Source: Armatimonadota bacterium (GTDB taxonomy: Bacteria; Armatimonadota; Hebobacteria; GCA-020354555; CP070648). Taken from it: a stretch of 64,000 nt of DNA. The DNA is taken from NCBI GenBank assembly GCA_020354555.1, contig CP070648.1, positions 926,913 through 990,912 on the forward strand, read 5' to 3'. Each line of letters starts with the position of its first letter. Within the stretch, counting starts at the first letter, position 1. Positions 1 through 64,000 of the stretch are shown in pieces. The notes under the pieces were generated by a model. It had not been told where the DNA came from, did not search any database, and was given only the letters and a program-made list of their open reading frames with translations. The translations under genes and the position numbers were made by a program.

Positions 1-719
1 ACCCAGCCGGTGCTGCCCGGCGCCGACAGGCCCGCCGCGGAGCCGAGGCCCGCCGCAATGCCCGCCACGTGGGTGCCGTGCTCGGCGAAGTCGGCGGGAG
101 TGGGCGTGGCGCCGATCTGGTCGTTCCAGGCCGCGACCTTACCGGGGAATGGCCCCGGGATGTCCGCATGCTGGATGGTCACGCCGGTGTCCATGATCGC
201 GATGGACGTGGTCGAATCGCCGTCGACGCCGTAACTAGTCCAGATGTACCGCGCGCCGGTCTGCTGCGTGCTCATGTAGAGGTGCGACTCGGAGCGCGCG
301 TTCTCCTCAATGACTACCAGCCCGGTCACCGCCGCCTTAAGTTCCTCTAGGCGTGCCGACACCTTGCCCTGGTCGACCGGCAGCAGGACGTGGATCGCGT
401 AGACCAGGTCCTTCCATGTGTCGGGTACGCTACCGCCCAAACTCTGGACCGCGCCGACATCCGCGGCCGTGGGCGCGTGGTCAAGGGACACTATAAGGTC
501 GGCCAGGGTGGCGCCTTCGGCCTGCATGGTCGCCATGGACTCATCGGCAACCTTCTCCGCGAGAAAGTCGCTGATCTTGTCGCCGTCCGTGTCAACCACC
601 GACGGGTCAACTATCCGGGGGTCCGATGCCGCCGACGCGCAGGTCATCAGTCCCATCGCCAGCACGGCCACCAGCAGCGCCGCACCGGCCTTCGCCATGC
701 CATGTGGTATGGCTTTCAT
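1..719 (-). CDS. Secreted subtilisin-like (S8) serine peptidase, C-terminal part cut by window edge
   Basis: The visible 239 residues start with MKAIPHGMAKAG, a hydrophobic stretch and an ASAA|SDP-like signal-peptidase site, so the product is exported. A short DTDGDKISD calcium-loop-like motif and a propeptide-like region follow. The peptidase domain then begins, with the catalytic Asp in AIMDTGVTIQHAD and the catalytic His in HGTHVAGIAAG. The Asn and Ser motifs lie beyond position 1. The ATG at 719 is chosen because AAAGGAGG (734-741) lies 13 nt upstream; a second ATG seven codons in is possible. A promoter at 944-973 faces this gene across a leader of about 218 nt. The substrate cannot be inferred. 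Confidence 0.88.
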   Translation of the reverse strand, partial: MKAIPHGMAKAGAALLVAVLAMGLMTCASAASDPRIVDPSVVDTDGDKISDFLAEKVADESMATMQAEGATLADLIVSLDHAPTAADVGAVQSLGGSVPDTWKDLVYAIHVLLPVDQGKVSARLEELKAAVTGLVVIEENARSESHLYMSTQQTGARYIWTSYGVDGDSTTSIAIMDTGVTIQHADIPGPFPGKVAAWNDQIGATPTPADFAEHGTHVAGIAAGLGSAAGLSAPGSTGW

Positions 720-943
720 GATTACTGCTTGGCCTCCTTTTGTAACACTCCTTCGCCGACTACGCCGACGCGAGAAATGCGCGTAGACGACGCTCCGCAA
801 TCAGTGGGAAGAAAGCGTGGCAAAGGGAAATGCTTAGGCGATCACCTCCTCTCGCCGCATCCTATGCACGGGCGCGAACGGGATGTGTGCTCGCCCATCA
901 GGCATACGGGCCCCGCGGCAAATGCAGCAACACCAGCGGCGAC
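720..943 (-). other. Long untranslated leader before the S8 peptidase; rest of gap (974-1162) shows nothing
   Basis: No convincing ORF covers this stretch. It contains a full-length Shine-Dalgarno-like string, AGGAGGTGATC, at about 839-849 on the minus strand, some 120 nt before the real start codon, followed only by GCC and a stop codon. That is compatible with a leader element that can sequester or mimic a ribosome site, but I recognise no known riboswitch. Bases 974-1162 between the promoter and the end of the acyltransferase gene show no feature. Confidence 0.3.
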
Positions 944-973
944 AGTATAGCCGGTCGCCGTACAGGATGTCAA
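944..973 (-). promoter_or_regulatory. Sigma-70-type promoter for the S8 peptidase
   Basis: On the minus strand TTGACA (973-968) is followed after 18 nt by TATACT (949-944). Transcription would start near 937 and run leftward into the protease gene. The implied 5' leader is about 218 nt, which is long for a single secreted protease. Confidence 0.6.
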
Positions 974-1162
974 CCACAATGGGGGCCGTATTCGGAACTG
1001 TACCCGTGGATTCCTGCCCGTGGTGGAGACAAGTAACGGGCGGATTCGCGCCCTCGGATCCTATGGCCATGCGGCCGGACAGTGCTTGCCCGCCGAGGGC
1101 ACACCGCCGCGCCCAACGTGGGATGGGCCTTCGGGAGGGGGGGCAGGCGTTCTCGCGGCGGC

Positions 1163-2260
1163 CTAGCCGGCCGGGCCGTCCCGCGACGCCGCCGGGTGCG
1201 CCCGGCGGCGGCTCCGCCGCATCGCGGGGGCTTCGACGTAGAGGTACGACATCACGGCAAGGGCGAGCGCGGCAGGCAGGCCGATCAGCAGGCCGGTTAC
1301 GGGGGAGACGGCCGCCTTGAGCGCTTGGAACAGCGGCCAGTGGAAGAGGAAGAGACCGTAGCCGCAGATGCCCAGGGCGCGAACCGGTGGCCGTGATAGG
1401 GCGCGCCCCCAGACGCTTGCCGGCGCCGCCGTGACGCCAATGACAACCAGACCTGCCGCGAGTGACGGCAGGGCGGTGGCGATAGGGCCGTTGAGAATGC
1501 CGATGCGATAGTCCACGCCGTACCGCGTCAGTTCATAAGCGAGGACGCCGACTGCACCGAGCGGGGCGCACCAGCCGAGCCAGCGCGGCGGCTGCGAGGC
1601 GGCCAGTTGGCCCGCGATCATGCCGAGGAAAAAGGGAAAGGCCAGGTAGGGCCAGTTGGCAAGGAAACGGGAACCGGGCGCCGTGAACGCGTCGGGCGGA
1701 AAAGTCTGGAGAATGCCGAGGCCGACCGCGGCGAGGGCGAGGGCGAAGGGCCGACGGATGAACAGGACGCCCAACAGCGGCAGGATGGCATAGAACTGCA
1801 TCTCGGCTGGCAGCGACCATGCCGGGCCAATGAGGGATCGGGAGTACGCAGCGAACCAGGAATGCGTAAACGTCAAATGGGAAGCGATGTCGCCGGGAAG
1901 GATCGGCCGGTGGAGCGTGACGGCGATAACGCCGCCAGCGGCCAGGGCGACGATGTATGCGGGGTAGATTCTCCAGACGCGCCGCCAATAGTAGCGGCCG
2001 ATGCCGTCAACTCGGCAGGCCTTTGCCCAGGGGTAGTAGAGCAGGAAGCCGGACAGGGCGTAGAACACCATGACCGCCGGGCGGCCCCAGATGCCGAGCG
2101 CCGTGTGGCGATCGCCGATCAGCGGAGCGTGACCGATGGCGACCGCGAGAGCGGCAAGCCCGCGCAAGCCATCGAGCGCAGGAAATCGTATGCCAGACGA
2201 GGGCGGCACCAGGTTGTCGAGAATGCGTCGCAAGTCTCTCTCAGCCGCACTGCGCCGCAC
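1163..2260 (-). CDS. Acyltransferase 3 family (OafA/YrhL-like) integral membrane protein
   Basis: The 365-residue protein opens with FPALDGLRGLAALAVAIGHA, the signature of membrane acyltransferases that O-acylate surface sugars, with the conserved Arg and a His at the end of the first helix. About ten hydrophobic segments follow, including LSGFLLYYPWAKA and a C-terminal YGLFLFHWPLFQALK. Length and topology match the family without an extra SGNH domain. The start is GTG with GGAAGGA about 14 nt upstream. It lies alone on the minus strand between the protease and a 700-bp gap, so the glycan it modifies is unknown. It may act on products of the glycosylation cluster at 19-36 kb, but that is inference. 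Confidence 0.88.
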   Translation of the reverse strand: MRRSAAERDLRRILDNLVPPSSGIRFPALDGLRGLAALAVAIGHAPLIGDRHTALGIWGRPAVMVFYALSGFLLYYPWAKACRVDGIGRYYWRRVWRIYPAYIVALAAGGVIAVTLHRPILPGDIASHLTFTHSWFAAYSRSLIGPAWSLPAEMQFYAILPLLGVLFIRRPFALALAAVGLGILQTFPPDAFTAPGSRFLANWPYLAFPFFLGMIAGQLAASQPPRWLGWCAPLGAVGVLAYELTRYGVDYRIGILNGPIATALPSLAAGLVVIGVTAAPASVWGRALSRPPVRALGICGYGLFLFHWPLFQALKAAVSPVTGLLIGLPAALALAVMSYLYVEAPAMRRSRRRAHPAASRDGPAG

Positions 2261-2994
2261 TCGCGGCGACGCGTCCTTCCGGACGGTGCCTTGCCTGGGC
2301 GAAATCTACCAACATTCAATTCTCGTATCGTTCGGCTCCAACAAGACCAACGGGAATTGTACCACAAAGCCGGCGGAAGCGATCGCTCCGCGCCACCGGG
2401 GGCGCCGTGCAAGGTGTCGGCGCTCCGGTTGCCTGCGCCTCGCGTCGACACGTCAGGAGCGGCGGTTTTGGTGTCTGAAATGGCGCGTCGCTCCAATGTC
2501 GTGCAGAGGATTAGCCAGGCATGCATCTTACGACCCCTGGGTGCGTCACTATTCCGGTTTAAGCTGTGCTTACGCTGGTTGAGTTGTAGCTCGTCAGCCT
2601 TTGACTCCGCGTGCTGTTCGTGCTACGAATCTGAGCACTCAACGGGCTAATCGAGGTGTGGCTGGCCGAGGCTATCACGCGCAGCGAAGAGAGGCGGATG
2701 CACGATCAAGCAGGGCTTAATTCCTGGCTCGATTGTGGGGTAGCCTCCGTTTGACTGCGCGGTTGGAAAGGTATCAGAAGAGTGGGGAGCCCGCCGGCGG
2801 CGCGCCCGAGGCGCCGACCAGCCGGTTCCGCTGCCGCAGCGCGGAGGGCCTCCCGGACTCCGCGCCCGGATGCTGTGAATGACGAATCGAGGGGAGAGAA
2901 TCGGCATCACCTGAACCACACACCTGCCGCTCCTTGATGTAGAGATAGGATTGCGGTCGAGCTGCGATTGCATGATGGCGCAAAGGGGGGCCAG
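2261..2994. other. Intergenic gap with no recognised gene
   Basis: This 734-bp stretch separates the divergent acyltransferase and FAD-oxidoreductase genes. Open frames here have no recognisable motifs or ribosome sites. TTGAC-like strings occur near 2600 and 2752 on the plus strand, but neither has a good -10 at proper spacing. It is less GC-rich than its flanks around 2530-2760. Confidence 0.4.
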
Positions 2995-4650
2995 ATGGCT
3001 GGCGTACGTCGCAGCGCGCTGTGGTCTGCGATGGGGCTGTTGTGCCTCACCGTAGGCGCCCTGGCATGGAACATGTTGTCCATGCGCGAGCAACTGCTCC
3101 GGGTACAGGACGAGGCAGACTTCTTTCGCCGGGCTTGGATACTCAAGGTCGGAAAGGCGCGGAAGTCCGCGGAGCAATTCGCGGTCTGGCAGGACCTCTA
3201 CGACACGTGGACTCCCCCGGTGTTCGCCTGGACCGAACCGGCTAGGCGGAGACAGGACATAGATGTTCTGGTCATCGGTGGGAACCCGGGCGGAATTGCC
3301 GCCGCGATAGCGGCTGCCCGGCTGGGGGCACGCGTGACGCTCACGGATGAACACCCGTGGGTCGGCGGCGTATGGACGGTTGAGGGAGTCAGCGTGCCCG
3401 ATGAGGTCGGACGTCACGTACCCCCGGACACCAAGGGCATTGTCGGCGAGTTTCAGCGCCGTGTGTGGCGCTGCTACAGGGACGACCTGGTGTCCAACCG
3501 GCTCAGCTCCTGGCCCTTTCTGCCCTGGGACGGCGCGCGGATCCTGGCGGATATGCTGAGCGAGGCAAAAGTCGACGTGCGGGTCGGGACGCGCTTCCTC
3601 GAGCCCATCATGCGCGACCGGGAAATCATCGGGGCCAGATTCCAATCCGGCAAGCGCGCTCTGGAACTTCGTGCCCCCCGCGTCGTTGACGCCACCTGGA
3701 ACGGCGATGTGGCTGTCTCGTGCGGCTGTCGTTGCAGCAGCGGACGCGAATGCCGCGCCGAAACCGGCGAAGTGTGGGCGCCCCGGGAACCCGATAATCG
3801 TGAGAACTGCATCACCTACGTCCTGATCGTCAGGGATACCGGCAGGCGCGTCGCTCCGCCCCAGCGCCCGCCCGGCTACGACCCCGACCGCTACGGCCCG
3901 GGCGTCCAGTGGTACACTCCCGACGACTCGGCCCATCCGTCGCTCTACCAGTACGGCTTGCTCCCCAGGAAACACGTGATGATCAACTGGCCGGATTACG
4001 GCAACGATCTCGAGGTTCGCGGCTATTGCTGCGCTCCCCCCGCCGAGCGACAGCGCATTGAGCGAGAGGCGAAGAACCTGGCGCTCGGCTTCTGGTACTA
4101 CCTCAAGACCGACCGCAATTACGCTCGCGACACCCGCAACTGGGCCCTCGCCCGTGATTTTGGCACTCCCGATCGCCTGCCGTTCTCGCCCTATCATCGC
4201 ACCGGCCGGCGCATTCGCTGCGAGTACATCCTCAACGCCCACGACATCGTCCCGCGCTGTGAGTACCCTCAGGCGAGCGAGCCGCCGCCCACGGTCTTCG
4301 ACGACATCGTGGCGCTCGGCGACTACCCCATCGACACCCACGGCGACTGGCCGAACCGGCCTAAGGTCGCGCAGCGCTTCTTCTCGATACCCTATCGTTC
4401 GCTCGTGCCGCGCAGCGTGGACGGGCTGGTTATCGGTGATATGGCGATCGGCAGCACGTTCCTCGCCCAGAGCGCGATACGATTGCAGCCGACGCGCATG
4501 CGCATCGGCCAAGCCGCCGGTGTCGCTGCTGCCGCAAGCCTCAAGCTCGGCGTCGAACCGCGCGAGCTCGATCCCGGCGTCGTGCGCACGCTCCTGCTCC
4601 GGCAGAACGCGTCCATTTATCCCCCTGCGGCCTTCGCGACCAAGCGGTGA
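2995..4650 (+). CDS. Membrane-anchored FAD-dependent oxidoreductase (FAD_oxidored family)
   Basis: An N-terminal hydrophobic helix (ALWSAMGLLCLTVGALAWNM) anchors or exports the protein. A Rossmann dinucleotide-binding fold starts near residue 85 with DVLVIGGNPGGIAAAIAAARL and the acidic end TLTDEH. This is the pattern of the large uncharacterised FAD_oxidored family found next to sugar-degradation genes in Armatimonadota, Planctomycetota and similar groups. A cluster of cysteines (SCGCRCSSGREC) follows near residue 240. The ATG at 2995 is preferred over an upstream TTG at 2968 because AAAGGGGGG lies just ahead of it. The gene stands alone, so its substrate is unknown. Confidence 0.82.
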   Translation: MAGVRRSALWSAMGLLCLTVGALAWNMLSMREQLLRVQDEADFFRRAWILKVGKARKSAEQFAVWQDLYDTWTPPVFAWTEPARRRQDIDVLVIGGNPGGIAAAIAAARLGARVTLTDEHPWVGGVWTVEGVSVPDEVGRHVPPDTKGIVGEFQRRVWRCYRDDLVSNRLSSWPFLPWDGARILADMLSEAKVDVRVGTRFLEPIMRDREIIGARFQSGKRALELRAPRVVDATWNGDVAVSCGCRCSSGRECRAETGEVWAPREPDNRENCITYVLIVRDTGRRVAPPQRPPGYDPDRYGPGVQWYTPDDSAHPSLYQYGLLPRKHVMINWPDYGNDLEVRGYCCAPPAERQRIEREAKNLALGFWYYLKTDRNYARDTRNWALARDFGTPDRLPFSPYHRTGRRIRCEYILNAHDIVPRCEYPQASEPPPTVFDDIVALGDYPIDTHGDWPNRPKVAQRFFSIPYRSLVPRSVDGLVIGDMAIGSTFLAQSAIRLQPTRMRIGQAAGVAAAASLKLGVEPRELDPGVVRTLLLRQNASIYPPAAFATKR

Positions 4651-4776
4651 CGCACACCGAATCGCTGGCGCACGTCAGCCGTCGGCCCCGGCCCGGCGGT
4701 AGGCGCCGGTCCGGCGGCCGTTCGACCGTTGAGATCACAGGAAACCGCGCCGCAACCGTCGAACTCACACAAAGCC

Positions 4777-5895
4777 ATGTTCGAGCGACGGCTGCTCAGG
4801 AACCTGGATTGGCCTCTTCTGGGTGCGGCTTTGGCGCTCGCCCTCTACGGGCTTGCGATGATCTACAGCGCCAGCTTCACCAATCGCGCCGCCACTGGCG
4901 GCGATCCCTTGTTCTTCGTCAAGCGCCAGAGCTTGTGGCTCGGAGGCGGACTGATTGCGGCGGCGGTATTCGCCTATGTGGAGTATCAGTGGTTCGCGCG
5001 CCTGCACCGCTTGATCTACGTCAGCATCTTGGTCGGGCTCGGCGCGGTGGTGCTGTGGGGCAACAGCGCTGGCGGCGCCGCGCGCTGGATCAGCATCGGC
5101 GCCTTTCGCCTCCAGCCGTCGGAGTTCGCGAAAATCGCCCTCATCATCACCCTCGCCGCGTTCCTGCAGCGGTACGCGGGGAAGGTGACGCGCGTTCGCA
5201 CCGAGTCTATGGCGTTGTTGCACGTGGCGCTGCCTGCACTGCTCATCGCGTTTCAACCCGACCTCGGCACTGCCCTCGTGCTCGTCGCGCTGTGGTTCGT
5301 CATGCTGTTCCTCGCCGGCGCGCGCAAGCTGCATCTGGCGCTGGTCGGGGTCGCGATGCTTGTGCTGTTTGCCGGGGCCTGGCAGTTTGACCTGCTGAGA
5401 CCGTACCAGAAGGCGCGCCTCGCTATCTTCCTCGATCCCGGCGTGGATCCGCTCGGCAGCGGATACCACATCATCCAGTCCAAGATCGCTGTCGGCTCCG
5501 GGCAGGTCTGGGGCAAGGGATACCTCGACGGCACCCAGAGCCAGCTCCACTTCATCCCCGCGCAGCACACCGACTTCATTTTCACCGTCGTCGGCGAGGA
5601 ACTCGGGTTCGTCGGCGCCATCGGCCTGCTCGCCCTGTATCTCGTGCTGTTGTGGCGCGCGCTGTGGATCATGGATCGCGCCGACGATACCTTCGGGATG
5701 CTGCTTGCCGGCGGCGTCGCCGTCATGTTCGCCACCCAGATACTGGTCAATGTTGGCATGACGATGAATGTCATGCCGATCACCGGCCTCCCTCTGCCGT
5801 TCATGAGTTACGGCGGCAGCAGCCTGGTGGCCAGCATGATGGCGGTAGGTCTGCTGCTCAACGTCGGCATGCGCCGACAGCGGATACGATTCTGA
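4777..5895 (+). CDS. rodA: Rod-shape-determining SEDS glycosyltransferase RodA
   Basis: This is a SEDS-family peptidoglycan polymerase of the elongation machinery, 372 residues with about ten membrane helices. Signatures are LLRNLDWPLLGAALALALYG and GLAMIYSAS at the N terminus, FQPDLGTALV in the middle and the C-terminal box PITGLPLPFMSYGGSSL. The last box and the compact tail fit RodA better than FtsW, though the two families are close. The ATG at 4777 gives a typical RodA N terminus; a TTG at 4729 would add 16 residues without homology. No mreBCD or pbp2 gene is adjacent. Confidence 0.88.
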   Translation: MFERRLLRNLDWPLLGAALALALYGLAMIYSASFTNRAATGGDPLFFVKRQSLWLGGGLIAAAVFAYVEYQWFARLHRLIYVSILVGLGAVVLWGNSAGGAARWISIGAFRLQPSEFAKIALIITLAAFLQRYAGKVTRVRTESMALLHVALPALLIAFQPDLGTALVLVALWFVMLFLAGARKLHLALVGVAMLVLFAGAWQFDLLRPYQKARLAIFLDPGVDPLGSGYHIIQSKIAVGSGQVWGKGYLDGTQSQLHFIPAQHTDFIFTVVGEELGFVGAIGLLALYLVLLWRALWIMDRADDTFGMLLAGGVAVMFATQILVNVGMTMNVMPITGLPLPFMSYGGSSLVASMMAVGLLLNVGMRRQRIRF

Positions 5896-5958
5896 CGGCG
5901 CGGCGTCGGTGCCGCTGGTCGCGGGCACGGTCGCGCGCACGACTGCGGAGGTGGTGCT

Positions 5959-6468
5959 ATGACCGATCACACGGACGAGAATGAAGGCCAGCTCGACCCG
6001 GGCTTCCGAATCGTTGACAAGCGCCAGGCGGGCAAGGACGAGGAGTCATCGGCGGAGCCCGCCGGCGAGGCTGAGAAGGCTCGCGAGACGAAGGCGGCCG
6101 AGCCGGAGAAGGAGGCCGCCGAAACACCTCGGGCCGAGCAGCCGCCGCAGGACGCCGCTGCGCCGACCGCCGAGGAGGCCGCGGCGGAAGAAGCCCCCCC
6201 GTTCGAGCCGATTGACGCGCACGGCCTCGTCCAGTTCTGCGTCTCGCTGCTCAGGGATTTCGCGTGGCAGCGGATGGGCCTAGTGCCGGACCAGGTGACG
6301 AAGAAGATCGAGCGCGACCTGGCTCAGGCGCGGATCGCCATCGACTGCGTCGAGGCGCTGCTGAAGCAGGTGGAGGCGACGGTCCCGGAAGCCGAGGGCC
6401 ACCAACTGCATGCCGTCCTCAACGATCTGCAGATGAACTTCGTCCGCCAGTCCTCGCGCACGGAGTAG
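5959..6468 (+). CDS. DUF1844 domain protein with charged Ala/Glu-rich N-terminal tail
   Basis: Residues 1-85 are low-complexity, rich in Ala, Glu, Lys and Pro, and probably disordered. Residues 90-165 match the DUF1844 pattern: FCVSLLRDFAWQRMGLVPD, an amphipathic stretch LAQARIAIDCVEALLKQVE, and LHAVLNDLQMNFV at the end. The family has no known biochemical function. GGAGGTGGTGCT immediately precedes the ATG. It follows rodA by 63 nt and may be cotranscribed with it. A strong new promoter lies directly downstream. Confidence 0.8.
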   Translation: MTDHTDENEGQLDPGFRIVDKRQAGKDEESSAEPAGEAEKARETKAAEPEKEAAETPRAEQPPQDAAAPTAEEAAAEEAPPFEPIDAHGLVQFCVSLLRDFAWQRMGLVPDQVTKKIERDLAQARIAIDCVEALLKQVEATVPEAEGHQLHAVLNDLQMNFVRQSSRTE

Positions 6469-6517
6469 GCGCGCGGGGCGGTCAGGAATGGCCCGCGCCG
6501 CGCCAGTGCGGGTTTCC

Positions 6518-6546
6518 TTGACACGCGCACACGCGGCACCTATAAT
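6518..6546 (+). promoter_or_regulatory. Perfect-consensus sigma-70 promoter
   Basis: TTGACA (6518-6523), 17 nt, then TATAAT (6541-6546): every base of both hexamers matches consensus at ideal spacing, which is rare in DNA this GC-rich. Transcription would start near 6553, about 147 nt ahead of the next start codon. It probably drives the small BON-like gene, gmk and coaBC, and perhaps the genes beyond. Confidence 0.8.
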
Positions 6547-6552
6547 CCTAAC

Positions 6553-6685
6553 AGTGCAACGGCGGGCGCGGCGCGCGGGCGATGCAGTCGCGGGGGTCTC
6601 CTGCGGAGAGCAAGTGTCGAGGTCCCCCGTGACCACCGTGTGGCAGTGGCTCGCGCCGGGGCGGCGCGCCCCATCGTTTACGCAC
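6553..6685 (+). ncRNA. Candidate structured leader or small RNA ending in a terminator-like hairpin
   Basis: The transcript from the consensus promoter can fold GGGGG (6592-6596) with CCCCC (6624-6628), enclosing TCTCC/GGAGA (6597-6601 with 6605-6609). It ends with a perfect GGGGCG-gcg-CGCCCC hairpin (6658-6672) followed by ATCGTTT. This looks like either an attenuator ahead of the gmk operon or an independent RNA of about 130 nt. I found no SRP RNA, tmRNA, 6S or known riboswitch motif. The T-run is short, so termination is uncertain. Confidence 0.35.
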
Positions 6686-6699
6686 GAAGGCGTTGGTAG

Positions 6700-6939
6700 A
6701 TGACACTCGCCGACACTCGGCTGCGCCGAGACATCCAAAAAGAACTGGTCAAGCGCGACATTGAGAACGAGCTGATCCAGGTGCAGGTCTACAACTACGT
6801 CGTGTACCTCGAAGGGGAGTTGCGCGCAATACGCGGCACCAACATTGATTTGCGCCGCGAGCGCGAGATCATAGAGGAAATCGTGCGCAAGTTGAAGGCT
6901 GTGCGCGACGTCGTGAACAACCTCAAGATCCCGTTGTGA
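6700..6939 (+). CDS. Small BON-like protein, function unknown
   Basis: The product has 79 residues: a charged N-terminal helix (RLRRDIQKELVKRDIENELI), then a pattern resembling a BON fold with alternating hydrophobics (VQVYNYVVYLEGELRAIRG) and a final helix plus strand (KLKAVRDVVNNLKIPL). BON domains usually bind lipids or proteins, but the match here is by pattern only. The stop overlaps the gmk GTG start by 4 nt, so the two are translationally coupled. In many bacteria this slot holds remA (DUF370) or yicC; this protein resembles neither. Confidence 0.7.
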   Translation: MTLADTRLRRDIQKELVKRDIENELIQVQVYNYVVYLEGELRAIRGTNIDLRREREIIEEIVRKLKAVRDVVNNLKIPL

Positions 6940-7589
6940 CGCTGCACCGTGAGAAGGAAACGTCGGGTTTGAACACCGACAGCGGCTTCGTTATCGTGAT
7001 ATCGGGTCCCTCCGGCGTGGGCAAAGGCGCCATTGCCGATGCCGCCATGAAACGGTTCCCGCGTCTGCAGCGGTCGGTATCGGCGACGACCCGCGCGCCG
7101 CGCGCCGGTGAAGTCGAGGGCAAGCACTACTTCTTCCGCTCCGGGGATGAGTTCCGGCGCATGGCGGAGGGCGGCGAGTTGGTTGAATGGACGACCTACC
7201 TCGACGACTCCTACGGCACGCCGCGCGCCGAGGTGGACCGGATTCTGGCCGCCGGCAACTGGGCGCTGTTCGAGATTGATGTCGTCGGCGGACGCAGCAT
7301 CCGGGCCGCATACTCCGATGCGGTGCTCGTGTTCGTTGCGCCGCCGAGCTGGGACGCGCTGGCGAAGCGCCTCGCTGGGCGCCAGAGCGAGACTGAGGGC
7401 GGCCTGGCCCGGCGCCTGGAGGTCGCGCGTCGCGAGATCGAGTGCGCCGGGGAATACGACTACGTCATCATCAACGATCGCCTGGACGACGCGGTGGACC
7501 TGCTGTGCGCCATTGTCAGGGCGGAGCAGGCACGTCCTTCTCGCGTCGATCTCAACCGTCTGCGCGAGCAGGCGCGGGCGAAGCCGTGA
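6936..7589 (+). CDS. gmk: Guanylate kinase
   Basis: The enzyme phosphorylates GMP to GDP. The P-loop is GPSGVGKGA near residue 24, followed by the GMP-binding segment SVSATTRAPRAGEVEGKHYF and the lid region with RLAGRQSETEGGLARRL. The length of 217 is normal plus a short tail. The annotated GTG overlaps the preceding stop. A TTG at 6969 with AGAAGGA just upstream would give a 206-residue protein closer to the family N terminus and is a serious alternative. coaBC follows after 23 nt, so rpoZ, normally found between the two, is absent here. Confidence 0.93.
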   Translation: MTLHREKETSGLNTDSGFVIVISGPSGVGKGAIADAAMKRFPRLQRSVSATTRAPRAGEVEGKHYFFRSGDEFRRMAEGGELVEWTTYLDDSYGTPRAEVDRILAAGNWALFEIDVVGGRSIRAAYSDAVLVFVAPPSWDALAKRLAGRQSETEGGLARRLEVARREIECAGEYDYVIINDRLDDAVDLLCAIVRAEQARPSRVDLNRLREQARAKP

Positions 7590-7612
7590 GCCGACGACAG
7601 GCTGAGCGACAA

Positions 7613-8830
7613 ATGGACAACGCTTTGCGCGGCAAATGCATAGTGGTCGGCGTCACCGGCAGCATCGCCGCCTGCAAGGCCGCCGATATCGTCAGCCGCC
7701 TGCGTCAGGCGGGTGCCGAGGTGCATGTGGTGATGACCGCGGCCGCGACCCATTTCGCGGCTCCGCTCACGTTCTCCACCCTCAGCGGCAACCAGGTGGT
7801 CGTGGATATGTTCGCCGCGCCCCAGCACTGGGAGGTTTACCACGTGTCCCTGGCGGATCGCGCCGACGCCGTGCTCATCGCCCCGGCCACGGCGAACATC
7901 ATCGGCAAGCTCGCGGCCGGAATCGCCGATGACATACTGACGTGCATCGCGCTCGCGACCCGCGCGCCGCTGATCGTGGCGCCCGCGATGAACGTCCACA
8001 TGCTCGAGCATAGGCAGGTGCAGGCGAACATCGCCCACCTGCGCGGCCTCGGCTACCGCGTGCTCGAGTGCGACGAGGGGCGCCTCGCGTGCGGCTACGA
8101 GGGCAAAGGGCGCCTGCCCGATCCGGCGGCGATCGTCGCAGAAGTCGAACGCGTGCTGAGCGCGGCCCGCGACCTGGAAGGCCTGTCGGTCCTGATTACC
8201 TCCGGCCCGACGCGCGAGCCGATAGACGCCGTGCGGTTCATCTCCAACCCCTCGACCGGGAAGATGGGCTACGCCCTGGCGGAAGCCGCGGCGCGCCGCG
8301 GCGCTGAGGTGACCGTGGTCACCGGCCCGACGACGTTGCCTGATCCCTCCGGAATACAGGTCGTGCACGTGCAGACGACCAAGGAGATGCTGGCCGCCGT
8401 CGAGGAGCGCGTCGAGGGCGCGGACGTGGTCATCGGCGCTGCCGCGCCGTCGGACTACGCGCCGCAGAACCCGGTCAAGGACAAGATCAGGAAATCCGCG
8501 CCGCAGATCACACTGGATCTGGAGCGCACGCCCGACGTCCTCGCCCAGGTCTCTCAAACCACGCAGGACTGCATTCTGGTCGGCTTCACCGCGGAGACCG
8601 CGAGCCTCATCACGCGCGCCAAGCAAAAGCTGAAGCAGAAGCGCCTCGACCTCATCGTCGCCAACGACGTCACGGCTGAAGGCGCCGGCTTCGCCGTGGA
8701 CACCAACATCGCAACACTCGTCTTCCCCGACGGGCAGGTGGAGCAGCTTCCGCTGATGAGCAAGCTCGAACTGGCCCACCGGGTGATGGACGTTGTGGCA
8801 CAACTCGCCGCTGCGCGCCGGGGCGGCTGA
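7613..8830 (+). CDS. coaBC: Bifunctional phosphopantothenoylcysteine decarboxylase / phosphopantothenate-cysteine ligase
   Basis: This cytoplasmic enzyme carries out two consecutive steps of coenzyme A synthesis. The N-terminal flavoprotein (CoaC) half has [18 protein letters not shown], the substrate-binding PAMNVHM with its Asn, and the catalytic Cys in [12 protein letters not shown]. The CoaB half begins near residue 183 with [19 protein letters not shown] and [17 protein letters not shown] and ends with DLIVANDV. The length of 405 is typical. The ATG at 7613 is chosen because it gives the standard N terminus. It sits in an operon-like run with gmk and metK. Confidence 0.95.
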
Positions 8831-8882
8831 GCGCCGCGCCGCTCGGGTTGTGCGACTACTCGAATCATCAATAGGAGGGTGC

Positions 8883-10025
8883 ATGTCCAGCAGGTACGTG
8901 TTTACTTCGGAGAGCGTTACTGAAGGTCACCCGGATAAGATGGCCGACCAAATCTCGGACGCGGTGCTCGACGCGATCCTGGCACAGGATTCGCTCGGGC
9001 GCGTTGCGTGCGAAACCCTGGTCACCACCGGCCTCGTCATGGTCGCGGGAGAGATAACCACGGACTGCTACGTCGAGATTCCGCAGATCGTCCGTCAAAC
9101 CGTCGAAAACATCGGCTACACGCGAGCGAAGTACGGATTCGATTTCGAGACCGCGGGCGTGGTCTCATCTATCCAGCCGCAGTCGCCCGACATCGCCAAG
9201 GGCGTCAACATCGGAGGCGCCGGCGACCAGGGCATGATGTTCGGCTACGCGTGCAACGAGACTCCCGAACTGATGCCGATGCCGATCATGGTTGCGCACA
9301 AGCTCGCGCGCCGCCTCGCCGCCATCCGCAAGGAGCAGGTCGTGGATTACCTGCGCCCGGACGGCAAGACCCAGGTCACCGTCGAGTACGTGGACGGCAA
9401 GCCCCATCGTCTGGACAAGATCGTCGTGTCGGCGCATCACCGCGCGGACGTGACGTTGGACACCATCAGGCGCGACGTCGTCGAGCACGTCATCCGCCCC
9501 GTCGTGCCCGCGGACTACCTCGACGATAATACGAGCATCCTCGTCAACCCGACGGGCCGGTTCGAGAAAGGCGGCCCGCAGGCTGACACCGGCCTCACCG
9601 GGCGCAAGATCATCGTTGACACCTACGGCGGCATGGCGCGCCACGGCGGCGGCTGCTTCTCCGGCAAGGACGCGACGAAGGTGGACCGCTCGGCGGCATA
9701 CATGATGCGCTACATCGCCAAGAACCTCGTCGCGGCGGGCCTGGCTGACAAGATTGAGGTGCAGGTGGCCTATTCCATCGGTGAGCCCTCGCCGCTCGCG
9801 CTTGCGGTGGATACGTTTGGCACCGGCAACGTGGACGACGAGATCATCATCCGCCTCATCCGGGAGCATTTCGACCTCACGCCCGCGGGCATGATAGAGA
9901 AGCTCGACCTGCGCAAGCCTCTGTACACGCAAGTCGCGGCCTACGGGCACTTCGGCCGCACCGACCTCGACGTGGCGTGGGAGCGCACCGACATGGCCGA
10001 GGCACTCCGCGCTGCGGCCGCGTAA
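8883..10025 (+). CDS. metK: S-adenosylmethionine synthetase
   Basis: The enzyme makes SAM from methionine and ATP. Signatures: [20 protein letters not shown] at the N terminus with the ATP-binding His, the hexapeptide GAGDQG near residue 115, and the glycine-rich loop [19 protein letters not shown] near residue 256. The 380-residue length is standard. AGGAGGG directly precedes the ATG. The 52-nt gap after coaBC is too short for a SAM riboswitch. A GC-rich hairpin without a T-run (10035-10054) follows the stop. The coaBC-metK-priA order is also found in Actinobacteria. Confidence 0.96.
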
Positions 10026-10222
10026 GCACGGTCGGCGGCGCGCTCCCGCGCCGCGCGGTTCAGCGCCCTGCGCATGGCGCGCCCGACGGCTGCGCCCGAG
10101 GTCTGCCCGTTTCCGGCGGAGGCGCGCGAGTCCGGCGGGCGCACAAGCGTCACGGACGATCCCGCGCATCGAACAGAAGAACGCGACACCCGGGCAGCGC
10201 CGAACTGCGCCGGATATGACCG

Positions 10223-12685
10223 ATGCACGCTACCATGTACTGCGCCGACGTGCTTCCCAATCCGGGAAGGCCCTTCGACCAGGTCTTCACGTACCGTGTC
10301 CCCGATGAGCTGGCATCTCGCGTTGCCGTGGGCTGTCAGGTAGTCGTGCCTCTGGGCGCGCGCGCCGTGCCCGGCTTCGTCATCCGCGTGCACACCGAGC
10401 CGCCGCCGCTCGATCTCAAGCCGATCCAGGAAATCCTGCGACAGGCGCCGGCCCTGCCGGCCCCGCTCATCGAACTCGCGCGTTGGATGAGTGAATACTA
10501 CATGTGCCCGATGGGGGAGGCGCTTCAACCCGTGCTGCCCCCGGGGAGCCCGCGGCTGTCGCGCCGGGCCCGGCTGGCCGTTCCCCCGGATTCCGAGGAA
10601 ACGCGGCGCCTGTGTCGCGAATCAGCGGAATGCGCGACGGCGGTGAGCATTCTCGGCAAGGGCGGGTGGGTGGCGCTGCGCCGGTTGGAGAAGGAGGCCG
10701 GTGCTGGGGCCGTGCGCCTGCTGCGGGCCGCGGGCGTGCTCGAAACTGAAGGGCGGGTAGTGGCGGGGCGCTCGGCCGTGGCGACCATGGCTCAGTTGGT
10801 GCAGCCGGCGGGCGAGGTCCGGCATGCGGCGGACACGCTGCGGCGGCGCGCGCCGAAGCAAGCGGCGGTGCTGGAGGCGCTGCTCTCCGAGGGCGGTGGC
10901 GTCGAAATCGGGCGGCTGGCAAAACGGGCACAGACGACGACTGACGTCGTGCGTGCAGTCGCCGCCAAGGGCCTCGTGCGTCTGTCCCGGACCTCACCCC
11001 GCCGCGTGCCGTGGGGGGATGCGAAACCGGTCGCGGAGCCGCCTCCCGTGCTCACCCCGGAGCAAGCCGACGCAGTCGCGGCGCTGGGCGAGGCCATCGA
11101 GTCCCGTCACTCCGAAACGTTCCTCCTCTACGGCATCACCGCGAGCGGCAAGACAGAGGTCTTCCTGCAGGCCGCGGAGCGCGTACTTGCGTTGGGGCGG
11201 CAGGCAATCATCCTCATGCCGGAGATCTCGCTTACCGCGCAGGCCGTCGGTATCTTCCGCGGTCGGTTCGGCGACCGCGTCGCGGTGCTTCACAGCGCCC
11301 TCGGCCCGGGCGAGCGCTCCGACGAGTGGCGCCGCATCTACCACGCCGAGGCGCAGGTCGTTATCGGCGCCCGCTCGGCGCTTTTCGCGCCGTGCCCGGA
11401 CCCGGGGCTGATCGTCCTCGATGAGGAGCACGACCCGTCGTACAAGCAAGACTCGCCGCCCCGCTACCACGCTCGCGAGACGGCGATAGAGCGCGGCCGG
11501 CTGGAGCATGCCGCGGTGCTTCTCGCCGGCGCCACGCCGAGCATCGAATCCTTTCACCGCGCTCAGCGAGGCGAATATACTCTCCTGCACCTGTCCGGGA
11601 GGATCGGTGATCGCCCGCCGCCGGCCATCGAAACCGTTGACTTGCGCGGGGCCCGCCGCCGCTACTCGACGACGCGGAGCGTCGCCGCCACGCACCAGTC
11701 CGTCTTCACTCCCCGGCTCGTGTACCTCATGAAACAGGCGCTCGATGCGGGTGAGCAAATCATCCTCTTCCTTAATCGCCGCGGCTACGCAACAGCGGTA
11801 CTGTGCCCGGAATGCGGCGAGGTGCTGCGCTGCCAGCACTGCAACGTCGCGCTCGTCTACCATCGCGCCGGACGGACCGTCGAATGCCACCACTGTGGGT
11901 TGAGCGATGCGGCGCCGACTCAGTGCGGTCAGTGCGGCGGCGGCAACGTGCAGCTCTCAGGCTACGGCACCGAGCGGGTGGCGGAGGAACTGGACCGGCT
12001 GCTCCCCCAGGCGCGCCCCACGCGCATGGACCGCGACACCACCGGCCGCAAGGGCGCTCACGTGCGGATCGTCGAGGATTTCCGCCGCGCGGACGCCGAC
12101 GTTCTCGTCGGCACGCAGATGGTCACCAAGGGATTCCACTTCCCCGGCGTCACCCTGGTCGGTGTGCTGTGCGCCGACGTCGCTCTCAACCTCCCGGATT
12201 TCCGCGCCGGCGAGCGAACCTTCCAGCTCCTCGCCCAGGTCAGCGGCCGCTGTGGCCGCGGAGACCGGCCCGGCCGGGTCGTCATCCAGACCTACGCCCC
12301 GGAGCACTATGCCGTCGCCGCCTCACAGGCGCAGGATTACGAGGCGTTCTTCGCCCAGGAACTCGAAGCGCGCCGCGAGCAAGGCTACCCGCCGTTCGGC
12401 CATCTATGCAATGTCGTGGCCGGCGCCCCTGAGGAAGCGCAGGCGCGCGCTTGCGTCGAGGCCCTGGCGTCGGCCTGCCGCGAGGCGGGCGTCGAAGGCG
12501 TCGCCGTGATGGGACCCGCGTCCGCCCCTCTCGCGAAATTGCGCGGCCGCAGTCGCTGGCACATGCTGCTCAAGGCGCCGCAGCCCGAGCACATCCGACG
12601 CGCCCTGCAGTCCGGCATGGAGCAGGCACCTCCCGCACGAGGGATTACCCTCGTCGTGGATATGGATCCCGTCTCGCTGATGTGA
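10223..12685 (+). CDS. priA: Primosomal replication-restart helicase PriA
   Basis: PriA reloads the replisome at collapsed forks. The N-terminal DNA-binding domain starts with ADVLPNPGRPFDQVFTYRVP. The helicase core carries Walker A GITASGKTEVF near residue 303 and the DEEH box in LDEEHDPSYKQD near residue 400. A zinc-binding insert near residues 526-575 has the cysteine pairs CPECGEVLRCQHC and CHHCGLS/CGQCGG, and the last helicase motifs include VGTQMVTKGFHFPGV. All catalytic elements are present at full length (820 aa). The start is ATG at 10223; an ATG four codons later is equally possible. Confidence 0.96.
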   Translation: MHATMYCADVLPNPGRPFDQVFTYRVPDELASRVAVGCQVVVPLGARAVPGFVIRVHTEPPPLDLKPIQEILRQAPALPAPLIELARWMSEYYMCPMGEALQPVLPPGSPRLSRRARLAVPPDSEETRRLCRESAECATAVSILGKGGWVALRRLEKEAGAGAVRLLRAAGVLETEGRVVAGRSAVATMAQLVQPAGEVRHAADTLRRRAPKQAAVLEALLSEGGGVEIGRLAKRAQTTTDVVRAVAAKGLVRLSRTSPRRVPWGDAKPVAEPPPVLTPEQADAVAALGEAIESRHSETFLLYGITASGKTEVFLQAAERVLALGRQAIILMPEISLTAQAVGIFRGRFGDRVAVLHSALGPGERSDEWRRIYHAEAQVVIGARSALFAPCPDPGLIVLDEEHDPSYKQDSPPRYHARETAIERGRLEHAAVLLAGATPSIESFHRAQRGEYTLLHLSGRIGDRPPPAIETVDLRGARRRYSTTRSVAATHQSVFTPRLVYLMKQALDAGEQIILFLNRRGYATAVLCPECGEVLRCQHCNVALVYHRAGRTVECHHCGLSDAAPTQCGQCGGGNVQLSGYGTERVAEELDRLLPQARPTRMDRDTTGRKGAHVRIVEDFRRADADVLVGTQMVTKGFHFPGVTLVGVLCADVALNLPDFRAGERTFQLLAQVSGRCGRGDRPGRVVIQTYAPEHYAVAASQAQDYEAFFAQELEARREQGYPPFGHLCNVVAGAPEEAQARACVEALASACREAGVEGVAVMGPASAPLAKLRGRSRWHMLLKAPQPEHIRRALQSGMEQAPPARGITLVVDMDPVSLM

Positions 12686-12751
12686 CGGCGGGAGCGTCGG
12701 CGAGCTCGTCCGCCTACCGCCTGTTGATGTGTGCCTCTGTCACCTGTGTCA

Positions 12752-12780
12752 TAGACTCCGCACGCCGGCTCTGGTACACT
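12752..12780 (+). promoter_or_regulatory. Possible promoter for def-fmt
   Basis: TAGACT (12752-12757), 17 nt, TACACT (12775-12780). Each hexamer matches consensus at four of six bases. If used, the transcript starts near 12787 and includes the complete double-hairpin repeat in the def leader. The remainder of the gap after priA (12686-12751 and 12787-12907) shows nothing else. Confidence 0.35.
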
Positions 12781-12907
12781 ATACTATACGCAGCATCGGC
12801 CATGGGAGAAGTGGCCGATATTGTCTCGGAGTGGAACTGGCGAACATGATGCGCGGGTCTGTGGGCGTTGTGGGAGCACGCGAGCCCGGCAGATCACGAC
12901 CGAGTGC

Positions 12908-13026
12908 CTATCGAGGTCCGTGTATTCGGGAAGGACGCAAGAGACGGCGGGGCGCCTCCCAAACGAACCTCGTCCAGAAGAGTCTACGTGTATTACCCGC
13001 GCTGCGGTAATACACGAGACTCTATA
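12908..13026 (+). repeat. Double-hairpin dispersed repeat, copy 1
   Basis: This 119-bp element runs from CTATCGAGG to ACTCTATAA. Hairpin 1 pairs CGAGGTCCG (12912-12920) with CGAACCTCG (12964-12972), one mismatch. Hairpin 2 pairs AGAGTCTACGTGTATTACC (12979-12997) with GGTAATACACGAGACTCT (13006-13023), an 18-bp stem with one bulged A. Two other copies of the same length occur in this window. This copy ends about 5 nt before the def ribosome-binding site, so it forms most of the def leader. Confidence 0.9.
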
Positions 13027-13047
13027 AGTGTTGAGGAATCGTGTGAC

Positions 13048-13617
13048 GTGAACCCTGCGGATGAGATACTATGCTACGGGCATCCCGTGCTCCGCGGCAA
13101 AGCAGAGCCGGTGCAAAAGGTCGACGCTGAGGTCGAGGCGGCGATCGAGCGCATGACCACATGCCTCGAGCGGGCCGGTGGGTTGGGGTTGGCAGCCCCC
13201 CAGATCGGCTCGCGCCTGCGTGTCATCGTCTACGATGTCGGCGACGGCCCGGCGGCAGTCATCAACCCGCGCCTCCAGGACAGCGAGGGCGCCGAAGAGA
13301 GCCTCGAGGGGTGCCTGAGTCTGCCCCGCCTGTTCGGTGATGTGTCGCGCGCTGCTCGCGTTGTCGTCAGGGGCCGCGATGTACGAGGTCGCCCGATCAG
13401 GATTGAGGCGGAGGATATGCTGGCGCGGGTCATCCAGCACGAGATAGACCACCTCGAGGGCGTTCTCTTTGTCGATCGCGTGAACCCGGAAACGCTGCAC
13501 TGGCTGATCGGCAAGGGCGGACAGGATGAGGAGGCCCAACGGGTGCCCACCACCCTCGCGGACGCTCTGAAGGTATTCGAGGCGCGCGTGGCCTCGCGGC
13601 ACCGGGCGGACGGCTGA
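13048..13617 (+). CDS. def: Peptide deformylase
   Basis: The enzyme removes the N-formyl group from nascent proteins. All three metal-site boxes are present: GLAAPQIGS, EGCLSLP with the metal-binding Cys, and QHEIDHLEGVLF with the two His and the catalytic Glu. The GTG at 13048 (189 aa) is chosen because GAGGAA (13034-13039) precedes it at good spacing; the longer open frame only adds translated repeat sequence. fmt follows after 34 nt, giving the usual functional pair. Confidence 0.95.
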   Translation: MNPADEILCYGHPVLRGKAEPVQKVDAEVEAAIERMTTCLERAGGLGLAAPQIGSRLRVIVYDVGDGPAAVINPRLQDSEGAEESLEGCLSLPRLFGDVSRAARVVVRGRDVRGRPIRIEAEDMLARVIQHEIDHLEGVLFVDRVNPETLHWLIGKGGQDEEAQRVPTTLADALKVFEARVASRHRADG

Positions 13618-13651
13618 TCCGGGCCGCGCTGCCGCGAGAGGGCAAATCGCA

Positions 13652-14602
13652 ATGCGGATCGTCTTCTTCGGTACCACCGACTTCTCCGCCGTCATTCTGC
13701 GCGCCGTGCGAGAGTCCACTCACGACATCATCGCCGTCGTCACGCAGCCGGATCGTCCCGCAGGCCGGGGCAGACGGCTACGCGCGTCGGCTGTCAAGAC
13801 CCTCGCGGGCGAACTCGGCCTCACCGTCCACGCGCCCGACGACCCGAATTCCGTCGAGTTCGTACGCCTCGTCGAGGAGTCGGACGCTGATCTCTTCGCG
13901 GTGGCCGCTTACGGACACATCTTCGGCCCCAGCTTGCTCGCTGCCCCACAGGGCGGTTGCGTCAACGTCCACGCGTCGCTGCTGCCGCGCTACCGCGGGG
14001 CCGCACCCATTCATCACGCGCTGATCAACGGTGACGCCGAGGCCGGCATCACCACCATCTGGATGGACGAACGCATGGATGCTGGTGACATGATACTCCA
14101 GCGCGCCCTGCCCGTCGCGCCCGAGGACAACGTGGAGTCGCTGGAGCGCAAGCTTGCCGACCTCGGAGCCGCCGTGCTCGTCGAAACCCTGGGGCTGATC
14201 GCCCAGGGCGTCGCTCCGCGCATCGGGCAAGACGATGCACAGGCGACCTATGCCCCAGCCCTCACCCGGGCTCGGGCGCAGGTGGATTGGCGCCTGAGCG
14301 CGACCGAGATCTGTAACCTGGTACGCGGCACGAATCCGACTCCTGGTGCCTACACGTTCGACCGCGGGAAAAGGCTCAAGATCCTGCGCGCGCGCGTGGC
14401 GGAAAAAGCCCCCCCCGAGGCAGGAACTCCCGGTCAGATAGTTGAAACTCGCACCGACGGGCTGCTCGTCAGGGCCGGCAGCGGAACGGTGCTGCTCATG
14501 CAGGTGCAGCCCGAAGGCGCGCGCCCGATGTCGGGCGCGGAATACATGCGCGGCTACAAGCCCGAGGCCGGCGCAGTTCTCGGAGGCAGCCCGCGCCAGT
14601 GA
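13652..14602 (+). CDS. fmt: Methionyl-tRNA formyltransferase
   Basis: The enzyme formylates initiator Met-tRNA using 10-formyltetrahydrofolate. The N-terminal fold shows RIVFFGTTDFSAVILRAV and TQPDRPAGRGRRLRASAVK. The catalytic region has the family string NVHASLLPRYRGAAPIHHAL with the conserved Asn and His, and the Asp of MDAGDMILQ. A C-terminal OB-like domain follows. The length of 316 is typical. It is the downstream partner of def. Confidence 0.96.
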   Translation: MRIVFFGTTDFSAVILRAVRESTHDIIAVVTQPDRPAGRGRRLRASAVKTLAGELGLTVHAPDDPNSVEFVRLVEESDADLFAVAAYGHIFGPSLLAAPQGGCVNVHASLLPRYRGAAPIHHALINGDAEAGITTIWMDERMDAGDMILQRALPVAPEDNVESLERKLADLGAAVLVETLGLIAQGVAPRIGQDDAQATYAPALTRARAQVDWRLSATEICNLVRGTNPTPGAYTFDRGKRLKILRARVAEKAPPEAGTPGQIVETRTDGLLVRAGSGTVLLMQVQPEGARPMSGAEYMRGYKPEAGAVLGGSPRQ

Positions 14603-14630
14603 CCCACGGACGCAGGCGGCGACCTTAGCG

Positions 14631-15002
14631 ATGAGCGCGGAAGAGCTGGATCAGCACTACCAGCAGGGCACGGCGCACCGGAACGTCGGCGAGTACGACG
14701 AGGCGATGGCCGAGTTCAGGTACGTGTTGGAGCGCCAGCCGGATCATCTCGATGCCCGCCTCGGCCTCGGCTTGGTGTACGGTTTCGTCGGCATGTTCGA
14801 CGAGTCTCTCGCCGAACTCAGACGCGCCGTCGAGACGGCGCCCGAGTCCGTGGACGCGCTCCTCTACCTGGCCAAGACCTGCTGTATGCTCGGGATCTAC
14901 GACGAGGCGCGCGAGCACTTCACGAGGATTCTCGAGTTGCAGCCGGATCACCCCGAGGCCAAGAAACAGCTGTCACTTATCGCGTCACTGGACAGTCCGT
15001 AG
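14631..15002 (+). CDS. Small TPR-repeat protein
   Basis: The 123 residues hold three consecutive tetratricopeptide repeats, visible as HRNVGEYDEAMAEFRYVLE, YGFVGMFDESLAELRRAVE and CCMLGIYDEAREHFTRILE. Such proteins act as scaffolds; no partner can be named. There is no signal peptide, so it is probably cytoplasmic. The ATG at 14631 gives a sensible N terminus (MSAEELDQHYQQG). It closes the def-fmt unit and is followed by a strong intrinsic terminator. Confidence 0.8.
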   Translation: MSAEELDQHYQQGTAHRNVGEYDEAMAEFRYVLERQPDHLDARLGLGLVYGFVGMFDESLAELRRAVETAPESVDALLYLAKTCCMLGIYDEAREHFTRILELQPDHPEAKKQLSLIASLDSP

Positions 15003-15035
15003 ATCCGGCGCCCGGCCGAAGACGCAGCGACTTCT

Positions 15036-15075
15036 CCGGCAGAGGCGTTCCTGCCTCTGCCGGCGGCTCGTTTTC
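15036..15075 (+). terminator. Intrinsic terminator after the def-fmt-TPR unit
   Basis: CCGGCAGAGGC (15036-15046) pairs perfectly with GCCTCTGCCGG (15053-15063) across a 6-nt loop, followed by GGCTCGTTTTC. The 11-bp perfect stem and short T-run fit a rho-independent terminator. Confidence 0.7.
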
Positions 15076-15197
15076 TGGCGCGTTCGGCCGGCTGATAGCA
15101 GTCATGATCGTCGGCGGCGGTCTGAGCTCGGAGGTCTGCATTCGCCTCCCGCGTCCGTCGGGCTGCCGGCCTGTCCCGTAGAGGAATCGATTCGCAA

Positions 15198-17063
15198 ATG
15201 TCGGAGATCCGCATAGAGTTCCTGCCCGACAAACGCAAGGTCCGCGTCGCTGACGGGACCTCGATCGCGGAGGCGGCGCGACAAGCCGGCATCGCGATTG
15301 AGAGCCCCTGCGGCGGCGAAGGGCGCTGCGGCAAGTGCCGCGTCAAGGTGCGGGGCGCGGTTCCGGCGGCGACCGCGGAGGAGATCCAGGCGCTCGGCGA
15401 CGATCTGCTCGGTGTCGGCTTTCGCCTCGCATGCCGCTGCCGGCCGCAAGGCGATGTTGCCGTCTACATCCCGCCGCAGTCGAGATTGCTCGAACAGAGC
15501 ATCCTCATCGAGGGCGTCGAGCGCGAGTTGGTCCTCGACCCGGCTGTCGCCAAGCGCGCAGCGGAACCGCCGACCCCCTCGCTCGACGATCAGCGTGGCG
15601 ACCTGGAGCGCCTGTTGCACGCCGCGGGCCGGCCGCAGGTGCGCTGCGCCCTGCCTCTGCTGCGCGAAATCGGCGCCGCCCTGCGGGCCGCCGACTGGCG
15701 CGTCACGGCGGTGGTCGCGGGCGACGACCTGATCGCGGTCGAACCCGGGGACACGACGGGCTCGATCTATGGCATCGCCTTTGATGTCGGCACGACGACG
15801 GTAGTGGGTTATCTCATAGACCTCGCGACCGGCCGTCAGGTCGCGGTCGGCTCAGATACGAACGCCCAGGTCGCGCACGGAGAGGACGTCGTCACCCGCA
15901 TCCAGTTCGCCTCCGATCACACCATGGGGCTGGAGCTTCTGCGCCGGGACGTCCTTGCCGTCATGAACGACGTCATCACCGAATGCTGCGAGGCGGCCGG
16001 GATAGACGCCGGCCAGATCTACGACGTCACGGTCGTCGGCAACACGTGCATGCACCACCTGCTGCTCGGCCTGCCCCCGGACAACCTCGCGGTGCTGCCC
16101 TACGTCGCGACCGTCACCGCCGCCCAACACTTCACCGCCGCCGAACTCGGCCTCGCCGTCAATCCTGCCGGCCGGTGCTATGTCCTGCCCAACATCGCCG
16201 GCTTCGTCGGCGCCGACACGGTCGGCGTCATCCTCGCCGCTGAACTCGATCGCTCCGAGGAGCTGCGGGTCGCCATAGATATCGGCACCAACGGCGAGGT
16301 CGTGGTGGCGGGCGGCGGCAGGATTGTCGCCTGCTCCACCGCCGCCGGCCCCGCCTTCGAGGGCGCCACGATCTCGCGCGGGATGCGCGCCACGTCGGGA
16401 GCGGTTGACTCCGTCGCGGTTCAGCAGGACGTTGCGTTCACCACGATCAACGGCGCCAGCGTGCGCGGCATGTGCGGCTCCGGTCTGATTGACGCCGTCG
16501 CCGAGCTGCGCCGTGCCGGCGTCGTGGACGAGACGGGACGCATGCTGCCGCCGTCACGCGCCGCCGAATTGCCCGGCGAAATCGGGCGTCGGCTGCGCGG
16601 AGAAGAAGACCGGCCTGAATTCGTACTCGCCTGGGAGCACGAGACTCAGGACGGCGAGCCGCTGACGATCACCGCGCGGGATGTGCGGCAGCTCCAGCTT
16701 GCGAAGGGCGCGCTGTACGCAGGAGTTGACATCCTGCTCGAGGAAATGGGGGCGGACGCGTCGCAGGTCGAGGAAATCCTGCTCGCCGGCGCGTTCGGGA
16801 ACTACGTCAAACGGGAAAGCGCGGTCGCGGTCGGCTTGATACCGGCGCTGCCGCTGGAGCGCATCCGGTCCATCGGCAACGCCGCGGGGGTCGGCGCCAA
16901 GCTGGCGCTCGCCTCGAACTCGATGCGCGCCCGGGCGCAGGAATTGGCGGCGCGGGTGGAGTATGTTGAGCTGTCGCGGAAGCCGCATTTCCAGCTCCGG
17001 TTCGCCGACGCGATGATCCTCGCTGCCTGCGTTCCGGGGAAAGCAGAAGCCGCTGGAAGGTGA
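15198..17063 (+). CDS. RACo-type reductive activator of corrinoid proteins (2Fe-2S ferredoxin + ASKHA/DUF4445)
   Basis: The protein restores the Co(I) state of corrinoid methyl carriers by ATP-dependent reduction. Residues 1-95 form a plant-type ferredoxin with cluster ligands in SPCGGEGRCGKC and a distal Cys in LACRCR. A linker follows, then an actin-like ATPase region with IAFDVGTTTVVGYLID near residue 193, VAIDIGTNGEVVVAGGG near residue 358, and the C-terminal LLAGAFGNYVKRESAVAVG. The length of 621 is typical of RACo/RamA-like activators. GAGGAA lies 12 nt before the ATG. The corrinoid protein gene follows at once, but no methyltransferase is nearby. Confidence 0.9.
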   Translation: MSEIRIEFLPDKRKVRVADGTSIAEAARQAGIAIESPCGGEGRCGKCRVKVRGAVPAATAEEIQALGDDLLGVGFRLACRCRPQGDVAVYIPPQSRLLEQSILIEGVERELVLDPAVAKRAAEPPTPSLDDQRGDLERLLHAAGRPQVRCALPLLREIGAALRAADWRVTAVVAGDDLIAVEPGDTTGSIYGIAFDVGTTTVVGYLIDLATGRQVAVGSDTNAQVAHGEDVVTRIQFASDHTMGLELLRRDVLAVMNDVITECCEAAGIDAGQIYDVTVVGNTCMHHLLLGLPPDNLAVLPYVATVTAAQHFTAAELGLAVNPAGRCYVLPNIAGFVGADTVGVILAAELDRSEELRVAIDIGTNGEVVVAGGGRIVACSTAAGPAFEGATISRGMRATSGAVDSVAVQQDVAFTTINGASVRGMCGSGLIDAVAELRRAGVVDETGRMLPPSRAAELPGEIGRRLRGEEDRPEFVLAWEHETQDGEPLTITARDVRQLQLAKGALYAGVDILLEEMGADASQVEEILLAGAFGNYVKRESAVAVGLIPALPLERIRSIGNAAGVGAKLALASNSMRARAQELAARVEYVELSRKPHFQLRFADAMILAACVPGKAEAAGR

Positions 17064-17115
17064 AGACGCGGGCAGTGGAGAAAAGCAACTCGCCTGTCCA
17101 TAGAGGAGGTAGCCA

Positions 17116-17751
17116 ATGGAGCTGAAAGACTTGGCCGAGGCCATTATCAGCGGGAACCGAGACCGAGCGAAGGAATTGACCGAGCAGGCGCTCGCGGCGG
17201 ATATCGGGCCGGATAAGCTCATCAACGAGGGGCTCATCGCCGGCATGTCCGTGGTCGGCGAGAAGTTCAAGAACAACGAGTTCTACGTGCCCGAGGTGCT
17301 CATCGCGGCGCGCGCCATGCACGCCAGCCTCGACCTGCTGCGCCCGCTGATCGCGGAGCGCGGGATCGAGCCCGTCGGCAGGGTGGCCATCGGCACGGTC
17401 AAGGGCGACCTCCACGACATCGGCAAGAACCTGGTCGCCATGATGCTCGAGGGCGCCGGCTACGAGGTCAACGACCTCGGCGTGGACGTCAAGCCCGAGC
17501 AGTTCATCGAGGCGGTAAAAGACAAGAAGGTGCAGGTCATCGCCCTCTCCGCGCTGCTCACGACCACCATGCCCGCGATGGCTGAGACCATCAAGGCGCT
17601 GGCGGATGCGGGCGTGCGCGACAAGGTGAAAGTCATGATCGGCGGCGCCCCGGTCACCCAGACCTACGCCGACGAAATCACCGCCGACGGCTATGCCCCG
17701 GACGCCGCCAGCGCGGTGGACATGGCCAAGGAACTCCTCGCCACCGCGTGA
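17116..17751 (+). CDS. Corrinoid methyl-carrier protein (MtaC/MtbC-like)
   Basis: This is a two-domain cobalamin carrier. Residues 1-85 are the helical cap (LAEAIISGNRDRAKELTEQ, IAGMSVVGEKFKNNEFYVPE). Residues 90-211 are the Rossmann B12-binding domain with the lower-ligand motif GDLHDIGKN, then ALSALLTTTMPAM and MIGGAPV. The length of 211 fits the MtaC/MtbC/MttC group, which passes methyl groups from methanol, methylamines or methoxy compounds to an acceptor. AGGAGG precedes the ATG. It follows its presumed activator by 52 nt. The methyl donor cannot be inferred because MtaB/MttB-type genes are absent here. Confidence 0.93.
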   Translation: MELKDLAEAIISGNRDRAKELTEQALAADIGPDKLINEGLIAGMSVVGEKFKNNEFYVPEVLIAARAMHASLDLLRPLIAERGIEPVGRVAIGTVKGDLHDIGKNLVAMMLEGAGYEVNDLGVDVKPEQFIEAVKDKKVQVIALSALLTTTMPAMAETIKALADAGVRDKVKVMIGGAPVTQTYADEITADGYAPDAASAVDMAKELLATA

Positions 17752-17920
17752 CACGCGGCAGGTTTCCGCGCGGTCGGCGGCGGGTAGGCATAACCGTAGT
17801 CCGCATGCGCGGACGAGTCACGGAGCGGCAGCTCGGGCAGTTGACGAGCTGCCACTCGGCATAAGGGGCACGTGGCCGTCTGGCGACCACGCTGCGACCG
17901 TCGGAGGTGAGGATCCGAAC

Positions 17921-18673
17921 ATGCCCTTCCTGTACTTCGATTGGACATTCTGGCTGGTCGTGCCGGCATTCGTCTTCGCTCTCTGGGCGCAGCACAAGGT
18001 GCGCTCCTCCTTCGACCGCTACTCGCGGGTGCGGTCGGCGTCGGGGTACACCGGTGCGCAGATCGCGCGCGAGTTGCTGCGGCGCGCCGAGGTCGCAGCC
18101 GCGACGGAGCAGGCGGGCGCCGCGCGAGGCGCCGAGGCCCTGGGGGCGGTCAACGTCGAGATGACCCCGGGCCAGCTAACCGATCACTACGACCCCTCGC
18201 AGAACGTCCTGCGGCTGTCTGAACCGGTCTACGGCAGCGACTCGATCGCCGCCATCGGCGTCGCCGCGCACGAGACCGGTCACGCGATACAGCAGGCGAC
18301 GGGCTACGGCGGCGTCGCGATGCGCTCGGCGCTCGTGCCCATGGCGCAGTTCGGCTCGAAGCTGGCGCTGCCGCTGTTCTTCGTCGGGTTGATATTCGGC
18401 GGCGGCCAGGGCGGCGGGCTCAGCTTTCTCATGGACATAGGCATCCTGCTTTACGTGGCCGCGGTCGCATTCACGCTGGTCACTCTGCCTGTGGAGTATG
18501 ATGCGAGCCGACGGGCTGTGACCTTGCTGCGCGATGGCGGCTATGTCTCCGCCGAGGAGCTGCCGTACGTGAAGCGGGTGCTCGGAGCAGCCGCGCTGAC
18601 ATACGTTGCCGCGGTGGCGGTAGCAGTGCTGACGCTGGTCAGGCTGCTGATTCTGCGCGGCGAGAGAGACTGA
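17921..18673 (+). CDS. YugP-type neutral zinc metallopeptidase, membrane-bound
   Basis: The protein starts with a membrane helix (FDWTFWLVVPAFVFALWAQH), then a cytoplasmic domain with YTGAQIARELLRRAEV and the metal site AAHETGHAIQQ, an HExGH motif in VAAHETGHAIQQATGY. Two or three further membrane helices and the family C-terminal string LTYVAAVAVAVLTLVRLL follow. This is Zn_peptidase_2, whose role is unknown. The ATG at 17921 has a strong GGAGGTGAGG site. The length of 250 is slightly above average. There is no functional link to the corrinoid genes upstream. Confidence 0.9.
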   Translation: MPFLYFDWTFWLVVPAFVFALWAQHKVRSSFDRYSRVRSASGYTGAQIARELLRRAEVAAATEQAGAARGAEALGAVNVEMTPGQLTDHYDPSQNVLRLSEPVYGSDSIAAIGVAAHETGHAIQQATGYGGVAMRSALVPMAQFGSKLALPLFFVGLIFGGGQGGGLSFLMDIGILLYVAAVAFTLVTLPVEYDASRRAVTLLRDGGYVSAEELPYVKRVLGAAALTYVAAVAVAVLTLVRLLILRGERD

Positions 18674-18891
18674 CCGCTCATGCCTCGGCTCGCTTTCGCA
18701 GGCCCGTGTGACGCAATGCCGGCGTCGGCGGTGCCATTCCAACCATGGCTCATCGGCGAGGTGGCGTGGGGAGCCTGGCGCACCGCATCATGCGCGGCGG
18801 ACCGGGCGCCGGCAGCCGATGACGGTACCATCAGCTCTACGCATCTCCGCCGTGTCAATCCTGCACGCCCCGCGCACCCGCGGAAAGAGCG

Positions 18892-19485
18892 ATGAGTCCT
18901 GAAAAGGGCGAGCAGCAGTCAACGACGAACCATCTAGACGGGCTGGCACCGGAACAGCGCGAACGGGCTTCGGCCTCGAAGACGCGCGGACGGACGATCC
19001 GGCTCGCGATCGTGGTCGTCCTGATCCTCGCGACGGCCGTGCTGCTGCGGTTGTACGTGTACGAGTCCGACATCGTCGAGGGCAGCTCGATGAGCCCGGG
19101 CCTGCGCTCTGGCGACTTCGTTTTGATCTGCAAACTCGGATGTGACCGCTACCGGCCGGAGCGGTTCGACGTCATCACTTTTCGCGCGCCGGACGCGAAA
19201 GACGTGCTCATCAAGCGCGTAATCGGCCTACCGGGGGAGTGGGTTTGGGTGTGGGGCGACCAGGTTCTCGTTGACGGCAGCCGACTCGTGGAGCCGTACC
19301 GCGCTACGTCGCGCGGCGCGTACGATGCCCCGGTGTACGTGCCGGAGGGCAGCATTTACGTGCTCGGCGACAACCGGGATTCGAGCGAGGACAGCCGCAC
19401 GTGGGGCCCGATTCCGGTATCCTCGGTGCGCGGCTCGGCGGTGTTCGTGTACTTCCCGTTCGGCCGCGCGCGACTCGTGCGGTAG
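18892..19485 (+). CDS. lepB: Signal peptidase I
   Basis: The membrane protease cleaves Sec/Tat signal peptides. A charged N-terminal tail of about 35 residues precedes one helix (AIVVVLILATAVLLRLYVY). The catalytic Ser is S66 in EGSSMSPGLRSGDF, and the general base Lys is K108 in KDVLIKRVIGLPGE. The conserved box YVLGDNRDSSEDSRTWGPI is intact. The length of 197 matches Gram-positive-type enzymes. It begins the plus-strand run leading into the glycosylation cluster, 95 nt before the next gene. Confidence 0.95.
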   Translation: MSPEKGEQQSTTNHLDGLAPEQRERASASKTRGRTIRLAIVVVLILATAVLLRLYVYESDIVEGSSMSPGLRSGDFVLICKLGCDRYRPERFDVITFRAPDAKDVLIKRVIGLPGEWVWVWGDQVLVDGSRLVEPYRATSRGAYDAPVYVPEGSIYVLGDNRDSSEDSRTWGPIPVSSVRGSAVFVYFPFGRARLVR

Positions 19486-19580
19486 CCAGCACAAAGCGAT
19501 TGAGCCGGATGCACGACGCGCGCGAACCGGCTGAGTGACACCGCATTCATAGGACACGCGATATGAAAGGAGCACATTCC

Positions 19581-19952
19581 TTGCCTACTCTGTTGCTGGT
19601 ATTCATCGCGGTGGTGCTGGCCAGCTTCGGCCAGATCGCCATGAAGCACGGGATGAATCTGACCGGGTCGCTCGGCCCGAGCCCGGGGGTCACGATCCTG
19701 TTCGGGCTGCTCAAGGCAGTATTCACGCCGTATGTCTTCCTCGGCCTCGCTCTGTATGCCATCTCGGCCATGTTCTGGCTGATGGTGCTCAAGCAGGCGC
19801 AGGAATTGAGTTACGTTTACCCCCTGATCGGCTCCACGTACGTCATCGTTCTCTTGCTGTCGTGGCTCTTCTTCAAGGAGCACATCACACTGGTGCGCTC
19901 CGTGGGGGTAGTGCTGATTTGCCTCGGCGTGGTCTTCGTGGCCAGGAGCTAA
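19581..19952 (+). CDS. EamA/DMT-type four-helix membrane protein
   Basis: The roughly 123-residue protein has four hydrophobic helices and features of half-size drug/metabolite transporters: ASFGQIAMKHGM in helix 1, AMFWLMVLKQAQELSYVYPL with a conserved Glu-Leu-Ser, and LVRSVGVVLICLGVVFVARS at the end. ArnE/ArnF-like members flip lipid-linked sugars, which would suit the glycosyltransferases downstream; this is inference. The TTG at 19581 is preferred because AAAGGAG lies 8 nt upstream. The ATG at 19563 overlaps that site and lacks its own. Confidence 0.72.
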   Translation: MPTLLLVFIAVVLASFGQIAMKHGMNLTGSLGPSPGVTILFGLLKAVFTPYVFLGLALYAISAMFWLMVLKQAQELSYVYPLIGSTYVIVLLLSWLFFKEHITLVRSVGVVLICLGVVFVARS

Positions 19953-22351
19953 GGACGTCTGCGACAACGCGCGAGACGCTGCTGCGGCGCATCGCCGGGC
20001 CGCTGCTCATCGCCGCGCTCGCGATCCTGTTCCTCGGCCGCGCGCTGTTGACCGGCGATGTCATGCTCCCCGCGGACTATCTCCTTCACTTCCAGCCGTG
20101 GCAGGCGGAGGCCGGCCCCGTTGCGGAAGAGCATTGGAATGCCCTGGTCTGGGATTCCGTCGCGCAGTACTACCCCTGGCGAGCGTTCGCCCACGACAGC
20201 CTCGCCCGCGGCGTGATACCACTGTGGAACCCGTACCAGTTCTGCGGCACGCCGTTCGTCGCCAACAGCCAATCCGCCGTCTTCTATCCGCCTAATCTCG
20301 TCTTCTGGGTGATATCGCCCGCGCGCGCCTTCGGCGTCGCCGCCGCGCTTCACCTGTTTCTGGCCGGGCTGTTTGCGTATATGTTCCTGCGCGCGCTCGG
20401 CGTGGGCCGATTCGGCGGCACGTTCGGCGGGCTCACCTTCGCTTTCTGCGGCTTCTTCGCCGCGTGGCTGCAGCTCCCGACGGTCCTCAGCACGGCGCTG
20501 TGGTTGCCGCTTGCCCTCTTCTTCGCCGAGCGATACTTCGCCACGTACCGTCTGCGCTATGTGCTCGGCGCCGGGTTCGCCGTGGGGACGGCGCTCCTCG
20601 CGGGGCATCCGCAGATGTCTCTCTACGTCCTTGGCATGACCGCGGCCTACGTCATCTTCCGCGCGCTGACATCGTCAGGCGCGGTTCGCGGGCGCCTTGG
20701 GCGCGGCATCCTCGCAGGGGCTATCGCAGGAGCCCTCGCCCTGCTGTGGGGCGCGGTGCAGCTTCTGCCAACCGCCGAGCTGCTTCCGATGAGCCACCGG
20801 GCAACCGCCGCCAGTGCCCAGGGCTACGCGGCCTACCTGCGCTTCGCCATGCCGTGGCAACACCTCGTCACCCTTCTGCTCCCGGAGTTCCTGGGCAACC
20901 CCATCTATGGCACCTACGTCGGGCGCGGCAACTTCGCGGAGTACGCGGCGTACGTCGGCGTTGTGCCGCTGATCCTCGCCGTGCTCGGTGTTATCTGGCG
21001 GCGCGACAAGTACGCCTTCTTCTTCGCCGCCGTGGCGGCGTTCGCGCTCTTCGTGGCCCTGGGCACGCCGGTGAATCTTCTGCTGTTCTACGGCATCCCC
21101 GGCTTCAGCAGCACGGGCGGCCCGGCGCGGATGCTGTTCGTGTATTCCGCCGCGATGGCGTTTCTCGCCGGTATGGGCGCGGATGCTGCCGCGAACGCGC
21201 TGGCCGATTCCGCGACGGCGCGCCGGTTTGCCCGTCACTTCGCGCTCGGCGCCGCCGCGGCGCTGCTCGCCGCCGCCCTGTTCGCCGGCGTCCTTTCGGC
21301 AATGTTTGCCGTCCCGCTGCTGGGACTTCTCGGCGCGCCTGCGATCAACATTGTCGTGATGCTCCTCGTGCTGGCTGTCACCGTAGCCTCGCTGTGGGCG
21401 GCAAGCGGACGGACCGGGCTCGGCCGCGAGGCGGCGCTCGCGCTCTTGCTCATCGCGTCGGCGCTGGAGCTTGCGGCCTTCGGTGCAAGGTACTACCGTA
21501 CCGCGCCGCTTGAGCGCGTCTATCCCGCGACCGAGTTGACCGCTTATCTGCGGCGCCACGTCCCGGTCGGCAGGCTCATGCCCCTCTATCAGTCATGGGG
21601 ACTCGCGAAATTCCCCGACGCAGTCCTGCCCCCGAATTCGGCCATGGTCTATGGCCTCCATGACGTGCAGGGCTATGACTCGCTCTACCTTGCCCGCTAC
21701 AGGTCGGTGCTGGCCGCAGTCCAAGGACGCGATCCGAGCCCACCTGCGAACGGCAACATGCTGCTGGGGTCGTCGGCCGACCCGTCGCTGTTGGCGGCAT
21801 TGGGCGTCACTCATGTGTTGTCGCAGGCGTCTTTCGACATCCCCGGGCTCGCGCTCGAGCGTTCGGGGGAGGTGAATGTGTACCGCGTCGAGAACTCTGC
21901 ACCGCGAGCATACGTCGCGCGCTCGACCGTGTACGCATCGGACATCGTCGGTGCGCTCGCGGAGCTGAGTCAAGCGAGTCGCGGCGGCGCGGTTCTGGAG
22001 ATGCCCCCGCCGCAGTCCGTTCAGGAACCGCGGGCGGCGGGCTCACCGAACAGCGTCACCGTGCTGAGGCATGACCTGAACCGGGTGCGCCTCAAGGTAT
22101 GGCATCCGGGATACGTCGTGCTGAGTGACGCGTACTACCCGGGTTGGCGCGCGCGGGTTGACGGCGAGCCGGCCGAGATCCACATCGCCAACGGCGCGTT
22201 CCGCGCGGTGCGGGTCGCGCCCGGCGGGCACGATGTGGAGATGCGGTTCGAGCCGTGCTCCTTCAGGCTCGGCCTGTTCGCGACGCTGATCGCGGTCGCC
22301 GTCGGCATGGCCGCGGCCGGCATGACCCTCGGCGTGCGCCGCCGACCGTAG
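19919..22351 (+). CDS. YfhO-family multispanning membrane protein, paralogue 1
   Basis: About 810 residues with roughly a dozen helices and an extracytoplasmic C-terminal domain. YfhO signatures: WNPYQFCGTPFVANSQSAVF and YPPNLVFWV after the first helix, AVQLLPTAELLPMSHR, GLHDVQGYDSLYLARY, and the terminal YPGWRARVDGEPAEIHIANG and FRAVRVAPGGHDVEM. In Listeria and Bacillus YfhO is needed to glycosylate lipoteichoic acid with sugar from undecaprenyl phosphate. No ATG exists near the conserved start; TTG at 19919, overlapping the previous gene by 34 nt, is the best choice, with GTG at 19862 the alternative. A second copy of the family lies at 27194-29647. Confidence 0.85.
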   Translation: MPRRGLRGQELRTSATTRETLLRRIAGPLLIAALAILFLGRALLTGDVMLPADYLLHFQPWQAEAGPVAEEHWNALVWDSVAQYYPWRAFAHDSLARGVIPLWNPYQFCGTPFVANSQSAVFYPPNLVFWVISPARAFGVAAALHLFLAGLFAYMFLRALGVGRFGGTFGGLTFAFCGFFAAWLQLPTVLSTALWLPLALFFAERYFATYRLRYVLGAGFAVGTALLAGHPQMSLYVLGMTAAYVIFRALTSSGAVRGRLGRGILAGAIAGALALLWGAVQLLPTAELLPMSHRATAASAQGYAAYLRFAMPWQHLVTLLLPEFLGNPIYGTYVGRGNFAEYAAYVGVVPLILAVLGVIWRRDKYAFFFAAVAAFALFVALGTPVNLLLFYGIPGFSSTGGPARMLFVYSAAMAFLAGMGADAAANALADSATARRFARHFALGAAAALLAAALFAGVLSAMFAVPLLGLLGAPAINIVVMLLVLAVTVASLWAASGRTGLGREAALALLLIASALELAAFGARYYRTAPLERVYPATELTAYLRRHVPVGRLMPLYQSWGLAKFPDAVLPPNSAMVYGLHDVQGYDSLYLARYRSVLAAVQGRDPSPPANGNMLLGSSADPSLLAALGVTHVLSQASFDIPGLALERSGEVNVYRVENSAPRAYVARSTVYASDIVGALAELSQASRGGAVLEMPPPQSVQEPRAAGSPNSVTVLRHDLNRVRLKVWHPGYVVLSDAYYPGWRARVDGEPAEIHIANGAFRAVRVAPGGHDVEMRFEPCSFRLGLFATLIAVAVGMAAAGMTLGVRRRP

Positions 22352-22384
22352 AGCCGAACTGTTACGTGCGCGAGGCCGTATGGA

Positions 22385-24022
22385 ATGAAGCCCTACCAGA
22401 TCAAGCGCATCGAGCGGGCCGGCCTCGCGGTCATCATGCTCGCGGCGGTGGTGCTGCGTTTCGCCGGCCTGCGGTGGGGGATTCCGAACGAAGCGCACCT
22501 CTTCTCGTATCACCCCGACGAGGCGCCGATCCTCGGCGCCTCGTGGTACATGCTCATCACCGGCGACTGGGATCCCCACTTCTACAACTACGGGACGTGC
22601 TACGTCTATCTCATAGCTGCCGTTGCCAAGGGCGGCGCGGTGATGGGCTTCATCCCACTGCCCAAGGGCGGGTGGGCCGAACTGCACTTGATCGCGCGCT
22701 TCCTGACCGCGCTCATGGGGGCGGCGACCGTGTACCTCGTTTACTCGATCGGCAAGAGCCTGGGCGGCGTCCCGGTTGGGTTCGGCGCGGCGGCCCTGAT
22801 GGCGATCCTGCCCGCGCACGTCGTCAACTCCCATTACGCGACCGTGGACGTGCCGGCGACGTTCTTCATTGCGCTGCTGTTCGTGATCTTGCTGCGATTC
22901 TTCGGCCGCGCGGAGCTTGGCTGGTATCTGGTCGCGGGACTGGCGCTCGGGCTCGCGGCGGCGACGAAGTACACGGTCGGTCTTGCTCTGATTACGCTCA
23001 TCATCGCTCACTTCTACGCCTCGGACGAGTACGGTGAGTCGCCTTCGATCCTCTACCTTCTGGCGGCGGTGTTTGTCGCCGTGCTTGCATTCTTCGCGGT
23101 GACGCCTTACCTCCTGGTGATGACGCCGGAGGGTTTTCGCCTCAATCCCGATTTGGTGCGCGACGTGCGATTCGAGATGGAGCATATGCGGGTCGGCGGC
23201 ACCTTCGCGTTCGCCAACGCCGGACTCGGCTGGATCTACCACCTGCTGCGTTCGCTGCCCGCGGCAATGGGCTACGTCGCGCTGGCATTTGGCCTCGTCG
23301 GCGCGGTGCTCATGATTCAGCGCGGGGGGCCCGTCGCGCTCGTCTTGTTCAGCTTTGCCCTGCCATATTTCGTGCTCGTCGGCGCGGGGAAAGAGATGTT
23401 CCTGCGCTACATGGTGCCGCTGCTGACGGTGCTGGCGGTGTCGGCCGCCTATGCCCTCGAGCGATTGCGTGAGGCGAGCGTGCCGAAGCTCGGCAAGTGG
23501 GGCGCCGTCGTCGCCCCGGCTCTGCTCGGGGCGGCGTGCATCTTCCTCACCGCCTGGTATGCCGTCCAGATGGTCGGCATCATGATGGCGCCGGACGTCC
23601 GCACCCGGGCCGCCAACTGGCTGCGCCCGCAACTCACAAGCACCGCCGACGTCGGCCTCGCCTCAACGCCGTGGTACTTCACGCCGCCGATTACGACTTT
23701 CAACGGCGGCCTGCGCAGCGCGGCGGACTTCCGCCGCTGGCAGGAGGAGGACGCGCCGTACCGCGTGACCGTCATCGGTTGGGATGCCGCGGCACTGCGG
23801 CAGGAACGGCCGGACTACTTCATCGTGAGTGACGCCGAGTATGCCGATCTCCTGCGCCTGCAGCGCGAGGACGCGGTCGGCCTCATGGATGCGCTGCCGA
23901 AGACGTATCGCCGGATCGAGGTCTTCGAGCCGCCGCCTCCGCTCCCGGCCTTGAGACCGGACAAGCTCGCATGCCCACCGGACTGGCTCTACACGTGGCC
24001 GCGAATCGAGGTCCACTATTAG
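22385..24022 (+). CDS. GT39-like (PMT_2/ArnT-type) membrane glycosyltransferase
   Basis: The 545-residue integral membrane protein carries the GT-C hallmark acidic pair in the first periplasmic loop (FSYHPDEAPILGASW). It also has HVVNSHYATVDVPATFF, typical of dolichol-/undecaprenyl-phosphate-sugar transferases, and then about ten helices. A soluble C-terminal domain of roughly 150 residues contains PWYFTPPITTFNG and RPDYFIVSDAEYADLL. It probably transfers a sugar from a polyprenyl phosphate outside the membrane; donor and acceptor are unknown. It lies 33 nt after YfhO paralogue 1. Confidence 0.85.
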   Translation: MKPYQIKRIERAGLAVIMLAAVVLRFAGLRWGIPNEAHLFSYHPDEAPILGASWYMLITGDWDPHFYNYGTCYVYLIAAVAKGGAVMGFIPLPKGGWAELHLIARFLTALMGAATVYLVYSIGKSLGGVPVGFGAAALMAILPAHVVNSHYATVDVPATFFIALLFVILLRFFGRAELGWYLVAGLALGLAAATKYTVGLALITLIIAHFYASDEYGESPSILYLLAAVFVAVLAFFAVTPYLLVMTPEGFRLNPDLVRDVRFEMEHMRVGGTFAFANAGLGWIYHLLRSLPAAMGYVALAFGLVGAVLMIQRGGPVALVLFSFALPYFVLVGAGKEMFLRYMVPLLTVLAVSAAYALERLREASVPKLGKWGAVVAPALLGAACIFLTAWYAVQMVGIMMAPDVRTRAANWLRPQLTSTADVGLASTPWYFTPPITTFNGGLRSAADFRRWQEEDAPYRVTVIGWDAAALRQERPDYFIVSDAEYADLLRLQREDAVGLMDALPKTYRRIEVFEPPPPLPALRPDKLACPPDWLYTWPRIEVHY

Positions 24023-24029
24023 CTCCGCC

Positions 24030-25685
24030 GTGCCCACCGTTCGCCAAACATCAGACCCGCCAGCAGGCGAGGCGAGCGCCGCCGAATGGCGCTGGGTCGC
24101 CCTGGTGTCACTCGCGGTGATCGTGGCGACGTGTATCCCTTACCTGTTCGGCTGGTTCATCACGCCGCCCGGCTCTCAGTATATGGGCTTGCTCGCCAAT
24201 CCTGACGAGCACAACGTGTACCTCGGCTGGATGCGCCAGGCGGAGCGCGGCCGCCTTCTCTTTCTCGATCCCTTCACCACCGAGCCGCAGCAGGCCGGGT
24301 TCTTTCACGGGTTCTTCCTCACGCTTGGAATCGCCGCGCGGCTCACGCACGTCCCCCTGATCGGGGTCTATCACATCGCGCGCGTGATCTGCGGCATGTT
24401 GTTGCTCATCGGTATCTACGCGCTGGCAGTACAGATCCTCGACGGGCTGCTCGCGCGGCGGCTCGCCTGGGGGCTGGCTGCTCTGTCATCCGGCTTCGGC
24501 TGGCTCTACGCGGCCATCAGACCGGGGGCGGCGGTGCATCCCGTGGATTTTGGGCCGGGCCTGGTCATGCCCGAGGCCATAACGTTCCTTTCCCTGCTCC
24601 TCAATCCGCTGTTCTGCTTTTCCGTCTTCCTGATGGTCGTGCTGTGGACGGCGTACCTCGCGGCCGTGCGCGCGAACTCCTGGAAACTCGCGGCTCTGGC
24701 CGGAGCCGCGGGGTTCCTGCTCGGCAATGTCCACACCTACAACGTGATCACCGTTTGGCTGACGCTGGTTCTGTATATCGCCGGGCTCGCAATCATCGGT
24801 CGGCGTTTGCCCGCGCGGGAGGCGCTTTTCGCGGGCCTGGTCGCCGTCATGTCGGCGCCGTTCGTCATCTACCAGTACTCGCTGTTCCAGGCGAACGCGG
24901 TTTTCCGCGAGAAGGCGCTGACGCTGACGCTCACCCCGCCCGCGGCGTTCTTCATCGCCGGCTATGGGCTCGTGTTTCTGCTGGCGATTCCCGGCGCGAT
25001 TGTGGCGCTCGGGCGACGGGACAAGCCGCAAGTGCTCCTCGTCGCCTGGGCCGCCGCGACGCTGCTACTGGTGTTCTTCGCGCCGGTTTCGTTTCAACGC
25101 AAGATGGCTGAAGGGCTGCATGTCCCGCTGTGCCTGCTCGCGGCGCTGTTCGTGGGTGGCTGGCTCGCGGCCAAGCTGCGCCACCGCATGGCTGCGACGC
25201 TGGCAGTGGCGTTGGTGATTCTCGGTATGCCCTCGAATGCGTTGTTCGTCGCGCGGGGCTTCCACGACTTGACGACCAATAATGCGGCATACGTCCACGT
25301 ACTCATGCCACCGCTCTACCTGCGTTCGGACACCGTCGAGGCCATGCGCTGGCTGCGCGATCACGCGACGATGGACGAAGCCGTGCTGTGCGCCCCGCTC
25401 GCGGGCAGCTACGTCCCCGGAGCGGCAGGCACCACGGTGTTCATCGGCCACTGGGCGGAGACGCTGCACTATCCCGACAAACTCGGCGATGTCCTGTGGT
25501 TCTTCTCGGGCCGCCCGCAGCCAGGGGAGCGCCGCGAGTTCATGGAATCCAATGGACTGCGGTACGTTCTGTACACGCCGGACGAGGCCGCGCTGGGGCC
25601 GTTCAATCCGGGCGCTTCGCCCGACTTCGATCTCGTCCTGGCGAGGCCCCAGGCGCAGCTTTTCCGGTTGGCGCCGGCAGACTGA
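24030..25685 (+). CDS. GT-C-like multispanning membrane protein of unknown specificity
   Basis: 551 residues with about twelve helices. The first external loop contains LLANPDEHNVYLGWMRQAE, an Asp-Glu pair placed as in GT-C glycosyltransferases, then LFLDPFTTEPQQAGFFHG. The middle helices include LLGNVHTYNVITVWLTLVLY. A C-terminal soluble part holds RSDTVEAMRWLRDHATMDEA and VFIGHWAETLHYPDKLG, a pattern seen in many uncharacterised bacterial GT-C proteins. The start is GTG at 24030, 7 nt after the previous stop. I do not recognise the family precisely. Confidence 0.7.
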   Translation: MPTVRQTSDPPAGEASAAEWRWVALVSLAVIVATCIPYLFGWFITPPGSQYMGLLANPDEHNVYLGWMRQAERGRLLFLDPFTTEPQQAGFFHGFFLTLGIAARLTHVPLIGVYHIARVICGMLLLIGIYALAVQILDGLLARRLAWGLAALSSGFGWLYAAIRPGAAVHPVDFGPGLVMPEAITFLSLLLNPLFCFSVFLMVVLWTAYLAAVRANSWKLAALAGAAGFLLGNVHTYNVITVWLTLVLYIAGLAIIGRRLPAREALFAGLVAVMSAPFVIYQYSLFQANAVFREKALTLTLTPPAAFFIAGYGLVFLLAIPGAIVALGRRDKPQVLLVAWAAATLLLVFFAPVSFQRKMAEGLHVPLCLLAALFVGGWLAAKLRHRMAATLAVALVILGMPSNALFVARGFHDLTTNNAAYVHVLMPPLYLRSDTVEAMRWLRDHATMDEAVLCAPLAGSYVPGAAGTTVFIGHWAETLHYPDKLGDVLWFFSGRPQPGERREFMESNGLRYVLYTPDEAALGPFNPGASPDFDLVLARPQAQLFRLAPAD

Positions 25686-25688
25686 GTC

Positions 25689-27179
25689 ATGCGCAAGGGA
25701 AATCTGATCTTCCTCGTCGTCACGCTGCTTGCCGGTATCGCAGCCGCGATTCTCGCGGCATCTGGTTCGTGGGGTGTGCCCGGGGAGTGGCAGTGGCAGC
25801 ACCGCGTCATTCAAGGTGAGCGGTGGTGGATGCCGTTGCCGCCGTCCCTCGCGCTCATCGGCTTCAGCCTGTGGCTGCTCGGGAGAGCGCGGGAGCGCGG
25901 CCGCATTTCGGCGGCATGGGTGCTCGTGTTCGTCGTGCTCGCGTGCGTCCTACAGCTTTCGACTCTCGCCATAATGCACGATTCCACCGCCTATGCGGGC
26001 GCAGTCATCCTCAGTCCCGTCGCAACAACGTACTTCACGGAAGCGGCGCAAGTCGACGACATGCGCTCGTTCCTCCGCGATTATGCGAACCGCATGCCGA
26101 CGTTCAGCCAGCACGCGCAGACCTATCCGCCGGGGCCGATCGTCTTCTTCTGGTTCCGCCAGCAGGTCATCGAGGGGTCCGCGGCGGTGCGGGGCTTCGC
26201 CGCAACCCTGATCGCCCTCGTCACCGGCTTTTCCCCTGCGGACCTGGCCGGCACCTACACACGGCTCTACGGGCGCCCGGTGGCAATCCCCGAGGCCATC
26301 GCCGCCATCGTCTGCGCATGGCAGCTCGGCCTCATCGGGTGCTTGAGCATTCTGCTGATCTTCCTCCTGGCTCGCGATCGCTGGGGCTATCCGGCGGCGG
26401 TGTGCGCGGCAGCGTTCTCGACCGCGATTCCGAGCTTCGTCCTCTTCACGCCCTCGATTGCGCAGCTCGTCGCATTCGAAACCGCGCTGACGCTCTACCT
26501 GTTCCACCTCGCCTGGTCGCGCCGCAGTGCAGCGTGGGGCGCTCTCGCAGGAGCAGTGTGGACTATCGCCGCCCTCACCAGCCTGGCCATGCTGGCCATT
26601 CCGCCGCTGCTCGTCCTGTGGGCCTTGTTCGACCGCGTCGCCGGCGGCGCGGGCAAATCCGCCGGTTCGCCCTGGCGGGTCGCCCTGGCGTGGGTGGGGG
26701 GATCGCTCGCACTGTTCGCGCTGGCCTACGGCGTGTTGGGCATTGACTTTCCGGCGATCATGGTCGCCGCCCTCGGCGCTCACCGCGAGGTGACCACGCA
26801 GGCGTTCGCGCGCACCTATTCGCGCTGGCTCGGCTGGAATCTGTTCGACTTCTGGATGTTCCTCGGCGCCGGGCTTGGTCTATGGCTCCTGCGGCAGATG
26901 TGGACTGAGATGCGCGCGTTCGGCCGTGGGCCGCGTGAGTCGCTCACTCCGCTGCTGTGGGCCGTCGTACTCACCGTCGCCGCGCTCGACCTGTCCGGCG
27001 TGGTGCGCGCCGAGGTCGGACGCATTTGGATGTTCCTCATGCTCCCGGCCGCTGCGGTCGCCGGCCGCTCCGTCGCATCCGTCGAACGCGCCGACATCGC
27101 CCTCGGCGTCATCCTCGCCACTCAGTTGCTGCAGATCTCCGCCTTCGAGCGACACCTAGCGCTGTTCGTCGTTCTGTGA
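25689..27179 (+). CDS. GT-C-like multispanning membrane protein, hypothetical
   Basis: 496 residues with around eleven helices and no recognisable soluble C-terminal domain. The loop after helix 3 contains VATTYFTEAAQVDDMRSFLR and FSQHAQTYPPGPIVFFW, an acidic and proline-rich arrangement typical of the first periplasmic loop of GT-C transferases. DRWGYPAAVCAAAFSTAIPS and FDFWMFLGAGLGLWLLRQ are further membrane regions. It starts 3 nt after the previous stop, so coexpression is likely. A polyprenyl-linked sugar transfer role is inferred from context alone. Confidence 0.65.
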   Translation: MRKGNLIFLVVTLLAGIAAAILAASGSWGVPGEWQWQHRVIQGERWWMPLPPSLALIGFSLWLLGRARERGRISAAWVLVFVVLACVLQLSTLAIMHDSTAYAGAVILSPVATTYFTEAAQVDDMRSFLRDYANRMPTFSQHAQTYPPGPIVFFWFRQQVIEGSAAVRGFAATLIALVTGFSPADLAGTYTRLYGRPVAIPEAIAAIVCAWQLGLIGCLSILLIFLLARDRWGYPAAVCAAAFSTAIPSFVLFTPSIAQLVAFETALTLYLFHLAWSRRSAAWGALAGAVWTIAALTSLAMLAIPPLLVLWALFDRVAGGAGKSAGSPWRVALAWVGGSLALFALAYGVLGIDFPAIMVAALGAHREVTTQAFARTYSRWLGWNLFDFWMFLGAGLGLWLLRQMWTEMRAFGRGPRESLTPLLWAVVLTVAALDLSGVVRAEVGRIWMFLMLPAAAVAGRSVASVERADIALGVILATQLLQISAFERHLALFVVL

Positions 27180-27193
27180 GAGAATGATGCGGC

Positions 27194-29647
27194 ATGCGCA
27201 AGCGTCACAGTCACGATAACGCGCACACTCCATTCGCCCGGGCCAAACCCCCGGGCGTCGGCAGTCGCCTCTGGCCTTACGCCACGCTCGTCGCTATCGC
27301 CGTCGCCTTCTGCGGGCGCGCGGTTTTCACCGGCAACGCCCTGGCGCCGCTCGACATGCTGCTGCTCATGTCGCCGTGGAATGAGTACGCCCACCGGTTC
27401 CCGGAGTTCTCCCACGTTCAGACGCCCATGCTCGATCCCGTGCAGCAGTATCTCCCGTGGCGCCTGTTCGCGACGGCGAGCCTCAGGGACGGCATCATCC
27501 CGCTGTGGAATCCTTACGCCTTCTCCGGCACGCCGTTCCTCGCCAACCTCCAGTCGGCCATCTTCTACCCGCCCAACCTGATCTTTCTCATCATGCCCGT
27601 CGCGCTGGGCTTCACGTACACCGCGGTCCTTCACTTGGCCCTCGCGGGGTGCTTCATGTTCTTCTTCCTCCGCGTGTGGGGCATCGCGAAATGGCCGGCG
27701 CTGGCCGCGGCGGCGGCCTACATGCTCAACGGCTACTTCATCGCGTGGCTGGAATACCCGGCGATCGGCCTGTGGGTCGCGGTCTGGCTACCCCTGATGC
27801 TGGGGCTTCACGAGCTGGGCCTGCGCCGGAGGAGTTGGGCGCTGACGGCTTTGACCGGCCTCGTCGTCGCCGTCCAGTTCTTCGGCGGCCATCTCCAGGT
27901 CGCCGCCTACGTCGTTTTCGCGTTCCTCCTCTACGCGCTGGTGCGCACGATCTGGAATGCGTCGGGCGAGAGTGGATCCAGCGTCCGACGCTGGGAGCCC
28001 ATCACGCGGGGGGTCGCGGCGCTCGCCCTCGGGTTGCTGCTGGCGGCCGGGCAGCTTCTGCCGACTATGGAACTCGCGCCGCGCAGCCACCGCCCGCCCG
28101 TTTCGCCCGCGGCGATCCAGAACACGGCATTGCCGTACACTCACCTCGTCATCTACTTCGTCCCGAAGTTCTTCGGCACGCCTGCGGACGGCAACTACTG
28201 GGGCAACTACGTCGGCCGGCCGGATATCAACTTCTTCGAAACCGCGGGCTACGTCGGCATACTGCCCCTGCTTCTCGCTTGCTTCGGCGCGCTCGAATGG
28301 CGTCGCCCACTGACGAAGTATCTGCTCGCGCTCGGCGCCATTTCGCTCTTGCTCGCCTTGGGCACGCCTCTGTATCTGCTCTTCTTCTATGCGGCGCCCG
28401 GCTTCAAGCAGCTCGCAGGGGTCGCGCGCATTCTCTATCTCACTGCCTTCGCCGCCACCGGGCTCGCCGCGCTCGGGCTCGACCGCCTGTCGCGAGAGCC
28501 GCGCGCGCCGATGGTATCAGTTGCGGGGCTCTTTTCCATTATCGCGCTCAGCATCGTCAGCGCCGGTTTGTGGATCTTCCGCCCGCAGGTAGTCGCCTTC
28601 GCGCAGACCGGGGTCGAGCCCATCGCGTCCTTCCCGCGTTACCTGCTCGTGCAGGTCGTAGTCTTCGGCGGGCTCCTGATCGTGAGCTGGATTCTCATCG
28701 CGGCTCGCAGCAGATTGCGGGTTACGGTCTTCGGCGCCCTCTGTCTGGCGCTGATCGTCCTCGATCTGTTCCTTGCCTGGGTCCGCTTCAATCCCGTGAC
28801 CGACCCGCGCATGGCGTTCTTCGATACCGGCGCGACGACGTTCCTGCGCGAGCACTCGCGCGACGACCGCATGCTCGCGATCGGCACCAGCTTCCGTGAC
28901 TGGATGCCACCGAACACGCCGATGGCGTATTCCCTGCGCGACATCCAGGGCTCCGATTCCCTGTGGTGGGGGAGGTACCACCGCTTCCTCAGCGCCGCGC
29001 AGCCCGGCGCTCCCACATTCGATTGGCGCAGTCTCGATTCGCCTGCTCTGGAACTGCTCGCCGTGCGCCATGTGATCTCTCCCCACCCGGTGGAGCATCG
29101 GGGGTGGGAGCTGGTGCTCGACGACGACGCCTTCGTCTACCGCCGCCGCGCGCCGACGGCTCGCGCGCGCCTCGTGTCTGACTGGAGGGTGGCAACGGAC
29201 GAAGAAGCGCTGCAGGCGGTGGCGTCGGGTGCTCCAACGATGCTCGCCACGCCGCTTCTCGACGCGGCGCCGAACGCGCGCGCCGCGCCCGGGGCGCCGC
29301 CGGGGTCAGCAGAGATCGTCGCCGACGGGATTGACATGGTCCAGGTGCGGTGCCGCGCTCCTGCGCCGCGAGTGCTCGTACTGGCCGATCCCAATTACCC
29401 GGGTTGGCGCGTGGAGATCGGCGACGAGGCGGCGCCGTCGCTTACGGCCGACTACGCCTTTCGCGCCGTGGAGGTGCCGAGAGGCGAGCACTTGGTGACG
29501 TGGCGCTACGAGCCGGGTGCATTTCGCCTCGGCCTTTTCTTCGGGCTCGTGGGAGCGGCGGCTGTGGTCGCCTGCCTGGCGGCGGGGACGGCCGGCGGCG
29601 AGCAGCGCCGCAAGGCCGCGCAGCGGAGCAACCAGAGCGCCACATGA
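27194..29647 (+). CDS. YfhO-family multispanning membrane protein, paralogue 2
   Basis: 817 residues with the same plan as the protein at 19919. Shared blocks: WNPYAFSGTPFLANLQSAIF and YPPNLIFLIMP, AGQLLPTMELAPRSHRPP, SLRDIQGSDSLWWGRYHRF, and a terminal YPGWRVEIGDEAAPSLTADY and FRAVEVPRGEHLVTWRYEPG. The ATG at 27194 gives an N-terminal cytoplasmic tail rich in basic residues before helix 1. The two paralogues bracket three GT-C-like genes. Its stop overlaps the next start (ATGA). Confidence 0.87.
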   Translation: MRKRHSHDNAHTPFARAKPPGVGSRLWPYATLVAIAVAFCGRAVFTGNALAPLDMLLLMSPWNEYAHRFPEFSHVQTPMLDPVQQYLPWRLFATASLRDGIIPLWNPYAFSGTPFLANLQSAIFYPPNLIFLIMPVALGFTYTAVLHLALAGCFMFFFLRVWGIAKWPALAAAAAYMLNGYFIAWLEYPAIGLWVAVWLPLMLGLHELGLRRRSWALTALTGLVVAVQFFGGHLQVAAYVVFAFLLYALVRTIWNASGESGSSVRRWEPITRGVAALALGLLLAAGQLLPTMELAPRSHRPPVSPAAIQNTALPYTHLVIYFVPKFFGTPADGNYWGNYVGRPDINFFETAGYVGILPLLLACFGALEWRRPLTKYLLALGAISLLLALGTPLYLLFFYAAPGFKQLAGVARILYLTAFAATGLAALGLDRLSREPRAPMVSVAGLFSIIALSIVSAGLWIFRPQVVAFAQTGVEPIASFPRYLLVQVVVFGGLLIVSWILIAARSRLRVTVFGALCLALIVLDLFLAWVRFNPVTDPRMAFFDTGATTFLREHSRDDRMLAIGTSFRDWMPPNTPMAYSLRDIQGSDSLWWGRYHRFLSAAQPGAPTFDWRSLDSPALELLAVRHVISPHPVEHRGWELVLDDDAFVYRRRAPTARARLVSDWRVATDEEALQAVASGAPTMLATPLLDAAPNARAAPGAPPGSAEIVADGIDMVQVRCRAPAPRVLVLADPNYPGWRVEIGDEAAPSLTADYAFRAVEVPRGEHLVTWRYEPGAFRLGLFFGLVGAAAVVACLAAGTAGGEQRRKAAQRSNQSAT

Positions 29648-31341
29648 ATATGTCACAGGTCCGTCACAACCAGATCATCGCCGTCGCGCTCTTCGTTGTA
29701 TCGTTCGCGCTCCTGGCGACGACTGCGGGGCACTACGGCCTGACCTACGACGAGCCGGTGTATCTGGGCCTGGGGCAGCGTCACGCGCAATGGTTCGCGG
29801 ATCTGTGGCAGAGCATCCGCGGCGGCGATATCGTGACCCCCTTTTCGGCGCCGATGCTCGATTCCGCATGGAACGCGGGCAAGGACCAACAGCCGCCGTT
29901 GGTCAAGGTCGCTTCGGGTCTCGGGCAGCGTTGGCTTACCTGGCTCTTGGGCGAGTGGGCGGCCATGCGCTTGCCCAGCATCCTGCTGTTCTCCATCGCC
30001 GTGGCGGCGCTGTTTCTCCTGTGCGCGCCGTTGTGGGGCAGGATCGCCGGGCTGTTCGCTGCTCTGTCGCTGCTGCTCATGCCTCGCGGGTTCGCTCACG
30101 CCCACTACGGCGCGTTGGACGCCTCGATCGCGTCTCTGAGCCTGCTGACCCTCTTCGCCTTCCTGCGGCTGGCGGAGCACGACACCTGGCGTTGGGCGGT
30201 GATCGCAGGTGTTGCCTTCGGTCTTGCGCTCCTGACCAAGCTCAACGCCTTCTTCCTTCCCATCATGGTGATCGCATGGGCTGTGCTCTGCGCGCGGCAT
30301 ATGCTGGGCAAAGCCGCCGTCGCGCTGCTCATCATCGGCCCGGCCGTGTTCTTCGTCGGATGGCCGTGGCTGTGGCACGCGCCCGTGGAGCGCTTCGCCG
30401 GCTACATCGCGTTCCATCTGCGGCACTACCCCGTGGATGTCTTCTACCTCGGCCGGACCTATCACTATGCGCCGTGGCATTATCCGGGGATCGTCACGTC
30501 GGTGACCACGCCGCCCGCGGCGCTTCTGCTCGCGGCTGTCGGGCTGGCGAACATCGCGCGGGTGCGCCCGGAGCACGAGCGGCAGCAGGCCGTTGCCATT
30601 CTGCTCGGCATCGGTTTAGGCGTTTCGCTGCTGTTCTCGTCCTTGCCCGTCGCGCCAAAGTACAACGGCGTGCGACTGTTTCTACCCGCGCTTCCGCTCA
30701 TTGCCGGCCTCGCCGGCGCAGGGTTCGGCATCGTCACGCACTACCTGCGCGCGGCGATGGCGCGATGGCGCGGCGGCCGGTTCGCCGGACGGGCACGCTG
30801 GCTCGCCGCCGCGCTCGCGCTGATGCTGCTTCTCCCCGGCCTGTTCGCGGTGGCGGCGACGCATCCGCATCAGCTCGCGTACTACAACGCGCTGGTCGGC
30901 GGACCGGCAGGGGCGCAGAAGAAGGGCTTCGAGACGATCTACTGGGGCGGCGTGTATCTCGATGCGCTTCAGGACTTCAACCGCCTGCCGCGTGACACGA
31001 CGCTGTATATCACCCCCGCCGGTGTCGTCTCGCTCCTCGTCTTCTACCAGCGCGCGGGCATGCTGCGCGAGGATCTGCGTTTCGTGTCAACCGGCGAGAC
31101 GCCGTCCGACACGCTCAACGCTGTCGTGTATTCCGACCTCGTCGTCTTCCAGTGCGCGCAAAGCGAATTCGACGACGTCTCGTGGCCGCTGTACCGGCGC
31201 GGTCGCCCGCTCATGAGTCGCATGCTCGGCCCGGCCAGTCTCGCGGTGCCGCTGCTGAATGGATACACCAGCGACGCGGCGCTCGCGGTGCTTAAAGAGA
31301 AGCGAGCGGCGTCCGACACGGAGGGGCAGGCCGCGCAGTGA
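29644..31341 (+). CDS. GT39-like (PMT_2) membrane glycosyltransferase
   Basis: 565 residues. The catalytic-type acidic pair is in HYGLTYDEPVYLGLGQRHAQ; next come MPRGFAHAHYGALDASIASL, the PMT signature region, and the GT39-typical KLNAFFLPIMVIAW and VEWPW-like GWPWLWHAPVERF. About ten helices precede a C-terminal extracytoplasmic part with LAYYNALVGGPAGAQKKGFE and TIYWGGVYLDALQDFN. The ATG at 29644 overlaps the stop of YfhO paralogue 2 by 4 nt. The donor is probably a polyprenyl-phosphate sugar. Confidence 0.87.
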   Translation: MNMSQVRHNQIIAVALFVVSFALLATTAGHYGLTYDEPVYLGLGQRHAQWFADLWQSIRGGDIVTPFSAPMLDSAWNAGKDQQPPLVKVASGLGQRWLTWLLGEWAAMRLPSILLFSIAVAALFLLCAPLWGRIAGLFAALSLLLMPRGFAHAHYGALDASIASLSLLTLFAFLRLAEHDTWRWAVIAGVAFGLALLTKLNAFFLPIMVIAWAVLCARHMLGKAAVALLIIGPAVFFVGWPWLWHAPVERFAGYIAFHLRHYPVDVFYLGRTYHYAPWHYPGIVTSVTTPPAALLLAAVGLANIARVRPEHERQQAVAILLGIGLGVSLLFSSLPVAPKYNGVRLFLPALPLIAGLAGAGFGIVTHYLRAAMARWRGGRFAGRARWLAAALALMLLLPGLFAVAATHPHQLAYYNALVGGPAGAQKKGFETIYWGGVYLDALQDFNRLPRDTTLYITPAGVVSLLVFYQRAGMLREDLRFVSTGETPSDTLNAVVYSDLVVFQCAQSEFDDVSWPLYRRGRPLMSRMLGPASLAVPLLNGYTSDAALAVLKEKRAASDTEGQAAQ

Positions 31342-32270
31342 ATCCCATCAGCGCGATAATCCCGAGCCGCAACGGGCGCGACCTGCTCGCACAGTGCATA
31401 CCCGCGTTGGAGCGGGCGCTGCGGCCGGGCGACGAGATAATCGTTGTGGACGACGGAAGCACCGACGGCAGCGCCGAATTCCTCAGGCGTCGCCATCCGC
31501 GCGTACGCGTCGTCCGCGTGACCCGCAGTCGCGGCTTCGGCGATCTCTGCAATCTCGGCATGCGGCTGTGCTATTTCGACCTCGCGCTGCTGCTCAACAA
31601 CGACATGGTCGTCGCGCCGGATTCCCTCGAGCCGCTGATCGCCGCGCTGGCCGCGCCCGGCGTATTCGCCGTTGGCCCGCAGTACCGCATGCGCCGCGGG
31701 ATACGGGACGGCTACCGGTGCAGCATATGCGGCGGCATCCACCGCGAGGGCATCCAGTACCACGGGCCCGGAATCATGCTCGACGCGCCGGCCGGCGGCG
31801 GCCTCTTCGACCGCCGCATGTTCTGGGAGCTGGGCGGCTTCGATCCGCTCTATCTGCCGTTCTACTGGGAGGACACCGACCTCGGCTACCGCGCCTGGCG
31901 CGCGGGCCTGCGTATCCGCGTCGAGCCCGCCAGCGTCATGTACCACGAGCACGGCGCCACCATCAGTCGCCTGCAATCACGCCATCGCGCGGAGGCGACC
32001 GAGGCCCGTAACTCCCTACTGTTCACCTGGAAGAACGCGCGCGATATCGACGTGGTCCTGCGTCACCTGTGGCGGCTGCCCCGGCGCATGGCCGCCGACA
32101 TCCTGAATCGGAACGGCGCACCAGGCGTGCGCGGGCTGGCGGCGGCGTTGCGGCGCATGCCGCGCGCGCTGGCCGCGCGCGCCGCCGAAGGGGCGGGTCT
32201 GCGCTCGGATGCCGCCCTCGCACGCGCCGCGGTGCGCTATCCGCGCTTGTTCCTAGACCGGCTCGCATGA
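31338..32270 (+). CDS. Family 2 glycosyltransferase (rhamnosyltransferase-like)
   Basis: The 310-residue cytoplasmic GT-A enzyme has the nucleotide-sugar Asp in EIIVVDDGSTDGSAEFL, the metal-binding acidic motif in LLLNNDMVVAPDSLEPL, and an acceptor/base region FYWEDTDLGYRAWRAGLRI with the ED motif. This arrangement resembles dTDP-rhamnosyl or galactofuranosyl transferases. The GTG start overlaps the preceding stop (GTGA). It probably builds a glycan whose lipid-linked units serve the membrane transferases upstream. Confidence 0.88.
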   Translation: MNPISAIIPSRNGRDLLAQCIPALERALRPGDEIIVVDDGSTDGSAEFLRRRHPRVRVVRVTRSRGFGDLCNLGMRLCYFDLALLLNNDMVVAPDSLEPLIAALAAPGVFAVGPQYRMRRGIRDGYRCSICGGIHREGIQYHGPGIMLDAPAGGGLFDRRMFWELGGFDPLYLPFYWEDTDLGYRAWRAGLRIRVEPASVMYHEHGATISRLQSRHRAEATEARNSLLFTWKNARDIDVVLRHLWRLPRRMAADILNRNGAPGVRGLAAALRRMPRALAARAAEGAGLRSDAALARAAVRYPRLFLDRLA

Positions 32271-32854
32271 TCCACAATAGGCCAGGACAAGGGAGCCCGC
32301 GAACCGTGCTCGTGCTGCAGGTGCAGCGCCTCGCCGCAATGGAGGAGCTAGAGGAAACCTGCCGCCGCGTGCGGGAATACTGTGGCGGGTGCCGCATTAT
32401 CATCGTCGCCAGTGCGGCCACGGGCATGTTCGTCGAGCACCTCGGGTGCGCGGAGGACGTGCTGCGCATCACGCGATGGTCCGGCCGGCGGATGCGCGCC
32501 CTGGTGCGCCGCGCGCTGCGCCGAGGAGTCACCGACACGTGCATAGTCTATGATTCCACCGCCGCGCCGGGACCCGCGAGACTGGAGCTGCTGGCATTGG
32601 CGATGCGGACGCCGCTGTACTACCGACAGCTCGGCGGCGCGGTGAGGCCTTTGTCTCGGGGACGTCTGTGGGCGCGGTTCATCGCCGGCATAGCACTGGC
32701 GGGTCTTGCTGCGGGCTTCGGGGCGCTCGCAGGCGCCGCTGCGGGCGCGGGTCTGGTGATTACGCAGGCCTTGCTCGCGACCCGCCGCGGGCGCGCGCAT
32801 CGTCGCCGGCACAGGATTCAGGATTGGAATGAGGAATGGCTGCGCAGACTGTAA
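32267..32854 (+). CDS. Unrecognised protein with Rossmann-like half and membrane hairpin
   Basis: 195 residues. Residues 12-115 alternate strands and helices (TVLVLQVQRLAAMEELEE, CRIIIVASAATGMFVEHL, DTCIVYDSTAAP) like the N-terminal half of a nucleotide-sugar or GT-B fold. Residues 145-180 are a Gly/Ala-rich membrane hairpin (FIAGIALAGLAAGFGALAGA). The tail is strongly basic. It starts by ATGA overlap with the GT2 gene and lies 16 nt before a GT4 gene, so it is embedded in the operon. It may be an accessory subunit of glycan synthesis; I do not recognise a family. Confidence 0.65.
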   Translation: MIHNRPGQGSPRTVLVLQVQRLAAMEELEETCRRVREYCGGCRIIIVASAATGMFVEHLGCAEDVLRITRWSGRRMRALVRRALRRGVTDTCIVYDSTAAPGPARLELLALAMRTPLYYRQLGGAVRPLSRGRLWARFIAGIALAGLAAGFGALAGAAAGAGLVITQALLATRRGRAHRRRHRIQDWNEEWLRRL

Positions 32855-32870
32855 TCCCAGGAGCGGCCGC

Positions 32871-33905
32871 TTGAAGATCCTCATGCTGACCGGCTATTTC
32901 TGGCCGCGCATCGGCGGCGTGGAGAAACACGTCCTGCGCGTCAGCGAAGAGTTGGTCGAACTCGGTCACGAGGTCACCGTGCTCACGAGACGTTGGGATC
33001 CGGGATGGCCGGAGCAGCAGGATCGCCGCGGCGTCCGGGTGCGCCGCGCTGACGGCGGCATCTCGAAGGCTCCGCGCGATCCCCATCTGCGGCTGCTCGG
33101 CGAGGCGGACGTCATCCACTGCCACGACGCATATCCCTACCTGCGCTTCTATCTCCCGGCGCGGTTCGCGAGGAAGACCGCGCCCTTCGTCACCTTCCAC
33201 GGCTACGAGGGCTATCCCATCCCGCGCACCGCACGGTGGCTCCGGCGGCGCCTCGCCAAGCGCGCTGCGGGAACGATCTGCATGGGCGAGTTCATCCGCC
33301 ATTGGTACGGGCACGAGTGCGACGTCGTCTCCTACGGCGGCGTGGACGCCCCGCAGGGGCGGGTGCCCGACGCGGATCCCGCCGCCCCCGCGCTCTACGT
33401 CGGTCGCCTCGCGCCCGATACGACTATCATGGGGTACCTCGAAGCGCTGCGATTGCTCAGGCAGCGCGGGCGCGATGTCCGTTTCGTGGTGTGCGGCGAA
33501 GGCCCGCTGAGCGACAAGGTCGTCGCGGTCGCGCGCGCGGCCGATGTTGATGTCGTCATGCGAGGTTGGATCACCGACGTCGCGCCTGAACTCGACCAAT
33601 GCCGCTTCGCGTTCGTCTCGGGCTATCTCAGCATTCTCGAAGCCATGGCGCAGCGGCGGCTGGCGTGCTCGCTGTACGACAATCCGCTCAAGCGCGATTA
33701 CCTCGAGTTGTTCCCCGCTGCGCAACATATGGTCATCGCCGACGGGCCGGATCGCCTCGCCTCTGCCATCGAAGAGCAGATCGAGAACCCCTCCGCGGCG
33801 ACCGCCACGATAGACGCCGCCGAAGCCTACGCGCGTGAACAAACCTGGCGTAAGGTGGCTGAACTGTATCTCGACCTGTACCGCCAGCGAGGCGTGACCC
33901 GATGA
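32871..33905 (+). CDS. GT4-type glycosyltransferase
   Basis: The 344-residue GT-B enzyme has the N-terminal glycine loop in KILMLTGYFWPRIGGVEKHV, HCHDAYPYLRFYLPARF in the middle, and the second-domain nucleotide-sugar region APALYVGRLAPDTTIMGYLE, VCGEGPL and SILEAMAQRRLA (the E-x7-E-like donor site, here degenerate). The TTG start at 32871 is supported by AGGAG 8 nt upstream and by the family N terminus. The stop overlaps the following gene (ATGA). It is probably cytoplasmic. Confidence 0.85.
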   Translation: MKILMLTGYFWPRIGGVEKHVLRVSEELVELGHEVTVLTRRWDPGWPEQQDRRGVRVRRADGGISKAPRDPHLRLLGEADVIHCHDAYPYLRFYLPARFARKTAPFVTFHGYEGYPIPRTARWLRRRLAKRAAGTICMGEFIRHWYGHECDVVSYGGVDAPQGRVPDADPAAPALYVGRLAPDTTIMGYLEALRLLRQRGRDVRFVVCGEGPLSDKVVAVARAADVDVVMRGWITDVAPELDQCRFAFVSGYLSILEAMAQRRLACSLYDNPLKRDYLELFPAAQHMVIADGPDRLASAIEEQIENPSAATATIDAAEAYAREQTWRKVAELYLDLYRQRGVTR

Positions 33906-34876
33906 GCCGCATCTGCCTCATCACGACGACGCTTGAAGAGGCGGAGGGCATCGCCGAGTTTATGGACTCGATCCTCGCGCAGACGCGTGCGCCGGATCGC
34001 GTCGTCCTCGCCGACGGCGGCTCGACCGACGGCACGGTGGACATCGCGCGCGCCTACGCAGACCGGCTGCCGCTGACCGTCATCGTCATCGGGGGCGCGA
34101 ATCGCTCGCGCGGCCGCAACGCTGCGGTCAACGCGTCGGACGAACTCATCATCGCATGTGTTGATGCGGGATGCGCGCTCGAGCCGGATTGGCTGGAGAC
34201 GATCACGCGGCCGCTGGTCGAGCGCCCCGATGTAGACGTCGTCGCCGGCTACTATGAGCCCGAGCCGAGGACGTTGATGGAACAGGCGTCGGCTGCGGCT
34301 CTCGTGCCGCGCGCCGGCGAAGTGGATCCGGACGCATTCCTGCCGTCGAGCCGATCCATAGCGTTTCGACGCAGCGCGTGGGAGAGAGCCGGTGGCTACC
34401 CCGAGTGGACGCCGTTCAACGAAGACACAGTCTTCGACATGGCGCTCAAGCGCGCGGGAGCGGCATTCGTCTTCGAGCCGCAGGCGATCGTCCACTGGCG
34501 GCCGCAGGGCCGCCCCGCGAGCATCTTCCGCCAGTTCTTTCGCTACGCGCGTGGCGACGGGTTGTCGGGTCTGTGGTTCGGCCACTACGCGAAGGCGTAC
34601 GCGGAACTCGCCGTCGCGGCCGCCATCGTGGCGCTCGCCGCCGCTGCGAGCCCGGATTGGCTGTGGGCGCTTGCAGGGCTGGCGGGCGTATATTGGCTGC
34701 GCGTTGGCGCGAGGGCGCGCCGTCGGGGCGCGGGTACCGCCGCTGCCCTCCTGGCGCCCGTCGCGATGATGATCGTTGACGTGGCTCACGTCTGCGGCTA
34801 TACGATTGGCATCGTCAGCCGCGTGCTGCTCGGCGCGATGGGCCGCGCTCCGCGGGTCGGCGCGGCGCGCGGATGA
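33902..34876 (+). CDS. Family 2 glycosyltransferase with C-terminal membrane helices
   Basis: 324 residues. The catalytic domain has VVLADGGSTDGTVDIARAYA (nucleotide binding), ANRSRGRNAAVNASDELIIA, CVDAGCALEPDWLETI in place of the usual DxD, and PFNEDTVFDMALKRAGAAF as the base region. Residues 225-320 form two or three membrane helices (LAVAAAIVALAAAASP, MMIVDVAHVCGYTIGIVSR). Membrane-attached GT2 enzymes often load sugars onto polyprenyl phosphate, which would supply the GT-C proteins upstream; this is inference. Confidence 0.85.
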   Translation: MSRICLITTTLEEAEGIAEFMDSILAQTRAPDRVVLADGGSTDGTVDIARAYADRLPLTVIVIGGANRSRGRNAAVNASDELIIACVDAGCALEPDWLETITRPLVERPDVDVVAGYYEPEPRTLMEQASAAALVPRAGEVDPDAFLPSSRSIAFRRSAWERAGGYPEWTPFNEDTVFDMALKRAGAAFVFEPQAIVHWRPQGRPASIFRQFFRYARGDGLSGLWFGHYAKAYAELAVAAAIVALAAAASPDWLWALAGLAGVYWLRVGARARRRGAGTAAALLAPVAMMIVDVAHVCGYTIGIVSRVLLGAMGRAPRVGAARG

Positions 34877-34961
34877 TTGTCATGTTGCGAGAAGCGAAGC
34901 ATACTCGCGTGAACCGGCGGAGTTCCCTACTTCCGCCGGGACGACGTGCGCAGGACGAGTC

Positions 34962-36080
34962 ATGCATATCGCGCACTTGACATATACCTACTTCCCTCTC
35001 GTCGGCGGCGGCGACGTGTACGTCGAGAACCTCCGCCGCGCGTTGGAGGCGGACGGCCACGAGCAAATCGTGCTGGCCCGGCGATCACACGAGACGGCTC
35101 CGTGGTTCGTTCCCGTGCCCAATCCCCTGCGCCACCTGCCCGCCGAGTTCTGGACGCACGTCTTCGGACTGATTCCTCGCGCCTCGCTCTTGCGCGCGCA
35201 AGACGCGATCATTGCGCACTACCCGGTGTATGCTCTCGCGGCGATGGCTGTTCTCGGGGCCTCGCCTGCGAGGCGGATTCCCCGTCCGCGGACGATCGGC
35301 GTTTCTCACGGAGTCACGTGGGATGACCGGCCCGGTTCCGCGCGCGCGTGGGTCAAGCGGGCGATCGCCGGAGCCGCCTTCCGGCGCTGCGCCGCGTTCG
35401 TCGCCAACGACAGCAACTTCTTGCGCGAGATGGGACTCGACGTCCAGGCGGGCCGGCGTTTCTTCGAGGAGGTCGCGCCCGGTCGGTGGTTCATACCGAA
35501 CTGTGTTGACACCGAGCGCTTTCGTCCGGCTGAGGGGTGGCGGCATCTGCGCGAGATGCGCCCGATAATCGTCCCGCGCAACCTGTTCTTCAACCGGGGC
35601 GTGCACGTGGCGATCAAGGCCTTTGCGCAATTCCAACGGCACCACCCCTATACGCGCCTGGTCATCGTCGGCGCGCCGAGCCAGCCGGATTACGTGCGCG
35701 CTCTGCGCGTGCTGGTGCGCCGCCTCGGCCTCAGCGACGACGTCGTGTTCTGGGGCGCGGTGGCGCACGCGGATATGCCGGCGGTTTACGCCGCGGCGGA
35801 GATGGTCGTCATCCCCTCGGTGGCGGGGGAGGGGACGTCGCTGTCCGCGCTCGAGGCGATGGCCTGCGGGGTCGCCACAGTCTCGACCGATGTCGGCGGG
35901 TTGGCGGATTTGCCGACCGTGCAGTGCGCCCCTGACGCCGGCAACCTGGGCGAGGCTCTGGTGCGCTCCTATGCGATGCGCGCTGAGATCGGCGGACAAC
36001 AACTCGCCGCGGTCCGGCGGACTTTCACGCGCGAGCGCTGGGAGGACGCCTGGGCGCGCGTGATTTCGTCGCTCGAGTAG
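34962..36080 (+). CDS. GT4-type glycosyltransferase
   Basis: The 372-residue GT-B enzyme starts MHIAHLTYTYFPLVGGGDVY, with the acceptor-side glycine loop. Later come FIPNCVDTERFRPAEGWR, VPRNLFFNRGVHVAIKAFAQ, VIVGAPSQPDYVRALR and the donor-site motif EGTSLSALEAMACGVATVST, with both glutamates intact. The ATG at 34962 follows AGGACGAG. It is the last gene of the plus-strand glycosylation cluster and converges with the M50 protease gene after a 63-nt gap without a clear terminator. Confidence 0.9.
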   Translation: MHIAHLTYTYFPLVGGGDVYVENLRRALEADGHEQIVLARRSHETAPWFVPVPNPLRHLPAEFWTHVFGLIPRASLLRAQDAIIAHYPVYALAAMAVLGASPARRIPRPRTIGVSHGVTWDDRPGSARAWVKRAIAGAAFRRCAAFVANDSNFLREMGLDVQAGRRFFEEVAPGRWFIPNCVDTERFRPAEGWRHLREMRPIIVPRNLFFNRGVHVAIKAFAQFQRHHPYTRLVIVGAPSQPDYVRALRVLVRRLGLSDDVVFWGAVAHADMPAVYAAAEMVVIPSVAGEGTSLSALEAMACGVATVSTDVGGLADLPTVQCAPDAGNLGEALVRSYAMRAEIGGQQLAAVRRTFTRERWEDAWARVISSLE

Positions 36081-36143
36081 GTGCTTGGCCGAGGCGTACC
36101 GCCCGCTGCCTGCCCAAGGCTGCGTTGTCCCTACTCGCTCCCG

Positions 36144-37289
36144 TCACATGCCCAGTTCCATCTTGGTGCGCAGGAAGCGCATGACATCGGTGCGGCTGAT
36201 GATGCCCACCAACTCGTCGCCATCGGCGACCAGGAGCCGGCCGCTGTCCTTGCCCGCGATCGTGCTCAGGGCCTCCCATGCGTCCGCGTCGGGGCGCATG
36301 ACGTCGTTGCCTTGGAGCGGCTCGACAACATCAGCCGCGCGCGTGTATGCCCATCGGTCGCGCGGGATCCGTCGCACGTGCGGCAGGGTCAGGATACCAA
36401 GGATACTGGCGGCGTCGGCGACCGGGAAGGCGGCGTGGTTGAGGCGCAGGAAGTAGTCGTCCACCGCCTGCTGCAGGGTCAGGTCGGGTGGGATCGTGAT
36501 CACATTCGGCGTCATGATATCGCGCACCCGCACCCCCGACAGCGCGCTCTGCAGCACCTGCTGTTGATAGCTCGACCGCGCCGCGTCGAGCAGGAACCAT
36601 CCGATGAAGATCGGCCACAGCCCGTTCTCCCACCCTTGTCCGCCGAGCACTTGGATGCTGACCAGGATCTGCAGCACGCCGCCCCCGATCAGCAGGTAGC
36701 CGAACCCCTGGCCCGCGGTGGCGGCGATGTACGTCGCGTGGCGCAGGTCGTTGGTGGCGCTCCATATGATGGCCCGCAGCAGACGGCCGCCGTCCAGCGG
36801 GAAACCGGGCACCAGGTTGAACCCGGCCAGGAAGAAGTTGATGACGCCCAGCCAGAATAGGCTGAACTGTATCGGGTCGTGCCCGGCCGCGCCCTTGGCT
36901 GCGAACCACAAGGCAAGGAACATCACGCCGAGCAGCGCGCTCGTCAGTGGCCCGGCCGCAGCCACCTTCAACTCGTCGTTGGCGCTCTTTGGCTCCGACG
37001 TCATCCGCGAGACGCCGCCGAAGACGAATAGGGTGATGCCGGATATGCCGATGCCCAGTCGTTTCGCCACCAGTGAGTGCGCCAGCTCGTGCAGCAGGAG
37101 CGAGATGAAGAAGACGATGGTCATGCCGATGCCGAGGACCCAGCGCGCGGCGGGCTCGAGGTCAGGGATCGCGCGGGGCAGTACAGTGGTGCTGATGCCC
37201 AGCGCCACGAGCGCAAAGATGATGAACCACGTGAAGTGCAGGTCTATCGAGATCCCGGCGATCCTGCCCAGATGAATCGAGCCCTGCAT
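36144..37289 (-). CDS. Site-2 protease family (M50) membrane metalloprotease with CBS domains
   Basis: 381 residues with about six helices. The zinc site is HELAH (residues 67-71) in FFISLLLHELAHSLVAKRLG, and the distal ligand motif is in NLVPGFPLDGGR. Residues 250-380 are a pair of CBS domains (VRVRDIMTPNVITIPPDLTL and VVEPLQGNDVMRPDADAWEA), which usually sense adenine nucleotides. Family members cleave transmembrane regulators. The ATG at 37289 is supported by AGGAGG about 12 nt upstream. The substrate is unknown and no anti-sigma factor gene is adjacent. Confidence 0.92.
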   Translation of the reverse strand: MQGSIHLGRIAGISIDLHFTWFIIFALVALGISTTVLPRAIPDLEPAARWVLGIGMTIVFFISLLLHELAHSLVAKRLGIGISGITLFVFGGVSRMTSEPKSANDELKVAAAGPLTSALLGVMFLALWFAAKGAAGHDPIQFSLFWLGVINFFLAGFNLVPGFPLDGGRLLRAIIWSATNDLRHATYIAATAGQGFGYLLIGGGVLQILVSIQVLGGQGWENGLWPIFIGWFLLDAARSSYQQQVLQSALSGVRVRDIMTPNVITIPPDLTLQQAVDDYFLRLNHAAFPVADAASILGILTLPHVRRIPRDRWAYTRAADVVEPLQGNDVMRPDADAWEALSTIAGKDSGRLLVADGDELVGIISRTDVMRFLRTKMELGM

Positions 37290-37486
37290 GGACTGTCTGA
37301 CCTCCTCCCACCGTTCGTCAGCACCGGCGATCGCAGACGCTCGTGCGAGCCGTCCCGTCCGGTGCCCGAATCGCCTCGATGCTCGCCGGGTCGTGACGCA
37401 CCCATCGGAGGTATTCGGCACGGCGGGGGGATAGCTTGTTCGATCCGCGCGCCAAGCGATACCCATGGAACCCGGAGAGCCGGCGC

Positions 37487-38848
37487 CTACTTCAACGCCG
37501 CCAGCGCGGCGTTGGAGTACCCAAGGCCGATGGCGGATAACGTTTCGGCCCTGATGCGTCCGTCGCGCACGCGGAACAGGCTCTCATGCGCGCGCTGGAC
37601 ATCCTGGGCCGCCCACGGGACGTACTGGCGCGCATTGTACTCCACTCCACGCACCGGGTAGCTGCGCGCGGCCAACCCGGCGGAATGCACCAGCGCCAGC
37701 CCGGGATTCGTCAGGTCCTGGACCCCGTACAGCATCCGCGCTTCGGCCGCCTTCGCGATGCAGAGCAGCATCGCCGAATGCCCCTTGCACGTCTTGAGCG
37801 CCACTCCCGACCAGCCCAGCCGTCGCGCCAGATCCACGGCCTCGGTATCGGTCGCGCTTTCGTCAATCATCACCGGCCTGATCGCCGCGAGTTCCTGCAT
37901 GTCGAACTCGTCGGCCGCGAGGTCGCGCGCGGTCGGCTGCTCGAGATACAACAGCCGCTCAAATGCGATCGGGCACTCCGCCTCCAGCCGGCGCAGCAAT
38001 TCGATGCAGTACTGCGGGCTCTCGCACACCTCGTTAGGATCCGCGGTGAGGCAGAAGTCGCCGACCGCCCGCGACTTGAGCACCTCCACGACTTGCTTGA
38101 AGCGCTCCACATCCCACTCCAAGTCGTTGCCGCGCAGCTTGAGCTTGAGGCAGAAAACACCGTCGCGCTCGATCCAATCCTCGAGACAGTTCGGCAGGCC
38201 ATCGCGCGGATCGTCGGGCGTCAGCTCCTCACGGGTGAGCTTGTCAACGCCGCCGACGACGTGGAACACCGGTAACTCAGGCGCGTAGTCGCGGCGCAGG
38301 TAGTCCGCCGGATAGCGCCCATCGAAGTCAGGTCCCAGGTAGGCGCTGAGGTCGCGCTCCATGAACTCGCGGCCGCAGCCGTCATAGGCGCTGATCGCAT
38401 TGACGCGTCCGAACCCGTCGTGCACCGCCGCGTCCACCGGCGACCCGCATACCAGCGCCGCCAGCGTGGGAATCTTCTGCGGCAAGGAACGTCGCCGACT
38501 CACCTCCTCGGCAACGCCGGACAGCTCCGGCCTGAGTTCCAGATATAACTCAAGCGGGTGCGCCTGGACCGGGCACTGGGCTGCCTTCCGGCAGAAAAGC
38601 CGCACCACTTCGCGCATCGCCGCGTCGCGCTCCTCGGGTGCGAGGTCTTCACTGGGATAGGCCCACGCGCAGCCGAGAAGGATGTTTCCCCATCCCTCCG
38701 CGGTCCGCCCATAGCCGTTCTCCACCCGCACGCGGACGGTGAGCGAGGTCGCGGTACGCACCATGCCGGTCGCCAACACCAGCGGGGTCCGGAATGCCTC
38801 CTCCTCGAACCTCGGCTCCACCTCGACGATGCGAACGTCGGTCTTCAT
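37487..38848 (-). CDS. Enolase-superfamily enzyme (mandelate racemase / muconate lactonizing type)
   Basis: 453 residues. The C-terminal barrel has the Lys motif CLKLKLRG near residue 230 and metal ligands in LTADPNEV, LYLEQPTA and MIDESATD. A final Lys lies in VALKTCKGHS, matching the muconate-cycloisomerase-like subgroup with Lys on both faces. The N-terminal capping domain holds the VRVRVENGYGRTAEGWGN pattern typical of sugar-acid dehydratases and epimerases of the superfamily. GGGAGGCGAG precedes the ATG at 38848. It is about 200 nt from the divergent acetyltransferase, and the shared region shows no clear promoter. The substrate is unknown. Confidence 0.85.
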   Translation of the reverse strand: MKTDVRIVEVEPRFEEEAFRTPLVLATGMVRTATSLTVRVRVENGYGRTAEGWGNILLGCAWAYPSEDLAPEERDAAMREVVRLFCRKAAQCPVQAHPLELYLELRPELSGVAEEVSRRRSLPQKIPTLAALVCGSPVDAAVHDGFGRVNAISAYDGCGREFMERDLSAYLGPDFDGRYPADYLRRDYAPELPVFHVVGGVDKLTREELTPDDPRDGLPNCLEDWIERDGVFCLKLKLRGNDLEWDVERFKQVVEVLKSRAVGDFCLTADPNEVCESPQYCIELLRRLEAECPIAFERLLYLEQPTARDLAADEFDMQELAAIRPVMIDESATDTEAVDLARRLGWSGVALKTCKGHSAMLLCIAKAAEARMLYGVQDLTNPGLALVHSAGLAARSYPVRGVEYNARQYVPWAAQDVQRAHESLFRVRDGRIRAETLSAIGLGYSNAALAALK

Positions 38849-39059
38849 CTCTCGCCTCCCAGACCGCCCCGGCCCGCCCCTGCCCGCGCGCTTCCGCACC
38901 GCCCACAACCAGACGGCCTCCATCGCGCCGCCACCATGGCTCTCGTGCTGCGACAGTCGAGATCCGACCTGGCGCGTTGTTCGCCGTTGCACAACCCAAT
39001 CCTGCTCGTCGCTCCGGCAAGCAGGAGCGGGGCGGCACCGGCACAGAAACCTTACGGTC

Positions 39060-39998
39060 ATGAAGACGGAGCCATTCACCGGCGAGGCCATCCCCGAAAT
39101 CGTTGCCTTTTGGAACGCCAGTTTCCTCAGCCAGCGCCTGTTCGTGCCGCTGACGGAGGAGCTGTTCCGCGCGCGCGTCGTGGAGCGTTCCGCCTTTCGA
39201 CCGGAGGGCATGCGCATCGCCCGCATCGCCGGCGACATCGTCGGCATCGGCCATGCCTCGCGCAAGGCGGATCAGGGATTTCTGTCACTGCTCTACGTCG
39301 CCCCGCGGTCGAGAAGTCAGGGCATCGGGAGTCGGCTCCTCGACGAGGTGATGGAGTGGTTGGGGCCGGTGCCGCGGGTACGCGCCGGAGCCGTGATCTT
39401 CGATCCGGTCTATGGCGTCCACTTCGACGACCGCCGCGCCTGGGGCGGCCCGAGGATGCCCTTTTGGGGCTCCAGCGAGGGGCTCGCCGCGCGCGCCGCC
39501 GACCTCGAGACGCGCAACTTCATGCTCAAGCGCGGCTTCGCGCCCGAGGATCCCGACTACTCGATGCTCGTCTCCGGGCTGCGCGGCCGGGACGAGAGCA
39601 GTCTCAACCGCCGCGAGCAGTTCGCCGTCGCGCGTCGCAAGTACGAAATCCGCGTCGCGCAGAACTCATCGAGTCGTCACGGGTCGTATCGCTTCGAGCT
39701 GCCGCATCGCTGCGTCCAGTTGTACGGCGGCGGTCGCCCTCTCGGCGAATGCATGTGGTTCGCGTTCGATGGCAATCTCGCCCTCATCTACGACTTCTAC
39801 CTCGAGACTGAAGCGCGGGGCAAGGGCTTGGGCCGCGCCGTGCTGCTGCGCGCGCTGGCCGATATCAAGGACGCCGGGCTCGACCGCTGCGATCTGACGA
39901 CCGGCTCGCGGCGCAATGCCCGCGCGGTCAAAGTCTATCGCATGGCAGGCTTCCGCGTGGACGAGGTGTGGCAGCCGTACTCGCGCGGCGAACGCTGA
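39060..39998 (+). CDS. GNAT acetyltransferase with two tandem domains
   Basis: 312 residues. Domain 1 (about 1-175) has its acetyl-CoA pyrophosphate loop in LYVAPRSRSQGIGSRLLDEV. Domain 2 (about 190-312) has YLETEARGKGLGRAVLLRAL and ends with NARAVKVYRMAGFRVDEVW, the usual GNAT closing strand. Both loops keep the R/Q-x-x-G-x-G/A core, so both may bind acetyl-CoA. Two-domain GNATs include mycothiol synthase and many unknowns; the substrate cannot be assigned. The ATG at 39060 lacks a strong ribosome site. Confidence 0.83.
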   Translation: MKTEPFTGEAIPEIVAFWNASFLSQRLFVPLTEELFRARVVERSAFRPEGMRIARIAGDIVGIGHASRKADQGFLSLLYVAPRSRSQGIGSRLLDEVMEWLGPVPRVRAGAVIFDPVYGVHFDDRRAWGGPRMPFWGSSEGLAARAADLETRNFMLKRGFAPEDPDYSMLVSGLRGRDESSLNRREQFAVARRKYEIRVAQNSSSRHGSYRFELPHRCVQLYGGGRPLGECMWFAFDGNLALIYDFYLETEARGKGLGRAVLLRALADIKDAGLDRCDLTTGSRRNARAVKVYRMAGFRVDEVWQPYSRGER

Positions 39999-40142
39999 CC
40001 CGTGCGCTAACGTGCCCCGGTTCATCACGCGAGGCCCTCTTACCGGTTTGGCTCCGCGATATCGTGTGCTCTCAAGCCACGTCGCGGCAGGAAGACGTGG
40101 TGGCCGCGCAGTAGAATCATGCAGTTCCGTTGATCGTCTTTG

Positions 40143-41474
40143 ATGAACGTCCTTCTACTTGATATTGATACGCTGCGCGCGGATCACCTCGGCTGTTACG
40201 GATACGCTCGCAAGACGAGCCCCAACCTCGATGCCCTGGCGGCGCAAGGCGCGCTGTGCGAGAAGCTGTACGCTCCCGCGGTCCCGACCCAACCCTCGCA
40301 CACGACGATGTATACTGGCCAGTACCCCATTACCCACGGCATCGTGAGCCACGGCGGCGCCGCGAGCCTCGCGGATGACGCACCGTTCCTGCCGGAGTTG
40401 CTGCAAAAGGCCGGCTACACGACGTGCGCGGTAGACACGATGCGCGCGATGAAGCCGTGGTTCGCGCGTGGCTACGAGTTCTACGTTGACCCGAGCGCCG
40501 GGCTCGAACATCGTCACGCCGCGACGTGCGAGCGCGTTAACGCCCGGGCTATCCCGTGGCTCCGGCAGCATGCCGATGAGCGCTTCTTCCTCTACGTGCA
40601 TTACTGGGAGCCGCATACGCCGTACCTGCCGCCCGCGCGGTATCGCGGCCTGTTCTACGACGGCGATCCGACCGATCCCAAGCACGATACGCTCGCCGCC
40701 ATCTATAGACAGCCCTTCGGCGAGTGGTGGCTCGAAAGCTGGTTCAGCCAATTCCCTCAGCCATTGCGCGACGCCGAGTACATCGTCGCCATGTACGATG
40801 GCGAGATCCGCTACGCGGACGATGGGGTGGGGGAGCTGCTCGCCGCGCTGGATGACACCGCTGACGCGGACGATACGCTCGTCCTCGTCTTCTCCGACCA
40901 CGGCGAGAACATGTATCACCACGACGTGTTCTTCGACCATCACGGGCTCTACGAAGGCGTCATTCATTGCCCGCTTGTTGTGCGCTGGCCGGGGCGCGTG
41001 GCGGCGGGCACGCGCGTCCCTCACTTGGTCCAGCACACCGACCTCGCGCCCACTCTGCTCGACGCCGCAGGCGTCGAGATCCCGCAAGCAATAGAGGGTC
41101 GCAGCCTGGTTCCCCTGATAACCGCCGAATCGCATGCACCCCTCCATGATCGGTTGATCACCCAGGAATGCACGTGGCAGGCCAAATGGGCGTTGCGCAC
41201 CGACGAGTACAAGCTCATCCTGTCGCGGGAGCAGGGCCGCGATCTTCACGACAAGCCTCCGCGCGAACTGTATCACCTGGCAGCCGATCCCGGCGAGCTG
41301 ACCAACCTGGCCGAGCGTCAGCCGGACGTCGTGGCGGCGATGGAGAGCGAATTGGAGCAATGGATCGCGCGCATGATGGAGAAGAACGGTCTGGAACAGG
41401 ATCCGCTCATCGCGCAGGGAATCACCCTGGGCAAGCGGTGGCGTAGCTGGGTCAAGGAGAAAGGGTACTGGTGA
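40143..41474 (+). CDS. Sulfatase-fold (alkaline-phosphatase superfamily) hydrolase lacking the formylglycine Cys
   Basis: 443 residues, no signal peptide. Metal-binding Asp residues lie in LLDIDTLRADHLGCYGY and the late metal motif is VFSDHGENMYHHD. In the nucleophile segment the sulfatase C/S-x-P-S-R becomes T49-Q-P-S-H in VPTQPSHTTMYTG, so it cannot be converted to formylglycine. Thr or Ser nucleophiles are used by phosphatases, phosphodiesterases and phosphotransferases of the same superfamily. WEPHTPYLPP and a C-terminal HLAADPGELTNLAERQP are as in sulfatases. The substrate is unknown. Confidence 0.85.
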   Translation: MNVLLLDIDTLRADHLGCYGYARKTSPNLDALAAQGALCEKLYAPAVPTQPSHTTMYTGQYPITHGIVSHGGAASLADDAPFLPELLQKAGYTTCAVDTMRAMKPWFARGYEFYVDPSAGLEHRHAATCERVNARAIPWLRQHADERFFLYVHYWEPHTPYLPPARYRGLFYDGDPTDPKHDTLAAIYRQPFGEWWLESWFSQFPQPLRDAEYIVAMYDGEIRYADDGVGELLAALDDTADADDTLVLVFSDHGENMYHHDVFFDHHGLYEGVIHCPLVVRWPGRVAAGTRVPHLVQHTDLAPTLLDAAGVEIPQAIEGRSLVPLITAESHAPLHDRLITQECTWQAKWALRTDEYKLILSREQGRDLHDKPPRELYHLAADPGELTNLAERQPDVVAAMESELEQWIARMMEKNGLEQDPLIAQGITLGKRWRSWVKEKGYW

Positions 41475-41565
41475 TGTACGGCAAGCACGGGCCCTGGGCG
41501 TAAGGGCCGGGCTCGTGATTACTCTCACGGATGCCTCGCGACGAGACATGGCTGAGGAGGACGAC

Positions 41566-41895
41566 ATGGCCACGGTCACGGTCAATCCTGGGAACTGCAA
41601 CTTCACGGCGCGCATCGAGGCGAGTGCCGACGCGGATGGCAACGTCCGGATCAGCCTCGCCTCTGAGTGCCCGCGCGCTCAGGACTTCGCGGCTCAGGCG
41701 GGCGCGCTGAGCGCTACCTGCGCGGCGGGATGGAAGTGCGCGGGCTTCTTCGTCTACGAGCCGGCCGCGAAAGCGAACCTGCACCCCGCATGCCCGATCC
41801 CGACGGCCGTGCTCAAGGCGCTCGAGGTCGCCGCCGGCCTCGCCTTGCCGCAAGATGTCGTGATCCGTTTTGAGGAAGCAGGCGCGGATGGGTGA
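41566..41895 (+). CDS. Small conserved-looking Cys protein, function unknown
   Basis: 109 residues with five cysteines (C11, C35, C52, C58, C76) in a VNPGNCNF...SLASECPRA...HPACPIP framework and a C-terminal LALPQDVVIRF. It resembles a small uncharacterised family seen in anaerobes (DUF6951-like by memory, not verified), with spacing suggestive of metal or Fe-S binding. GAGGAGG lies just before the ATG at 41566. Its stop lies inside the next gene (8-nt overlap), so it is coupled to the aldo/keto reductase. Confidence 0.7.
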   Translation: MATVTVNPGNCNFTARIEASADADGNVRISLASECPRAQDFAAQAGALSATCAAGWKCAGFFVYEPAAKANLHPACPIPTAVLKALEVAAGLALPQDVVIRFEEAGADG

Positions 41896-42889
41896 GACTC
41901 AGCTAACCCGGCGGGACTTCCTGCGTGCCGCGTTCGGCACGGCTGCCGCGACGTTGCTCGGAGCGACCGGCGCAGCGCACGTCTTCGACGCACCCTTCGC
42001 GGGCGTGACCGAGCTGACCCGCGGCCGTCAGACGACTCTCCCCACGCGCATTCTCGGGCGCACCGGCGAGCGCGTCTCCATGCTCGCCCTCGGCGGCGAC
42101 AACGGCTTGCACGATCCGGAACCCGCCGGGCAGGCGGAAGCGATCATCAACGCCGCGCTGGAGCACGGCATCACCTATTTCGACTCCGCCCGGGAGTACA
42201 ACTTTGGCGAGGTCCACTACGGTCGCCATCTCGGCACACGCCGCAAGAAAGTCTTCCTGACCACCAAAGTGCACGCGCGTCCCTACGACGACGCCTGGCG
42301 CAGTGTCGAAACCAGCCTGCGCAACCTGCAAACCGACTACGTGGACCTGCTCCAGATCCACCACGTCCAGGACCTCGACGACGCCGACCGCGTGACGGCC
42401 AAGGACGGTTCGCTCAAGGCGGCCATCGAGGCGCGCGAGCAAGGGCTGGCACGCTACCTCGGTGTGACCGGCCATCGCGATCCGCAGGCTCTGGCGGAGA
42501 TGCTGCGCCGCTTCGACTTCGACACCATACTCATGCCGATGAACGCTGCCGACGTGCACCACCTCCCGTTCCAGGGACAACTCATCGATACGGCGCTCGA
42601 ACGCAAGATGGGCATCATCAATATGAAAGTCCTCGCGCGCGGCGCGCTGCTCCAGGGCGACAACGCCATCACCATGCAGGAGGCGGTCAACTACGCCCTC
42701 ACGCTGCCCGTGACCACCGCGGTCGTCGGATTCATGAACGCGGGTCAGATCCCCCGGCTGGTCGAGGCCGTGCGCGGTTTCCGCCAGCTATCCGCCGATG
42801 AGATAACCGCGCTCGTCGAGCGCACCAAGCCGTTCGCGCGCACCGCCAACTTCTTCAAGCGCGATTCCGACGCTCCCTGGCCGCCATAG
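41888..42889 (+). CDS. Tat-exported aldo/keto reductase
   Basis: 333 residues. The N terminus LTRRDFLRAAFGTAAATLLG is a twin-arginine signal, so the folded enzyme is exported or membrane-bound. The AKR barrel has the catalytic Asp and Tyr in YFDSAREYNFGEVHYG, the Lys in LTTKVHARPYDDAWR, and the His in LLQIHHVQDL. The NADPH-site region near MKVLARGALLQG is shortened. Such Tat-type AKRs are usual in Planctomycetota and related phyla and often lack a known substrate. It overlaps the Cys protein by 8 nt. The electron donor outside the cytoplasm is unclear. Confidence 0.88.
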   Translation: MGETQLTRRDFLRAAFGTAAATLLGATGAAHVFDAPFAGVTELTRGRQTTLPTRILGRTGERVSMLALGGDNGLHDPEPAGQAEAIINAALEHGITYFDSAREYNFGEVHYGRHLGTRRKKVFLTTKVHARPYDDAWRSVETSLRNLQTDYVDLLQIHHVQDLDDADRVTAKDGSLKAAIEAREQGLARYLGVTGHRDPQALAEMLRRFDFDTILMPMNAADVHHLPFQGQLIDTALERKMGIINMKVLARGALLQGDNAITMQEAVNYALTLPVTTAVVGFMNAGQIPRLVEAVRGFRQLSADEITALVERTKPFARTANFFKRDSDAPWPP

Positions 42890-43040
42890 GCCTGTTTCTC
42901 GAACGACCTCCGAGCGAGCACGCAATCGCGCCATTCGCGGGCCAGGCTCCGCCGTGTCGCGGGCGCTCGACGCCGAGGAGAATGTCACAAGCAAGGCCAA
43001 GCAGGCCATCGAAAAGGCGCTGGGCGGGCCCTGACGCACT

Positions 43041-43060
43041 GTGCGGACGAGCATCCGCAC
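43041..43060 (+). terminator. Short perfect hairpin, possible terminator
   Basis: GTGCGGA (43041-43047) pairs perfectly with TCCGCAC (43054-43060) across 6 nt, followed by GATTGT. The T content is too low to be sure. The surrounding 42890-43195 gap contains no gene I can support. Confidence 0.3.
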
Positions 43061-43195
43061 GATTGTCCAGCGACGCACCGGGCGTTGGTCTTGTTGCGGC
43101 GCGGCGGAGGCGCTCGCCCACCTGACGATCCCTCTGCCCCGCGAGGTCTCGCTCGTCGGGGCCGGAGTGTTCGCCCCGAGGGCGCCGCGCATCTC

Positions 43196-43224
43196 TTGAC
43201 CGTGCGTCGAAGCGATGGTATAGT
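43196..43224 (+). promoter_or_regulatory. Sigma-70 promoter for tRNA-Thr
   Basis: TTGACC (43196-43201), 17 nt, TATAGT (43219-43224), ending 18 nt before the first base of the tRNA. Both hexamers match consensus at five of six positions. Confidence 0.7.
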
Positions 43225-43242
43225 CTTTGTGACCGTCGCCGA

Positions 43243-43317
43243 GCCGGCGTAGCTCAATGGTAGAGCAGCTGAATCGTAATCAGCGGGTTGGGGGTTCAAG
43301 TCCTCTCGCCGGCTCCA
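43243..43317 (+). tRNA. tRNA-Thr (anticodon CGT)
   Basis: The acceptor stem GCCGGCG pairs with CGCCGGC (43307-43313), discriminator T, and CCA is encoded. The D arm is GCTC...GAGC. The anticodon arm is GCTGA-atCGTaa-TCAGC, so the anticodon is CGT, reading the Thr codon ACG. The T-loop is TTCAAGT. The tRNA end appears to have served as an integration site: an 18-bp near-copy lies at 45900-45917. Confidence 0.95.
43300..43317 (+). repeat. Presumed att site, left half (tRNA 3' end)
   Basis: This stretch of the tRNA-Thr 3' end matches 45900-45917 at 16 of 18 positions (core CCTCTCGCCGG, then TCCA). Placement at a tRNA 3' end, with accessory genes between the copies, is the classic site-specific integration layout. 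Confidence 0.5.
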
Positions 43318-43452
43318 TTTCCCCTCTTGACTGCCGGTGCCTCGACCGGGAACCCCATCACCTCGGCGTTACTGTCAGCCGTGGCTCGCAGGAGCCGGGG
43401 CGTGGACAGGGACCACGACCTGCGTGAGAGAGTCAGCGAGGAGGGGAAGGCG

Positions 43453-44271
43453 ATGAGCGACCTCACGATTGAGCAACGCATCGCACGGCTTGAACGGCAG
43501 AACCGGCGGCTGAAGCTGGGGATATTAGCGGTGGTGGCGGTGGTCGCTGCCCTGGTATGCATCGCCGCGACGGAGCCGGTGGCGAAGGTAGTAAGGGCAG
43601 AGCGGTTTGAGGTGGTGGGCGAGACCGGGAACACACTCGCTGTCATCGGCGTCTTGTCGGATGACTTGCCAGCCATCAGCCTTTACGACAGGAGCGGAAC
43701 GCCCCGCGCGGGTTTCGCTATCGCCGAAGACGGCGCTGCGGTCTTGCGGCTACGCGACGGGGACGGCAAGGAGCGCGCTGCCTTGAACGTGGCAGGAGAT
43801 GGCAGTCCGGTCCTGCGACTTAGAGACGGAGGCGGCGGACAGCGCCTGGCGGCTGAAGTGGTAAGGGATGGGAGCCCGCACCTGACGCTGCGCGACCAGC
43901 AGGGAAGGGACCGCGCCTTGCTTAGCGTTCCTGGCGACCTCGGACCAGGCATAAGGCTGTATGACGAAAGTCGACGAAAACGTGTCTTCGTCTCAGTGGT
44001 GAAGGATGGTAGCCCAGCGGTGGGCTTGTGCGACTCAGAGGAGCGCGTGCGAGCCCGTATTTCCGTCGATGACCCTGGACGTGCGCAGCTAGCGCTCAAC
44101 GACGGAGACCAGCGGACTGTGACCTTGCAGGCGCTCTCCCCGCTTGGGAGCGCGGGCCTGCATCTGTCGGACCGGAATGGACAGCGTGCCGGACTGACTC
44201 TTGCGCCGGACGGCCGCCCTAGTATGGGGCTGTACGATAAGGACGGAAAGGCCATTTGGGGTGCGCCATAG
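43453..44271 (+). CDS. Membrane-anchored beta-repeat protein, function unknown
   Basis: 272 residues. Residues 1-21 are a short charged coil (TIEQRIARLERQNRRLKLG), 22-40 one membrane helix (ILAVVAVVAALVCIAAT), and from about residue 50 the protein consists of roughly eight 22-24-residue repeats with an L-x-L-R-D-x-x-G-x-x-R-A core, such as VLRLRDGDGKERAALNV and HLTLRDQQGRDRALLSV. The pattern predicts a beta-solenoid or stacked beta-hairpin outside the membrane. GAGGGGAAGG precedes the ATG. It is the first gene after the tRNA, and its codons look less GC-biased than flanking genes. Confidence 0.75.
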   Translation: MSDLTIEQRIARLERQNRRLKLGILAVVAVVAALVCIAATEPVAKVVRAERFEVVGETGNTLAVIGVLSDDLPAISLYDRSGTPRAGFAIAEDGAAVLRLRDGDGKERAALNVAGDGSPVLRLRDGGGGQRLAAEVVRDGSPHLTLRDQQGRDRALLSVPGDLGPGIRLYDESRRKRVFVSVVKDGSPAVGLCDSEERVRARISVDDPGRAQLALNDGDQRTVTLQALSPLGSAGLHLSDRNGQRAGLTLAPDGRPSMGLYDKDGKAIWGAP

Positions 44272-44316
44272 GACGTGTGCCAATTGCTGGCGCTGCCGCC
44301 GACGAACCTTGCTGCG

Positions 44317-44508
44317 ATGAATCTCTTCGGAACAGAGAATGACCCCATACTCTGGCTGCGTGTTGCGCAGGTCGGGATTGCGGTCGGAATAGCCCTTGCA
44401 ACCATCGGGTACGCTGTGTACCTGACCGAGCGGCATTGGGTGAGGCGTTGGACGCGCAAAGTGCGGAAACGTCTGGCGCGCCTGGTTCGACGAAAGTCAC
44501 GTAGGTAG
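44317..44508 (+). CDS. Small single-helix membrane protein, hypothetical
   Basis: 63 residues. One hydrophobic segment (VAQVGIAVGIALATIGYAVYL) is followed by a very basic tail rich in Arg and Lys. The ATG at 44317 has no clear ribosome site; a GTG at 44275 would extend it. It has no recognised family and could be spurious, but its membrane-plus-basic architecture is common among small mobile-element genes. Confidence 0.4.
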   Translation: MNLFGTENDPILWLRVAQVGIAVGIALATIGYAVYLTERHWVRRWTRKVRKRLARLVRRKSRR

Positions 44509-44511
44509 AGC

Positions 44512-44685
44512 ATGCGCTGGCGCTACGGCGGTGACGAAGGGGTAAGCGATATCGCAGAAGGCAATGGCGACATGGGCGATTGGGACGACCGAAGGGCATG
44601 GCTGGCTCCATTGCTGCTACGCGCTACCATCCTCGCTGCGCTTGTGCTGGCGCCTCTCTTGGCAGAGCGCAACGGTTCAGGCTAA
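44512..44685 (+). CDS. Possible 57-residue membrane peptide
   Basis: An ATG just 3 nt after the preceding stop opens a frame with an acidic first half (GDEGVSDIAEGNGDMGDWDD) and one hydrophobic helix (APLLLRATILAALVLAPLL). Position and composition are plausible for a translated small protein, but nothing else supports it. Confidence 0.25.
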   Translation: MRWRYGGDEGVSDIAEGNGDMGDWDDRRAWLAPLLLRATILAALVLAPLLAERNGSG

Positions 44686-44737
44686 TCCGCGAACGGCCCG
44701 CCTTAGCGACCACATGACTTGACCTGCCGTGCCGACG

Positions 44738-45133
44738 TCAGCCATCTGCGTCGTCGCCCGTCGCCGGCGCGCGCATCCTCGCTATCTCGGCTTCCCAGTC
44801 AATGCCGCCGTTAACGCCCTCGCAGTAGTCGAGACGCAGCACGCTGGCCCAGATGCGACCGAACAGCGTCCGCGCATCGTTCTCCACCTTCGCGGCCGGG
44901 TTCATACGCACCATGCCGCGCACGGTGAACGTCATCCCGTCGCGCTCTACCTCCTCACGGGCGGCATCGGCGCGGTCGCGCGCCTCCAAAGCCGTCCGGA
45001 GCAACGCCATCTGCTCCGGGTCGGATACGCGACCTGCATCAACTACCTCCCGCCACAACTGCTGCGACCGCTCGCTCAGGTGCGCTGGGGGCGGCGACTT
45101 GTCGCCCTGTGCCAGGTTCCTGTCCATGGTCAT
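44738..45133 (-). CDS. P27-family phage terminase small subunit, orphan
   Basis: 131 residues matching the P27-type small terminase: PPAHLSERSQQLWREVVD at the N terminus, LRTALEARDRADAAREEVE in the centre, then MTFTVRGMVRMNPAAKVEND and ARTLFGRIWASVLRLD. The small subunit recognises phage DNA for packaging. GGAAGGAGC precedes the ATG at 45133. No large terminase, portal or capsid gene is nearby, so this is a prophage remnant or a captured gene on the tRNA-linked island. Confidence 0.8.
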   Translation of the reverse strand: MTMDRNLAQGDKSPPPAHLSERSQQLWREVVDAGRVSDPEQMALLRTALEARDRADAAREEVERDGMTFTVRGMVRMNPAAKVENDARTLFGRIWASVLRLDYCEGVNGGIDWEAEIARMRAPATGDDADG

Positions 45134-45267
45134 GCTCCTTCCAGGGGGTAGGGGTGGTCAATACCTGGGAACCTGCGAACTGAAAGCGCGCGCCAACCCT
45201 CCCGCGCGCACCCGCGAATTAGGGCAGGGGGGTGCGCGAAAGAAAAAAGGTGAAGGTCGGCACGGCG

Positions 45268-45678
45268 CTACCCCCTCGCCCGCTGTCGTATGATATGCAT
45301 CGCGCTTCTGCCCTTACCCCACAGGGGTGCATACATGTAAGGCCACAGGGCACGGGGCGCGTACATGTCGCGGCGAACTACATAGTACCGAACGTGCAAC
45401 TCGTCCCACCGAAGTTCACGATCTGAAAGCGGCGTGATTACGTGCAAGCGGTCCCGCCATATCCTGAGTCCTATAACCGTCCGAAGTCCATTCAGCAACA
45501 TGATTCCACACGCTGATGCGGCAAATGCGATGGCGACGGCCACTGGGCCTCCTAGGAAGACCACTAAGCCAAACATCCCAATGGGGCCTGCCGCCATAAC
45601 GACCCACCAGTACAGTCGCCATGCGCGGATTGACCGCTGACTGGTCTCAAACAGCATCTCGTCCTGTCGGTCTTCCAT
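45268..45678 (-). CDS. Small membrane protein with PH-like C-terminal part, hypothetical
   Basis: 136 residues: a short N-terminal stretch, two adjacent membrane helices (YWWVVMAAGPIGMFGLVVFL and AVAIAFAASACGIMLLNGL), then a cytoplasmic tail with strands ITPLSDRELRWDELHVRYYV resembling bacterial PH-like domains. Cysteines and tryptophans are irregular. The ATG at 45678 lacks a good ribosome site. It lies inside the tRNA-linked island. The assignment is a fold guess only. Confidence 0.55.
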   Translation of the reverse strand: MEDRQDEMLFETSQRSIRAWRLYWWVVMAAGPIGMFGLVVFLGGPVAVAIAFAASACGIMLLNGLRTVIGLRIWRDRLHVITPLSDRELRWDELHVRYYVVRRDMYAPRALWPYMYAPLWGKGRSAMHIIRQRARG

Positions 45679-45977
45679 GCTCGACTAACGGCGTGCCAGC
45701 CTGGTGACGAATGGTTGGCTAGCACGCCAGCGTCACCGCGTCCACCTGTCGCGCGCTCCGGCTCGAGATGGACGATTCGAGAGCGGATAGGCAGCGAGTG
45801 ACTCTGCCGCCAGCGCCAGATGGTGGACCTACGCGCACACGCCCTCGGGGATGCCGTCCGGCCAGAGGTCGCCTATGCGTGGGGGGGATGGTAATCGTAG
45901 CCCTCTCGCCGGGTCCAGTGTGTTCTGACTTCCGACCAGCGTTTTCGGCTCGTTTCACCCGCCGCCGGCCAGCTTCG
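45679..45977. other. Intergenic right end of the tRNA-linked island
   Basis: No gene I can support lies between the PH-like protein and the repeat element. The only recognisable features are the tRNA-3'-end near-copy at 45900-45917 and, immediately beyond, the third double-hairpin repeat. Confidence 0.4.
45900..45917 (+). repeat. Presumed att site, right half (near-copy of tRNA-Thr 3' end)
   Basis: This 18-bp stretch matches 43300-43317 at 16 positions, in the same orientation. It bounds a 2.6-kb interval of accessory genes. Confidence 0.5.
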
Positions 45978-46097
45978 CTATAGAGTCTCGGGTATTACGG
46001 TAGCACCGGCAATACCCGCGGACTCTTCCGGACGAGGTTCGCTTGGGAGGCGCCCCGTGGTCCCTTGCGCCCTTCCCTAACGCGCGAACCTCGATAG
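45978..46097 (-). repeat. Double-hairpin dispersed repeat, copy 3
   Basis: This is a 120-bp inverted copy of the element at 12908. Read on the minus strand it begins CTATCGAGGTTCG and ends ACTCTATAG. Hairpin 1 pairs CGAGGTTCG with CGAACCTCG perfectly. Hairpin 2 has CGGGTATT opposite AATACCCG, where copy 1 has CGTGTATT opposite AATACACG, a compensatory change. Its first 21 bases encode the last residues (LSRFAR) and the stop of the NRAMP-like gene. Confidence 0.9.
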
Positions 46098-47480
46098 GTA
46101 GTCGGGCACCGCGGTGTAGATGAAATAGCCCGCGCTCGACGCCGACGCGACGACTGCGGCAATCATCCCCAGGTTCCACAGCCACGCCCTGGTGCCCACG
46201 GGCTTGGCGTCGCCCATGTACGCCCGGCGGTTGTGCAGCACGAGGAATGCGATGTACGCGATCGGCAGCAGCACGCCGCAGATCGCCGACGTCGGCACCG
46301 CCACCCACAGCAGGTTCTTCCACAACACCGTGCCCAGCATCCCGGGTGCGATGACGAGCGAGGCGAGTCTGTACCGCCACCCGACCGGCTCCCAGTTCAA
46401 CATCTCGCAGATGATGAACGCGCTCGCCAGCATGTGCAGCGTGATCGTGCTCAGCACCATGCCGAGCACGCCGAGGTTGAAGATGACTCGCGCGAAGAAC
46501 GGGCCCGCCAGCGGCGCCAGCGCCTGTGCCGCCGACTTCGCGGGCAGGGATATGCCGGTCGCCGGGATGTCCACCGTGCCCGGCAGCGTGTTGGCGGTGG
46601 CGATGATCATGAGGGATGTCGCCAGGACGAAGGGCAGCAGCATTCCCGTCATCAGGTCAAACCGCGCGAGGCCGCGATAGTTGCGCCCCCACCCGCGCGC
46701 CAGCAGCGTGTACGGGAAGAGGAACGTCATGTTGATTCCCACCGCCGCGCCGAACGCCCCCATCATCACCGAAACCCCGCGCGGGTCGCGCGGGATATGG
46801 AACGTGAAGTACCCGCGCAGCAGCTCGCCCCAATCCCTCACGCCGGTGCGAATGACCACCAGCGCGAAGGAAATGACGATCAACCACACCATGTACCGCA
46901 GCAGCCGCTCATAGAGCCGGATGCCCTTTATGCCGCGACCGTAGCTCCATGTGATGGCGGTCGCCAACACCAGAATGACCAGGCCGACCGGCCACGTCGG
47001 AATGGCGGCCCCCGCTAGGTCGGCCATGTCCTGCACCACCGCTCCCGCCAGCGCATACTGCGGGAAGTGCCAGATCAGAGTCGCCGCGAGCGACCCGAGC
47101 GCCCACGCCCACGCGATGGTCGGATGCACGTACGCTTTCATGGCATCGAACGGCCGCGCCCGCGTGGACAAGGTCTGGTAGGCGATCGCGCTCATCATGA
47201 TGATGCCGAGCAGCATCGCCACCGGCTGCACCCACAGCAGCTGGTAGCCAAACAGCGCCCCGGCGAAGAGCGACGAACCCGCACTGCCCCCGCCCAGCGT
47301 GAGCGCGCTCTGGAGCCAGCCCGGGCCAATGCGCCGCCAGTACCCGGCCCAGCGCGATAACGTCGGCAGGCGCGCCATGCGCTCCAGTTCCGCCTTGTCG
47401 CGCTCCGCGGCTTCGGGATCCAATGCGCGTACCATAGGCAGGCCGCGCTTGAGGTCGGTGCGCTGCTCTTCTTCGGTCAT
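46077..47480 (-). CDS. Divergent NRAMP-like membrane transporter
   Basis: 467 residues with about 11 helices after a 45-residue cytoplasmic N-terminus. The first helix reads GPGWLQSALTLGGGSAGSSL, where NRAMP metal carriers have a DPGN ion-binding motif; helix 6 reads VGINMTFLFPYTLLARGWG instead of the Met-Pro-His type. The overall fold and YSYG-like AITWSYGRGIKGIRLYERLL agree with the NRAMP/APC family, but the metal ligands are lost, so substrate or proton coupling may differ. The ATG at 47480 has GGAGGGTGAG upstream. The C-terminal residues LSRFAR come from a dispersed repeat. Confidence 0.8.
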   Translation of the reverse strand: MTEEEQRTDLKRGLPMVRALDPEAAERDKAELERMARLPTLSRWAGYWRRIGPGWLQSALTLGGGSAGSSLFAGALFGYQLLWVQPVAMLLGIIMMSAIAYQTLSTRARPFDAMKAYVHPTIAWAWALGSLAATLIWHFPQYALAGAVVQDMADLAGAAIPTWPVGLVILVLATAITWSYGRGIKGIRLYERLLRYMVWLIVISFALVVIRTGVRDWGELLRGYFTFHIPRDPRGVSVMMGAFGAAVGINMTFLFPYTLLARGWGRNYRGLARFDLMTGMLLPFVLATSLMIIATANTLPGTVDIPATGISLPAKSAAQALAPLAGPFFARVIFNLGVLGMVLSTITLHMLASAFIICEMLNWEPVGWRYRLASLVIAPGMLGTVLWKNLLWVAVPTSAICGVLLPIAYIAFLVLHNRRAYMGDAKPVGTRAWLWNLGMIAAVVASASSAGYFIYTAVPDYLSRFAR

Positions 47481-47781
47481 CGGGCTCACCCTCCGCTTCC
47501 GACGCTGCTGGCGAGTACCACGCCGAACCGCGCCATTCCTTCTCCGCGCAGTGTTCGGGCGTCGCGGGCCCATGTCCACACGGCGCGCGTGCGGCTGTCA
47601 GTCAGGGAGTGTGACGAAGTGAACTCGGCTCCAGGGCGCAGTCCCTCCGCCCCTCAGAGAGAGGCTTGCCCACCATGGGCGGGCTGGGATGCCTCCGGCA
47701 GGTGGGGGAGGGTGGGCCGGCTTGGCCCGCACGGGCTTTCCGTTGCAGCGAGAGCACTCATGTCCCAGCGACGGCAAGGCC
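47481..47781. other. Intergenic gap with no recognised gene
   Basis: About 300 bases between the NRAMP-like gene and the methyltransferase gene show no ORF with motifs. Weak GC-rich inverted repeats such as GGGCC-ggctt-GGCCC near 47714 occur, but nothing identifiable. It may contain the NRAMP promoter; no good -35/-10 pair was found. Confidence 0.3.
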
Positions 47782-47800
47782 CGCCGATTGCAGATCGGCG
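47782..47800 (-). terminator. Perfect hairpin just after the methyltransferase stop
   Basis: CGCCGAT (47782-47788) pairs with ATCGGCG (47794-47800) across 5 nt, starting 2 nt past the minus-strand stop codon. There is no T-run after it, so it is a terminator-like or RNA-stabilising hairpin of uncertain strength. Confidence 0.35.
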
Positions 47801-47802
47801 CA

Positions 47803-48555
47803 TCACGCACGCCGCGGCTTCAACGCGACGCAGACGACCGACACGCCGAATGGCAGCGGCACGCGCAGCAGCCACGCCGTCTCCAGCCGCAGCAGCCAGA
47901 TGAGCAGGCGATTGGGGAGGTCCGACAGAGGGCGCAGCGCCGTCTTCGGGCGCCCGCGGTTGGGCGGCCCGAACAGCTTCTGCGCGATGCGAAACGCGAA
48001 GATGACCGGCAGCAGGGCGGTGATGCAGTATGACACGTCAAGTATCTGCAGCCCGGCGCGCTCCAGCAGCTTTCGCACGTCGCCCGCGCGGTAGCGCCGG
48101 AAATGATCCAGCGCTTCGTCGTGTTCGCTCCACAACGACTGGTACGCCGGCGCGGTGATGACCACGAGTCCCCCCGGCTTGCACACGCGCGCCATCTCGA
48201 TCACGGCGGCCTGGTCATCGCTGATGTGCTCCAGCACATCGAGGGCGGTCACGACGTCAACCGCGCCATCCGCCACAGGCAGGCGCTCGGCGGTCCCGCC
48301 GATGAGCGGGAAATCGCCGCGGGAGCGCGACAGACGCAGGGCTTCCTCGGAGCGGTCGAGCCCGATAACGCGGCCCAATTGGCTGAACACGAGCAGCCCG
48401 GCACCGGCGCCGCAGCCGACGTCGAGGATGCGCGGTGACAGGGGCAACGCGCGCCGGTATTTCTGCACCAGCGCGCGCACCAGCTCCCGCCTGGCGACGA
48501 ACCACCAGTACGTGTCCTCCAGGCGGAACATCTTGCGCAGTTCGGAAGGACGCAT
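47803..48555 (-). CDS. Class I SAM-dependent methyltransferase
   Basis: 250 residues. Rossmann motif I is ILDVGCGAGAGLLVFSQLG, the acidic residue of motif II is in VIGLDRSEEAL, and DVVTALDVLEHISDDQAAV is the motif IV/post region; PGGLVVITAPAYQSLWSEHD follows. This is the pattern of Methyltransf_11-type enzymes, often acting on quinone-like or polyprenyl substrates. A hydrophobic C-terminal part (ITALLPVIFAFRIAQKLF) suggests membrane association. The ATG at 48555 fits the family start; a GTG at 48588 is the alternative. Confidence 0.85.
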   Translation of the reverse strand: MRPSELRKMFRLEDTYWWFVARRELVRALVQKYRRALPLSPRILDVGCGAGAGLLVFSQLGRVIGLDRSEEALRLSRSRGDFPLIGGTAERLPVADGAVDVVTALDVLEHISDDQAAVIEMARVCKPGGLVVITAPAYQSLWSEHDEALDHFRRYRAGDVRKLLERAGLQILDVSYCITALLPVIFAFRIAQKLFGPPNRGRPKTALRPLSDLPNRLLIWLLRLETAWLLRVPLPFGVSVVCVALKPRRA

Positions 48556-48783
48556 AGCAGATGTGACGCAATCGGCGGTCCGAGGCACACAAATGCCGAG
48601 CGATCCGCTGCGTGCGACCCGCTCACCGCCCGGCGCAGCGCCCGAGCGACAGGCCTCGAACTGCGGGCGACGGACTTCGGTGCGCGGACCTCGGACTTCG
48701 GACCACGAACTACGTCTTTCGCCGCGCGGCGCTCCGCTCCTGCGCTGACGTATACGCGATCCGAGGCGTCTACGGCGTCCAGG

Positions 48784-49803
48784 CTAGACCACCAGCATCG
48801 CATCCCCGAAGCTGAGCAAGCGATAGCCCTCGGCGACCGCCGCGCGATACGCCGCGAGCACGTTCTCCCGCCCCGCAAACGCGCACACCAGCACCAGCAG
48901 CGTCGAGCGCGGCATGTGGAAGTTCGTCAGCAGCACGTCCACCGCCCGGAAACGATGGCCCGGCGTGATGAACAACTCCGTCTCACCCTCGAACGGCTCG
49001 AGGGTTCCTCCCCGCGCCGCCGTCTCCAGCGCCCGCGCCGTCGTCGTCCCGACCGACACGCACCGACCGCCCGCCGCCCGCGCCGCTCGCATCGCAGTAA
49101 CCGTTTCAGCCGGCACCGAGCACCACTCAACGTGCATCTCGTGGCGCTCCACTTCCTCCTCGCGAATCGGCCTGAACGTCGCGAGCCCGATGTGCAGCGT
49201 GACCCACGCCATGCCGACGCCCCGCTGCTCCACCGCGCGCATTGCCCGCGGCGTGAAGTGGAGCCCCGCCGTCGGCGCCGCGCTCGACCCGCGTCGCCGC
49301 GCGTAGATCGTCTGGTAATCCTCCGGTCGCTCCGGCGGGCGATGAATATACGGCGGCAGCGGTGTCTCGCCGGTGCGCGTCAGCGCTTCCTCGATGTCGC
49401 CGTCAGACGAGAAGACGAGCCGCCGCCCGCCGCCCGGCGTGAGGCCGGCCACCGTTGCTCGGAGCCCGCCGCCGAAGGTCAACTCGTCGCCCACGCGCAC
49501 GCGCCGCCCCGGCTTGACGAGCGCGTCCCACACGCCGTTCTCGACCTCGCGCAGCAGCAGCGCTTCCACCGCGCCGCCCGACGGTTCGCGATGCCCGCGC
49601 AGCCGCGCGGGGAACACGCGCGTGTCGTTGAACACCGCGATGTCGCCGGGGCGCAGGTACTCCGGGAGGTCGAGGAAGCGCCGGTGCTCGATTGCGCCGC
49701 TCTCGCGATGCAGCACCAGCAGCCGCGAGTGATCGCGCGGCCGCACGGGAGTCTGGGCGATCAGTGACTCGGGTAGATCGTAGTCGAAGTCCGACAGGCG
49801 CAT
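48784..49803 (-). CDS. queA: tRNA preQ1 34 S-adenosylmethionine ribosyltransferase-isomerase
   Basis: QueA moves the ribosyl group of SAM onto 7-aminomethyl-deazaguanine in tRNA, forming epoxyqueuosine. Signatures: FDYDLPESLIAQTPVRPRDH, GDIAVFNDTRVFPARLRGH, ETPLPPYIHR, RGSSAAPTAGLHFTPRAM and the C-terminal FHMPRSTLLVLVCAFAG. The length of 339 is standard. The ATG at 49803 gives the canonical MRLSDFDYDLPE start. It is paired with queH, which catalyses the next step, with a DUF2905 gene between them. Confidence 0.96.
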   Translation of the reverse strand: MRLSDFDYDLPESLIAQTPVRPRDHSRLLVLHRESGAIEHRRFLDLPEYLRPGDIAVFNDTRVFPARLRGHREPSGGAVEALLLREVENGVWDALVKPGRRVRVGDELTFGGGLRATVAGLTPGGGRRLVFSSDGDIEEALTRTGETPLPPYIHRPPERPEDYQTIYARRRGSSAAPTAGLHFTPRAMRAVEQRGVGMAWVTLHIGLATFRPIREEEVERHEMHVEWCSVPAETVTAMRAARAAGGRCVSVGTTTARALETAARGGTLEPFEGETELFITPGHRFRAVDVLLTNFHMPRSTLLVLVCAFAGRENVLAAYRAAVAEGYRLLSFGDAMLVV

Positions 49804-49823
49804 GTTGCCTCTGGCGGGTCGCC

Positions 49824-50054
49824 TCAGCGCCGCCACGCGTAGAGCAGCCACAGGATCAGGGTTAACACGGCGCTGACCACGAGCGACGTGACGATGGGGA
49901 AGACGAACGTGAACCCTGGTCGCTGGACGACGATGTCCCCCGGCAGGAGCCTGCTCCCGCCGAGCAAGCGCGACAGGCCGAGCATCAGCAGGCCCAGGAG
50001 GATGACGATGCCTCCCAGGGCGAGCAGCGCCTTGCCGAGGTAATCAAGTCCCAC
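49824..50054 (-). CDS. DUF2905 small membrane protein
   Basis: 76 residues: two hydrophobic helices (LALGGIVILLGLLMLGLS and VFPIVTSLVVSAVLTLILWL) separated by the family loop GGSRLLPGDIVVQRPGFTF. DUF2905 proteins are widespread and of unknown function, and are often near queuosine or DNA-repair genes. The GTG start at 50054 overlaps the end of queH by 11 nt and has AGAGGAAGGG upstream. Confidence 0.85.
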   Translation of the reverse strand: MGLDYLGKALLALGGIVILLGLLMLGLSRLLGGSRLLPGDIVVQRPGFTFVFPIVTSLVVSAVLTLILWLLYAWRR

Positions 50055-50607
50055 GACGGCGGCCCTTCCTCTTTCGCCGGCGCCCCTCCTCGGCTTCGAT
50101 CTCACTGTACAGGCACCCGCAGTACTTCTGGCGGTAGAGGTCGAGCGATTCAGCCATTTCCCTGATCCGGGGGAACAGCGGCCGCAAGTCCTCGCAGTGA
50201 AACCCGACACCGGCCGCTCGCCCGGCCGCCTCTCCCGCCTCGCGGAGGCGCTCCTGATCCTGGTGCGGGCTGACCAACAGCGTCGTGGTGAACGCCTCGA
50301 ACCCGTCGTCGCGGCCGGCGAGCGCGGTCTCGAACAGCCGCAGCCGATAGCATAGGCGGCAGCGCTCGCTTTCGCGAAAGGTTATCGCCCGAAAGAAGGC
50401 CCGCGGCTCGTACTCCGGCGCCGGCAGCGTGCGCAAGCCTGCCTGCTCGACGACTGCGCGAAATGCCTCCAGCCGCCGCTCGTGCTCGGACCGCGGGTGG
50501 ATGTTGGGATTATAGAAATACGCGGTGATCTCGTGCCCGTCGGCGGCCAACTTCTCCGCCACCGGGAGCAGGCACGGACCGCAGCATGTATGTATCAGAA
50601 TCCTCAT
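50044..50607 (-). CDS. queH: Epoxyqueuosine reductase QueH
   Basis: QueH reduces epoxyqueuosine to queuosine, a non-orthologous alternative to QueG, using a 4Fe-4S cluster. All cysteine motifs are present: HTCCGPCLLPVAEKL at the N terminus, SERCRLCYRLRLFETA in the middle, and YRQKYCGCLYSEIE at the end. The length of 187 is typical with a short basic tail. The ATG at 50607 begins MRILIHTCCGPC, the family start. With queA next door it completes the late queuosine pathway; early genes (queC, queD, queE, tgt) are not in the window. Confidence 0.95.
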   Translation of the reverse strand: MRILIHTCCGPCLLPVAEKLAADGHEITAYFYNPNIHPRSEHERRLEAFRAVVEQAGLRTLPAPEYEPRAFFRAITFRESERCRLCYRLRLFETALAGRDDGFEAFTTTLLVSPHQDQERLREAGEAAGRAAGVGFHCEDLRPLFPRIREMAESLDLYRQKYCGCLYSEIEAEEGRRRKRKGRRRGT

Positions 50608-50705
50608 AGCGATTTCCTAGATGCAGGGACGGCGGCGCGCGCGGCGGACACTCCCTCGGCGCATCCGGGCTGCCGCAGCGCAAGGGGCGGGGAGGGGAAT
50701 CCGAT

Positions 50706-52280
50706 TCATTCCTCGGCGGCGGTCCTCGTCGGCCACCCCGCCTCTGCGTCCAGGTCCCAGGCGCGGCTCCGTTCGGCAACTGCCGCCTGCCGCGCAATGA
50801 TGGCCTCGTCGTAGTACCGGTCCGCCTCGCGTTCGAGGTAACGCAGCAGTCCGAAGTCCGACTGGTTGAGCAAGTTGAAGGCGAGCACGCGGTGCCGATG
50901 TCCGCGCTCCAACAGGGGTGGAGCCGCTGTCGCTTCCGCCGCGCGCGCGAGCGCATCGGATCGCTCGTGAAGAGCGCGGATCGTCTCGCTTACCTCGTGC
51001 CGGCTGACGGCTGCGCGCCCCAACGCGTCCCACTCCGCTCGCGCTTTCCTGAGGATCGCGTCCATCTCGCGGTCCATGAGTCGGGCGATCCGCACATAGG
51101 CCTGCGGCTCATAGCCGATAGGCGCGCCTTCCTGCTCGGCGAGCACGCGGAGTTGGCGGACTGCTTCCGCCGACTCGCCCTGTTCCGCGTATGCGTCTAT
51201 CAGCTTCCTCCGTACCTCGTATGAGTCAGGCGCCTTCTCCGTCGCTTCGCGCAAGATGTCGATGTCCTCCGGGGACGCCAGAGCAGCCGCGATCTCTGCA
51301 GCACGCTTCGCCGCATCCTCGTTCGCCGGGTCGAGTTCGGCCACTTTGCGGTACTGCTCCCCGGCCCCCTCGAGGTCGCCCGTCTCCAGCAGCACCGCCG
51401 CCAGCTCCATTCGTACTTCCGCTCCCGCCCCAAGCTCGACCGCGCGTTTCAACTCCTCCGCGCCCGCGCCGGGATCCGCGTCCGCGACGAGCGTTCGTCC
51501 CAGCTCCAGCCGCGCATTCGTCAAGTCGGGATCCAACTTCAGCGCGATGTCGAGTTGGCGCCGCGCCCGCTCCGCCTCGCCCATCGCGCTGTAGGCGCGC
51601 GCGGAGCCGAGGTAGTACTCCGCCGTCTTCGGCGCGGCGGCGATCGCTCGGTTGAATTCCAGTGCCGCGATCCGCGGCATCCCGTCTTCGAGGAACCGCT
51701 CGGCCGCGGCGGCGAACCCGGCCGCATCACTCGGCGCGTCGCGCGTGACATCGCGGATTGACCCGGCGATCTTGTCCGCAATCAGGCCGGCGACGTCTTG
51801 CGCCCACGAAGCCAGGCGCCCGGCAGAATCCGGGGGAGCGGTCGTCTCCGTCTGGTGAATGACGGCTTGCCGACGATGAACTGCGGCGACAAAGGTCGTC
51901 AATCGAATCGCGGCGCCTGAGTCTTCAACCCACGCGCGCACGGTGGCGCGAGCGCCGAGTGCCACCCCAAGCGCCCGCGCCTCAGTGGCGCCGAGCGCGT
52001 CGCGGAGCCTGCCTCTTTCGAAACCAAGCTCATCCAGCGCACGGTGGGCACGCGGCGATGCCGCGGTGACGTAGGCGACCTCTGCGCGCGGCGCCAGCGC
52101 CTCGCTGAGTGCGGATCGAATCGCCGCGTCGAGCGTGGAGGCCGCCGCGGGCGGCAAGTTTCCCCGCTCCTGAACACCCAACCACAGAACATCCGGCTGG
52201 GTCTGAGCGACACCGGCCGAGCCGATCAACACAGAGATGATGGCGACGAAAAACGAGCGGGGAACTCCGAGCCTTGGCAT
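50706..52280 (-). CDS. Exported TPR-repeat protein
   Basis: 524 residues. The N terminus VPRSFFVAIISVLIGSAGVA is a signal peptide followed by AQTQPDVLW, so the protein is secreted. Residues 25-185 resemble the N-terminal region of periplasmic proteins that derive from TolB-like or FlgO-like folds (LPPAAASTLDAAIRSALSEA). From residue 200 there are several TPRs (AALEFNRAIAAAPKTAEYYL, RRQLDIALKLDPDLTNARLE, LEGAGEQYRKVAELDPANED). It follows the zinc-ribbon TPR gene by 10 nt and is probably cotranscribed. Function unknown. Confidence 0.75.
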   Translation of the reverse strand: MPRLGVPRSFFVAIISVLIGSAGVAQTQPDVLWLGVQERGNLPPAAASTLDAAIRSALSEALAPRAEVAYVTAASPRAHRALDELGFERGRLRDALGATEARALGVALGARATVRAWVEDSGAAIRLTTFVAAVHRRQAVIHQTETTAPPDSAGRLASWAQDVAGLIADKIAGSIRDVTRDAPSDAAGFAAAAERFLEDGMPRIAALEFNRAIAAAPKTAEYYLGSARAYSAMGEAERARRQLDIALKLDPDLTNARLELGRTLVADADPGAGAEELKRAVELGAGAEVRMELAAVLLETGDLEGAGEQYRKVAELDPANEDAAKRAAEIAAALASPEDIDILREATEKAPDSYEVRRKLIDAYAEQGESAEAVRQLRVLAEQEGAPIGYEPQAYVRIARLMDREMDAILRKARAEWDALGRAAVSRHEVSETIRALHERSDALARAAEATAAPPLLERGHRHRVLAFNLLNQSDFGLLRYLEREADRYYDEAIIARQAAVAERSRAWDLDAEAGWPTRTAAEE

Positions 52281-52290
52281 GACTCCGATC

Positions 52291-53451
52291 CTATTCCGTT
52301 TCGAGCACCTTGAGGGCGGCCTCGGCCGTGCGAATCCCGTGGCGCGCCGCCTCGGCGTCCTCGCCGGCCTCGAACTGCTGATAGTACCGCCTCAGGCTTT
52401 GGCGATACGCCGTTGCGGCGTCCGCCGGGCGGTTCTCCTTGTAGTAGAGCCACCCCATTTCCTGATAGACCTCAGGCGAAGCTTGCCCATCATCAGACGT
52501 GACACGCTCGTAGATATCGAGCGCGCCTTTGATATCGCCGTCGAAAAAGCGAACGCGGGCAGCCGTGGGTGTCGGCTCGATGCCGGCCGCCGAATCAGCC
52601 GGCGCCGGTTCGCTCACCGCCTCGGCCGCAGGCACCGTGCCTCGAACGATGAATGCTTCCGGCGTCGGGATGGTAACCGTTACGACCGGCGAGGGCGCGG
52701 CAGTTATCTCAGCCGTCGGGGTTTCCTCCGGCTCCGGTAGCCGCTCCGGCGGCTCAACACGGGCGGGCAGCGCCTCAGGGGCAGTGGGCGCGAAGCCCGG
52801 CGCGCCGGGCACTCCGGCGGTGAGCGGAACCTGCGGCTCAGGTGCAACGGGTTCGGGCGCGGGGTATTCCGGGGCCGGCGCGGCGGTTGCCGCCCGCTGC
52901 TCCTGCACCGGAGCAGTGCCCCAGTTCCGCCACGTCATGACTGCGAGCACCGCGAGAACTGCCGCGCACACGGCGGCGAGCGACCACAGCACGACGTGGG
53001 TCCGCGGCGCGGCGGGCACAGGCGGCGGAGCGGCGGGAGCCGCGGGTATCGTCGCGGGCGCGGGTGCTTCAGGCGGGCGTGCGGCTTCGACCGGCGGGGT
53101 CGGGGGCGAGACCAGTTGCTGAAGGCTTTCGCGATCCGCCACGCTCTCCGGGCTCAGGCGCAAGGCGGTTTCGTACGCTTCTATCGCCTGTTCGCGCTGC
53201 CCGGCCCGCTCGTACAGTATGCCGAGCAGTGAGTAGGCCGACGTGGAATCGCGCTTGACGCTGAGAGCGCGCTTGCACGCGACGATCGCCTCCGCGAGCT
53301 TGCCCTCTTCGCTGAGCCGGAAGGCTTGTTCGAGGAACTGGCGCGCGCGTTCCTCATCGCTGGGTGGGGTGGGGGAGTCGAAGCGGGTGCCGCAGTCCTG
53401 GCAGAATGCGCTGCCGTCGGGGTTCTCGACGTCGCACTTCGGACATCGCAT
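52291..53451 (-). CDS. Zinc-ribbon and TPR protein with membrane helix
   Basis: 386 residues. A zinc ribbon (MRCPKCDVENPDGSAFCQDC) is followed by two or three TPRs (EGKLAEAIVACKRALSVKR, AGQREQAIEAYETALRLSPE), a Pro/Ala-rich linker, one helix (VVLWSLAAVCAAVLAVLAVM), a long low-complexity Pro/Glu/Ala region, and a last TPR (DGDIKGALDIYERVTSDDG). The ATG at 53451 starts exactly at the zinc ribbon. The architecture is typical of membrane-tethered scaffold proteins; the partner is unknown. A double-hairpin repeat lies 16 bp upstream of the start. Confidence 0.8.
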   Translation of the reverse strand: MRCPKCDVENPDGSAFCQDCGTRFDSPTPPSDEERARQFLEQAFRLSEEGKLAEAIVACKRALSVKRDSTSAYSLLGILYERAGQREQAIEAYETALRLSPESVADRESLQQLVSPPTPPVEAARPPEAPAPATIPAAPAAPPPVPAAPRTHVVLWSLAAVCAAVLAVLAVMTWRNWGTAPVQEQRAATAAPAPEYPAPEPVAPEPQVPLTAGVPGAPGFAPTAPEALPARVEPPERLPEPEETPTAEITAAPSPVVTVTIPTPEAFIVRGTVPAAEAVSEPAPADSAAGIEPTPTAARVRFFDGDIKGALDIYERVTSDDGQASPEVYQEMGWLYYKENRPADAATAYRQSLRRYYQQFEAGEDAEAARHGIRTAEAALKVLETE

Positions 53452-53466
53452 GGCGGGCGCCACCTT

Positions 53467-53585
53467 CTATCGAGGTTCGTGTATTGGGCAAGGACACCGC
53501 AGGCGCCGCGGCCGCCCCGAACGAACCTCGTCCGGAAGAGTCTTCGGGTATTAACGGCGCTGCGGTAATACACGAGACTCCATGG
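53467..53585 (+). repeat. Double-hairpin dispersed repeat, copy 2
   Basis: This 119-bp copy lies in the gap between hisG and the zinc-ribbon TPR gene, 16 bp upstream of the TPR start. Hairpin 1 is CGAGGTTCG/CGAACCTCG, perfect. Hairpin 2 pairs AGAGTCTTCGGGTATT with AATACACGAGACTC, an imperfect stem that mixes the bases of copies 1 and 3. Its ends are CTATCGAGG and GACTCCATG. Confidence 0.9.
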
Positions 53586-53638
53586 GTTGTCTTACCCGCC
53601 GCGATCTGCCGCCGAAACGCGCGGCGGGCTGGGCCATG

Positions 53639-54508
53639 CTACGGTATGACCTTATTCAGCGGATACTCGATGATGTCCTGCGCCCCCGCGCGCTTGAGTT
53701 CGGGGATTAGGTCGCGCACGCGCGCCTCGTCGGCCACGGTCTCGACGGCATGCCATCCCCCGTGCAGCAGCGAAGACACCGTGGGCTCTTTCATGGCGGG
53801 CAGCAACTTGAGTACGGCGTCCAGGTTCTCGTTGCTGACGTTCATCTTGAGCCCGACCTTGGCCTCCGCCTCCAGCGCCCCTTTGAGAAGCACGGCGAGG
53901 TTGTCAACCTTGGCCCGCTTCCAGGTGTCGCCCCAGGCCGCGGGGTTGACGATGAGCTTGGTGTTGGTTTCCAGGATGGTATCAACGATGCGCAGGTTGT
54001 GCGCGCGGAGCGAGCTGCCGGTCTCGGTGAGATCTACGATGGCGTCCGCGACCTCCGGCACCTTGACTTCCGTCGCACCCCATGAGAATTCGACGCGCGC
54101 CTTGACCCCGTGTCGTTCCAGGTATTGCTCGGTGACGCGCACGAGTTCCGTCGCTATGCGCTTGCCCTGCAGGTCGGCGGCGGCATTGATGTCGCTGTCG
54201 TGAGCCACCGCGAGCACCCACCGCGCGGGCGCCGCGCTCTGCTTGGAGTAGATGAGGTCGGCCGCCTCGACGACGTCCGCGCCGCTCTCGAGCACCCAGT
54301 CGAGCCCGGTCAGCCCCGCATCGAGCACTCCGTCCCCGACGTACCGCGGGATTTCCTGCGCCCGGAGCAGCAGGCAGTCGAGTTCCGGGTCGTCAATCGC
54401 AGGCACGTAGGAGCGGGCGGCGATGGTCACATTGTACCCCGCGCGCTTGAAGAGCCTGAAGGTCGCCTCTTGCATGCTGCCGGCCGGCAGCCCCAATCGC
54501 AGCGCCAC
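53639..54508 (-). CDS. hisG: ATP phosphoribosyltransferase, long (self-regulated) form
   Basis: HisG carries out the first step of histidine synthesis, joining ATP and PRPP. The catalytic part shows LRLGLPAGSMQEATFRLFKR, YVGDGVLDAGLTGLDWVLES, and the PRPP-binding DAIVDLTETGSSLRAHNLRI. The C-terminal regulatory domain (residues 215-289) has VSNENLDAVLKLLPAMKEPT and LKRAGAQDIIEYPLNKVIP, the HisG_C ending. The length of 289 indicates the long form, which needs no HisZ. The GTG at 54508 is chosen because it gives MALRLGLP and has AAGGAGG 8 nt upstream. Confidence 0.95.
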   Translation of the reverse strand: MALRLGLPAGSMQEATFRLFKRAGYNVTIAARSYVPAIDDPELDCLLLRAQEIPRYVGDGVLDAGLTGLDWVLESGADVVEAADLIYSKQSAAPARWVLAVAHDSDINAAADLQGKRIATELVRVTEQYLERHGVKARVEFSWGATEVKVPEVADAIVDLTETGSSLRAHNLRIVDTILETNTKLIVNPAAWGDTWKRAKVDNLAVLLKGALEAEAKVGLKMNVSNENLDAVLKLLPAMKEPTVSSLLHGGWHAVETVADEARVRDLIPELKRAGAQDIIEYPLNKVIP

Positions 54509-54770
54509 CTGATGTGCCTCCTTCCGCCGGGATAACGAAGACGTACGGGCTGCAAGCAAGCCCGGAATCAAGCCAAGAACGGCGTCGCGGCCGAGATCCT
54601 CCGAGCGCTTCGCCCGTGCGAGCGGATCCCGCGATGTGCCGCGCTATGCAGCCCCGCGCAGTACGGGAGGGCAACCCCGGATGGCACACGGAGTCGCAGC
54701 TTCGTCCCGACGACTTTCCATGACTCGGCCCGACGCGGCGTGGCGGGCGCGCCTCAATCGCAAGCACCCG

Positions 54771-59633
<4,863 letters not shown>

Positions 59634-59665
59634 TGCGCTGCCCTCTCTCGCCGCGTGGCGGCAAA

Positions 59666-62600
59666 CTAAGCGGTCTCTTCCTCGGCCTCTTCCAACTCGA
59701 CCGCGCGCTCGTCTTCGCTCTCGACCTTGACCTGGAGCCCGAGGCTCTGCAGTTCCTTGATCAGGATCTTGAAGGACTCCGGTATGCCCGGCTCCATGAT
59801 GCTCTCGCCCTTGACGATCGACTCATAGGTCTTGACTCGTCCCATGACGTCGTCGGACTTGATGGTGAGGATCTCCTGCAGCGTGTGGGCGGCGCCGTAC
59901 GACTCCAGCGCCCACACCTCCATCTCGCCGAAGCGCTGCCCGCCGAACTGCGCCTTGCCCCCGAGCGGCTGCTGAGTAACCAGCGAGTACGGCCCCGTCG
60001 AGCGCGCGTGGATCTTGTCCTCCACCAGGTGCACCAGCTTCATCATGTAGATGTGACCGACGGTGATCGGCTGGTTGAACCGTTCACCGTTGCGCCCGTC
60101 GAGCAGCCAACTCTTGCCGGTGTTCTCGTCAAACCCCAAGCTGTCGTTGAGGCGCTGCAGGATCCGGTCCGCGACGGCGGCCGCCTTATCGGCGGGAGAG
60201 CGGTGCTCGGCCCAGGCCTCGTCGCTGAAGGCGAGCCGCTCGGCCACCCGTTCCAGGTCGTCCGCGGAGCCGGCGAGGTGATCGCGCAGCGCCGCGAGCG
60301 ACGCGTCGGCCGCTGCGCGCTCGTTGTACCAGCCGTCGCTGATGCCGAGGTCAACCGTGGCATACTCGCGCAGCTCGTGCTTGCGCAAGTTGTCCGCCAC
60401 CTGCGCGAGGTAGTCGAGGATCTCGCTCTCGGGCGCGCCCTGGAACACGGGGTTCTCGAAGTGCCACCCCAGCTCTTTGGCGATCAGGCCCAAGTGAGTC
60501 TCCATGATCTGCCCGATATTCATGCGCGACGGCACGCCCAGCGGGTTGAGGATGATATCCACCGGCGTCCCGTCCGCCAGGAACGGCATGTCGGCTTCGG
60601 GCAGAATCTTGGCGATGACGCCCTTGTTGCCGTGCCGCCCCGCCATCTTGTCGCCCTCCATGAGCTTGCGCTTCTGGGCGACATACACGCGCACCATCTG
60701 GTTGACGCCCGGCATCAACTCGTCGCCGGTCTCGCGCTGCAGCTCGCCGCCGCAGCGCTCGCAGTAATGGCGATGCTGCTCCTTGGAGAACTGGTGCTCG
60801 GCCCCGCACTTGGCGCAGCGGAACTTGAGCCGGCTGAAGCGCTTGACATCTACCACCTTCCCCGACTCCCCGTGCGGTACCCGCAGCGACGTGTCGCGCA
60901 TCTCGGCCGCCTTCTCGCCGAAGATCGCGCGCACCAGCTTCTCCTCCGAGGTCAGCTCCTCTTGACCCTTCGGGGCAACCTTGCCGACGAGGATGTCCTC
61001 CGCCTGCACCTTCGCTCCAATGCGGATCACCCCGTCCTCGTCCAGGTCGCGCAGCACGTCTTCGCCCACGTTGGGGATGTCGCGGGTGATCTCCTCCGGC
61101 CCGACCTTCGTCTCCCGCGCCTCTACTTCGTACTTCTCGATATGGATCGAGGTGAAAACGTCGTCGCGTACCAACCGATCGGCGACGACAATGGCGTCCT
61201 CGTAGTTGTAACCCTCCCAGGGCATGAAGGCGACCACGATGTTGCGCCCCAGCGCCAAGTAGCCCTGGTCGGTGCACGGGCCGTCAGCCAACACCTGACC
61301 CGCGCGCACGAAATCGCCCTGGCGCGCCGTCGGCTTCTGGTGAATGCAAGTCGCCGCGTTTGAGCGCATGAAGTTGAACAGCGGGTAGGTATCCACCGTG
61401 CCGTCCGCCCGCTCCACCTGCACCTCTTTCGCGGTGACGGACTTGACCCGCGCCGCCTCCTTGGCCAGCACGACGCAGCCCGAGTCGCGCGCCGAGCGCT
61501 CCTCCACCCCGGTCATCACCAGCGGCGCCTCCGAGCGCAGCAGCGGCACCGCCTGGCGCTGCATGTTTGCCCCCATCAGCGCGCGGTTGGCGTCGTCGTT
61601 CTCCAGGAACGGGATGAGGCACGCCGCGACGCTCACAATCTGTTTGGGCGACAGGTCCACCAGGTCTATCTCCTCCGGCTCCACCTGGGGGAATCCGTTG
61701 CGATGGCGTACGCTCAAGCGCTCCCCGACGATCCGGCCGTTCTCCATCGGCACGGTTGCAGGGGCGATGCGGTACTGGTCTTCCTCATCCGCCGTGAGAT
61801 AGACGATCTCGTCCGTCACCACGCCGTTCCTCACCCGGCGATACGGCGTCTCGATGAAGCCGTACGCGTTGAGGCGCGCGTAGATCGCCAGCGCCCCGAT
61901 GAGGCCGATGTTCGGCCCTTCCGGCGTCTCGATGGGACAGATCCGTCCGTAGTGGGAATAGTGAACGTCGCGCACCTCGAGCTTGGCGCTCTGGCGGCTC
62001 AGCCCGCCGGGGCCGAGCGCGCTCAGGCGCCGCTTGTGCGTCAGCTCCGCAAGCGGGTTCGTCTGGTCCATGAACTGCGACAGCGCGCTGGAGCCGAAGA
62101 AGCTCTTGATCGCGGCCGAAATGGGCTTCGTGCTGATGACAGCCTGCGGTGTCACCTGCTCCGGGTCGAGGCTCGTCATGCGCTCGCGAGCGATGCGCTC
62201 CATGCGCAGGAAGCCGAGCCGGAACTGGTCGCGCAGCAGCTCGCCGACACAGCGCACGCGCTTGTTGACCAGGTGGTCAATCTCGTCCACCGACGCCGTC
62301 TCGTCCCCCTCGCTCAGGCGCACCATGTAGCCGAGGATCGCGATGATATCCTCTTTCGTCAGGGTGTGGACTTCCTCGGGCAAGTCGAGGCCGAGCTTGC
62401 GGTTCAACTTGTACCGGCCGACCCGCGCGAGGTCGTAGCGGCGCGGATCAGCGAACAGCGCCTGGAGCCGCCCGCGCGCGATCTCCGGCGTCGCGGGGTC
62501 GCCCGGCCGCTCGCGGCGGTAGATGTCGAGCAGCGCCGATTCCTCGTCGTGGGCCGGGTCCCGCTCCATCGTGTTGTCAATCAACGGGTGCAGGCGCGCC

Positions 62601-63415
62601 ACCTTGTACGTCTTGCGCCGCAAGGCCGCGGCCAGGCTCGCCATGTCCTTGTCCATGCGCTGCGCGGCTTCCGCCACCACCTCGCCGGTGCGGGTATCCA
62701 CGAGGTCCTCCCACGGGCGGCGGCCGGTGAGTTCCTCGGCGCTCGGCTCGGTCAACGTCTCGGGCTCGCCGAACACGTGCATCAGTTCGACGTCGGTCGA
62801 GACTGCCAGCTTGGCACTCGCGCGGGTCATGCTGATGCCGCTCAGGGCGCGCAGCAGTGTCGTCGCCGGGAACTTGTGCGCTTGCCCGACCCGCACCGAC
62901 ACTACCTCATTGGCGTCGGTGTCGAAGTCGAGCCACGAGCCCTCGGACGGGATCACCTGCGCCGAGTAGAGGATGCGGCCCGAGAAGTCAATCGCGTCCT
63001 TGAAGTAGGCGCCCGGCGATCGCGCCAGCTGGCTCACGACCGCGCGCTCGGCGCCGTTGATCATAAACGTGCCGTTCTCCGTCATCAGCGGCAGCTCGCC
63101 GAGGAAGACCTCCGATTCCTTCATCTCCCCGGTGCTGCGGTTGAGCAGTCGCACCACGATCTTGAGCGGCGCCTCGTACGTGGCGTCGCGGTCGCGGCAC
63201 TCAGGAATCGTGTACTTCGGTTCGCCCAGGTAATAATCGTGGAAGGAGAGGGACAGGTTACCGGTGAAATCTTCAATCGGCGAGAAGTTGTCGAACAGTT
63301 CCCGCAGGCCGTCCCTGAGGAGCCATTGGTACGAATCGAGTTGGACCTCGATCAGGTTCGGGGGTTCGGTAATCTCGACGTAGCGTTTGCGTGCCTCTAC
63401 GGGCTGCAAAAGCAT
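59666..63415 (-). CDS. rpoB: RNA polymerase beta subunit with inserted zinc ribbon
   Basis: 1249 residues. The rifampicin pocket reads [20 protein letters not shown] and [20 protein letters not shown]; it differs from the usual sequence at SSQLSQ (Gln to Ala) and TRERA (to SRQSA). [18 protein letters not shown] is standard. Near residues 860-895 a zinc ribbon ([20 protein letters not shown], then CERCGGELQ) splits the normally continuous VKRF...[15 protein letters not shown] segment. The ATG at 63415 begins [18 protein letters not shown], with AAGAGGTG upstream. It is the first gene of an rpoBC unit behind a near-consensus promoter; rplL is not adjacent. Confidence 0.97.
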
Positions 63416-63549
63416 AATTGGGCACCTCTTGCAGACGTGGGGTTAAGTGAGCCTGTTAAACGGCGTCGCCGCTCATCCTAGCGCCCTGCCGCCATGGCCA
63501 CCCAGCCGCGGAACGGCAACGGCTCAAAAGACCTTCCGCATGAATCTTT

Positions 63550-63578
63550 AGTATATTCCCCCTTGCCGCTCCTGTCAA
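63550..63578 (-). promoter_or_regulatory. Sigma-70 promoter for rpoBC
   Basis: On the minus strand TTGACA (63578-63573), 17 nt, TATACT (63555-63550). The start of transcription would be near 63543, leaving a leader of about 128 nt before rpoB. Nothing else was recognised in the 63416-63753 gap. Confidence 0.75.
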
Positions 63579-63753
63579 CCCTCCTCGCCGCCTATTCCCA
63601 GGCTGACCATGCACGAGCGCCGGGAAGAGCTCGATGGAGCGACGTCACGGCGCTTCGGTCGAGGCCCCTCCCCCGGCCCGTAACGCCGGTCCCACCTGTC
63701 CGACTCGAAGGGCGACAGCCGATCCCGTGGCCCGGGCGGCGGAAACGGCACGA

Positions 63754-63966
63754 TTACCCGGAAGCGGGCTTGCGCTTGCTCTTGGGGATACGTCGGCCCG
63801 TCTGCTCGCCGGCCCGACACCGGCCGGCGCGGCCTCGCGCGGGGCTGCCATCCTGGCGTGCCTTACGCTGGATACTGCGATTCCAGTGGGCCTCAAACGC
63901 TTTCGAGATCTCGCGCTGCGAAAGGGCCCGGAACTGTCCTCGCCGCCGCTTGGGGGCACTCGACAT
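63754..63966 (-). CDS. Possible small basic protein, hypothetical
   Basis: 70 residues, with a helical start (RGQFRALSQREISKAFEAHW) and an Arg/Lys/Gly-rich tail ending KSKRKPASG. The composition would suit a nucleic-acid-binding protein, but no motif identifies it and the ribosome site is weak. It lies upstream of the rpoB promoter on the same strand. Confidence 0.3.
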   Translation of the reverse strand: MSSAPKRRRGQFRALSQREISKAFEAHWNRSIQRKARQDGSPARGRAGRCRAGEQTGRRIPKSKRKPASG

Positions 63967-64000
63967 CACAACGCAGCAGACCTTGGTCGGGGACTGCGGG

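Follow-up and report, generated by a model that had tools for sequence, protein, structure and literature searches.

A dispersed double-hairpin element family in an Armatimonadota genome, best read as TA-type MITEs of two-arm shape

The short double-hairpin elements of this genome are very probably MITEs that insert at TA and were moved in trans by a TA-specific transposase. Directly supported are their dispersal, their conserved ends, a TA duplication, the presence of one nested composite at two unrelated loci, and the conservation of their hairpins. In the mechanism proposed here, a trans-acting transposase would have recognised the imperfect inverted ends of a unit of ~115 bp (the A type) and inserted it at YTAR, with duplication of the central TA; the enzyme, for which no gene was found in the assembly, would probably be of the Tc1/mariner-IS630 kind or of another TA-specific DDE type. 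Either end doubles as an arm of the hairpin formed locally there, so that the inserted element folds into two hairpins with a TCCGGAAGA linker between them. A search of open-access literature yielded no MITE from the little-studied host phylum Armatimonadota.

Copies in the window and in the genome

The window, meaning the whole 64-kb stretch of DNA analysed here, covers positions 926913-990912 of contig CP070648.1; the genome consists of one 4.88-Mb contig with N gaps. The three near-identical elements reported in the window by the first-pass annotation were recovered in the same places with similarity far above chance, and their related ends, two inverted repeats and constant spacing all match that description. 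The matched segments span 12908-13026 (plus strand), 45979-46097 (minus strand) and 53467-53584 (plus strand); each copy is ~120 bp long, counting a conserved purine after the right end. The features, in window coordinates, are as follows.

12908..13027, plus strand: A-type element copy 1, a TA-flanked double-hairpin element read as a MITE, in the priA-def intergenic region
12909..12927, plus strand: left terminal inverted repeat of copy 1, TATCGAGGTCCGTGTATTC (consensus TATCGAGGTTCGTGYATTA), flanking TA included
12912..12973, plus strand: hairpin 1 of copy 1, with outer stem CGAGGTCCGT / ACGAACCTCG and a smaller inner stem
12973..12978, plus strand: conserved inter-hairpin linker of copy 1 (consensus TCCGGA region; TCCAGA in copy 1)
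12979..13024, plus strand: hairpin 2 of copy 1, a ~19-bp stem around CGTGTATTACC / GGTAATACACG, with GAGTC/GACTC at its foot
13008..13026, minus strand: right terminal inverted repeat of copy 1, read on the minus strand as TATAGAGTCTCGTGTATTA, flanking TA included
45978..46097, minus strand: A-type element copy 2, a G-C subfamily member located where a predicted gene has its 3' end
53467..53585, plus strand: A-type element copy 3, whose hairpin 2 is a mismatched G.A intermediate

The right end of copy 1 lies ~20 nt 5' of the def start (GTG at 13048), and the nearest named relatives of the def protein come from Armatimonadetes/Chthonomonas MAGs (44-50% identity), so that the genome most likely represents an Armatimonadota lineage with no near named kin. 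The predicted gene at copy 2 (46077-47480, minus strand) extends into the element with its last 21 nt; copy 3 is flanked by a hisG-like gene (53639-54508, minus strand) and by a gene at 52291-53451 (minus strand). The paired T-A to G-C swap previously noted in hairpin 2 does exist, but it separates copy 1 from copy 2 and not from copy 3: copy 1 carries CGTGTATT/AATACACG and copy 2, on the minus strand, CGGGTATT/AATACCCG, whereas copy 3, with CGGGTATT/AATACACG, is changed on one side only and has a G.A mismatch. The first stem of copy 1 had been given as CGAGGTTCG; copy 1 actually reads CGAGGTCCG, and the stem thus contains one C.A mismatch.

A sequence search with copy 1 (matches down to E ~1e-10) found ~40 distinct copies in the 4.88-Mb genome. 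A covariance model built from 32 copies, the kind of genome-wide search that the first-pass annotation had proposed, yielded further copies as well, with 41 strong places (at least 54 bits) in the same genome and a tail of weaker relatives. The strong places occur on both strands and mostly in unrelated flanks, and the 32 copies have a mean pairwise identity of 81% (range 69-95%). With 119-120 bp and 41 strong places, the element has the short (<200 bp), non-coding and dispersed form of a TA-type MITE. Related B and C types exist beside the A type. The C-type relatives at 356150, 3266150, 2483304, 1345553, 4642190, 1644321 and 63403 have different stems and a hairpin 2 of variable length, and some C-type relatives contain large extra inner stems.

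The family is restricted to one lineage among the genomes searched: the element was absent from 40 relatives in a covariance-model search and from 290 other Armatimonadota genomes by BLAST, including the only genome of the same family in that set. A scan of viral contigs with one exact 21-nt pattern and a BLAST search of plasmids returned no match, and Rfam contained no matching RNA family.

The A copy at 1113674 has lost an internal stretch at an ACGA repeat; it has flanking sequence in common with the A copy at 3793384, which marks a region that was duplicated together with the element inside it. The A copies at 3793384 and 3796446, in the same orientation and 3 kb apart, flank ordinary genes that include an aldo/keto-reductase-like gene; this pair looks like a coincidence and not a compound transposon. 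A second short repeat family (~75-80 bp, ends CCTGGATTATTCAT ... ATGAATAATGCGCGC, 11 matches in the genome) has copies inserted in A elements, at 3591650-3591727 within the A element 3591573-3591765 and at 286966-287038 within the A element 286946-287140; at 663138 and 3912754, A copies apparently lie within longer relatives of this second family.

Ends, target site and mobilising enzyme

The terminal inverted repeats are imperfect and ~19 bp long (TATMGAGKYTCGKGYATTR); the left-end consensus TATCGAGGTTCGTGYATTA and the reversed right end TATAGAGTCTCGKGTATTA are identical at 16 of 19 positions. A search for the inverted-end pattern gave 74 matches versus 8 for the reversed control, and its longer form 109 versus 4. 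The left TA is mostly preceded by C or T (Y), the right TA is followed by G or A (R) in 33 of 36 copies, and direct repeats longer than TA outside the ends were not found above the level of shuffled flanks; this combination points to YTAR as the insertion site, with TA being duplicated.

Further support from within the one genome comes from nested copies. The A-type copy at 1304111 sits inside a C-type element; if it is excised with one TA kept, the host forms an ungapped 109-nt alignment with the C-type element at 356150, whereas blunt excision of the 119-bp unit requires gaps, and the one-TA model outscores the alternatives when six C copies are summed (541 versus at most 528). B-type elements are inserted inside A copies at 2948636, 3623168 and 677561, at the site CAT[TA]GGGAAGG; excision with one TA kept leaves gap-free A hosts of 119, 119 and 118 nt, respectively, and keeping none or both of the TAs introduces gaps. 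Since removal of the insert together with one TA restores gap-free hosts, these nests indicate a 2-bp TA target duplication. Empty sites, which the first-pass annotation had suggested looking for, can be read beside filled ones within this single genome, since members of the family have inserted into each other; the comparison rests on nested copies within this genome and fixes the insertion signature without recourse to a closely related genome. As a caveat, the duplicated TAs have decayed by transitions: the left TA is TG in the B-in-A nests, the right TA is CA in the A-in-C nest, and neither TA copy is intact in the nest at 677561; this decay is a weakness of the duplication evidence.

The nests at 2948636 and 3623168 hold the same 223-bp B-in-A composite in differing flanks; its presence at two unrelated loci suggests that it moved as a unit via its outermost ends, and both nests probably go back to one common B-in-A event. 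A left flank common to 3839753 and 3623168 reflects a local duplication. Insertion into hairpin loops, suggested by the copy at 4546442, is not general (mean 4.5 versus 4.1 in shuffled data, with a shuffled maximum of 4.75).

These observations bear on the alternative that the elements belong to a REP/BIME- or PATE-type system, in which a Y1 (HUH) TnpA/RAYT enzyme would recognise two subterminal hairpins as single-stranded DNA. The two hairpins near the ends at constant spacing would suit such a system, and the genome does contain a Y1_Tnp gene, the only one found, at ~4048600-4049300; this gene, however, is bracketed by inverted repeats of its own (AATTAGGGACAGTCACCTATTT / AAATAGGTGACTGTCCCTATTT) that are unrelated to the double-hairpin element, so that it was rejected as the Y1 partner sought for the family. 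The ends of the double-hairpin element, moreover, are inverted repeats of each other. HUH (Y1) transposition is not known to leave a target duplication, and the nested copies fit a TA duplication of 2 bp. A REP/BIME origin, which the first-pass annotation had offered beside a MITE-like one, is therefore very improbable. The RAYT-like Y1 gene and its AATTAGGGACAGTCACCTATTT / AAATAGGTGACTGTCCCTATTT repeats represent a separate candidate REP system.

The MITE-like part of that earlier description, a dispersed structured family, has held up: it is borne out by ~40 copies with inverted ends and a TA duplication, in one lineage among the genomes searched. Mobilisation by an enzyme encoded elsewhere, as the first-pass annotation had supposed, would suit these features, and no candidate for it was found in the genome. 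Searches for DDE_3 (IS630-type) and DDE_Tnp_1 (IS4/IS5-like) transposases found none in this genome and were positive in control genomes. End-pattern searches of the genome gave no longer element with matching ends among the matches listed, and solo end matches at 1416046, 1848383, 4632005 and 1163655 had no element attached. These searches thus turned up neither an autonomous transposon or cognate transposase to go with the family's ends, nor the IS630 transposase with matching ends that would mark a RUP/IS630-derived MITE. A partner with shared ends is helpful and not required; among such elements it is known only for RUP (PMC2229807). The empty searches for both transposase types and for a longer element suggest that the enzyme was lost, lies in the N gaps, or belongs to another family.

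Hairpins, linker and gene context

Copy 1 folds more stably than shuffled sequences, with z-scores of -4.3 as RNA and -4.9 as DNA. Across the 32 copies, 91.1% of pair cells hold standard pairs, and double changes occur in 24 cells, compared to 12.2 +/- 2.4 after shuffling. The swap pair in hairpin 2 is GC in 16 copies, TA in 12, CG in one, TG in one and GA in two; a neighbour-joining tree requires only ~5 changes at this main covarying pair, which implies that the swap was mostly one subfamily-founding event, with one independent C-G. Covariation within the A type is real but modest. Conservation is highest in the linker TCCGGAAGA (97.4%), followed by the outer hairpin-1 stem (95.5%), the hairpin-2 foot (94.2%) and the hairpin-1 interior (82.2%), and the B and C types retain the two-arm plan and its pairing despite other stem sequences. 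G.T and A.C mismatches are nearly balanced (50 vs. 44), and neither RNA strand is therefore favoured. The hairpin-2 foot GAGTC/GACTC contains GANTC, the CcrM methylation site motif, in the A and B types; the motif is lost in the C type.

Within the reading as TA MITEs, the conservation of the hairpins could have arisen without selection, by template-switch palindrome correction or simply because the copies are young; this possibility bears on the hairpins alone and does not conflict with mobility. The few tree changes at the main covarying pair are consistent with it, and the strand symmetry of the mismatches fits a process at the DNA level; yet the linker, which lies outside the reach of palindrome correction, is the most conserved block, and pairing is retained in B and C types with different stems. 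Unselected conservation of the hairpins is therefore possible but doubtful. The two-arm, linker-joined architecture might instead be part of the mobility signal, with a transposase or host factor recognising hairpins extruded at the TA ends; this is a rather unlikely proposal. If true, it would define a structural class of TA MITE distinct from the single-stem Correia and ERIC elements, and it would point to a way in which CIR elements may have spread.

Gene context was taken from a simple codon-based gene caller, and gene starts are accordingly approximate. Among the 41 strong copies, 19 lie between divergent genes, 15 point toward a next gene of the same direction, six are reversed and one lies between convergent genes; ten right ends are at most 30 nt from a predicted start, for example at a topA-like gene at 4055344 and at def in the window. 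Divergent spacers are longer, so that the 5' bias is real only in part. This preference for 5' gene regions, together with the conserved hairpins and linker, could point to a regulatory RNA leader or DNA site that is kept by selection at each gene and is not mobile. Against this interpretation, the copies occur in both orientations beside unrelated genes, they form nested and composite insertions, the mismatch counts favour neither RNA strand, the longer divergent intergenic regions account for part of the 5' bias, and there is no copy in the other Armatimonadota genomes searched and no Rfam match; a purely regulatory, immobile element is very unlikely.

As mobile TA MITEs, the copies, which are mostly intergenic and 5' of genes, would be transcribed as leader hairpins. 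Their effect on neighbour genes would most likely be neutral, or would involve RNase III and mRNA stability by analogy with Correia and ERIC elements; Correia elements are known to be cut by RNase III and to have promoter effects, and ERIC elements to have effects through RNase E (PMC10969869). The ~40 leader-like hairpins 5' of genes in one genome provide a ready set for expression tests.

Comparison with known elements

Inverted ends, 5'TA termini and target duplications are the usual marks of small bacterial mobile sequences, most of which fold end to end (PMC2229807); the double-hairpin element has all three of these marks. The repeat unit of pneumococcus, RUP, is an IS630-Spn1-related MITE of ~107 bp with ~100 copies (PMC2229807); it resembles the double-hairpin element in its size, intergenic position, inverted repeats at the termini, TA insertion, and habit of landing in other mobile elements. 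In contrast to RUP, whose ends match IS630-Spn1 in the same genome, no DDE_3 transposase was found here, and descriptions of RUP include no pair of linker-joined arms.

The Correia/NEMIS elements of Neisseria (105-155 bp, with TA termini and duplication and stable stem-loops; PMC2229807, PMC10969869) share inverted ends, TA duplication, stable stem-loops and a frequent position just 5' of genes; their contiguous 24-bp ends, however, are longer and base-pair together into a single long stem, and some Correia elements carry promoters and an IHF site, whereas neither sigma-70-like promoters nor terminator-like sites were found around copy 1. ERIC/IRU elements are 127 bp long and intergenic, with TA termini (PMC2229807). 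They share with the double-hairpin element the intergenic location, the TA termini and a conserved structure, but they form one long end-to-end stem-loop. To our knowledge, the ERIC sequence is unrelated to that of the double-hairpin element. REP/BIME sequences with RAYT are likewise dispersed intergenic hairpin pairs; they differ in ends, size and TA duplication, and the Y1 gene of this genome is accompanied by separate repeats.

The CIR elements of Caulobacter and Brucella (Chen and Shapiro 2003, as summarised in PMC2229807) are ~110 bp long, with TA termini, two hairpin arms with a linker, and GANTC sites; they are listed without inverted ends and with duplication and mobility not established. 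The double-hairpin element resembles CIR, as described there, in its size, TA ends, two independent arms with linker, and GANTC; it differs, in a comparison by description only, through its inverted ends and TA duplication, and through the position of GANTC at the stem foot, not in the loop, and its absence from the C type. A two-arm architecture known from CIR is thereby joined to a clear TA-insertion signature. Judging from sequence features, the closest kin would be RUP, Correia and ERIC in mobility and Caulobacter CIR in two-arm shape; the elements are best read as TA-type MITEs that form a new family and resemble CIR in their two-arm shape.
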